From a virus: a DNA stretch of 34,479 nucleotides. The notes under the pieces were generated by a model, which was not told the origin of the DNA, searched no databases, and saw nothing but the letters and a program-made list of their open reading frames with translations. Below, one piece after another: positions 1-34,479 of this stretch; positions within the stretch are counted from its first letter, which is position 1; each line of letters begins with the position of its first letter. The translations under genes and the position numbers were made by a program. The DNA lies in IMG/VR virus record IMGVR_UViG_3300050014_000410, positions 1 to 34,479 of that record; one strand, written 5' to 3'.

Positions 1-72
1 GGGGCCAGCTCAGGGACCAGCTCTGGGACCAGCTCAGGGACCAGCTCTGGGACCAGCTCTGGGGCCAGCTCT
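1..72 (+). repeat. 12-bp coding repeats, left end of the window
   Basis: This is a tandem array of the unit CTC-WGG-GRC-CAG, where W is A or T and R is A or G. It continues the array found at the right end. All 72 bases occur exactly at 34364-34435, after which the two copies part (TAT here, TGG there). Confidence 0.95.
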
Positions 73-215
73 ATTCGTCGATCATTATGGACGATGCGAC
101 CGATCCGTGGCCGCCGCTGATCGACGCACTGGAATCGGGATGCCTGCTGATGGGCATTGACAAGGACGGCGTCGCGCACGTGGTCATGATCGGCAAGGAC
201 GAGGAGGCGCCCTGA
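3..215 (+). CDS. C-terminal part of QL[W/R][G/D] repeat protein (gene continues from 33658)
   Basis: The reading frame that is open at position 3 encodes five full four-residue units of the QLWG/QLRD type, then about 48 non-repeat residues beginning LYSSIIMDDATDPWPPLIDA and ending GKDEEAP at a TGA (213-215). The same repeat code ends the window in the gene that begins at 33658, so this is almost certainly the 3' end of that gene, cut by the contig ends. The stop overlaps the ATG of the next gene (TGATG), as elsewhere in this operon. The unique tail contains two short strands, GCLLMGIDKDG and VAHVVMIGKD, that could form a beta hairpin. The function is unknown. The tail appears unrelated to the repeats and may be a small folded cap domain. 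Confidence 0.8.
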   Translation, partial: GQLRDQLWDQLRDQLWDQLWGQLYSSIIMDDATDPWPPLIDALESGCLLMGIDKDGVAHVVMIGKDEEAP

Positions 216-937
216 TGCCGTCCCGCATCGAGGCCGCCTCGATCCGCACCGCCCTCGAGGAGCAGGTCGCCCGCGAGGCCGCGGCGATCTACGAGTCAAT
301 GAGGGACAAGGGCATCGAGCCCGAGGCCGCCGCCCGGATGACGAACGGCGTCATGGTGTGTGTCGATTACGTCTGCCAGTACAAGGCCGAGTGGTTCATG
401 ACCGTACCGGAGTTCACGACGGCCGACAAGATCGCTTTGCCTCCGACCAACCCGCAGGCGATCAAGGACCTCGTCGAAAAGCAGAAGATCGAGGCCCCCA
501 AGCGCGAGCAGCCGCCGAAGGACCAGGACAAGCGCCCGCTCGACCACCCGTGCCTGGGCTGTCCCGACGACGCCCGGTGCAAGGAACCCTGTCCAGAGTG
601 GAACGTGTACACGAAGAACGGCGGCGAGGCCAAGCCCGCAGCGCCTACAGCTCCGGCGGCGCCGGCCATGTCCCCGAAGGAGATCTACGACTCGAAGCCG
701 AAAGAGCCGGCCGTGCCCGCGGCGACGAAGGCCGCTGCGACGCCGGCTCCGGAGACGGTCACGGAAGAGACCACCTCGATCCCGCGCCTGCAGGTCATCA
801 AGTGCCAGGATTGCGGTGCCGACCTGGAGCGCAAGCCATCGGCGAAGACTCCGGGCAAGAAGATCTTCTACTGCCCGAAGTGCAAGAAGAATAAGAAGCG
901 GGACGGAAGCGGCTTCCCGCCGGCCGGGAAGGTGTGA
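215..937 (+). CDS. Hypothetical protein with two Cys clusters (zinc ribbon at C-terminus)
   Basis: A 240-residue protein of unknown function. The N-terminal 100 residues look helical. A first Cys cluster lies at C113, C116, C122 and C126. An Ala/Pro/Lys-rich linker covers about residues 138-190. A second set, C197-x2-C200 and C220-x2-C223, has the spacing of a zinc ribbon and is followed by a basic KKNKKRD stretch, so nucleic acid binding by the C-terminus is plausible. The start overlaps the stop of the repeat gene (TGATG), and the next gene begins 3 bases after its stop, so it belongs to the same operon. The high GC and strongly GC-biased third positions match the viral core genes. Confidence 0.75.
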   Translation: MPSRIEAASIRTALEEQVAREAAAIYESMRDKGIEPEAAARMTNGVMVCVDYVCQYKAEWFMTVPEFTTADKIALPPTNPQAIKDLVEKQKIEAPKREQPPKDQDKRPLDHPCLGCPDDARCKEPCPEWNVYTKNGGEAKPAAPTAPAAPAMSPKEIYDSKPKEPAVPAATKAAATPAPETVTEETTSIPRLQVIKCQDCGADLERKPSAKTPGKKIFYCPKCKKNKKRDGSGFPPAGKV

Positions 938-940
938 GCG

Positions 941-1126
941 ATGGCCTACATCCGCGACGACTACCGGCCGCTCTGTTTTCATCACAACCCCAGGAAGATC
1001 GACCCGGTGACCGGGCTCGTGGTGCGGCAGGCCTGCACTAATTTCATGAGCACAGACCAACAGGCCCGGTCCTGTCTGAACTGCCCGTTCCGGAACGCCT
1101 CGAGCATGGCGGAGAGCGAGAGCTGA
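941..1126 (+). CDS. Small Cys/His-rich protein
   Basis: A 61-residue protein. Its Cys and His residues (C12, H14-H15, C32, C45, C48) suggest one bound zinc ion. It has no membrane segment and no recognised family. It starts 3 bases after the preceding gene, and its TGA overlaps the ATG of the next (TGATG), so translation is probably coupled. It is one of a series of small metal-binding proteins in this operon. Their roles cannot be named from sequence; modulation of host proteins is a guess. Confidence 0.65.
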   Translation: MAYIRDDYRPLCFHHNPRKIDPVTGLVVRQACTNFMSTDQQARSCLNCPFRNASSMAESES

Positions 1127-1335
1127 TGAAAGTCCCGCTCTCTTTTGCCGATGGTGTCAACAAGACCGAGGTCCAGACGAACATCGACAACATCAACGCG
1201 CAGCTACTCGTGATCAAGCGCGCACTGATCGACAAGCATGGATCTTGGCAAGAGGCAAAGGTGGTCAAGGGTGAGCTCAAGGAGTACAACCGGCTCATCA
1301 AAGAACGCGGCGAATGGCGCCGCTGGTTACAGTGA
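1126..1335 (+). CDS. Small helical hypothetical protein
   Basis: A 69-residue, highly charged protein predicted by eye to be two helices. The pattern of hydrophobic residues in NIDNINAQLLVIKRALIDKH and KVVKGELKEYNRLIKERGEW suggests an antiparallel coiled coil. No Cys, no membrane segment and no known family. It overlaps the stop of the upstream gene by one base and is followed by 16 bases before the next start. Confidence 0.65.
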   Translation: MKVPLSFADGVNKTEVQTNIDNINAQLLVIKRALIDKHGSWQEAKVVKGELKEYNRLIKERGEWRRWLQ

Positions 1336-1351
1336 TTTTAGGAGGTTTTAC

Positions 1352-1834
1352 ATGGCAAAGAAGAAAGTCGAGATGGAGACGCCCAGCGCGGCGAAGGTCA
1401 TGAACGAGAGGCCGTGCGAGAAGTGCCGATATAAAGCTTCGGATAGTTGCGAGGACTGCGGCCCAGAACACAAGAACTTCTACATGGAGGATCCGGCGAT
1501 GCCGCTGCTCAAGAAGGTGCTCGGGCTGGATGACAAGAAAGAGCCGGTCCAAAAAGACCTGGAAGGCAAGATCGTCACGTTCCCGGACCATGAAGAGGAG
1601 ACGGTCAAGTATTTCAAATGCGAGAAAGGGAAGTTCAAGTTCCGCTCGAAGGTGGCCACAATCACTGAGGCATTCATCGAGGGCGAGCTCGACGCCCTGG
1701 TCCAGAAGACGATGAGGCCACTCCCGAAGTTCCTGCCCCTGGAGGAAGGATTTTGGGATGATGGATATGGCGAGATCTACCGCATCGTCCACAAGTTCGC
1801 GCTCAAGACCATCAACGAAATGCATGTGATCTGA
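1352..1834 (+). CDS. Hypothetical protein with N-terminal Cys cluster
   Basis: A 160-residue protein. I chose the ATG at 1352 because a strong AGGAGGT Shine-Dalgarno element lies at 1340-1346, at good spacing; the longer open frame from 1238 overlaps the upstream gene and lacks such a site. Near the N-terminus, residues 22-37 hold C-x2-C and C-x2-C pairs (CEKC, CEDC), a likely zinc site. The rest is an acidic, mixed alpha/beta sequence without a recognised motif. Just after it the base composition falls sharply, where the AT-rich endonuclease cassette begins. The function is unknown. Confidence 0.75.
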   Translation: MAKKKVEMETPSAAKVMNERPCEKCRYKASDSCEDCGPEHKNFYMEDPAMPLLKKVLGLDDKKEPVQKDLEGKIVTFPDHEEETVKYFKCEKGKFKFRSKVATITEAFIEGELDALVQKTMRPLPKFLPLEEGFWDDGYGEIYRIVHKFALKTINEMHVI

Positions 1835-1855
1835 GCAGGGGAGGAGGGATACACA

Positions 1856-1999
1856 TTGGTGGGAAAGTCATTATTTACAGAGCAAATGCTAGGCAGGTCT
1901 GAGAATGCCGTACAGGGAGCGGGACGCGTTCCAATAATGAATATGTATATATTCTTCGATTGCATTACGATAGATATGCGAGTGTGCTTATATGTCTAA
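1856..1999 (+). CDS. Possible small ORF with TTG start, perhaps a truncated gene
   Basis: A TTG at 1856 stands 8 bases after the strong GGAGGAGGG element at 1839-1848 and opens a frame of 47 codons that begins LVGKSLFTEQMLGRSENAVQ. The first 27 codons are GC-rich like the viral genes. The rest is AT-rich and reads into the promoter region of the following cassette. This pattern would fit a viral gene cut by insertion of the cassette, with a chance extension. It may instead be noise. There is no similarity to a known family. Confidence 0.25.
   Translation: MVGKSLFTEQMLGRSENAVQGAGRVPIMNMYIFFDCITIDMRVCLYV
1935..1991 (+). promoter_or_regulatory. Putative archaeal promoter of the DUF2080-like/HNH cassette
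   Basis: An AT-rich segment contains a TATA-like stretch, ATATGTATATATTC, near 1940-1953. It lies about 40-50 bases before the ATG at 1992 and would place transcription start some 15-25 bases upstream of that codon. No B-recognition element is certain. Confidence 0.4.
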
Positions 2000-2141
2000 A
2001 ACTACAATCGTAAGTGAAATTGAGAACGTCGTGATCAAGAAGGTAGGCAAGGGTGCAGGAGGTGCTTATGGCCTTGCTACCTGTCCTAAAGCATGGATCG
2101 GAAAGACTGTTTACGTAGTTCTTAAGGTGGAAGAAAAATGA
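1992..2141 (+). CDS. DUF2080-like putative transposon-encoded protein
   Basis: A 49-residue protein whose C-terminal half reads AYGLATCPKAWIGKTVYVVL. This closely fits the archaeal DUF2080 pattern of a small beta-rich domain ending in [P]-K-x-[WY]-[IL]-G-K-x-V-x-V. Family members in methanogens and other Euryarchaeota often lie beside transposases and are thought to be accessory, possibly AbrB/SpoVT-like DNA-binding proteins. Here the partner is an HNH-AP2 endonuclease, whose ATG at 2138 overlaps this gene's TGA (ATGA), so the two are translated together. The codon use is AT-rich, unlike the flanking genes. The assignment rests on the motif only. Confidence 0.65.
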   Translation: MSKTTIVSEIENVVIKKVGKGAGGAYGLATCPKAWIGKTVYVVLKVEEK

Positions 2142-2662
2142 AAGAAATCCCTTTATCTCAGGGGTATTTTGCCATCGTCGATGATGATGACTACCCTTAT
2201 CTCTCTAAATATTCTTGGTTTGCGTATGTTAAGGAATATGGAGTTTACGCCATCCGCAATTACAAAGACAAAGATGGGAGACATACAACCATACGGATGC
2301 ATCGAGAAGTTGCTCGTACACCAAAAGGGTTGTGCACAGATCATCGAAATAGGAATACGCTAGACAATCGAAAAGAGAATCTTAGGATTGCCACGAAACA
2401 ACAGAATGGCCGGAACCGTTCTAAAATAAAAGTCACTCAATCCAGATATAAAGGAGTGTCACTTCAAGAATGTAATAAAAGATGGCTGGCTTCAATTTCA
2501 ATAATGAAAAAACGCATCTCAATCGGATGGTATGATTCAGAGATCGAAGCTGCAAAAGCCTATGATGCAAAAGCAAAGGAATTGTTTGGAGAGTGGGCTA
2601 GACCTAACTTCCCGGACGCCATCACCGGAGCGGACGCCATCACCACGGAGGCGCGCCCATGA
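2138..2662 (+). CDS. HNH endonuclease with AP2 DNA-binding domain (homing type)
   Basis: A 174-residue protein. An HNH-type ββα-metal motif is visible: MHRE (H55), then TDHRNRNTLDNRKENLR with D68-H69 and the final Asn near residue 81. An AP2-like domain follows at about residues 102-157 (SRYKGVSL, ISIGWYDSEIEAAKAYDAKA, ELFGEWARPNF). HNH-AP2 proteins are free-standing homing endonucleases in phages and mobile introns: HNH cuts the DNA and AP2 binds the target. The gene is clearly AT-richer than its neighbours, is coupled to the DUF2080-like gene, and has a paralogue at 32688. The last residues (DAITGADAITTEARP) return to GC-rich composition and hold a repeated hexapeptide, so the 3' end may have been made from invaded viral sequence. 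Confidence 0.9.
   Translation: MKEIPLSQGYFAIVDDDDYPYLSKYSWFAYVKEYGVYAIRNYKDKDGRHTTIRMHREVARTPKGLCTDHRNRNTLDNRKENLRIATKQQNGRNRSKIKVTQSRYKGVSLQECNKRWLASISIMKKRISIGWYDSEIEAAKAYDAKAKELFGEWARPNFPDAITGADAITTEARP
2614..2644 (+). repeat. Short direct repeat at the 3' edge of the HNH cassette
   Basis: GGACGCCATCACC occurs at 2614-2626 and again at 2632-2644, an 18-bp period in frame with the end of the endonuclease gene. It sits where composition changes from AT-rich to GC-rich and may be a scar of insertion or slippage. Confidence 0.6.
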
Positions 2663-2811
2663 GCCCCTACCGAGAGCATGACTATGGCCCACAGGGGACC
2701 GAGGAATCGAAGGACGGGGCAGGGCTCCCGTTGGGCGAGCTCCTGATCTCGGGAGGTATCATCCTCGCCATCATCGTCTCGGTTGCGCTGTTCTTGTGGG
2801 GGTCGCCCTGA
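2659..2811 (+). CDS. Small one-pass membrane protein
   Basis: A 50-residue protein. The first 28 residues are polar and charged. Residues about 29-47 (LISGGIILAIIVSVALFLW) form one clear transmembrane helix near the C-terminus. The ATG overlaps the stop of the endonuclease gene (ATGA), and the TGA overlaps the start of the next gene (TGATG). No family is recognised. A holin, antiholin or host membrane modifier are possible roles, without direct support. Confidence 0.65.
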   Translation: MSPYREHDYGPQGTEESKDGAGLPLGELLISGGIILAIIVSVALFLWGSP

Positions 2812-3203
2812 TGGTCAAGACCACCGAGACGCCCTACGCCGAGGCGAAGAGCAACAAGCTCTACCTGCCGCCGATCGACGAGGTCACCGGCGCCGTCATC
2901 CGGGACTACTATGATGGAGTGCTCCACTTCCCTGCGGGTTACACAGGGACACAGAGGGTCAAATGGGTCGAGCAGGAAGATGATTTCTGGAAGCCATGGT
3001 CAGCCACTCCGAAGGAATTGGTATGGCGCCCGAGAAGGGCAAAGGCAAGGGAGTTGACACCACCCCCGTCCGTTACCAGTGGAGAGCCTAGAGAGAGAGA
3101 TAGAGGAGTTTCCTATTATAGTAATAGTAAACCTAATAGTCTAATAGGAAACTCTTCCGAGAAAGAAATTTCTCTTCGAAATGAAACGAAGGGGTTGTCC
3201 TGA
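2811..3203 (+). CDS. Hypothetical protein with AT-rich 3' segment
   Basis: A 130-residue protein, taken from the ATG at 2811 that overlaps the upstream TGA. Residues 1-85 are GC-rich and look like a compact domain (NKLYLPPIDEVTGAVIRDYY, then a Trp-rich stretch WVEQEDDFWKPWS). From about residue 90 the code becomes AT-rich and low in complexity (SYYSNSKPNS), and the DNA there carries inverted repeats. The tail may be read-through into a former regulatory region upstream of the ribbon-helix-helix gene at 3203. The function is unknown. Confidence 0.6.
   Translation: MVKTTETPYAEAKSNKLYLPPIDEVTGAVIRDYYDGVLHFPAGYTGTQRVKWVEQEDDFWKPWSATPKELVWRPRRAKARELTPPPSVTSGEPRERDRGVSYYSNSKPNSLIGNSSEKEISLRNETKGLS
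3106..3154. repeat. 13-bp perfect inverted repeat inside the 3' end of a gene
   Basis: GAGTTTCCTATTA at 3106-3118 is matched by its exact reverse complement TAATAGGAAACTC at 3142-3154, with a 23-base AT-rich spacer. It lies about 50 bases before the ATG of a putative ribbon-helix-helix regulator at 3203, so it could be its operator or an RNA hairpin that limits read-through. Confidence 0.7.
3159..3174 (+). other. Small hairpin with GAAA loop
   Basis: GAGAAA-GAAA-TTTCTC forms a 6-bp stem closed by a GNRA-type tetraloop, directly after the longer inverted repeat and about 30 bases before the next start codon. It may act in the RNA, for example as an attenuator or to set ribosome access. Confidence 0.4.
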
Positions 3204-3679
3204 TGGGACGACCCCGGAAGGGGATCGGCGTCGGCAAGGGCAAGTCCATCTGGTTTTCGCCCGAGGCCTTGGAGATCATCGAACGCGGTGGCTACCAGTC
3301 CAACCTGAGCGCGTTCATCGACGCCCTGGTCAAGTCGACCTCGGACGATTCGCCGGAGATCCTCAAGATCAAGATCATGGACCTGAGCAAGAAGTATGCC
3401 AAGGCCCAGGAACTAACCAACACCATCCACACAGAACTGCTCACGCTGCAGGCACGCTTGAATCTCTACAAGGCCAAGGGCGACACGGTCGGCGCCGCCA
3501 GGAACGAGGTCCTCGCGAAGTATTGGGAGATCGTCAGCAAGGACCGTCTCAAGGGAGATTGGGTTTTCGACGGCTGGCTCACCGGCCCGGCGAACGTCCA
3601 CTACATCAAGGAGGCAGGCTTCACCGACGCCAGGGACGCCCTGGCCTGGTGCAAGGCGCAGGAGAGGCGAGCCCCATGA
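3203..3679 (+). CDS. Putative ribbon-helix-helix DNA-binding protein
   Basis: A 158-residue protein. The N-terminus MGRPRKG, then a strand (KSIWFS), then PEALEIIERG and NLSAFIDALVKS, matches the ribbon-helix-helix layout: strand, helix A, turn, helix B. A helical stretch, about residues 58-100, may form a coiled coil for oligomerisation. The C-terminal 50 residues (GDWVFDGWLTGP and beyond) are of unknown type. The ATG overlaps the upstream TGA. The inverted repeat at 3106-3154 is a reasonable candidate operator for autoregulation. The family call is by pattern only. Confidence 0.6.
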   Translation: MGRPRKGIGVGKGKSIWFSPEALEIIERGGYQSNLSAFIDALVKSTSDDSPEILKIKIMDLSKKYAKAQELTNTIHTELLTLQARLNLYKAKGDTVGAARNEVLAKYWEIVSKDRLKGDWVFDGWLTGPANVHYIKEAGFTDARDALAWCKAQERRAP

Positions 3680-5091
3680 TCGCGTTCTCCGTGGCCGCCT
3701 TCCCCAACCCCTCTCCATTTTTGTCATCCAGTCCAATCTCAGGAGGCCTTAACATCGAATCAGATTCACAGGAAAATTCATATGAAAATGAAGAGTCATT
3801 GATCGCCCAAGTCTACCGCCATGTCCGGAAGTGCGGCAAGCAGGGCTGCACAATGCAGCAGGTCGTCTTCGCCTTGAAGCAGTCCGGCGACTACATCAGG
3901 CAATCCCTCGAGGACCTGCTCGACGACAAGAAGGTATGGAAGTACCATGAGAAGCTGGCCGACTGGTACACCACCGTCGAACCGAATGAGGCGCCAAAGG
4001 AGCGCGGGCCAGATCCACGGTTCAGGTCGAAGCAACTCTCGGATATGGGCGATGCTCCGAAGTTCTCACGCGACAATGATTCAGAGGCTGAGTGCCCATT
4101 CTGTGAATATGTTGCTAGAGGTAAGGCACCATATGCCGTTCGTGTACGGATCTCCAAACATCTGCAGACGAATCACAACATGAGTCAGGAGGAGGCGCGA
4201 AAGAAGCTGATTGAGATTGGTATAATCATCGAGGGCTCCGATGAGGTCAAGGCCGCGGAGGACTTCGAGAACCTGAACAAGCCAGTCGCCGAGGCCCCGG
4301 CGCCGGTGGCCGAAGTTGTCCAAGAGTTGCCCAAGAAGACCAAGAAGAATAAACCCTTGATCGAGTGCACCAACTGCCACAAGATGGTCAAGGGCCTCAA
4401 GAGGCACCTGCAGATGAGCAACTGCGGTAATGTCCGCCCGGTCGCCGAGCAAGAGGTCAAGGAGGTCCTGCAGCCGAACGGCGAGGCGAAGATGACCCCG
4501 CTCTCAACGCTCAACCAGGCGAAGCGGAACGAGGTGGTGCTTGAAGGTTTGATGCCTTTCGTGTGCATTGGATCGATGGCATTGGCCGAAACGATCGCCA
4601 TTCCTCTCGAGGACGTCAATGCAGCTCTGTCATCTCTTGAGAAGATGGGGCTCGCGCACATCCATCCGGACTCAAGCGGCGACCTGTGGGCATCAGGCCC
4701 AGCGAGAGACCTGTCCCAAGCTTTGGACAAGATGGGCGGTGCGATCGAATGCCCGGACCACGTCGGCGACCCGACGCTGCTGATCACGAGCTACAGCATC
4801 ACCGAGGAGACCATGTCAGCGGCGGAGGCGGCGACGGAGGAGCAGGTCACAAAGACCCCTCGCCATATTCGTCATGCCGAGATCTCGTATGCCTTAGAGG
4901 GGGCGCAGTATCGAGAGGATGCCGCGCTCGCGAGCATCAACACGTTCTGGGGCACGATCGACGACGCCCGGAGGGAATCGCTGTGGAACGACACGGCCCG
5001 GCGCATACTCAGGGACCATGCCACAGCATCCCGTGAAAGGTCTGAGTACGAAGTGATCCTTGGGCGCATGAACGCCGAGGGGGTGCTCTGA
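3676..5091 (+). CDS. Multi-domain zinc-finger and winged-helix protein
   Basis: A 471-residue protein from the ATG at 3676, which overlaps the upstream TGA (ATGA); the frame is open far upstream without a gene-like sequence. Domains by eye: winged helix at about 40-102; a classical C2H2 finger C140-x2-C143-x18-H162-x4-H167; an Ala/Pro/Lys linker at 200-228; a second finger C231-x2-C234-x9-H244-x5-C250; a second winged-helix-like segment at about 278-345; and a C-terminal helical domain of some 90 residues (from MSAAEAATEE). Such a chain of DNA-binding modules suggests a regulator or a replication initiator, but no enzyme motif is present. It lies directly before the ParB-like gene (TGATG overlap), which suggests joint action on DNA. 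Confidence 0.7.
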   Translation: MIAFSVAAFPNPSPFLSSSPISGGLNIESDSQENSYENEESLIAQVYRHVRKCGKQGCTMQQVVFALKQSGDYIRQSLEDLLDDKKVWKYHEKLADWYTTVEPNEAPKERGPDPRFRSKQLSDMGDAPKFSRDNDSEAECPFCEYVARGKAPYAVRVRISKHLQTNHNMSQEEARKKLIEIGIIIEGSDEVKAAEDFENLNKPVAEAPAPVAEVVQELPKKTKKNKPLIECTNCHKMVKGLKRHLQMSNCGNVRPVAEQEVKEVLQPNGEAKMTPLSTLNQAKRNEVVLEGLMPFVCIGSMALAETIAIPLEDVNAALSSLEKMGLAHIHPDSSGDLWASGPARDLSQALDKMGGAIECPDHVGDPTLLITSYSITEETMSAAEAATEEQVTKTPRHIRHAEISYALEGAQYREDAALASINTFWGTIDDARRESLWNDTARRILRDHATASRERSEYEVILGRMNAEGVL

Positions 5092-6587
5092 TGTCCAAGC
5101 TCCTCATGCACACCGTCGTCGGGAAAGACGTCAAGACAGAGAAGGACGCCCGCGCCCGGTTCTGGGACGCGATGAGCAAGGGCCGGACCTACAAGCAGGC
5201 GCAGGACCAGATCATGATCGTCCCACCGGTCATCCAAGAACAGAAGGGATGGGAGATCACCTATACCTACGACGAACCAGCCACCGGGCCTTTGGTACAA
5301 TCGGAGGAAGAGGTCGTGGCAATGCCGGCGCCGGCCGCCCTTGAGCCCGCCCCCGTCTTCCAGAACGGCCGCGACTTCGAGCTAATCGACAAGGAGCAGC
5401 CTGTCCCGGTCGAGGACGTGCTCATAACGAAGTTCAACCCACGGAAGCATTTCGACAACGACAAGATAGCGGCGCTCGCGGCAGACATCGAGGCGAACGG
5501 ATTGATCAACGGAATAACCGTCCGCCCGAAAGGGAAGTACAAGTACGAGCTCGTCGCCGGCGAGCGGAGATTGAGGGCGTTCCGACTGCTCGGAAGGAAG
5601 ACGATCCCGGCGAAGGTGAGAGACCTAACGGACGAACAAGTGCTCAATATAATGTTGAGCGAGAACCTGCACCGAGTGGACTTAAACGCAATCGAAGAAG
5701 CCAACCACCTCAAGAGAGTTCTCGGCATCGGAAACATCACGCAAGCGGCACTGGCTGAACGCATTGGGAAGAGCCACAATTGGGTCAGTGAACGTCTGAG
5801 ATTGGCCGACGCGCCGGCGGTAATCCAAGACATGATAGTCTGCCGGCAGACTTTTATCACGTCGGCGATCGAGATTCTAGGGTGGCAACAGAGCGTTCTT
5901 TTCGATGAGATAGTTAAGCAGATCAAAGCCGAATTGGTCGAGGGTGAAGAGCTTTCCCGTGCTCGCGTCCGTGAGATCATAAAAGAAGTGACGGAACCCG
6001 GACTCCCGTTCGAGGCCGAAGGTGTCCCGGAACCGGTCGAGGCCGACCCCGAGCCAGTCGCCGCCCCGGACGACGCTTGCCCCGACTGTGTCATCGGCTA
6101 CGACTGCCCCAACCCGCTGAAGCTCGATCGGGCGGAAGTGCCGGAACCGGACGGGCTCACCGATGCCGAGCGGAAACTGCTCGAGTTGGACCCGGAACCG
6201 GCCGCCGAACCCGTGACACAGCCTGCCACTCCAGGAAGCGGCCCTGAGGTCGAAGTGGGCGAGCGCCACCGGGCAGCCTCCGCCTACGCCAAGCAGGTCG
6301 CCGAGCACGAGGCCTCGGTCCAGCCCGAGGAATGGAAACAAGCCCACGAGCGCAAAGACCTATCCCATCCTATGATCAGCTGCAACTGCAGGGATTCGAG
6401 CTGGTCCTCCTCCGGCGATGAAGTGCACGACGTAGTGAGAATGGCTGAGCACATCTTCGAGAAGATGCGCGGCGGCGTCTCGCCGAAGTGCCATGAGAAG
6501 GCAGCCCACAAGCTCGCCAAGGCCATGTACGACTCGCCCCAGGTGATGTATTGCCTGGAGGAGATGTTCTCCAAGGAGGAGCTCTGA
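5091..6587 (+). CDS. ParB-like nuclease/CTPase-fold DNA-binding protein
   Basis: A 498-residue protein. The core at about residues 104-300 is a ParB/Spo0J-type domain: NPRKHFDNDKIAALAADIEA, the nucleotide-binding box AGERRLRA (156-163), the ENLHRVDLNAIEEA box (191-204), and a helix-turn-helix TQAALAERIGKSHNWVSERL (217-236). ParB proteins bind CTP, clamp on DNA and act in segregation or transcription. No ParA ATPase is visible nearby, so a role in viral DNA organisation, replication or late transcription is more likely than partition. Extras: a 100-residue N-terminal domain, an acidic Pro-rich stretch at 300-400 with a C-x2-C pair, and a C-terminal part with CNC and scattered His/Cys. The size is well above the usual 250-350 residues. 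Confidence 0.85.
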   Translation: MSKLLMHTVVGKDVKTEKDARARFWDAMSKGRTYKQAQDQIMIVPPVIQEQKGWEITYTYDEPATGPLVQSEEEVVAMPAPAALEPAPVFQNGRDFELIDKEQPVPVEDVLITKFNPRKHFDNDKIAALAADIEANGLINGITVRPKGKYKYELVAGERRLRAFRLLGRKTIPAKVRDLTDEQVLNIMLSENLHRVDLNAIEEANHLKRVLGIGNITQAALAERIGKSHNWVSERLRLADAPAVIQDMIVCRQTFITSAIEILGWQQSVLFDEIVKQIKAELVEGEELSRARVREIIKEVTEPGLPFEAEGVPEPVEADPEPVAAPDDACPDCVIGYDCPNPLKLDRAEVPEPDGLTDAERKLLELDPEPAAEPVTQPATPGSGPEVEVGERHRAASAYAKQVAEHEASVQPEEWKQAHERKDLSHPMISCNCRDSSWSSSGDEVHDVVRMAEHIFEKMRGGVSPKCHEKAAHKLAKAMYDSPQVMYCLEEMFSKEEL

Positions 6588-6787
6588 TGTCTATCGTCTG
6601 CGGGGAATGTCGCAGCGAGCGCGTCAACGTCACGAAGAACGGCAAGGTCAAGTGCCCGGCCTGCCTCGGCACCGGCAAGATTCTCTATGAGCTGAGGGAC
6701 AATTGCTATTCGCAGGACTGCCCGGATTGTGCTGGGTCTGGGAAAGTGGCCTTCAAGAATTTCGTGGCCATCACTGGACGTGACTGA
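6587..6787 (+). CDS. DnaJ-type zinc-finger small protein
   Basis: A 66-residue protein whose Cys pairs CGEC, CPACLGTGK and CPDCAGSGK follow the CxxCxGxG signature of the DnaJ central zinc domain. Two such half-sites suggest one or two bound zinc ions. There is no J domain, so it is not a cochaperone in the usual sense. Free-standing CxxCxGxG proteins occur in phages and archaea with unclear roles. I chose the ATG at 6587 that overlaps the ParB-like stop (TGATG). Confidence 0.75.
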   Translation: MSIVCGECRSERVNVTKNGKVKCPACLGTGKILYELRDNCYSQDCPDCAGSGKVAFKNFVAITGRD

Positions 6788-6788
6788 G

Positions 6789-7127
6789 ATGCCCTCCGTC
6801 TTCACGGTCCGCGACCGTATCCTTTTGCACCTGCTCGATCAAGGCAAGGACAAGTGGGTCCGGAGGAGCGACATATGCGAGGCCATCGGAACGAAGAGCG
6901 GCAACGCCTGTTGCGTGTTCAAGGAGTTGCTCGATGACGGGTGTCTGGTCGTGAGGAGGTCAAAAGGGGTGAAGGGCGGCGGGACAATGGAGTTCTGCAT
7001 CACCGAGAAGGGCCTGAGCATAGCGATGACCCAGGTCTGGAGGATGAGGAATGTGGGCGTCAAGGCGCTGCAACTGCTGCCGCCGTCTCAGTTCGGAAGG
7101 AAGCCAAAGGCGGTGGTCGCCCAATGA
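6789..7127 (+). CDS. Winged-helix DNA-binding protein
   Basis: A 112-residue protein from the ATG at 6789. Its first 80 residues fit a winged helix: helix (VRDRILLHLLDQG), helix (RRSDICEAIG), recognition helix (SGNACCVFKELLDDG), then a beta wing (CLVVRRSKGVKGGGTMEFCI). A further helix and a basic tail follow. It is probably a viral transcription regulator or a single-domain DNA-binding protein that works with the downstream resolvase. It starts 1 base after the upstream stop, and its TGA overlaps the next ATG. Confidence 0.65.
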   Translation: MPSVFTVRDRILLHLLDQGKDKWVRRSDICEAIGTKSGNACCVFKELLDDGCLVVRRSKGVKGGGTMEFCITEKGLSIAMTQVWRMRNVGVKALQLLPPSQFGRKPKAVVAQ

Positions 7128-7564
7128 GTTCAGTATCATTTTTCGTTGCAGGGGTTGCCATACCGCAGGGGAGTAGCCGCGCCTTTATGGTCAAAGGCCG
7201 GCCAATCATCACTTCGAGCAATCGGAACCTATCAGCATGGCGTGCACGCATCGCACACAAGGCGCAGGCGATACAGGATGTCGAGTCGTTCTACAAAGAG
7301 GGAAAGTATGCCTACTCCGTCGAGGCGAACTTCGTCTTTCCCCGGACAAAGAGCATGGGGAAAAAGAATATCAGACACACAGTAAGGCCAGACGCGGACA
7401 AATGCAGCAGAGCCGTTGGCGACAGCCTAACGGGGATACTCATTCCCGATGACGCTCAGATCGATGATTGGAAGGTAACGAAAGAGTACCTTGACTTTTC
7501 AGGCGACGATAGGTCGCCGGGCGTCACGATCTACGTCGAACGCAAGCCATTGGAGCTGCTCTGA
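7124..7564 (+). CDS. rusA: RusA-like Holliday junction resolvase
   Basis: A 146-residue protein. The RusA signature is visible: RPDADKCSRAVGDSLTGILI followed by PDDAQIDDWKVTKEY. The acidic residues D90, D92, D100 and D109/D110 match the metal-binding set of RusA (D70, D72, D91 in the E. coli protein), and a basic residue follows as expected. The C-terminal strand PGVTIYVE also fits. RusA cuts four-way junctions and resolves replication or recombination intermediates before packaging. The start overlaps the upstream stop (ATGA) and the end overlaps the next gene. It is one of few DNA-metabolism enzymes in the window. Confidence 0.85.
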   Translation: MSSVSFFVAGVAIPQGSSRAFMVKGRPIITSSNRNLSAWRARIAHKAQAIQDVESFYKEGKYAYSVEANFVFPRTKSMGKKNIRHTVRPDADKCSRAVGDSLTGILIPDDAQIDDWKVTKEYLDFSGDDRSPGVTIYVERKPLELL

Positions 7565-8109
7565 TGCCCCGCGCCTACTGCTCGACCTGCCTCGCCATGC
7601 GCCAATGCCGTGAGACGCCGATGGGCCCGGTCCACATCCACTACAAGCCCACCATCTGGTTCGGGCGAATCGCGCACCAGATCATAGCTTTCAAGAACGA
7701 ACAGCTCTACCGCCTGGAGCTTGGCCTCGCCTACTACGACCTGATCACGCTGCCGAACGGTGGGCACGTCCCGGTCCCGCTTGCAGTCAACCTGATCGGC
7801 AAGGAGGAGGTCGGGGGGATCCCGATGGACCGGCAGAGGTGGCGGGATGAACGGTATTTCCATTGCGACCAATGCTTCGGCGACGGGCTGAGCTTCTTCC
7901 GCTGTCAAGCGCATCAAGTGGTCAGCGACGTCGAGTACAACCACGCCAAGGAGGTCTTCTTAGTGTCCTTGGCCGAGCTCAAGCAGTTGAAGAAGTGCCG
8001 GTACGTCCGGGCGAAGGAACGGGCGGGGTTCGACAGCATCATAAGATCCGGACGCTTTCTTTGGAAAAAGACTCCAGCAATAACTGCGCAAGAGGCGATC
8101 GTAAAATAG
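7564..8109 (+). CDS. Hypothetical protein with Cys pairs
   Basis: A 181-residue protein. CSTC near the N-terminus (residues 6-9) with a following Cys at 15, and CDQC near the middle, suggest zinc binding. The central part is rich in aromatic residues and hydrophobic strands. No family is recognised. It is the last gene of the early operon; a long AT-rich gap follows its TAG stop. Confidence 0.7.
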   Translation: MPRAYCSTCLAMRQCRETPMGPVHIHYKPTIWFGRIAHQIIAFKNEQLYRLELGLAYYDLITLPNGGHVPVPLAVNLIGKEEVGGIPMDRQRWRDERYFHCDQCFGDGLSFFRCQAHQVVSDVEYNHAKEVFLVSLAELKQLKKCRYVRAKERAGFDSIIRSGRFLWKKTPAITAQEAIVK

Positions 8110-8472
8110 GTCTTCCCGTTCCACAGCATGTTAACTGGATTTAATGAGGCAACAACAATCAAGGCTGCTAGCCAATAACAGAAACTATAGGGCGTTTTTG
8201 GGATATACTGTAATGGATTATTCATTAATAACTGATATTCATAAATAGATATTTAAGTATTACTATATATGTAAATAAATCAACCTCACCTATCCCAGAT
8301 ATAGATATTCAAAGCCAGCTTTAAACCAATCGGTCAACATCTTGTTCCTTCCATTATACATTAAGGATAAACATATCCTCAATAGACAAAACTAAATCAC
8401 TCGAAGCGCATGTCCCTCTGAGATGAGTGCCCGTTAGTCATGTTCCGGGCCGACCCTCTCACAAGGTAAGAC
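8110..8472. promoter_or_regulatory. AT-rich gene-free region: candidate origin or late promoter region
   Basis: This is one of the longest stretches without a convincing gene. It is strongly AT-rich between about 8200 and 8390. GATATTCA occurs at 8234-8241 and 8304-8311, with a close variant GATATTTA at 8249-8256. A small inverted repeat, GGATA-AACA-TATCC, lies at 8365-8378. It separates the early operon from the late operon, both on the + strand. It could hold the late promoter, an origin, or both. No clear B-element plus TATA pair can be fixed by eye. Confidence 0.45.
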
Positions 8473-8790
8473 ATGCTTGGCCGAAAGTCTTGCAACGATC
8501 TATCCGATCCGCGGAACATGCAGGTGCTGTCTTGCATAATCGAAAGACCGCAGACCGCTCGTAGCCTTTCAAAACTAACCGGCATTGCATTTTCTAACGT
8601 TTTTCGAAATCTCCGCGTCCTGGAGATCTACGGTCTGATCCGTGTGGGCGGATTCGAGAGACAGCTCAATGGCAAGAGGAGCAGGGAATATCATTCGGCC
8701 GTCAGTTCGCTTAATATCAGGATAACGGGCAGCAAGGTCTCCTACATCGCCCAGTACATCGATGGAGTCACTGAAGAGGTGGTAAGATAA
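8473..8790 (+). CDS. Winged-helix (ArsR/MarR-like) regulator
   Basis: A 105-residue protein. Residues about 10-80 fit a winged helix: helix (RNMQVLSCIIERP), helix-turn-helix (QTARSLSKLTGIAFSNVFRNLRVLEIYG), then a wing (LIRVGGFERQLNGKRSREYHSA). The C-terminal strands may give a dimer interface. It is the first gene of the late operon, behind the AT-rich region and with AAGG before the ATG, so it is a good candidate regulator of late transcription. Its TAA shares its last base with the next ATG. Confidence 0.7.
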   Translation: MLGRKSCNDLSDPRNMQVLSCIIERPQTARSLSKLTGIAFSNVFRNLRVLEIYGLIRVGGFERQLNGKRSREYHSAVSSLNIRITGSKVSYIAQYIDGVTEEVVR

Positions 8791-9755
8791 TGTCAACACT
8801 AAAATGGAGTAACCGGACCTGGAACATCGCTGATGACAGTTACGGGCATTGCCCCGGATACAAGTGGAACCCAAACATCCCCGTGGATGCGAATGGGTAT
8901 CTCCACCTCAACCTGGAAAAGATAAACGGCGTCTGGTTCGCCCCGATGATCTACGACGCCAACCCGACCGGGTACGGCACATATCAGTGGATACTGCAAG
9001 GCATCCACGCGATCGACCCCAACGCGGTGCTGGGCCTGTTCCCGTACGCCTGGCAGAACCAGCACGAGCTGGACATAGAACAGGGCCAGTGGGGTGCCGC
9101 CAACAACCCTACCTGGGACTTCATGGTGCAACCCAGCACCGAGACCGGCAAGAAGGACGGGGTGACGTTCTCCCCGGCGATGCCGAACGACAACGACATC
9201 ATCTGCACGCTCGTGTGGACACCGACGGGAGAATCGTTCAGCATGAAGGACTCAACTGGCCTGGTCATCAAGGCATGGTCGTCGGCCATTCCCGTGAACG
9301 CCATCTCACCCGCCGTGGCCAAGGCGTTCATCAATCTGTATCCGACGACCAAGCCAGGAAGCAACTGGACCGCATCTCTGCTCCCGGACACCGACCAGCA
9401 CTACGTGATCAAGAGCTTCAGCTTCACTCCGCCAGGTAGTACAATACCATCTGAATCGGTTGAAGTGCCGCCGGTCGTAGTGCCGACGCCGGTCCCGATA
9501 CCCGTGCCGGTCCCGGTGCCGATCCCAACGCCGGCGCCGTTCGTCCCGGTCCCGACCATCCTGCCGACCGTCGAGGTCACGATGGGTACGATAACCAAGG
9601 TCGTCGGGAACGGCGTCAAGGTCTATGTCAAGAAGAACAGTGACGACTGGATAGAGTTCCCCGGATGCCCTTACGGACAGGCCGGCGACGTGCTCCTCTT
9701 CTGCGCGAAGGATGCGGCAGGCAACGTCGGGCCGTTCCGGACAGTGACGTTGTGA
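8790..9755 (+). CDS. GH16-like glycoside hydrolase/concanavalin-fold protein
   Basis: A 321-residue protein. The sequence HELDIEQGQWG places E93, D95 and E97 in the E-[LIV]-D-[IV]-E core of family GH16 enzymes, where the two Glu are nucleophile and acid/base. The surrounding strands are Trp-rich, and YHVI-like strands follow near residue 205, as expected for a concanavalin-type sandwich of about 215 residues. A Pro/Val-rich linker at about 225-262 leads to a C-terminal beta module of some 60 residues. No signal peptide is seen, so it may be a virion protein or be released at lysis. A role in degrading a host surface polysaccharide during entry or exit is inferred. It is coupled to the upstream regulator and lies before the terminase genes. 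Confidence 0.7.
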   Translation: MSTLKWSNRTWNIADDSYGHCPGYKWNPNIPVDANGYLHLNLEKINGVWFAPMIYDANPTGYGTYQWILQGIHAIDPNAVLGLFPYAWQNQHELDIEQGQWGAANNPTWDFMVQPSTETGKKDGVTFSPAMPNDNDIICTLVWTPTGESFSMKDSTGLVIKAWSSAIPVNAISPAVAKAFINLYPTTKPGSNWTASLLPDTDQHYVIKSFSFTPPGSTIPSESVEVPPVVVPTPVPIPVPVPVPIPTPAPFVPVPTILPTVEVTMGTITKVVGNGVKVYVKKNSDDWIEFPGCPYGQAGDVLLFCAKDAAGNVGPFRTVTL

Positions 9756-9964
9756 GCGAACTCAAGAGGTCTCACCAGAAGAAGACCGCGGCCGTCGTCG
9801 TTGCCGCCCCGGAGCAGAAGCATGGCGAGTACGACGTGTTCTATCTCGGTCGGGAAGAGCTCGGCGTAGATCTCCCCGAAGCCCCGCCGGCCGGCACCCT
9901 CGCCCGGAAGACGTCAGAACCGTCAAAGGCCCTGTTGTACGACGGCAAGCAATGGCAAAGGTAG
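9752..9964 (+). CDS. Small hypothetical protein (GTG start)
   Basis: A 70-residue, basic and Ala-rich protein. The GTG at 9752 overlaps the stop of the GH16-like gene (GTGA), and the sequence from there (SELKRSHQKK and on) has normal composition; the frame upstream is a shadow of the previous gene. The C-terminal YDGKQWQR resembles short repeat ends found in virion proteins, but this is weak. The function is unknown. Confidence 0.55.
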   Translation: MSELKRSHQKKTAAVVVAAPEQKHGEYDVFYLGREELGVDLPEAPPAGTLARKTSEPSKALLYDGKQWQR

Positions 9965-9971
9965 GCGGACG

Positions 9972-10511
9972 ATGCCGGTGCAGTTCAAACCGAAGCAATC
10001 AGCAACTAAAGCTGCGCCTGCCCATCGTTGCAACAAATGCAACAAGGAAGCCCGAGCCCTATATCTTGAAAAGCTCAAGGAAGGGCTCACTCGAACAGAG
10101 GCTGCCGAAGCCATCGGCATTGATAGGACCACGATCTGGCGATACCGAATGGCCCATCCCACTTTTGACAAACTCGTCTCTCAGGCCGAACGCGGCGCCG
10201 TCGAGCTCGTCGAAGACGCACTGTTCCAAGCAGCAACCAAGGGACAGAACGTCAAGGCCATGGAGATATTCCTCTACAACCGCGCCGGGGACCGCTGGAC
10301 CGATAAGCGCACCCCGAGCATCGTGAACAACGTCAACGGAATCCAGGGAGGCTCATTCGATGATCTGTTCTCCTGGGTCAGCGAATCGTCCCGGGATACC
10401 TCCGAAAGTACGAGAGGCTATATCCTGCGCTCGCAAAAGCCCGATGGGCCTGGCAAGCGTAATAAAGCGGGGAAAGCTGGACCCGGCCAGGCATCTGACG
10501 TTACTGAATGA
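9972..10511 (+). CDS. terS: Terminase small subunit-like protein
   Basis: A 179-residue protein directly before the large terminase. An N-terminal pair CNKC lies near residues 21-24. A helix-turn-helix follows at about 30-62 (LKEGLTRTEAAEAIGIDRTT, then IWRYRMAHP), and then a helical oligomerisation region (LVSQAERGAVELVEDALFQAATKGQNVKAMEIFLYNR). This is the usual order in small terminases, which recognise viral DNA and regulate the large subunit. The last 50 residues overlap the start of the large terminase gene in another frame and are of low complexity. Confidence 0.75.
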   Translation: MPVQFKPKQSATKAAPAHRCNKCNKEARALYLEKLKEGLTRTEAAEAIGIDRTTIWRYRMAHPTFDKLVSQAERGAVELVEDALFQAATKGQNVKAMEIFLYNRAGDRWTDKRTPSIVNNVNGIQGGSFDDLFSWVSESSRDTSESTRGYILRSQKPDGPGKRNKAGKAGPGQASDVTE

Positions 10512-11886
10512 GCACCTCCTCGATGTGGCCAAGCGCAAGATACCGCGCCTGGCCGTGGAGATGCCCGTTCGGCACGGCAAATCGCTCATGGTCTCCCTGG
10601 CGTTCCCGGACTGGTGGCTAGGCCACTACCCCGATGACCGCGTCATATTGGCCAGCTACGCCGCTGAGTATGCCGCCTCATGGTCGCGCCAGGCACGTGA
10701 CACGATGCGCACCTACGGGCCGCCCGTCTTCGGCGTGCAGGTCTCCGACGAGAGCAGCGCTGCCGATCGTTGGGACATCAAGTCCCGTGCCGGCGGCATG
10801 ATCAGCGCCGGCGTCGGGGGGAGCATAACCGGATACGGCGCCGACCTGGCAATTATAGATGATCCGATCAAGAACCCGGAGCAGGTCGACAGCCCGACGC
10901 AGCTGGAGAAGATGGACGACTGGTACGAGAGTGTCCTGGAGACCAGGCTCAACAACGTCGACGCCCCGATCATCCTCATGCTCTCCCGGTGGAGCAAGCA
11001 GGACCTCCTCGGCCGGATGGAGGACCGCATGGGCAAGGGTCTGGAGAAGTGGACCGTGCTCCGGCTGCCGGCGATCGCGGAGGAGAACGACCCGCTCGGC
11101 CGTCAGGTCGGCGAGGCGCTATGGCCGGAGAAGTGGCCGATCGAGTACCTGCTGAAACGGCAGCGCGAGATGAAACCCCGTTGGTGGAACGCGCTCTATC
11201 AGCAATCTCCTCTCGCCCTCGGAGGGAACACGTGCAACCCGGACTGGTGGAAGTTCTGGGTGATCAAACCGGTCTGCAACCTGGTCGTCCAGGTCTACGA
11301 TACGGCGTTCAAGACCAAGAAGAAGAGCGATTATTCGGTGTGCCAGACGTGGGGGGCGAATGCGCAAGGATACCATCTCCTCCACCACTGGCGGGACAAG
11401 GTGACGTTTCCCGGCCTCAAGCGCAGGTCGATCGAGCTCTACAATGAGTTCAACCCAGACCTGGTGATCATCGAGAGCGCCGCCTCCGGGCAATCGCTCG
11501 CTCAGGAGCTGCAGGAGATCCGGCCGGGGCCGAGCAAGGACGGCGAGATCCGGCCAAGGACCCGCATCCCGATCGAGGAGATCTATCCCGACCGGGACAA
11601 GATCAGCAGGGCCAACGCCGTGACCGGGCTGATCGAGGCGGGCTTTGTAGATCTGCCGACCGGGGCGGAGTTCAACACTGAGATAATCTCCGAGTGGACG
11701 AACTTCCCGAACGGCGAGCACGACGACATCGTGGACACGGGGAGCATGGCATTGGAATATCTCAAGGGACACATGCCGCTCGACACGCCCCTATTCGAGA
11801 CGGCCTCCGGCCACGGCCTTCCCAAGGACCTCTTCCCAAGCAACGAGGACCCCTGGAAGGCGGCCTTCGGATACGGCACCAGATAA
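10360..11886 (+). CDS. terL: Terminase large subunit
   Basis: A 508-residue packaging ATPase/nuclease. Walker A is EMPVRHGKS (67-75), Walker B is ADLAIIDDP (161-169), and a coupling motif is likely at LMLSRWS. RNase H-type nuclease residues are D314 (VYDTAFK), E372 (VIIESAASG) and D455/D456 (HDDIVD). I kept the ATG at 10360 because GGGAGG lies 9 bases upstream, which gives a 152-base overlap with terS. A shorter start at 10444 (MGLASVIKRG) has no good ribosome site but would reduce the overlap to 68 bases. The motor translocates DNA into the procapsid and cuts it. Confidence 0.95.
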   Translation: MICSPGSANRPGIPPKVREAISCARKSPMGLASVIKRGKLDPARHLTLLNEHLLDVAKRKIPRLAVEMPVRHGKSLMVSLAFPDWWLGHYPDDRVILASYAAEYAASWSRQARDTMRTYGPPVFGVQVSDESSAADRWDIKSRAGGMISAGVGGSITGYGADLAIIDDPIKNPEQVDSPTQLEKMDDWYESVLETRLNNVDAPIILMLSRWSKQDLLGRMEDRMGKGLEKWTVLRLPAIAEENDPLGRQVGEALWPEKWPIEYLLKRQREMKPRWWNALYQQSPLALGGNTCNPDWWKFWVIKPVCNLVVQVYDTAFKTKKKSDYSVCQTWGANAQGYHLLHHWRDKVTFPGLKRRSIELYNEFNPDLVIIESAASGQSLAQELQEIRPGPSKDGEIRPRTRIPIEEIYPDRDKISRANAVTGLIEAGFVDLPTGAEFNTEIISEWTNFPNGEHDDIVDTGSMALEYLKGHMPLDTPLFETASGHGLPKDLFPSNEDPWKAAFGYGTR

Positions 11887-11898
11887 GGATGGACAAAC

Positions 11899-13332
11899 AT
11901 GGCAAAGAAGACAACGGCAGTAACCCCCACTAACCCGAAAATAGCGGACTCGTACCAGACCGTATCCCCGGCCAGCAAGCAGGAGGACATCGTCTACGTC
12001 GCCTCCGACCTGCAGCAGGGCGGCATATGGACCTGGTCGAACGGCGTCTGGAACACCAAGAACTACGTCACCATCGACAAGCTGTACGAGACGGTGAAGA
12101 ACAACTATATCGCGGACAAGATGGACAAGCTGAAGCGGCTGATCTTCACCGAACGTTACAGCCTGGAGATCATGGACCCGAAGGACAAGCCGGACGTCGA
12201 GCTCAGCACCTACATCCTCAAGATGCAGGAATCCCAGCATAACCGGATGTGGTCCAAGATCCAGATGTCCTGGTACGACGACACCGCCTACGGGATCTCG
12301 CTCTTTAATCCAGTCTGGGAGCACAAGACCGGCGAGATGGTCATGACGAAGCTGAGGCATCTCCCGGCCGAGTCGTTCGGGCGCGGGACGACGATCAGCC
12401 GATACAGCGACGTGCTGCAGGGCATCGTCATGAACGAGGGCACGCAGGAGGTGGAGTATTGGCAACGCTCGCGATACTTCGATGCCCCGGTGCGCGTCAT
12501 GAACGTGTTTCCCGTAAAGGATCCCACCAACCCCGGCATCGCCGGCGAGTCGAAGGTCCTGCCGATCACGCCGCTCATCACCATGCTCGACTTCGCCTGG
12601 AAGGCGCAGATGCAGCAGGCGAACCGGATCGGCGCCCCGGTGGTCTTCATCAAGGTCACCAACCCGGTCATCAGCCTCAACCGGAACGACATACAGATGG
12701 CCCGCGACATCCTTGCCAACTGGGGCAAGGACACCTCGTTCGCTATCCCTGGCAACATGGACGTGCAGGCGCTCACCACCACCGAGACCAACGTGGCGCA
12801 GAAGATCATCCAGGAGCTCACGCAGCGCCTCGACGACTATTGGAACCCGTCCACCTTCGTGCAGCAGAAGAAAGGCAGCATGGGCAACGCCGGCAACAGC
12901 CAGAAGGACTTCACCGAGCTATGGGTGCGCGGCGTCCACTCCTATCTGGAGGACGAGTGGAGCCAGATACCGCAGATGTACCTGGACATGAACGGGTACG
13001 ACGGGTACACAGCACGCATCAATATCCCGATGGTCCAGGGCGACCGGTCCCAACTCGACCTGCAACAGGCGACGGCGGCGTTCACGACCAGAGTTGGCAT
13101 GGTGAACGAGATCCGGCAGAAGATCGGGCTCGACCCGCTCGACGATGCCGGGCTGGCGAAGCTCAAGGAAGAGTACGCATCGATGAACCCGGCCCCGGCA
13201 CCGTCGCCTTTCGGTATGACGAACCAGGCCTCGAGGGCGGTCGCCAAGCAGGCCGACCCGCTCGAGGAGGACCTGAGCGCCATCTACGAGGAGCTGCAGG
13301 GGAAGATCTACGGCGTCCTGAAGAAGGTATGA
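11899..13332 (+). CDS. Portal protein
   Basis: A 477-residue protein placed between terminase and Mu gpF-like protein, the usual site for the portal. The sequence fits the DUF935/Mu gp29-like portal group: a region around residues 65-120 with KLKRLIFTERYSLEIMDP, then YDDTAYGISLFNPVWE, KLRHLPAESFGRG, and a helical C-terminal half (stem, wing and crown). The C-terminal 60 residues are Ala/Pro-rich and then helical. The portal is the dodecameric ring through which DNA enters and to which the tail connects. The start follows the terL stop by 12 bases. Confidence 0.85.
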   Translation: MAKKTTAVTPTNPKIADSYQTVSPASKQEDIVYVASDLQQGGIWTWSNGVWNTKNYVTIDKLYETVKNNYIADKMDKLKRLIFTERYSLEIMDPKDKPDVELSTYILKMQESQHNRMWSKIQMSWYDDTAYGISLFNPVWEHKTGEMVMTKLRHLPAESFGRGTTISRYSDVLQGIVMNEGTQEVEYWQRSRYFDAPVRVMNVFPVKDPTNPGIAGESKVLPITPLITMLDFAWKAQMQQANRIGAPVVFIKVTNPVISLNRNDIQMARDILANWGKDTSFAIPGNMDVQALTTTETNVAQKIIQELTQRLDDYWNPSTFVQQKKGSMGNAGNSQKDFTELWVRGVHSYLEDEWSQIPQMYLDMNGYDGYTARINIPMVQGDRSQLDLQQATAAFTTRVGMVNEIRQKIGLDPLDDAGLAKLKEEYASMNPAPAPSPFGMTNQASRAVAKQADPLEEDLSAIYEELQGKIYGVLKKV

Positions 13333-13333
13333 G

Positions 13334-14071
13334 ATGGCGCCCCCTCCGGCAGCAAGCCTGTCCTCCGAGGACCTCAAAGCGATAGGCACAGCATCGGACT
13401 CGTTCCAGGAGCAGATGATCGCCATCCTATCCCGGCAAGCGGCCGCGTCGCATGCCACCGGGCAGATCATCGCCGCCAACCGTCTCGGCGTTGGCGTCGA
13501 CATGCACATGGTATCGGACAGTTCCACCGCCTACTCGAAGGTGTACGGCGAGCAGCTCGTCGAGAAGGGCGGCGTCACCATCCAGGGAAAGTTCACACCC
13601 TGGGTCAAGGACTTCGACGTCGAGCAACGCGGCAGCATACAACAGATCATCAGCGACGGCATCAAGAACGGAACGCCCGTCGGCATCAAGCAGAGCGGCA
13701 ACGGCAACTATCCCAAGGGCAGCATCGCCGACCAGCTGAGCGGGTACTTCGATGAGCGCAAGAGCCATGCCTCCACGGTCGCCCGGACCGAGGTCGGCAG
13801 GATCCAGAACCAGGGCAAGGCGGTACAGTACCGGAAGCACAAGATCACCAAGGTCAAGGTCCGGGACGGGAACAGCCACGGGTCCGATGAAGAGTGCAAC
13901 GACCGGAATGGGCAGATCTGGACCCTGGACCGGGCCGAGGAGTTCGGCATGTGCCATCCGAACGGGTCCTTTGATTTCTCGCCGTACTATGGCGATGAGC
14001 AGGCCGTAGACGAGGACGGCGACCTGGTGGACGAGGGTGGAGACAACGGAGGCGAGGACGATGACGAGTGA
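13334..14071 (+). CDS. Phage Mu gpF-like head morphogenesis (minor head) protein
   Basis: A 245-residue protein. The conserved C-terminal block of the Mu gpF/SPP1 gp7 family is clear: VARTEVGRIQNQGKAVQYR, then KVKVRDGNSHGSDEECNDRN, NGQIWTLDRAEE and HPNGSFDFSPYY, with the Cys and His residues typical of the family. These proteins are packaged in a few copies with the portal and help head assembly or DNA ejection. The last 25 residues are strongly acidic (EDGDLVDEGGDNGGEDDDE). The ATG lies 1 base after the portal stop and a GAAGAAGG element precedes it. Confidence 0.9.
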   Translation: MAPPPAASLSSEDLKAIGTASDSFQEQMIAILSRQAAASHATGQIIAANRLGVGVDMHMVSDSSTAYSKVYGEQLVEKGGVTIQGKFTPWVKDFDVEQRGSIQQIISDGIKNGTPVGIKQSGNGNYPKGSIADQLSGYFDERKSHASTVARTEVGRIQNQGKAVQYRKHKITKVKVRDGNSHGSDEECNDRNGQIWTLDRAEEFGMCHPNGSFDFSPYYGDEQAVDEDGDLVDEGGDNGGEDDDE

Positions 14072-14351
14072 GAAACGGGTGTTCGAAGGGATTGCCCGGG
14101 AAAACGACCCGTATGGATGGTTCATCAGGAAAGAGGACCGGAACGGGATCAGGGAGGACAAGGACCTAGGAGATCTGCTGCAAGGGATGGACTATAAGGA
14201 CGTCCGCATCTCGATCGAAGTGATCCACCGCTGCCCGATCTGCAAAAGCGAGATGGCCGAACTTGACGTCACGAACCGTGCATCACCTCCCGGAAAGAAA
14301 GAGATCCTCCGGTACTGTCCGAAATGGCGCGAACATCCCCCGGGTGCATGA
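14061..14351 (+). CDS. Small hypothetical protein with CPIC motif
   Basis: A 96-residue protein, taken from the ATG at 14061 that overlaps the end of the gpF-like gene. The C-terminal half has C-x2-C (CPIC, near residues 61-64) and a later single Cys (YCPKW), so a zinc site is possible but would be incomplete. The N-terminal part is charged. It lies in the head module, which suggests an accessory assembly role, but no family is known. Confidence 0.55.
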   Translation: MTSEKRVFEGIARENDPYGWFIRKEDRNGIREDKDLGDLLQGMDYKDVRISIEVIHRCPICKSEMAELDVTNRASPPGKKEILRYCPKWREHPPGA

Positions 14352-14518
14352 TGCCTTCCGGCCACTATCTCAGCAAGGAGCAGATCGAGTACATCGACGC
14401 CCACAAGGACGAGCTCACGCCGGGGCAGATCGCCAAACGTCTCATGGTCAAGCGCCGTTGCGTGCTTAACCGCATCCGACAGGCTGAAAATGCAAATGTA
14501 CCCCCTGAGGACCTGTAG
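14348..14518 (+). CDS. Small helix-turn-helix protein
   Basis: A 56-residue protein. It starts at the ATG that overlaps the upstream TGA (ATGATG; a start one codon later is equally possible). LSKEQIEYIDAHKDELTPG and QIAKRLMVKRRCVLNRIRQ read as a helix followed by a helix-turn-helix of the simple type that initiates on IAKRL. A small DNA-binding protein inside a head operon could regulate the structural genes that follow the internal promoter region at 14519-14658. Confidence 0.6.
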   Translation: MMPSGHYLSKEQIEYIDAHKDELTPGQIAKRLMVKRRCVLNRIRQAENANVPPEDL

Positions 14519-14658
14519 CCATCGGAACGGGCCTGGACCTTGCTTCTCTCAGGTGTCTCTCCACCTTCTCCCGGCCTGTTCCTTCTCTGTTCCTAGTTGG
14601 GCAATTTAATCCTATTTAGGCAAATGCAAATAAGCTTAGTAGGATATACCTAACCCAA
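14519..14658 (+). promoter_or_regulatory. Internal promoter region before the capsid genes
   Basis: A 140-base gap inside the late operon. The first half is pyrimidine-rich (14537-14595), which may favour transcript ending. The second half is AT-rich. An AAATAAGC element near 14628-14635 stands about 25-30 bases before the ATG at 14659. No good Shine-Dalgarno element lies before this ATG, so a leaderless transcript from a TATA-like box is plausible. That would boost the capsid genes. Confidence 0.45.
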
Positions 14659-15771
14659 ATGGGGCAGTATTTCTATTCTCAGGCAAATGCGGCCCAACCT
14701 CATGACACGATAATCCAGTCGCTCGACCGGCAGATCGGAAATGATTTTTTCAGGTCTGAGGAGTTCTTGCCCACTTTGGACGATTGGAACCGCGTCCCCC
14801 TCGTTTTTGCCAAGAAACACCCGGACCCCACGCTGTTCCGGACAGATCCCAATAAGGCATTGGAGAAGGTCGGCGGCCGCATCGTCGGCGAGGGCATCAA
14901 TGCGCGCATCGTAGCCCAAGGGGGTACCCGCCTCATGGAGGATCTCAATTGGGGCAACGATGCGAACGTGGACGAGCTGAACGTCAACGGCAGCCTGGGA
15001 CTGTCGACCTGCTTTGGGTACAACAAGGGACCGAACGGGCAGGTAATGGCGCCGATCATCCCCAACCACATCCTGCTTTTCGAAAGGACACCCACGGAAC
15101 AGCCCCGCGACCCTGGGACGTTCGTCCTGAATCAAGAGACCGGGGAAGAGGAAACTATGGCGATCAAAACGAACCAGGGAAAGGTGCTCAGCCAGGAGAA
15201 CGAGGAGGAGCTGAAGGGCATCCACAAGATGGCCGCGACGCTCAAGAACGCGGTCAGTGGGTTCTTGAAAAAGAACGGCGCCGCAAAACCGGATGATCCC
15301 GAGGATGTCGCCGATGGCGGCGCTGACGAGGACAAGGAAAAGGCGGACGGTTCGCAGAAGAAAGAGAGCTGCGACACCCAGAAGAATCAAGCTGAACTGG
15401 AGCTGAAAGAACAAGAGGAATCGGACATGGCAGACGCAAAGATCATGGAAGAGCTGGAAAAGACCAAGGCGAATCTGGCCGTGGCCCAGAACCAGCTCGA
15501 GGTACTGAACAAGGACCGAGACGAGAGAGAGTTCGCGGCGATATGCAACCAGCTCCCGCCCGGAATGCTCTCCAAGGAGCGCATCGAGAACACCAAGAAG
15601 CTGTGGGGCACCGACAAGGCCGGCCTGTTCCGCGAGGCGTTCGAGATCGCCAAGAACCAGAAGCCCATGGGCGCGTCTGGTCAGGAACACACCGGGGTCA
15701 AGACCAACCAGGCCCCGAAGCTGACCGTCGGTTCGATGAGCCGTGCATCCGGCGAATGGAAGGTGCAGTAA
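14659..15771 (+). CDS. Putative head maturation protease/scaffold (DUF2213-like)
   Basis: A 370-residue protein just before the decoration and major capsid genes, the usual place for protease and scaffold. The N-terminal 165 residues include WNRVPLVFAKKHPDP, GRIVGEGINARI, NGSLGLSTCFGYNKGPNG and PNHILLFERTP, which resemble the strand pattern and the final conserved His of DUF2213-type prohead proteases. Catalytic residues cannot be assigned safely; the Ser in LGLSTCF and the His in PNHILL are candidates. Residues about 170-300 are highly charged and coiled-coil-like, typical of scaffolds. An internal ATG at 15427 could give a scaffold-only product starting MADAKIMEEL. Confidence 0.6.
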   Translation: MGQYFYSQANAAQPHDTIIQSLDRQIGNDFFRSEEFLPTLDDWNRVPLVFAKKHPDPTLFRTDPNKALEKVGGRIVGEGINARIVAQGGTRLMEDLNWGNDANVDELNVNGSLGLSTCFGYNKGPNGQVMAPIIPNHILLFERTPTEQPRDPGTFVLNQETGEEETMAIKTNQGKVLSQENEEELKGIHKMAATLKNAVSGFLKKNGAAKPDDPEDVADGGADEDKEKADGSQKKESCDTQKNQAELELKEQEESDMADAKIMEELEKTKANLAVAQNQLEVLNKDRDEREFAAICNQLPPGMLSKERIENTKKLWGTDKAGLFREAFEIAKNQKPMGASGQEHTGVKTNQAPKLTVGSMSRASGEWKVQ

Positions 15772-16644
15772 ATGGCAGTAGAGACAGGTTATCAGACCCC
15801 CACCCACAACATCGTCGTGGCGGGACGGCCTCAGATCATTGACAGCATGAAGCTCGGCGCCGGTATCTACTCCGGCAACCTGGTCGCCAAGGGGACGACC
15901 GACGTGGACGCGGTCCTGGCAGACGGCGTCAAGCCGGCAATCGGATGGGTAGGCTTCGAGCAGGCCAACATCCACGAGAGGCCAGACAACATGACGTCCG
16001 TATGGTCCACCGGCTCATGGGCGCCGGTCATGATCGGCAAGGAATTCGTCGTCTACGCCAACATGGCGGCCGGGTTCAAGGGTGACAAGGGCGATAAGAT
16101 CTGCTCATTCTCCAACGGGCAGGTCGCTCCGTGCGAGATCATCGAGGGCGTCGTTTCACTCAAGATCCCGTTCGGCAAGAGCACCGCAGAACTGAGCACC
16201 GGCATCGTTCTACCGGCCGGCGTCCTGGTGCAGGACTGCGTCGTCCGGGTAGATACCGCCGTCGCAGGGGCAGCGATCGACGTCGGCATGCTATCCAGCG
16301 AGGCCAACGGGGATGCGAACGGGCTCCTGGCCCAGGAGAGCTGCGTCAACGCCGGCAAGGTCGCGCACGTTACCGCCAACACAACGCTGGCGAACTTGAC
16401 CGTGGGCGCATTGATCAGTACCCCGGTAAAGAGCGCAGACGCATCTGCCGTCTACTCGGCCGTGTTCAAGAACCTCAAGACCGACGGTGTCAGCAAGACG
16501 ATCTCCTACACAACCACGAACCACTCGATCGCCGGATACATCTTCGTGGTTGTGAACAGCGCGGGAATGCAGGTCAAGGGGATCCTGGGACAGAGCGTAG
16601 ACGCCACCGCGGCCGCGACCGGCTGCTTCGTGGAGTGTGATTAA
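15772..16644 (+). CDS. Putative head decoration protein
   Basis: A 290-residue beta-rich protein located immediately before the major capsid gene. The start region GYQTPTHNIVVAGRPQIIDS and the early motif GAGIYSGNLVAKGTTDVD (a value passed through LVAKGT) resemble capsid decoration or cement proteins found between protease and capsid genes. The C-terminal 120 residues are rich in Ala, Val and Thr strands and may form a second jelly-roll-like domain on the capsid surface. An AAGGTG element precedes the ATG. The role is inferred from position and composition. Confidence 0.6.
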   Translation: MAVETGYQTPTHNIVVAGRPQIIDSMKLGAGIYSGNLVAKGTTDVDAVLADGVKPAIGWVGFEQANIHERPDNMTSVWSTGSWAPVMIGKEFVVYANMAAGFKGDKGDKICSFSNGQVAPCEIIEGVVSLKIPFGKSTAELSTGIVLPAGVLVQDCVVRVDTAVAGAAIDVGMLSSEANGDANGLLAQESCVNAGKVAHVTANTTLANLTVGALISTPVKSADASAVYSAVFKNLKTDGVSKTISYTTTNHSIAGYIFVVVNSAGMQVKGILGQSVDATAAATGCFVECD

Positions 16645-16646
16645 AC

Positions 16647-17549
16647 ATGGTATACGACCAATCGACCTACGACAGGTTCACGGAATTCATGGACGTGCAA
16701 ATGGTGGACCCGCTGCGTGCGGTCACCATGACCAGGAAACTGATCGAGAAGATCACCCCGGTCGCACCTGGCACCTACAGCGTGAGGTACAACAAGATCA
16801 GAGATATGGGTCTGGCGTCCGTCAGCAAGGGCACCCCGCAGGCCGGCATGGCCCGCGACAACGTGCAGGTCGACCCTACCGTTCTCGGCCTGAACATCTT
16901 CTACAAAGGCTACGTCGCACCCAAATCCGAGTGCGACGCCTTCGCCGCCGGAACGAACACTACTCTCGAAACAACCGACATGATCTCGGCGGCCCAGCGT
17001 GTGGCCGAGAGGGAGGACGAGGTCATGATCAACGGCTGGTCCCCGAACGGCTCGACCTACGAAGCGCCAGGCATGTACCAGCAAGCAGTGGCCAACGGAG
17101 CGATCTCCGGGTCGTCCTTCGGCACCTTCGGCGGCGCCAAGGACTCCGTCAAGGTCGGAGCTGCGGCAGTCACCACGGCCAAGGTCAAGGGCTGCAACTA
17201 CAACCTGATCGTGAACCAGGCGGAATACTGGAAACTGCTGGGCAGCATCTCCACCCTGGGCGTGCCGGAACTCCCGATCGTCAAGGAGATCCTGAACTCC
17301 GTCCAGAAGGGCGCCGCCCCCGGTGACGTGTACTGGTCGTACTACATCCCCGCCGGCTACGGCCTCATGGCCCCGGCCGACCCGACCGGCCTGCACCTGG
17401 ACCTGGTGGTCGCGCAGGACTACAAGAACACCGCCGGATTCGACAGCACCATGGGCGAGCTGTCCCCGATCTACGGGACCACGTTCTGCATCGAAGCATT
17501 GCGGTTCAAGCACGTGGAAAGCGTCATCGCGTTGACCGGACTGGCCTAA
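16647..17549 (+). CDS. Major capsid protein, HK97 fold
   Basis: A 300-residue protein at the site of the major capsid gene. The layout fits the encapsulin/HK97 fold: an N-terminal helix region (YDRFTEFMDVQMVDPLRAVT), the E-loop-like strands (PVAPGTYSVRYNKIRDMGLA), a spine helix (TTDMISAAQRVAEREDEVMI), P- and A-domain strands with GTFGGAKDSVKVGAAAVTTA and VYWSYYIPAGYGLMAPADPT, and a final strand GTTFCIEALRFKHVESVIAL as in encapsulin-like capsids. No N-terminal delta domain is obvious, since the separate scaffold gene is upstream. A C-rich/G-rich hairpin and poly-T run follow the stop. Confidence 0.85.
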   Translation: MVYDQSTYDRFTEFMDVQMVDPLRAVTMTRKLIEKITPVAPGTYSVRYNKIRDMGLASVSKGTPQAGMARDNVQVDPTVLGLNIFYKGYVAPKSECDAFAAGTNTTLETTDMISAAQRVAEREDEVMINGWSPNGSTYEAPGMYQQAVANGAISGSSFGTFGGAKDSVKVGAAAVTTAKVKGCNYNLIVNQAEYWKLLGSISTLGVPELPIVKEILNSVQKGAAPGDVYWSYYIPAGYGLMAPADPTGLHLDLVVAQDYKNTAGFDSTMGELSPIYGTTFCIEALRFKHVESVIALTGLA

Positions 17550-17564
17550 ACCCTTTCATCCTAT

Positions 17565-17584
17565 CCCCCTTCCTTTTTTGGGGG
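17565..17584 (+). terminator. Hairpin with T-run after the major capsid gene
   Basis: CCCCC at 17565-17569 can pair with GGGGG at 17580-17584. The loop carries a run of six T. It lies in the 59-base gap after the major capsid gene and before the connector gene. It could be a partial terminator or a processing site that keeps capsid mRNA levels above those downstream. Confidence 0.45.
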
Positions 17585-17608
17585 ACATATGACACAAAGA
17601 GGAACATC

Positions 17609-18097
17609 ATGACCGCCGACCCCTCGACCCTTCCATACAATTCCCCGTACTCAGTGAGCGATACGCCGGGACCCAACGTGATCAGTACGGCACAGTTCAA
17701 CTATTTGGCAGGCAAGGCGGACCAGAGACTGAGCAAGGAGGCACCGCCCGGCATCGCCCAGGAGGATTACGACAACCTCCAGTTACTGCTCATACTCAAC
17801 ATCATCGAGAGCAACAAAGGCACCAATGTGCTCACGGCGGAGCGCCTTGGCGACTATTCCTATTCAAAGCCGACCGGGACGAACCAGTACCTGGACCAGT
17901 ACGAGCGCGAGCTCGACGTCATACGCCGCAACCTATCGGAGGCGGGCTTTGGCACCCAGGGCCGGTCGGACACCTACATGCCGAGCATGGAGATGGACCA
18001 GTCCCAGATCCCGGTGCTCAACACCGACGATCAGTCGGTCGCCGAACAACTGGCGCTGGATCAGCGCAGGCAGAACAACGGGGGATTCCCGTACTAA
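17609..18097 (+). CDS. Head-tail connector-like protein
   Basis: A 162-residue protein right after the capsid gene, where gp6-like adaptor proteins lie. A helical region (ISTAQFNYLAGKADQRLSKE, DYDNLQLLLILNIIESNKG) matches the helical bundle of such adaptors. The C-terminus is low in complexity (DQSQIPVLNTDDQSVAEQLA and beyond) and may insert into the portal. The assignment is by position and helix pattern, without a diagnostic motif. Confidence 0.55.
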   Translation: MTADPSTLPYNSPYSVSDTPGPNVISTAQFNYLAGKADQRLSKEAPPGIAQEDYDNLQLLLILNIIESNKGTNVLTAERLGDYSYSKPTGTNQYLDQYERELDVIRRNLSEAGFGTQGRSDTYMPSMEMDQSQIPVLNTDDQSVAEQLALDQRRQNNGGFPY

Positions 18098-18109
18098 GGA
18101 AGTGACAAA

Positions 18110-18574
18110 ATGGTAGACATGCAAACAATTCTGGAAGGTCTGGCCGGGACGGCCGCCATAATCCTGGCGGTACTGGCCTTTGGCCTGGACTATGCCCGCC
18201 GGAAATACGGCGCATGGGGAGACAAGATCGTAGCAGGGATCAAGATGCTCCGTGACGGCTCGGTAATGCTGGCGCAGAAGTTCCCGACCGACGAAAAGCT
18301 GGTGAAGTGGTCAAACGACCTATCAGCATCGTACGATGATGTGAACGCGGCCTGGGCAAGCAACGACTGGCTGAACTGGCTGAACCTCATAAAAGCATCG
18401 AGCGACTTCCACGCGACCTATGCGGATTTGCCCGCCGTGATAATGGACCTGGTGAACCGGGTCTGCGCGTTGCCGGCAACCCCCGTTCCGGTCCCGGTCG
18501 TGGTCGCTCCGGAGGTATTATCCTCACCGGGACAGCCGCCGGCCATGGCCTCGACCGCATCCGTGACCCCGTAG
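18110..18574 (+). CDS. Membrane protein with N-terminal transmembrane helix (holin-like?)
   Basis: A 154-residue protein. Residues about 7-27 (ILEGLAGTAAIILAVLAFGL) form one transmembrane helix, followed by a charged helix with DYARRKYGAWGDKIVAGIKM, helical segments, and a Pro/Val-rich C-terminal 35 residues. The plan of one early helix and a soluble helical tail is like LL-H-type holins. It sits between connector genes, next to another membrane protein, and the pair might be the lysis proteins. AAGGAAGTGA precedes the ATG. Confidence 0.5.
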   Translation: MVDMQTILEGLAGTAAIILAVLAFGLDYARRKYGAWGDKIVAGIKMLRDGSVMLAQKFPTDEKLVKWSNDLSASYDDVNAAWASNDWLNWLNLIKASSDFHATYADLPAVIMDLVNRVCALPATPVPVPVVVAPEVLSSPGQPPAMASTASVTP

Positions 18575-18584
18575 GAGTCCCCTC

Positions 18585-18899
18585 ATGGTCCAGACCGACG
18601 AACTTCAGTTTGACCAGGATTTCGCCGACGTAGTGAAGCGGAACCCGGTGGCAGCTCTTGTCATTGAGACGAGGTATCTTCGCCGGGACGTCAATCTCCT
18701 GAACATCAAGGTGGATGGCATATCGGGAAAACGCTGTCCCTGTCAGCAGGTCGTCGATCAGGACAAGGCCATCACCATACTGCAGGCGCAGGCCGCGGAC
18801 GCGGACAAGGGGAAATCCAACATCGTCGTATACCTGGCTCTTATCGCCACAATCGGGCTGACCCTGATCGACCTCTATATGGCCCTAAGGGGGCCCTGA
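18585..18899 (+). CDS. Small membrane protein with C-terminal anchor (XhlA-like?)
   Basis: A 104-residue protein. The N-terminal 75 residues are helical and charged, with a CPC motif near residue 50 and a likely coiled coil (QQVVDQDKAITILQAQAADA). Residues about 81-99 (IVVYLALIATIGLTLIDLY) form a transmembrane helix near the C-terminus. This plan matches haemolysin XhlA-like phage proteins, which help holins. With the upstream membrane protein it may form a lysis pair. TAGGAG lies before the ATG. Confidence 0.5.
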   Translation: MVQTDELQFDQDFADVVKRNPVAALVIETRYLRRDVNLLNIKVDGISGKRCPCQQVVDQDKAITILQAQAADADKGKSNIVVYLALIATIGLTLIDLYMALRGP

Positions 18900-18901
18900 A
18901 C

Positions 18902-19213
18902 ATGATCACCAACCTCCTGAACCAGTCCGTGACCGTCGCCCCCTGGGTCAGCAACGACGCCAAGGGGCGCCCGGTCTACGGCACGGCCGTGACGTACCGT
19001 GCCAGGGTGCAGAGCAATCCTAAGATCATACTCTCCCCGTCCGGACAGAACGTGCTCTTTGGTGGTGTGACCTACGTCGAGCCGGCGGCGATCATCAAGG
19101 TCGATTCACAGATCACTCTTCCCGGGCCGGACTATGCGCAGCCTATCATCGTCGACGTCCGGCCTGCCTATGACAGGGACGGGGCCATGGCGTACTGGAG
19201 AGTGCAGACATGA
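18902..19213 (+). CDS. Head-tail joining (head closure) protein
   Basis: A 103-residue beta-rich protein. The pattern NQSVTVAPWVSNDAKGRPVY, TYRARVQSN, FGGVTYVEPAAIIKVDSQIT and the end VDVRPAYDRDGAMAYWRVQT is that of SPP1 gp16-like or HK97 gp9-like head closure proteins, which form the gate below the portal. The ATG follows the upstream stop by 2 bases, and the TGA overlaps the next ATG. Confidence 0.75.
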   Translation: MITNLLNQSVTVAPWVSNDAKGRPVYGTAVTYRARVQSNPKIILSPSGQNVLFGGVTYVEPAAIIKVDSQITLPGPDYAQPIIVDVRPAYDRDGAMAYWRVQT

Positions 19214-19596
19214 CGGCCGGGTTCAGTGTCACCGGGGCGGAAGGATACACCGAGACCATGCAGCGCCTCGCCCAGAAGTATCCGGAGGCGGCCGGCGAGG
19301 GCGCCTACAAGTTCTGCGAGGAGGTCATGAGCGAGTCCCACGACGAGTGCCCGTACCAGACCCACACGCTTCAGCGGTCGGGCCTGGTCAACGAGCCGGT
19401 CGTGACCCCGGAAGAGATCTCCTGCACCATGGGCTACAACGAGGTCTACGCCGCCGCGCAGCACGAGAACCTGAACTACCACCACGAGCACGGCAAGGCG
19501 AAGTTCCTCGAGGATCCACTGATGAGGAACTTCAACCAGCTCCCCGTCGACATTCAAGAGAAGCTCGACGACGCGATCGCGGAGGAAACGAAATGA
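19210..19596 (+). CDS. HK97 gp10-like tail completion protein
   Basis: A 128-residue protein. It begins with a helix carrying AEGYTETMQRLAQKYPEAAG, then CPYQTHTLQRSGLV, then the GYNEVYAAAQHENLNYHHEH block. The order of small helix, T-L-x-x-S motif and YA-x-x-x-H-E-N is typical of HK97 gp10-like proteins that complete the head-tail joint. The end, DPLMRNFNQLPVDIQEKLDD, also fits. Overlaps on both sides (ATGA) place it within the connector operon. Confidence 0.8.
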   Translation: MTAGFSVTGAEGYTETMQRLAQKYPEAAGEGAYKFCEEVMSESHDECPYQTHTLQRSGLVNEPVVTPEEISCTMGYNEVYAAAQHENLNYHHEHGKAKFLEDPLMRNFNQLPVDIQEKLDDAIAEETK

Positions 19597-19985
19597 CCGA
19601 TACCTGGCTCAAGGAGGTCGAGGACTACCTGGTCGCGCAGGGAGTGGCCACTACCGACGTCATCGGCAGGGAGCACATCCCGCCGTCGCCGACGGTCTTC
19701 ATGTGTCTGCACGCCTACGCCGGCCGGCCGCCGGTATTCGCTCACGATGGCGGCATGACCGAGATGCCCGGCCTGCAGATCGAGATCAGAGACACCGATA
19801 GCGACCACGCACAGCAATGGATGGACCAGGCCGAGGCGGCGTTGCTGCAGGTGACGAACGTTGCCCTGGGCAGCACATTTTACCAAGCGGTCCGTCCCCT
19901 CCAGGCGGCATTCGCCGAGGGCTGGGACGCGACCAAGAGCTTCACGCTGAAACAGAATTATTCCGTGGAACGGAACAAATACTGA
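19593..19985 (+). CDS. Tail terminator/minor capsid-like protein
   Basis: A 130-residue protein from the ATG at 19593, overlapping the preceding stop. An N-terminal helix (LKEVEDYLVAQGVATTDVI) is followed by strands and by GLQIEIRDTDSDHAQQWMDQ with an amphipathic helix, then a C-terminal strand KSFTLKQNYSVERNKY. This matches minor capsid (Minor_capsid_3-like) and tail terminator proteins, which cap the tail tube and bind the head. The longer open frame from 19134 is not gene-like in its first part. Confidence 0.7.
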   Translation: MTDTWLKEVEDYLVAQGVATTDVIGREHIPPSPTVFMCLHAYAGRPPVFAHDGGMTEMPGLQIEIRDTDSDHAQQWMDQAEAALLQVTNVALGSTFYQAVRPLQAAFAEGWDATKSFTLKQNYSVERNKY

Positions 19986-19994
19986 GGTAGAGAA

Positions 19995-20696
19995 ATGGTA
20001 ACACAAGCGAAATTCGGACACGGAGCGGGGCTAACGCGGGCAGGTTACGCCATCTCTGAGATATTGACCCTTACACTGCCCGTCAGGAAGACCGCCGAGA
20101 TCAAGGTGACCAACTTTGACTCTCCGAACAATGCCGAGGAATACATTCCAGGGTTGAAAGAAGGGGACAAGCTCACGGTCAACTGCAACTTCCGGCCAGG
20201 GGACACAAACGGGCAGATGGGGCTTATAGCCGACCAGAACACCGGCGCCATACAGACGTACATCTTCACCGCCCCGCCGGCGATCGGGATCTCAGTACAG
20301 TTCAGCGGGTTCGTCACTGAGGCAGAGCCCGATTTCCCCAACGACAAGGCGGCGACCTTCAAGGCCGTCATCAAGGTCACCGGAGATGTGGTCTACAACG
20401 CCAACGCATCGAGCAACCTGACGGCGCTGGTCGTGTCGAACACAACCCTCGTCCCGGCATTCGTCGGAACGGCCTATGAGTACAACGGCACCGTGACGCC
20501 GGGGACTACATCCATTACCGTCACCCCGACCAACGCCGCGGCGGCGACCATCCTGGTGAACGGCTCCTTAGTGACCAGCGGCAATCCGTCCGGAGCGATC
20601 CTGACCCCGGTCGGATTGACAAATGTGACCATCATCAGCCAGGACACCGGAAAGTCCCCGCTCGTGACCGTGCTGCACCTTGGAAGGGCCTCCTAA
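19995..20696 (+). CDS. Major tail (tube) protein with C-terminal beta-sandwich
   Basis: A 233-residue protein. The first 135 residues resemble siphovirus tail tube proteins: ISEILTLTLPVRKTAEIKVT, SPNNAEEYIPGLKEGDKLTV, NFRPGDTNGQMGLIADQNTG and FSGFVTEAEPDFPNDKAATF. The last 90 residues (LVPAFVGTAYEYNGTVTPGT and on) look like a cadherin-like/Ig-like sandwich that would decorate the tail surface. No sheath gene is seen near it, which supports a non-contractile tail. GAGGTAGAG precedes the ATG. Confidence 0.85.
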   Translation: MVTQAKFGHGAGLTRAGYAISEILTLTLPVRKTAEIKVTNFDSPNNAEEYIPGLKEGDKLTVNCNFRPGDTNGQMGLIADQNTGAIQTYIFTAPPAIGISVQFSGFVTEAEPDFPNDKAATFKAVIKVTGDVVYNANASSNLTALVVSNTTLVPAFVGTAYEYNGTVTPGTTSITVTPTNAAAATILVNGSLVTSGNPSGAILTPVGLTNVTIISQDTGKSPLVTVLHLGRAS

Positions 20697-20710
20697 GCAG
20701 GGTGACCAAG

Positions 20711-21052
20711 ATGATCGCAAAAGTACCCAAACGTGTCGAGATGGACCTGGATAAGCCCAGGTCCTTCTATTATGACATGAGGACGGCCGCGGCGTTCGAG
20801 GACAAGATGGGCAAGGTCCCGGTCAAGCTCGACTGGAACTCCCCCAAGGAGCTCTGCACCATGGTCCACCTGATCCTGCAACGCACTGACGCCAGCCTGA
20901 CGTACGATCAGGTGCTGGAGATGGTGCACGGCCAGAACCTGGACGAAGTGCGGACGGCCGTGGCCGACTGTATGGGGGTCGAGCTGGTCAAGCAAAAGAA
21001 ATCAGCGGACGGGGCCGAGGTCATCAAACCCGAGGAACCGGCAAAAAACTAG
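20711..21052 (+). CDS. Tail assembly chaperone, gpG-like
   Basis: A 113-residue protein between tail tube and tape measure, the place of lambda G. I prefer the ATG at 20711 because GGGTGA lies 5 bases upstream; a GTG three codons earlier is possible. The sequence includes MDLDKPRSFYYDMRTAAAFE, TDASLTYDQVLEMVHGQNLD and a charged tail. Its last codons are GCA-AAA-AAC-TAG, a canonical -1 slippery heptamer at the stop. The normal product would bind the tape measure protein during tail assembly. Confidence 0.85.
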   Translation: MIAKVPKRVEMDLDKPRSFYYDMRTAAAFEDKMGKVPVKLDWNSPKELCTMVHLILQRTDASLTYDQVLEMVHGQNLDEVRTAVADCMGVELVKQKKSADGAEVIKPEEPAKN

Positions 21053-21384
21053 AACCGACCGACTGGCTCGCGTTGTGGGCCTTCGGTCGTAATGACCTGA
21101 AACTTAACACCTACTGGGAAGACGAAAAACTGGGAAAGATGGACGAGTTCTGGACCATGCACCCGCTACAATTCAACACTTTGAGCGAAAGACATTACCG
21201 CAGCATCGCCGAGGGGCGCGCATTCCTGGCGAACGCTCTCGGATGCCAGAAGGAAGACAAGTCCCAGTACACGTCGGACGACTTCATGCCGAAGCCGGAA
21301 GAGGTCGAGGATGACGGATGGGGTGCGCTGTGCGGACAGATGAAGGGTCTGGCCGCACGCTGGGGCGCATTGAAGGAGACCTGA
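20711..21384 (+). CDS. Tail assembly chaperone gpGT-like, made by -1 frameshift
   Basis: A -1 slip at 21043-21049 would join gpG to the frame that continues at CTA (21049) as LEPTDWLALWAFGRNDLKLN and ends with a TGA at 21382-21384. The fusion is about 224 residues from the ATG at 20711, with 111 residues in the second frame. The second frame has no ATG near its start (only a TTG at 21073) and has viral-like codon use, as expected for a T domain. In lambda, GT and G are made at a fixed ratio and load the tape measure. Fusion is inferred from the site and layout. Confidence 0.8.
21043..21049 (+). promoter_or_regulatory. Programmed -1 ribosomal frameshift site A AAA AAC
   Basis: The heptamer fits X XXY YYZ in the G frame and is directly followed by the TAG stop. 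Six bases later CGACCGA (21056-21062) can pair with TCGGTCG (21083-21089), a 7-bp stem at the spacing usual for a stimulatory structure. Confidence 0.8.
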
Positions 21385-21385
21385 C

Positions 21386-23266
21386 ATGGATACCCAAGGC
21401 ATCAACACGGTGGTGACGGTCGACGTCAGCCAGGCCGTCGAGGGATTCGGCCAGGCCGGCGAGGCCGCCTCCACATACTCCGAGGATGTGCAAACTGCCT
21501 CAGAAGAGGTGAGCACATCCAATGACACCATGGTCGAGTCAACTGGCGGAGTGGTGCAATCGCATGACGACCTCACGACGGCAAGCGACGGATCGACCGC
21601 CTCGCTGAAGGGAGGCGTCCTCGGCGCATCCGAGGCGGCGGCAGGCGCTGTCGGCCTGGCGTTCTCGATGGACGAGCTGAACAAGTCGCAGTTGCAAGTT
21701 GACAAGGCGCAGAAGGCGGTTGTCACCACGAACATCGCCCTCCAGGCCGCCCAGGACAACTATAACAAGGCGGTCGCGCAGTACGGCCCGAACTCGGACC
21801 AGGCCAAGACCGCCCTGGAAAAACTGACCGCCGCGCAGATGGGCGCGAAGGATGCTTCGGAGAAACTGGACATCGCCCAAGGTAACCAGTCGCAGACAGA
21901 AATGATGATGGCGGTCAGCGTCATTCCCGAACTGATCACCATGATAACCGGAATAGGGGCGGCATGGGAGGTTCTCGGCCCTATCCTGGGGATTGGTTCT
22001 GCCGCCGAGGACGTGGGCGCGGTGTCGACCGATGCGTTGGCGACCTCGTTCTGGGCGCTCAATGCCTCGATGATAATCATAATCATTGTCATAGCGGCGA
22101 TCGCCATCGCGGCATACTTGATAATCACCAATTGGGGCACCGTCTCGGCCTTCTTCGGCGGCCTGTGGAACGCGGTCGTCGGATTCTTCCAATGGGCGTG
22201 GGGGATTATCTCGCCAATATTAACCATCATTGGACAGGCCGCGATAGATGCTTTCGGGATCATCCAGACCGTAATTACCACCGTGCTCGGGATAGTCGGC
22301 GGCCTGATAACATTCTATTTCGACGCTTGGCAATCGGTCATAACGACGGTGATGAACATCATCTCTGGGATCATCAGCGCCGTTTGGGGGACGATACAGA
22401 CCATCTTCCAGGACGCGGTGGATATAATCCTTCTCACCGTTAAGGTCGGAATGGGCCTGATCCAGAACTACATAATTGACCCCATTAATTATGTATGGAG
22501 CGTCATAACATCGGTGTGGGGATTCATCGAGGCGGTATTCCAGGACGCTGTGGACGCCGTCATGCTTACTGTTAATATCGGAATGGGCCTGATCCGCGAT
22601 TATATCATCGGTCCTATCAACGATGTATGGACCGGGATAACGGTCGTGTGGGGATTCATCGAGGCGGTATTCCAGGACGCTGTGGACGCCGTCATGCTTA
22701 CTGTTAATATCGGAATGGGCCTCATACACGATTACATAATCAACCCGATCCAGACAGTTTATAACGTCGTGTCCGGCATCCTGAACTCCCTGCTCAGCGT
22801 ATTCCGGTCAATTTTCGGCAGCATCGAGAGCACGGTGAGCTCGGTCGTCACCGCGGTCATTGGCTTGTTCAAGCCGCTGACGGACGCGGCGGGGCATGTC
22901 GGCGACGCCGTCGGAGCCATCAGCCACGGCGACATCATAGGCGCAGCACAGGACGTAGGACACATCTTCGGCCTCGCCGAGGGCGGCATGGTCAAGGCCA
23001 CGCCGGGCGGCACGATCGTCCGGCTCGGCGAGGGCGGCCAGGACGAGTACGTCATCAACCAGACCCAGATGAACGGGCTGTTCCAGGGAGCGTCGCCGCC
23101 GGCGTCGGTCTCGTCGCCGACCCGTGTCAACAGCTCCTCGAGCTCGAGCAGCAGCTCCACGGTCTCGATCGGGCAGATCATCATCCAGGGCGGCAACGGG
23201 CAATCGATGGCGAAACAATTCACGGACGCGCTAAAGCAGCAGAACATCAGGGTCAGCACAGGGTGA
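21386..23266 (+). CDS. Tape measure protein
   Basis: A 626-residue protein directly after the GT region. The N-terminal 190 residues are helical and polar (QAVEGFGQAGEAASTYSEDV and so on). Residues about 225-300 are very hydrophobic (MIIIIIVIAAIAIAAYLI). Residues about 330-450 hold three 44-residue repeats around FQDAVDAVMLTVNIGMGLI. The C-terminal part is Gly/Ser-rich with a conserved EGGMVKATPGGTIVRLGEGG block and a Ser run, as in many tape measure proteins. By the usual 0.15 nm per residue the tail would be near 90-95 nm. Confidence 0.9.
   Translation: MDTQGINTVVTVDVSQAVEGFGQAGEAASTYSEDVQTASEEVSTSNDTMVESTGGVVQSHDDLTTASDGSTASLKGGVLGASEAAAGAVGLAFSMDELNKSQLQVDKAQKAVVTTNIALQAAQDNYNKAVAQYGPNSDQAKTALEKLTAAQMGAKDASEKLDIAQGNQSQTEMMMAVSVIPELITMITGIGAAWEVLGPILGIGSAAEDVGAVSTDALATSFWALNASMIIIIIVIAAIAIAAYLIITNWGTVSAFFGGLWNAVVGFFQWAWGIISPILTIIGQAAIDAFGIIQTVITTVLGIVGGLITFYFDAWQSVITTVMNIISGIISAVWGTIQTIFQDAVDIILLTVKVGMGLIQNYIIDPINYVWSVITSVWGFIEAVFQDAVDAVMLTVNIGMGLIRDYIIGPINDVWTGITVVWGFIEAVFQDAVDAVMLTVNIGMGLIHDYIINPIQTVYNVVSGILNSLLSVFRSIFGSIESTVSSVVTAVIGLFKPLTDAAGHVGDAVGAISHGDIIGAAQDVGHIFGLAEGGMVKATPGGTIVRLGEGGQDEYVINQTQMNGLFQGASPPASVSSPTRVNSSSSSSSSSTVSIGQIIIQGGNGQSMAKQFTDALKQQNIRVSTG
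22382..22733 (+). repeat. 132-bp tandem repeats in the tape measure gene
   Basis: Bases 22514-22590 and 22646-22722 are identical over 77 bases at a 132-bp (44-codon) period. A diverged third copy begins at 22382. Identity at silent positions shows that the last duplication is recent. Confidence 0.9.
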
Positions 23267-23273
23267 TTCAGAA

Positions 23274-25034
23274 ATGCCAGAAATACTAACAGATGTGAAT
23301 TCGTCGGGAGGAGTTCAGGCAGCGCCGGGACAAGTGGCGCATCCCTGGCACGTGTTGAACAGCGCCGGGGTCGAGCTTTTCTACATCGGCGCGGACGGAT
23401 CATGTTCGGCCGTCGTTCCCGGGCCGGCCGGAACTGCAGGATCTCCGGGAGCGCCCGGCGCGAGCCTCTCCTATCTCGGCGCGTTCTCCTCCGCCCCGGG
23501 CTCGCCGGCGCTGCTCAATTGGTACTACGACACGACCCTAAAGCAGGCGATGGTCTGCACCAACGCGACCGGCCCGGTATGGTCAATAATGGCGAAGGAC
23601 GGAGCGAACGGAACCAGCGGCACCGGCCTAAGCTGGCAGGGCACGCTGGCCGCCGCTCCCACTCCAGCGTTCCTCAATGAGGCCTATTACGATTCGGTCC
23701 TTCTCCAGTCCAGGATCTACAACGGGACTCTCTGGACCGTGATGTGCAAGGACGGGGCGGCAGGAGCTCCTGGTTCGGGCGGATGCCCGTCGGCGGACAC
23801 GACCATCGTCTATCTCTACAGCGGGACATACTACGCCTGCGACGGACGTTCCGGGACGACACTGACAAGCAACGCCTCCGCAACCATCGTCATCCAGTAT
23901 GCCCTATCCGGACTCTCATCCACCGGCGGGACGCTCCATATCGGGATAGGGTTGTTCTCCGGACTGACCAGCATCCTGCAGATACCGACCAATGTTAAGG
24001 TGGTCGGCGCCGGCAACTCCACAATATTGCAGCTGGCCAAATACCAGGGATCGAACCAGCATGTGGTCATGTTCACAGATGTTCTGAACTCATCCCTCAC
24101 GGATCTGCAGATCGACGGGAACTTCTACACCACCGGAGACCAGACGAACGACCAGGCCGGCGTCTGCGTGCAGGGCTCGACGAACATCCGCATCGAGCGG
24201 GTCTACGTCCACAATATGCACATGGACGGCGTCTACGTCGGCTGGAACACCGACTGTTCCACGGACGTCTATGTAATCGATGTCCGGAGCTACAGCAACC
24301 ACCGCAACGGATACAGCCAGACCGGTGGCACCAACATCAACTTCGTGCGGTGCAAATCGTCAATGAGCGGGAACTGCGGGTACGACATCGAGGCGAACTC
24401 GACAACGACGACCTTCACGGATGTCACCTGCGATCAGTGCGAGTCGTTCAACGAGACTGGCGGATTCACCGGGACCGGGCAGGGCGGGTGCGGCTTCTAC
24501 ATCGCGTCCGGGTACAACAATGCGCTCTGGGGGAACGTCAAGCTGCTGCACTGCAAGGCGCATGGCAACACGCTCGGAAGCGGCGCGACCGGATTCGACA
24601 TCACCAACACCCCAACGACCGGCGGCAACCTGAACGTCACCGTCGAGGGCGGCGAATCGTATGGCAACTGGTCCGGGATCGAACTGCATGGCAGTCAGAA
24701 GAACGTCTCCATCCGCGGACTCTGGGTCTACAGCAACCTGCACACCGGGATGTACCTGCTCAACGACTCCACAAGCTACGCCAAGGCGAACATCATCGTG
24801 TCCGACTGCATCGTTTATAGCAATGGCGGGAAGGGGATCTACGTCGACGGGATCTCCGGCGGCGCAATCGACGGCGTCCTGGTGAAGGGCTGCATCGCCT
24901 ACAGCAACGGGGACGTCGGGATCTACACCGGGAATTACACCACGCACACCAGCGTGCTCGGCTGTAGGGCCTATTCGAACACGACTGCGGACTACAACTA
25001 CGGAACTGGGGTAACTCAGGCAAACAATTTGTAA
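23274..25034 (+). CDS. Tail spike with collagen-like segment and parallel beta-helix
   Basis: A 586-residue protein. A short G-x-y segment (GPAGTAGSPGAPGAS) lies at 50-64. Two copies of a fibre module follow: SYLGAFSSAPG...VWSIMAKDG (66-110) and SWQGTLAAAPT...LWTVMCKDG (120-161). From about residue 200 to the end a right-handed beta-helix is likely, with rungs such as NSSLTDLQIDGNFY, STNIRIERVYVHNMHMDGVY, NINFVRCKSSMSGNCGYDI and GVLVKGCIAYSNGDVGIYTG. Such spikes bind and sometimes cleave host surface glycans. The catalytic residues cannot be fixed by eye. It follows the tape measure gene by 7 bases. Confidence 0.8.
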   Translation: MPEILTDVNSSGGVQAAPGQVAHPWHVLNSAGVELFYIGADGSCSAVVPGPAGTAGSPGAPGASLSYLGAFSSAPGSPALLNWYYDTTLKQAMVCTNATGPVWSIMAKDGANGTSGTGLSWQGTLAAAPTPAFLNEAYYDSVLLQSRIYNGTLWTVMCKDGAAGAPGSGGCPSADTTIVYLYSGTYYACDGRSGTTLTSNASATIVIQYALSGLSSTGGTLHIGIGLFSGLTSILQIPTNVKVVGAGNSTILQLAKYQGSNQHVVMFTDVLNSSLTDLQIDGNFYTTGDQTNDQAGVCVQGSTNIRIERVYVHNMHMDGVYVGWNTDCSTDVYVIDVRSYSNHRNGYSQTGGTNINFVRCKSSMSGNCGYDIEANSTTTTFTDVTCDQCESFNETGGFTGTGQGGCGFYIASGYNNALWGNVKLLHCKAHGNTLGSGATGFDITNTPTTGGNLNVTVEGGESYGNWSGIELHGSQKNVSIRGLWVYSNLHTGMYLLNDSTSYAKANIIVSDCIVYSNGGKGIYVDGISGGAIDGVLVKGCIAYSNGDVGIYTGNYTTHTSVLGCRAYSNTTADYNYGTGVTQANNL

Positions 25035-25047
25035 GGAGGATCTAACC

Positions 25048-25440
25048 ATGAGCGGAATAACAACCTACGAGGAAAACAGGCTACTGGACATCATGCTGGG
25101 GAACGGGACGCCGGCCACGGTCTACGTCGGATTATGCACCGGCGTGGCCGCGAACGGGACGATCACCGGAGAGCCGTCCGGAAACAATTATGCCAGGATC
25201 GCGCTGACAAACAATGCGACCAATTTCCCGGCCGCGTCCGCGGGGAGCAAAAGCAATGGCACGCAGATCAACTTCAACGTGCCGAGCGGGTCCTGGGGCA
25301 CGTTGACCACGTTCTTCGTGAGTGATTCGTCCAGCGGCAACACCAACACCAAGGAGTATTGCACGATCACGACCATCACGCCTGGTAACGGAGACACGGT
25401 CAAGATCGTCATCGGCGGGACGGCGTTCACTCTGGGCTGA
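25048..25440 (+). CDS. Small phage tail-fibre-type protein
   Basis: A 130-residue protein with a strong GGAGGATC ribosome site. The sequence LGNGTPATVYVGLCTGVAAN, EPSGNNYARIALTNNATNFP, KSNGTQINFNVPSGSWGTLT and the ending GGTAFTLG is characteristic of a small beta-sandwich protein found in many tailed viruses, annotated as tail fibre protein. It probably forms a trimer or adaptor at the tail tip. It is placed between the spike and the hub gene. Confidence 0.75.
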   Translation: MSGITTYEENRLLDIMLGNGTPATVYVGLCTGVAANGTITGEPSGNNYARIALTNNATNFPAASAGSKSNGTQINFNVPSGSWGTLTTFFVSDSSSGNTNTKEYCTITTITPGNGDTVKIVIGGTAFTLG

Positions 25441-25444
25441 TCCG

Positions 25445-28400
25445 ATGGCCTACGTCCTGCAGTCCAGCCCGGTAGTGGTCTCCAAGTCGTTTCCGTACTC
25501 GGAACTCGGGCACCTGCAGGTATACACCATCACCCAGACCTTCAATCTTGATGGCTCCTGGAGCGTGGCGGATAATCGCGGGCGGAAGGTGCCCGTCCCC
25601 ATGCCATCGATCGCCGGAGTCACGGGTATAGCGGCGACCATCTATCAGGACACAGGCGCGCAACTGGTCAAGCAGGTCTATTCCAAGGGCAGTTATTCGC
25701 TCACACTCATCCACGATTTCTCGGCAAGGACCGACGGCGGGGCGAAGATCTCCGTGATCGGCAATCTCCCGTCGGCCACAACCCTGCAGTTCCAGTTCGG
25801 GGCGTCAGTCTCCTTGGCGCAGATCGCCGCCAGGGTCGGTGACGGATACGTTGGAATGGATGGCAACTTCTACGGTCTGGGCTTCGACTGGTCCGACCTG
25901 ACACCGGCGCAGATCGCATCGCTGAAACCGACCTGCGTCAATGGCCTCTTGTCGTTGACGGTCCCGGCTCAGTTCGAGATCGATCCGGCCACGGTCGGGA
26001 CCGGCACAGGTACCGCCTGGGCGATGCCATCGAACCAATGCGTGCCTGTATGGATAGCCGCAACGAACCTGTGGTGGATGATTTACTGCGACGGAACCAA
26101 CGTGGTCTATCAATCGTGCGCCACGCTCACCGGGACCTGGGCGACCAAGGCGACGGTCCTCGCCCTCGCCACCATCAATTATGCTGTCTGTTCTGACGGG
26201 ACGTACATTCACATCGCCTATCAGACCGGGGCGACGATCCATTATATCCAATGCACCCCGACGAGCGGCGGGTCCATAGGTGCCGGGACGGACCGGACCA
26301 TTGTCGCATCGGGAGCTGTCGCTTGCTATCCGACGGTCTGCGTGACCACCGACTCATACGTCGCTATCGGTTATGCGATCACCTCCAATTATCCGAGGGT
26401 CATCAAGAACTCCAACCTGAACAGTAATTCCGCATGGGTCAACGCCAGCGGGTTCCCGGCGACCATCACCTCAACGGCCATGTATGCTCCGGTCGTAGCT
26501 CCCGCGCCGAGCGGAGCGGTCAACGTAGTTTATGCGACCTCATCGGTCATGTATTTCAGGACCGTATCATCGACGGGGACGGTGGGCGGTCAGGAAACGG
26601 CTTCATTATCGACGGTCGCAAACATAGTCGCCGGTGCGAACGCCATCGGCCTGTTCGTGGATTCGAGCGGCAAGACCACCATCGTCTATTGCGACACCAG
26701 CTACAACGTCAAGACACGCAATAGGTCGTCCGGCGGTACATGGGACGGCTCCGAGGTCACTCATCAGACCATGTCGGCAATATGTACCATTGGTATACAG
26801 CAGGACACGGCGACCGGGAACATTTACCTCTTTTGGGACGATATAGCGAACTCCTACGTCCGTTATGATTGGTTCAATGGAACGTCGTGGGCGGGAGCGG
26901 CGACCCTCTCGAACGAATCCAGCGACGGGGGGCTAAATGCGTTCGCCATCGGTGGCCCGCTTACCTCCCAAAACGGACAGGTCGCGGTCTGCTACATGAC
27001 CAAGGCCACATCGCCGTACAACATCAAGGTCGCCGGGCTCGCCCTCACCACGACCTGGGCCATTACGGGCACGGTCGCCATCTCCGCATCGGTCAGCGCG
27101 ACCGTCCTGGACAATGCGAACTGGATAGTTGCCGGCACGGTTGCTATCGCTGCCAGCGTCTCCGCGACCGTTGTCGACACTCACAATTACGTGCTGACAC
27201 CGGTCATCGCCGTCGCGGCGTCCGTTTCCGCGACCGTCCTGGACAATGCTAACTGGATAGTTGCCGGCACGGTTGCTATCGCTGCCAGCGTCTCCGCGAC
27301 GGTCATCGATACCGCCCCCGGTGCGGTGCAGCACCCGACCCTCGACCTGCACGGCGGCATCAAGCTCCTGAACCACCTCGAGGAGGACGCGCTCTTCCTG
27401 ATCACCAATTCTGGACCTGTTCCCGGTACGGTCCATCTCTCGGCCGGGGCTAATATCCACTTCGACAATCTCCCCGGCGCCGGCTTCGATCCGAACGCGA
27501 ACATCATACTGATCATCGACGGGACGTCCGGCGAGCCGTGTACGATCGACAGCGCGTCGGCGACACCGGCGAACGCCTGGACCATGCCGGGGAGTGCGGC
27601 GAGCGTAACGGCGACGTACTGCACGTTCACGAACTGCCAGTACACGCTGCTCCCGACCACCTGGTCCCTCGGGCGTTGCACGTTCAACTGGATCGCCTCG
27701 GTCGCTCCGGTCGCGTCGTTCACCGCCGACCTGACAACGCTGCAGAGCCCCAACCAGACCACGTTCACTGACACGAGCTCAGGAGCGCCGACTGTTTTCT
27801 TGTGGAACTTCGGAGACGGCAGGATCTCAACCGATCAGAACCCGGTCCATCAATGGAACCGGCCGGGCACGTTCTATCCCACATTAAAGGTCACCAACGG
27901 GTCCGGAAGTAGCACCTCTGCGCCGCTTATGGTCACAGTCACAAACCCCCAGGTCAACATGGCCATGACCATCGGCGGAACGGACATCACGCCGCAGTAC
28001 CAGACCAACTCGCTGAGCATAACCGGGGCCATCGGCATGCGCAAGACTGGATCCTTGACACTGCACAACAAGAATACGTTCCGCCCGGCTACCGGCGCCC
28101 CGGTGATCATCACCGACTCGAACACCGCCAATAGGATCTTCGGCGGCCTGATATGGGACTACTCTGAATACAATCAGGAGCTCAACACGGACACGTGGTT
28201 CGACGTGAACATGACGTCGTTCGACGGTCTTGCCGATCGACACCAGGTCAATGAGATCTACAATACGCCGCAGACCGCCGACCTCATCATCAAGGACCTG
28301 GTCGCCAAATACTTGGTCGCGGAGGGCGTGACGACGGTCAACGTCGAGGTCGGCCCGGTGATCGATTCAGCGTTCTGGGCGATGGTGAGCTGCGCGAGCT

Positions 28401-29374
28401 GCTTCGACGATCTGTGCAACGGCAACGGGTTCAGCTGGTACATCGATGACTACAAGGACCTGCACTACTACAACACCGCCTCGCTCACCTGTCCAGTATC
28501 TTTGACGGATACGAGCAACAACTACCGCGCGCTGACGGTCAAGCGGAGCATGGCCGACTACATCAACGCGGAGTGGATCCAGGGCGCGGACGCGGTCAGC
28601 GACCCCCATCCGGAGACCTTCATCGGCAACGGACAGATTACAACGTTCACGCTGTCGAAGGCCTGCGTGGCCGTGCCGACGGTCACGCTCAATGGAGTAT
28701 CGCAGACGGTCGGCATATCCCAGGTGGATGTCGGCAAACAGTGGTACTGGTCTTCGGGCAGTCAGGCCATCACCCAGGACCAGTCGGGGACCCCGATCGG
28801 CGCGAGCGATGTGCTGGTGATCAACTACTCCTTCGCCTATCCCAACCTGGAGTACGCCGACAACCCGGCCGAGATCTCCAATCGGGCCGCCGTCGAGGGC
28901 ACGACAGGACGCTACGAGGCGTTCAAGTCGATCTCGTCGTTGATCAGTCCGACCCAGAACCTGGCCTACGGCGCGGCCGACATAGCCAAGTTCGGGCGGG
29001 TGTCGGAGGTTGTCACCTACGAGAGCGACAACCCTACCATCCAGGCCGGGCAGGTGCAGAGCGCGGAGATCATCAAGAAGGGATTGTCCGGAAGCTACCT
29101 GATCACCTCGGTCACGGTCGCCGAGGTCGACAAGGCGATACTGAGGCGGACGGTGACAGCCCAGGGCGGGCAATTCCTGAGTCAATGGGTGAACTACTTC
29201 AGATCGTTGGCAAGCAAGAGCTCGAAGCCGGTCTCAATCGGCTCCGGAAGTGTCCTGCTCCTGGCAGTGCAGGGCAAGGAGACACTCGTGTTCAGCGACA
29301 GCATCACGGTGGCGCAGGGACCGAACGTGAACGCGCTGGGGACCGGAGTCCTCGGATTCTTTTCGATAGGGTGA
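25445..29374 (+). CDS. Large tail hub/tip protein with 22-residue repeats and PKD domain
   Basis: A 1309-residue protein from the ATG at 25445, 5 bases after the upstream stop; the open frame reaches farther back to 25322 only as a shadow. By region: residues 1-190, beta-rich distal-tail-like part; about 195-535, repeated strands with Trp/Asp turns that suggest a sialidase-like propeller; about 538-625, four tandem 22-residue repeats (NWIVAGTVAIAASVSATV type); 626-755, a beta module; about 756-834, a PKD domain (SSGAPTVFLWNFGDGRISTD); 836-1309, a hub domain with GDTP-like tail features such as GSLTLHNKNTFRPATGAPVI and IIKDLVAKYLVAEGV. It likely links the tube to receptor-binding parts. Confidence 0.75.
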   Translation: MAYVLQSSPVVVSKSFPYSELGHLQVYTITQTFNLDGSWSVADNRGRKVPVPMPSIAGVTGIAATIYQDTGAQLVKQVYSKGSYSLTLIHDFSARTDGGAKISVIGNLPSATTLQFQFGASVSLAQIAARVGDGYVGMDGNFYGLGFDWSDLTPAQIASLKPTCVNGLLSLTVPAQFEIDPATVGTGTGTAWAMPSNQCVPVWIAATNLWWMIYCDGTNVVYQSCATLTGTWATKATVLALATINYAVCSDGTYIHIAYQTGATIHYIQCTPTSGGSIGAGTDRTIVASGAVACYPTVCVTTDSYVAIGYAITSNYPRVIKNSNLNSNSAWVNASGFPATITSTAMYAPVVAPAPSGAVNVVYATSSVMYFRTVSSTGTVGGQETASLSTVANIVAGANAIGLFVDSSGKTTIVYCDTSYNVKTRNRSSGGTWDGSEVTHQTMSAICTIGIQQDTATGNIYLFWDDIANSYVRYDWFNGTSWAGAATLSNESSDGGLNAFAIGGPLTSQNGQVAVCYMTKATSPYNIKVAGLALTTTWAITGTVAISASVSATVLDNANWIVAGTVAIAASVSATVVDTHNYVLTPVIAVAASVSATVLDNANWIVAGTVAIAASVSATVIDTAPGAVQHPTLDLHGGIKLLNHLEEDALFLITNSGPVPGTVHLSAGANIHFDNLPGAGFDPNANIILIIDGTSGEPCTIDSASATPANAWTMPGSAASVTATYCTFTNCQYTLLPTTWSLGRCTFNWIASVAPVASFTADLTTLQSPNQTTFTDTSSGAPTVFLWNFGDGRISTDQNPVHQWNRPGTFYPTLKVTNGSGSSTSAPLMVTVTNPQVNMAMTIGGTDITPQYQTNSLSITGAIGMRKTGSLTLHNKNTFRPATGAPVIITDSNTANRIFGGLIWDYSEYNQELNTDTWFDVNMTSFDGLADRHQVNEIYNTPQTADLIIKDLVAKYLVAEGVTTVNVEVGPVIDSAFWAMVSCASCFDDLCNGNGFSWYIDDYKDLHYYNTASLTCPVSLTDTSNNYRALTVKRSMADYINAEWIQGADAVSDPHPETFIGNGQITTFTLSKACVAVPTVTLNGVSQTVGISQVDVGKQWYWSSGSQAITQDQSGTPIGASDVLVINYSFAYPNLEYADNPAEISNRAAVEGTTGRYEAFKSISSLISPTQNLAYGAADIAKFGRVSEVVTYESDNPTIQAGQVQSAEIIKKGLSGSYLITSVTVAEVDKAILRRTVTAQGGQFLSQWVNYFRSLASKSSKPVSIGSGSVLLLAVQGKETLVFSDSITVAQGPNVNALGTGVLGFFSIG
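27101..27300 (+). repeat. 132-bp near-identical repeat in the tail hub gene
   Basis: Bases 27119-27168 and 27251-27300 are identical over 50 bases and are preceded by 18 further bases with one difference. The period is 132 bp, that is two 22-residue units. The pattern shows recent duplication of a two-unit block. Confidence 0.85.
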
Positions 29375-29378
29375 ATGA

Positions 29379-29837
29379 ATGGACAATCACATCGTACGAC
29401 TGGACAGCTCGACATTGGTGTTCGACTGCAATTGCATCATCGAGGAGCATGAAGCAGCGACGGGCCGATTGATCAGTAGGGAGGCAGTGCACAACAAGAT
29501 CACCGACGTCGGGATCACCGCCATCCTCAATGGACAGTTCCCGCCGGCGTACTTCGGTGTCGGCTCCGGGACCGGCGCCCCGTCCGGAGGAGATCTCGTC
29601 CTGGGGACGGAACGCTTCCGCGCTGTGGTGACCCAGGTGAGCGTGCTCGGGCCGACGATGACGCTGAAGTTCTACCTCGACGTCAACTCGGGCAATGGGA
29701 ACACGCTGACCGAGGCGGGCCTGTTCGGCCAGTCAAGCGGAGGGCCGATGTTCGCCCGGATCACCTACGCGGCCAAGGTCAAGACGTCGGCGAGCACGGT
29801 GACCTACACGTGGTTGGTCAATGGAGCCTCGACCTAA
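29379..29837 (+). CDS. Tail-tip/fibre accessory protein
   Basis: A 152-residue beta-rich protein. ITDVGITAILNGQFPPAYFG, VGSGTGAPSGGDLVLGTERF and NTLTEAGLFGQSSGGPMFAR are typical of a small tail protein family near tail fibres, in which GVGSGTGAP and TEAGLF are conserved. An AGGGTG element lies just before the start. It probably forms part of the tail-tip complex with the neighbours. Confidence 0.65.
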   Translation: MDNHIVRLDSSTLVFDCNCIIEEHEAATGRLISREAVHNKITDVGITAILNGQFPPAYFGVGSGTGAPSGGDLVLGTERFRAVVTQVSVLGPTMTLKFYLDVNSGNGNTLTEAGLFGQSSGGPMFARITYAAKVKTSASTVTYTWLVNGAST

Positions 29838-29849
29838 GGAGATGAAACA

Positions 29850-30482
29850 ATGGCATTCACACCATCGCACACAACGTTCTCTTGGGCAAATGGCGACGTA
29901 CCAGTCGCCGGAACGCATGGAACAAAGGGACAGAACAACCTGGAGCAGCAGTACAATGACATGTACAATGATCTACCGGCATGGCTGACGGCGACCGGTC
30001 TGGTCATCAACTCCAAGACCATCGTGAACCCGGCCGGATACGTCTGCGCTCCGCTCAACGTCGGGGCGTCGGTCTATCCGACCGCCAACCCGATCAACGT
30101 GCCCTATGGAACTACGTACATCGTTCCATTCGACGGGGAGCACTTCGATCCGAACGGCAACTACAACAACTCCGGCACCGGGACGCCGTATAGCTTCAAT
30201 GCCCCGGTCGCCGGGAAGTACCGTGTTTCCGGGCAGGTGACATGCAACGCCGTCGCGGCGACGAGTTTCACGGTGCAGATATTAGTTAACGGGACCGCCG
30301 TCAGATTGTGCGGATCGGCAACCAACCCGAACTATCCTATCTGTCTCCCGTTCACGGCGATACTGCCATTGGCTGCGGGCGACAAGGTCCAGATCGCCTG
30401 TACTTGTGTCAACAATGTATCGCTATCGACCGGGTTCGGATTGACGACCTGGGCGGACTTCGAGCTGGTACAAGCGAATTAG
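29850..30482 (+). CDS. C1q/TNF-like jelly-roll receptor-binding protein
   Basis: A 210-residue protein. An N-terminal 70-residue part with a helix (GTKGQNNLEQQYNDMYNDLP) probably attaches to the tail. From residue 85 the pattern VPYGTTYIVPFDGEHFDPNG, YSFNAPVAGKYRVSGQVTCN, SFTVQILVNGTAVRLCG and ILPLAAGDKVQIACTC matches C1q-like trimeric jelly-rolls used as receptor-binding heads in tailed viruses. It is the last gene of the late operon, a usual place for host-range genes. AAGGAGATGA precedes the ATG. Confidence 0.7.
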   Translation: MAFTPSHTTFSWANGDVPVAGTHGTKGQNNLEQQYNDMYNDLPAWLTATGLVINSKTIVNPAGYVCAPLNVGASVYPTANPINVPYGTTYIVPFDGEHFDPNGNYNNSGTGTPYSFNAPVAGKYRVSGQVTCNAVAATSFTVQILVNGTAVRLCGSATNPNYPICLPFTAILPLAAGDKVQIACTCVNNVSLSTGFGLTTWADFELVQAN

Positions 30483-30511
30483 AAAAGGGAAAGGGGTTTG
30501 GAGCGTCGCCG

Positions 30512-31324
30512 TCACATATGGCTGGCGGTTATGCTCCAGGACCCGACGCCGGTGACGGCGAGATAGTATGTCCCGGTGGTTAGGATACCTTGCGACTTGG
30601 CGCCGCTGTACGAGCCGATCTCATTCGCCAAGAGCCCGATCATATTCCCATTCGCATCATAGAGCCAAACGGCGAAGTTCGAGGTTCCGTTGTAGGTCAT
30701 GTCGAACTTGATCGCCCCGCTTGTCAGAGTGAATGCCGAAGTGACGTTGTCGGTGGTCCCGGTGAACGTCTGCGGCAGTCCTGGACCGGTGGTCGGCTTG
30801 GTGTTCACTATCGTCGCCGTCCAGTTGCCATTGGAGGTTATGTCGAGATAGTAGCTCCCCGGTACAGATCCGAAGATCGACGGATCGGTCACGCCCTGGA
30901 GCTTGCTTCCGGTGTAGGGGCCGATCGTGTTGGCCAGCAGCGCGGTCTTGTTGCCGTGTGAATTGTCCAGCCAAACCGCGAAGTTCGCGGACCCGTCATT
31001 GCTCAGGGTGAAGATCGCATCGCCGGCGGTTAGGTTGAACGACTTCGTGACATTGTCGCCATTGCCGCTTAGCTTGATCATATTCGATACGACCGGTGTT
31101 ACCGGAGTCACCGTCTTGTTGACGGTCTTGTTGACCGTGGGCGTGATCGGCGTCGTCACGACCGGCTGGGTGCTGTTGGCCCCTTGGTTGTTGGCATTGT
31201 TGTTACTACTATTGCCGGTGTTGTTGAAAGCGCCAATCCCCATTGTGAATGCCGCGACGGCGAACATAGCAATAATGAAGATCACTACAAGGATTATCTT
31301 CTCAGTCTTGTCAAAATGAACCAT
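30512..31324 (-). CDS. Membrane-anchored surface protein with two beta-sandwich repeats
   Basis: A 270-residue protein on the opposite strand. Residues about 9-32 (KIILVVIFIIAMFAVAAFTM) form a signal anchor. A linker of Asn, Thr, Val and Pro covers 33-80 and is likely glycosylated. Two homologous domains follow (about 82-170 and 178-266), each with ANFAVWL or SNFAVWL, then N-E/T-IG-x-Y-x-G-x-K-x-QG, and a final strand ending in GNW or GSW. Similar repeats occur in secreted proteins of methanogens. Expression from its own promoter suggests a host-cell surface change, such as exclusion of other viruses, rather than virion assembly. AGGGGG precedes the ATG. Confidence 0.75.
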   Translation of the reverse strand: MVHFDKTEKIILVVIFIIAMFAVAAFTMGIGAFNNTGNSSNNNANNQGANSTQPVVTTPITPTVNKTVNKTVTPVTPVVSNMIKLSGNGDNVTKSFNLTAGDAIFTLSNDGSANFAVWLDNSHGNKTALLANTIGPYTGSKLQGVTDPSIFGSVPGSYYLDITSNGNWTATIVNTKPTTGPGLPQTFTGTTDNVTSAFTLTSGAIKFDMTYNGTSNFAVWLYDANGNMIGLLANEIGSYSGAKSQGILTTGTYYLAVTGVGSWSITASHM

Positions 31325-31331
31325 TAATTTC

Positions 31332-31349
31332 CCCCTGAGAATGCAGGGG
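31332..31349 (-). promoter_or_regulatory. Hairpin over the ribosome site of the surface protein gene
   Basis: CCCCTG-AGAATG-CAGGGG is a perfect 6-bp inverted repeat. In the transcript of the reverse-strand gene, the CAGGGG arm contains the Shine-Dalgarno-like bases 8-13 bases before the ATG, so folding would hide the site. Confidence 0.45.
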
Positions 31350-31352
31350 CGT

Positions 31353-31386
31353 GTCCGATAATTAAAGTTTTATCGGACGTCCGATA
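31353..31386. promoter_or_regulatory. 16-bp palindrome TATCGGACGTCCGATA plus an extra half-site
   Basis: A perfect 16-bp palindrome lies at 31371-31386. An added half-site GTCCGATA at 31353-31360 makes a second inverted pair with the left arm. The site is upstream of the reverse-strand surface gene and has the form of an operator for a dimeric repressor. Confidence 0.65.
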
Positions 31387-31415
31387 GAATTCAATATTTG
31401 AGTTTAGTGTCAAAG

Positions 31416-31431
31416 TATTCGGCGCCGAATA
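31416..31431. promoter_or_regulatory. 16-bp palindrome TATTCGGCGCCGAATA
   Basis: This is a second perfect 16-bp palindrome, its centre 45 bp from that of the first (about four helix turns). It is related in its outer bases (TAT...ATA) but not in its core. It is a likely operator between the surface gene and the + strand genes. Confidence 0.65.
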
Positions 31432-31505
31432 ACCCGAGTACTTTCGGACTACTCTCCCCGCAACGGATAAGACCCCACCGAAGCTTCGTTAGGCGAGGGG
31501 TTAAA

Positions 31506-31655
31506 ATGGAGAACGTAAACAAGTTCGAGATATGCTGCACCTTGCCGTCATGGGCGACGGCTGCACAGGTGAGAGAAATAGACAAGATCATGACCTGGGC
31601 CGCCAAGGACGCTATCGCCGTGCTGGCGGCTCGACCTCCGCCGAGATCTCGATAG
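31506..31655 (+). CDS. Possible small protein
   Basis: A 49-residue open frame from an ATG with GAGGGG 7 bases upstream. It has two Cys in a row and a helical middle (AAQVREIDKIMTWAAKDAIA). It overlaps the 3' end of the reverse-strand ribbon-helix-helix gene by 44 bases. No family is recognised. Codon use is ordinary for the window. Confidence 0.4.
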   Translation: MENVNKFEICCTLPSWATAAQVREIDKIMTWAAKDAIAVLAARPPPRSR

Positions 31656-31839
31656 CGTGGCCTGTGATTTTCTTTTGTTGCCAAGAAACCTCCTTGCGGA
31701 CGGCGCATTTGATAAGATCCGCTCGGTCGGTATATTCGGTCTTCTCGGATGCGATAAGAGCGTCAATATCTTCAATGATGGTCTTGGGCAATCTTATCGT
31801 AGTAACTACGCTACTCTTTGAAGGAGGGATTTTTGACAT
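31612..31839 (-). CDS. Ribbon-helix-helix (CopG/Arc-like) regulator
   Basis: A 75-residue protein. SVVTTIRLPKTIIEDIDALI and SEKTEYTDRADLIKCAVRKE match the ribbon-helix-helix order: strand, helix A, turn with T-D-R-A-D, helix B. The C-terminal 25 residues are a loose tail. The gene is divergent from another protein of the same fold at 31961. No Shine-Dalgarno site precedes the ATG, but a TATA-like box, ATTTATTAATAT on the minus strand, lies some 30 bases upstream, so the transcript is probably leaderless. It is likely a repressor of one or both divergent promoters. Confidence 0.8.
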   Translation of the reverse strand: MSKIPPSKSSVVTTIRLPKTIIEDIDALIASEKTEYTDRADLIKCAVRKEVSWQQKKITGHAIEISAEVEPPARR

Positions 31840-31960
31840 GCTAACAGTATTACACTAATCTATTCGATATTAATAAATTGTATCCCAAAAAATCCTATTC
31901 GATAATAACCGTATTCTCCTTATCTTAGTTATTAAATAGTTTAACTGTATTCTCCTTATC
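31840..31960. promoter_or_regulatory. Divergent promoter region with two pairs of direct repeats
   Basis: This 121-base AT-rich segment lies between two divergent regulators. CTATTCGATA occurs at 31860-31869 and 31895-31904 (35 bp apart). GTATTCTCCTTATC occurs at 31911-31924 and 31947-31960 (36 bp apart), the second copy touching the ATG. TTATTAAATAG at 31928-31938 is a TATA-like box about 27 bases before the ATG at 31961. The repeats flank the TATA-like boxes and are probable operators. Confidence 0.7.
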
Positions 31961-32143
31961 ATGGAAAAGGTAGCGACCTCGGTTAAGCTGCATCCGGAGA
32001 TCATCCGCAGACTCGATGCTGATGTGAAGGCCAAGAAATACACTGGCCGCACCGATGCAATTACCGAGATCCTACGCAAGCACTATGGAATTGGCGAGCT
32101 AGTCGCCCTGCCCCGGAAAAAGCGGAGTGATGCTCGCCAATGA
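31961..32143 (+). CDS. Ribbon-helix-helix (CopG-like) regulator
   Basis: A 60-residue protein. ATSVKLHPEIIRRLDADVKA and the turn GRTDAITEILRKHYG fit a strand, helix, turn, helix order with the basic tail PRKKRSD. It is the first gene of the rightward early operon, with a TATA-like box about 27 bases upstream and no ribosome site, so probably a leaderless transcript. It faces the other ribbon-helix-helix gene. The two small regulators may form a switch over this promoter pair. Confidence 0.85.
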   Translation: MEKVATSVKLHPEIIRRLDADVKAKKYTGRTDAITEILRKHYGIGELVALPRKKRSDARQ

Positions 32144-32385
32144 TTTCCCCAGACCCCTGGCAGGCCCCATCCGACAGTGCATCCGGATACTGCCAGGCTC
32201 CATCTGAACCTTCGCCGGGCGAGGCAACATCGGCCCTTTCGACACCTTCGGGGCCGAGCTCCTCCCCCGTCCGGAATGGGCTTTCTTCTCAACTATACTG
32301 CGACGCTGGCCTGTACCTTGGCCAGTGCCGTTCCTGTACGTGCCCGACGTGCATCAATTCCCTCTCACACAAGTCACAACGCTAA
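32140..32385 (+). CDS. Possible small Ser/Pro-rich protein with C-x2-C-x-C-x2-C
   Basis: An 81-residue open frame whose ATG overlaps the stop of the ribbon-helix-helix gene (ATGA), as real genes do here. The first 45 residues are Ser/Pro/Ala-rich with a repeated QAPS[DE] motif. The last part has CRSCTCPTC, a tight Cys cluster. The codon pattern is mixed, and a hairpin lies within the DNA. It may be real or may be a leader region. Confidence 0.4.
   Translation: MISPDPWQAPSDSASGYCQAPSEPSPGEATSALSTPSGPSSSPVRNGLSSQLYCDAGLYLGQCRSCTCPTCINSLSHKSQR
32306..32325 (+). other. Inverted repeat CTGGCC-N8-GGCCAG
   Basis: A 6-bp GC-rich stem with an 8-base loop, about 85 bases before the next likely start codon at 32409. 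It could act as a transcript hairpin. Confidence 0.4.
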
Positions 32386-32408
32386 ACCCTTTCTGGACGG
32401 TAGTAAAA

Positions 32409-32687
32409 ATGGAAGACACGACTAGCAACACCGACACGGCGATCGCCAAGGCCATCACCGAACTGGCTAATGCAGTATGGGCAAGCACGGACCGAACGAC
32501 ACGCTCGAGGCTCACGGTAATGACGCCCTCGACCGGCGGGGAACTGTCCCTCGAGTGGGATCCCAAGATGAGCGACGAGGACTTCGCCGCCTACCTGAGC
32601 AGAGAGCTCAAGCGGCGGGAGATGGCGCTCAAGGGATGCCAGGCGCAGAACATGGAGAACAACATCGGCGTCAAGGCGGCGAAGTAG
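32409..32687 (+). CDS. Hypothetical small protein
   Basis: A 92-residue protein from the ATG at 32409 (the frame runs back to 32325 without a better site). It is acidic and helical: TDTAIAKAITELANAVWAST, MSDEDFAAYLSRELKRREMA. One strand pair, RLTVMTPSTGGELSLEWDPK, lies in the centre. No known family. The TAG stop is directly followed by the ATG of the HNH gene. Confidence 0.65.
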   Translation: MEDTTSNTDTAIAKAITELANAVWASTDRTTRSRLTVMTPSTGGELSLEWDPKMSDEDFAAYLSRELKRREMALKGCQAQNMENNIGVKAAK

Positions 32688-33203
32688 ATGGTCAGAGAGA
32701 TCCGTCTTTCTGCAGGTAGAAAAACTTTGGTTGATGACTTTTTGTTCGACCGACTTTCAGTATTTTTATGGCAATCTAAAGGGAGTGGAACATCTAGAGA
32801 TGCAGTATATGCGGCCAGAAGTGACCGATCCACCGATAAACATAATAAAACTGTTTTGATGCACCGAGAAATTTGGGAGATGGTCAATGGGGCAATCCCT
32901 GTCGGGATGGAAATCGATCACATAAATAGAGATAAACTAGACAATCGCTTAGAAAATCTAAGAGTCTGCACACGTAGCCAGAACACAATGAATCGAATAA
33001 AACTAGAATCAAAATCATCTAGATTCAAGGGCGTTGTGTTTAGACCTTCTCGTGGGAAATATGAGGCCAAAATAAGAAAAAATGGAGAGGAAATATACCT
33101 CGGGATATTCAAGTCTGAAATAGACGCAGCCCAAGCCTATGATGCAAAGGCAGTAGAGTTGTTTGGTGAATTTGCCAAACTCAATTTTGAGGAGGCGGCC
33201 TAG
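32688..33203 (+). CDS. HNH endonuclease with AP2 domain, second copy
   Basis: A 171-residue protein. The HNH motif is MHRE (H59), then MEIDHINRDKLDNRLENLRV with D77-H78 and the final Asn at 90. The AP2 part at about 110-166 reads SSRFKGVVFRPSRGKYEAKI and then IDAAQAYDAKAVELFGEFAK. It shares domain order and the C-terminal AYDAKA-x-ELFGE block with the protein at 2138, but the rest differs, so they are distant paralogues or separate arrivals. The gene is strongly AT-rich inside GC-rich DNA. It begins just after the TAG of the upstream gene and ends just before the next ATG, without disturbing the operon. It is a likely free-standing homing endonuclease. Confidence 0.9.
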   Translation: MVREIRLSAGRKTLVDDFLFDRLSVFLWQSKGSGTSRDAVYAARSDRSTDKHNKTVLMHREIWEMVNGAIPVGMEIDHINRDKLDNRLENLRVCTRSQNTMNRIKLESKSSRFKGVVFRPSRGKYEAKIRKNGEEIYLGIFKSEIDAAQAYDAKAVELFGEFAKLNFEEAA

Positions 33204-33557
33204 ATGGATGAATCTTCTAACAAATCCATCATAGTCCCCTCTCACATGAAGAAGCTCTACGAGAGCGCCATGAAGCTCTATGACGAGGCGCAGGCATTGG
33301 AGATCGTGCGCAACATCTGCGACAACGTATCAGGCTTTGATGATGACTCGCTGGCGACAATGGACGCCGAGGAGCAGAAGCGACGGTTTGCCGCCGATCA
33401 AATGACTGACGCAATGAATCTTGAATGCGTACCCTGCTCGATCAAGGTAGACAGGTATGGGCTCGTGCACCGTCACGTGCTCAACATCTCGGAGCTCAAG
33501 AACGGGGCCTGCAACACGTGCAAGACGCCGATCGTGCTCGAATGGAGGATGGTCTGA
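33204..33557 (+). CDS. Hypothetical protein with two Cys pairs
   Basis: A 117-residue protein. The first 75 residues are helical and charged. CVPC and CNTC pairs in the last 45 residues, about 24 residues apart, are consistent with a zinc ribbon. The ATG follows directly on the endonuclease stop, and its own stop overlaps the next start (TGATG). Function unknown; it is part of the set of small zinc-type proteins in this operon. Confidence 0.65.
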   Translation: MDESSNKSIIVPSHMKKLYESAMKLYDEAQALEIVRNICDNVSGFDDDSLATMDAEEQKRRFAADQMTDAMNLECVPCSIKVDRYGLVHRHVLNISELKNGACNTCKTPIVLEWRMV

Positions 33558-33658
33558 TGTCCACTTCGGTCTGGTGGTATCGCCTGATCTCCAGCATCGT
33601 GATCGTCACCGCCGCCGTGGGATTCGTCCTCGAGTGGATAGCGGGGAAGGTGGGCTGA
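33557..33658 (+). CDS. Very small membrane peptide
   Basis: A 33-residue peptide. Residues about 9-27 (LISSIVIVTAAVGFVLEWI) form one transmembrane helix, and three Trp/Tyr residues mark the N-terminal membrane edge (WWY). Both ends overlap neighbours by TGATG, which supports a real gene despite the small size. Together with the peptide at 2659-2811 it is one of two tiny one-pass membrane proteins in the early operon. Confidence 0.6.
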   Translation: MSTSVWWYRLISSIVIVTAAVGFVLEWIAGKVG

Positions 33659-34479
33659 TGTGCAATTTCTGGTCATGCCTTCTAACGAAGGACGGCAAGG
33701 TCCTCTGGGACAAGGACATCAAGTCGCACGAGGACCTGATCGAGAGGTTCGGCCTCGAGGACAAGCAGCTCAAGGACCGATCGTTCGTCCGGATCGAGAT
33801 CACGCCAAGGGGAGACATCCTCAGCAAGAAGAGAGGGGATTGGTCCTACAAGGTGGACGAGCCCGGCACGGTCCCGGACTGGTATCAGAACGACCCGATG
33901 GCCCAAGAGAAGATCGTCTGGGCCGAGTGGCAGCAGATGATCGTCCAGATGCATCAGAGCATCACAGATGCCGGAGTTCATCTGGAGCGATTTGAGAAGA
34001 CCTTGGAGCGCTTAAAGAAGGTCAACCTTAAGGAAGCTCAGGTCAACCGGTCGACAGTCCGCGCCGCGCTCGGCGAGCATGTCAAGCGATTGACCGCTAC
34101 GGATCCTCAGCACCGCGTACTTGAGATCACAGAGGTTCAATTCCACACGCTCAAGGAATGGGACCAGCTCTGGGGCCAGCTCAGGGACCAGCTCTGGGGC
34201 CAGCTCTGGGGCCAGCTCAGGGGCCAGCTCAGGGGCCAGCTCAGGGGCCAGCTCTGGGACCAGCTCTGGGGCCAGCTCAGGGGCCAGCTCTGGGACCAGC
34301 TCAGGGACCAGCTCAGGGACCAGCTCTGGGACCAGCTCAGGGACCAGCTCTGGGACCAGCTCAGGGGCCAGCTCAGGGACCAGCTCTGGGACCAGCTCAG
34401 GGACCAGCTCTGGGACCAGCTCTGGGGCCAGCTCTGGGACCAGCTCTGGGACCAGCTCAGGGGCCAGCTCTGGGACCAG
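33658..34479 (+). CDS. N-terminal part of QL[W/R][G/D] repeat protein (continues at position 3)
   Basis: The frame is open for 274 codons to the window end. Residues 1-168 are unique: MCNFWSCLLTKDGKVLWDKD at the start, a KRGDWSYKVDEPGTVPDWYQ block, and helices with EKIVWAEWQQMIVQMHQSIT and LERFEKTLERLKKVNLKEAQ. From residue 169 the sequence becomes a pure tandem array of QL-[W/R]-[G/D] (26 full units to the end). Similar W/R-alternating short repeats occur in uncharacterised phage and metagenome proteins, with no known function to my knowledge. The start overlaps the upstream TGA. With the left end, the whole protein has at least 345 residues. Confidence 0.85.
   Translation, partial: MCNFWSCLLTKDGKVLWDKDIKSHEDLIERFGLEDKQLKDRSFVRIEITPRGDILSKKRGDWSYKVDEPGTVPDWYQNDPMAQEKIVWAEWQQMIVQMHQSITDAGVHLERFEKTLERLKKVNLKEAQVNRSTVRAALGEHVKRLTATDPQHRVLEITEVQFHTLKEWDQLWGQLRDQLWGQLWGQLRGQLRGQLRGQLWDQLWGQLRGQLWDQLRDQLRDQLWDQLRDQLWDQLRGQLRDQLWDQLRDQLWDQLWGQLWDQLWDQLRGQLWDQ
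34162..34479 (+). repeat. 12-bp coding repeat array, right end of the window
   Basis: There are 26 full units and a half unit of GRC-CAG-CTC-WGG. Only two bases vary: A/T (Arg or Trp) and A/G (Asp or Gly). No unit shows a silent change at the Gln or Leu codons. The array meets the window end and resumes at position 1. Confidence 0.97.

Follow-up and report, generated by a model that had tools for sequence, protein, structure and literature searches.

The 34,479-nt stretch of viral DNA analysed here (IMG/VR record IMGVR_UViG_3300050014_000410, positions 1 to 34,479; hereafter the window) very probably contains a site at which a long-tailed virus, with a methanogenic archaeon as its probable host, uses programmed -1 ribosomal frameshifting. 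At this site both the tail assembly chaperone G and a G-T fusion protein would be produced. A frameshift of the G/GT type was judged very probable because of the conserved gene order, the family matches of related proteins, the -1 arrangement with slippery heptamers across at least 100 loci, and a covarying hairpin downstream of the heptamer.

Gene order and the slippery heptamer

The genes for the tail tube protein, G, T (in the -1 frame) and the tape measure protein followed one another in the order that is typical of the G/GT chaperone pair of long-tailed viruses (Table 1). The tail tube protein had 30% identity to the major tail protein of a Syntrophomonadaceae phage. The T open reading frame (ORF) was open from position 20890 to the TGA at 21382-21384, so that it overlapped the G ORF from 20890 to 21052, and 1 nt separated its end at 21384 from the tape measure ATG at 21386. 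A first-pass annotation of this DNA had described a T frame that lacked an ATG near its start and ended just before the tape measure gene; both points were confirmed, since upstream of the conserved T motif the window had no ATG, GTG or TTG in this frame and the gap was a single nucleotide.

Table 1. Features of the G/GT region of the window.
Feature	Position	Strand	Details
Gene for the major tail (tube) protein, 5' of G	19995..20696	+	phrog_158 (6e-10)
Gene G, tail assembly chaperone	20711..21052	+	113 aa from ATG 20711; located between the genes for tail tube and tape measure
Start alternatives and stop of gene G		+	GTG 20702, or ATG 20711 preceded by GGGTGA; stop TAG 21050-21052
Slippery heptamer A AAA AAC	21043-21049	+	G frame, touching TAG 21050-21052
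T part, -1 frame	21049..21384	+	111 residues past the slip; predicted G-T fusion of 224 aa
Predicted stimulatory hairpin	21056..21089	+	outer stem 21056-21062/21083-21089; inner stem 21065-21071/21075-21081; loop GUU
Gene for the tape measure protein, immediately after T	21386..23266	+	phrog_58, tail length tape measure protein (1e-27)

The last codons of G read GCA AAA AAC TAG, the correct register for a -1 shift, and the heptamer at 21043-21049 fitted the X XXY YYZ pattern in the zero frame, at a place where the two ORFs overlap. The earlier claims of an A AAA AAC directly before the G stop codon and of a 6-base spacer between heptamer and stem (21050-21055) were therefore borne out. The sequence AAAAAAC was unremarkable when taken alone, with two occurrences in the window against 1.7 expected. 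In-frame X XXY YYZ heptamers with Y as A or T numbered 11 in the 9310 codon positions of the window, and the heptamer at 21043-21049 was the only one that lay within 30 codons of a stop. The site is notable for its combination of register, place and hairpin. The sequence GAGGA was also seen at 21032-21036, six bases 5' of the heptamer, and could be an internal Shine-Dalgarno-like stimulator.

The hairpin downstream of the heptamer

The first-pass annotation had proposed a 7-bp stem between 21056-21062 and 21083-21089. RNA folding (60 nt) reproduced this stem and added an inner one, giving a structure of 7 + 7 bp that was stronger than claimed, with a free energy of -22.7 kcal/mol and a z-score of about -3.7. 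An equally good fold was obtained for only 0.08% of the 40-nt stretches of the window. The hairpin began at 21056, 6 nt past the heptamer and inside the 5-9 nt range for stimulatory structures. A search of the window against Rfam gave no match.

Conservation of the frameshift arrangement in related loci

Related loci were sought in IMG/VR. With T as a single protein the scan found nothing, and with G as a single protein it found two loci only; an alignment of T proteins was needed, followed by a DNA pattern for the T motif. This pattern (W..LWA.[GA]R.DL) took no account of G or of heptamers, and it matched at least 120 IMG/VR stretches. After duplicates and chance matches had been removed, at least 100 loci remained, the window included, in which a G-like ORF overlapped or abutted T and T was in the -1 frame.

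An in-frame X XXY YYZ heptamer (Y = A or T) was present in 61 of the 100 loci listed, compared with 3 and 3 in the other two registers and 5.6 expected from codon shuffling. The types among the loci listed were CCCAAAC (25), CCCTTTA (14), AAAAAAC (9, including the window), GGGAAAC (5), CCCTTTG (4) and others that were few. In addition to the window, AAAAAAC was in frame at eight of these loci (L007, L024, L035, L061, L068, L069, L106 and L136), and heptamers of the A AAC CCT type were found at further loci. No heptamer with Y as A or T was present in 39 of the 100 loci listed, and in 21 of the 100 no X XXY YYZ of any kind was recognisable. As a control, the identical scan of phage lambda returned its known G GGA AAG. 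At first pass, disappearance of the heptamer from close relatives had been named as a result that would speak against frameshifting; instead, heptamers were kept and their letters varied.

Some loci departed from the common pattern. Two in-frame heptamers, CCCTTTA and AAAAAAG, lay 9 nt apart at both L055 and L063, and these may be double slip sites. At L032, near reverse-strand position 3109, the T motif was accompanied by a G-like ORF that overlapped it only in a +1 relation, which may represent an exception, an error or a different type of shift.

Upstream of the motif, the T frame was without ATG, GTG or TTG in 80 of the 100 loci listed and without ATG in 95 of the 100, which argues against separate initiation. 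Separate translation of T, either by re-initiation after the TAG or from the TTG at 21073, and with no fusion product, was regarded as very unlikely. This TTG is the first start codon in the T frame and lies only 20 nt past the G stop, as such a mechanism would favour; however, inspection of the bases before it revealed no Shine-Dalgarno-like sequence, and it sits inside the conserved DWLALW motif, so that initiation there would remove the conserved DW. Separate initiation would also leave the conservation of in-frame heptamers without a reason.

The same survey bears on slippage of RNA polymerase, by which a changed length of the A-run in the transcript would place G and T in one frame. The six-A homopolymer of the window would suit this process, but most relatives have CCCAAAC, CCCTTTA or GGGAAAC at this position, in which the runs are too short. 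Furthermore, as would be expected if ribosomes slip, the heptamers keep a constant register relative to the codons of G and are followed by RNA structure. Transcript slippage was accordingly given only a slight chance.

The third alternative, that the G/T split results from a sequencing or assembly error or marks a pseudogene and that the real gene lies in one frame, would be in keeping with a metagenomic contig and an error-prone A-run, but it is exceedingly improbable. The identical -1 split was present in at least 100 contigs with differing heptamers, and also in isolate records such as those of lambda and HCTV-2. At the level of the family, this interpretation was refuted by the comparative data.

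Covariation of the hairpin

Programmed ribosomal frameshifting at this site was also examined through the RNA downstream of the heptamer in the related loci. Folding of the 55 nt past the heptamer gave a mean z-score of -1.45, compared with -0.18 for controls of the same loci (n = 60), and the difference from nearby control stretches was significant (Wilcoxon p = 1.3e-6; 60 loci among those listed), although the z-scores were weak at many individual loci. The same hairpin register, with compensatory changes, was common to the window, L007, L009, L034 and L035. In loci with a heptamer 18-27 nt before the W codon of the motif, the pairing peak fell at exactly the register of the window; some loci with a heptamer this near were without that register.

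Covariation was assessed with 27 distinct sequences that were picked by heptamer position only, blind to pairing. This set gives the unbiased count, and its signal was weaker than that of a first set of 12 sequences that had partly been picked for pairing. Paired cells amounted to 63.0% in the true register compared with 34-50% when the register was slid, and the covariation score was 0.192 compared with 0.140 ± 0.012 in shuffled and at most 0.131 in slid alignments. There were 29 double-change cells against 14.6 in shuffles, although this single measure was not unique to the true register since it reached 33 at a slide of +2. The covariation was thus above shuffles, and above slid controls on most measures. 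Double changes in the lower stem included the A-U pair of the window, which is C-G in L007, and the U-A pair of L009 against G-C.

Some of the inner stem and of the 3' arm coincides with codons for the T protein motif (TGG GCN NNN GGN CGN); because of this overlap, protein constraint contributes to the conservation of the hairpin. The informative covariation is that of the variable linker side and the lower stem. We tentatively suggest, as an idea that is somewhat more likely to fail than to hold, that tailed viruses of one widespread family, a methanogen virus among them, have preserved a defined, covarying hairpin in a constant register across the codons for DWLxLWAxGR in T. Were this the case, a single RNA element would promote slippage for G/GT whether the ribosome is bacterial or archaeal, and the heptamer would meanwhile change freely (CCCAAAC, CCCTTTA, AAAAAAC, GGGAAAC).

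Family membership of G and T

In PHROG comparisons the G protein matched phrog_2115, annotated as a tail protein (4e-7). Pfam matches of G sequences were to PF11836 (Phage_TAC_11; 19 of 35) and PF12363 (Phage_TAC_12; 3), and the window G by itself had no Pfam match. An AlphaFold model of G had a pLDDT of 86.5; its best row in VIA-align was Bacillus YqbN (3klu), with a Z of only 4.7, and Foldseek returned no significant match to the model.

Among the members of the T alignment, five of the seven matched PF06223 (Phage_tail_T, the lambda gpT family), with a best value of 6.9e-11, and five matched PF09550 (Phage_TAC_6). The window T was 34% identical to the T of L007 (tblastn, E = 4e-9). Its proposed membership of the family is drawn from these relatives, since the window T alone gave no significant Pfam or PHROG match. 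Comparison by hhalign of the G and T profiles with the single sequences of lambda gpG and gpT was not significant.

Proposed mechanism

In the proposed scheme most ribosomes would terminate at the TAG at 21050 and release the chaperone G. When AAA and AAC are occupied by the tRNAs of the P and A sites, respectively, the ribosome would be hindered by the hairpin 6 nt downstream, and a minority of ribosomes would re-pair one base back (AAA AAA) and continue through T to 21384. The predicted product is a 224-aa G-T fusion whose N-terminus is common with G. We infer that slippage actually takes place here and that the two products function in this virus as they do in lambda. The tape measure protein would then be coated by G, and the T portion of the fusion would recruit the protein of the tail tube in a fixed, low proportion. 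The assembly roles of lambda G and G-T are summarised in PMC5009743.

Host of the virus

The host is probably a methanogen, a conclusion drawn because the portal protein and a PKD-domain protein matched only records of methanogen viruses. Among 50,697 phage records, the sole match of the portal was vir524 (Methanomicrobiales; 6e-53). The 1350-aa PKD-domain protein (25322-29374), which is likely to be a tail or adhesion protein, had vir515 (Methanosarcinales; 1e-38) as its sole phage-record match. These matches support the first-pass view of a probable archaeal virus, but do not prove it: TerL was matched better by many bacterial phages, with vir524 among its matches, and the matches of the tail tube protein were to the Syntrophomonadaceae phage and other bacterial phages. 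For a small HTH protein the nearest relatives were a haloarchaeal family, below the cut-off. Inspection of Shine-Dalgarno and TATA sequences did not discriminate the host domain. When the T-motif pattern was run against genome contigs, there were four matches, none of which was a T gene; as these contigs gave no true relative, no provirus and no named host can be given. No match was obtained for the portal against plasmids, and a DNA-level search against phage records returned a spurious 59-base match only.

T-like ORFs that had not been annotated were seen in both methanogen-virus records. In vir524 (L006), such an ORF at 22190-22420 directly followed a G-like gene (21823-22332) and was shifted by +1 (or -2) relative to it, near the sequence GTT CCC CCA TGA, which may point to a +1 or -2 frameshift and not to a -1 shift. 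In vir515 (L143), a T-like ORF at 17749-18252 (GLSPQEFWKLTIDEL...) was in frame -1 relative to gene 32 and closely preceded the gene for the tape measure protein; the G end at this locus was without a canonical heptamer.

Other features of the window were also recorded. Two genes resembling HNH + AP2 homing endonucleases (2138-2662 and 32688-33203) lay one on each flank of the structural region, and the second contained an in-frame A AAA AAT at 33077. The candidate major capsid gene (16647-17549) matched the Pfam encapsulin family Linocin_M18 (1.2e-6), and a tblastn search of it against phage records gave no match.

Comparison with known systems

Phage lambda is the type case of the G/GT frameshift. 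The window resembled lambda in the order tail tube, G, T and tape measure, in having T in the -1 frame and an X XXY YYZ heptamer near the G stop, and in that relatives of the window T matched the Pfam family named for lambda gpT. In contrast to lambda, where G GGA AAG lies 15 nt before the stop, the A AAA AAC of the window touches the stop and is followed by a stable hairpin, and direct comparison with lambda gpG and gpT alone was not significant.

Predicted -1 sites of the g and t genes have been published for the archaeal viruses HVTV-1, HCTV-1, HCTV-2 and HCTV-5 (PMC5009743, PMC8211752). Among these, the haloarchaeal virus HCTV-2 has an annotated joined G-T gene, and its G was found, on direct checking, to end GCA AAA AAC TGA. 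This archaeal tailed virus shares with the window an identical GCA AAA AAC followed by a stop, a -1 shift, and the tape measure gene next. It differs in that its T, as judged by eye, is without the DWLxLWAxGRxDL motif, in its weaker downstream hairpin (-12.8 kcal/mol compared with -22.7 for the window; 60 nt), and in its haloarchaeal host, compared with a probable methanogen for the window virus.

The chaperone pair of Hardycor1 has a predicted frameshift at G GGA AAT (PMC7911831), and viruses of the HF1 group seem to use a +1 shift (PMC7230728). These are archaeal viruses in which, as in the window, a chaperone pair with a predicted frameshift precedes the tape measure gene; they differ in the heptamer or in the +1 direction and in their haloarchaeal hosts. 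The statement at first pass that signals of such completeness have rarely been documented in archaea was fair, but the signal is not new, given the predictions for HVTV-1, HCTV-1/2/5 and Hardycor1 and the identical heptamer at the stop in HCTV-2.

Experimental demonstration of a -1 frameshift in archaea comes from fucA1 of Saccharolobus solfataricus, with A AAA AAT and a putative stem-loop (PMC8211752). Its heptamer is nearly identical to that of the window and is also accompanied by a putative stem-loop, although fucA1 encodes a cellular enzyme and not a viral chaperone. To our knowledge, direct experiments on archaeal -1 frameshifting are essentially confined to this one cellular gene, and the viral cases are predictions in halophiles. 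In bacteria, dnaX of Escherichia coli combines a poly-A heptamer, A AAA AAG, with a downstream hairpin; it is a different gene from that in the window, and has a Shine-Dalgarno-like element at a longer spacing.

The catalogue of at least 100 loci allows motif-based annotation of T genes missed by gene callers, as in vir515 and vir524. The compact and complete signal of the window, with relatives that carry varied heptamers, would be a convenient reporter for comparing the function of different heptamers and hairpins on archaeal ribosomes, and would also address the ratio of G to G-T. Since the G gene of HCTV-2 ends GCA AAA AAC TGA, neither the heptamer nor archaeal G/GT frameshifting is new; what the window adds to these known systems is a probable methanogen setting and a strong, covarying hairpin.
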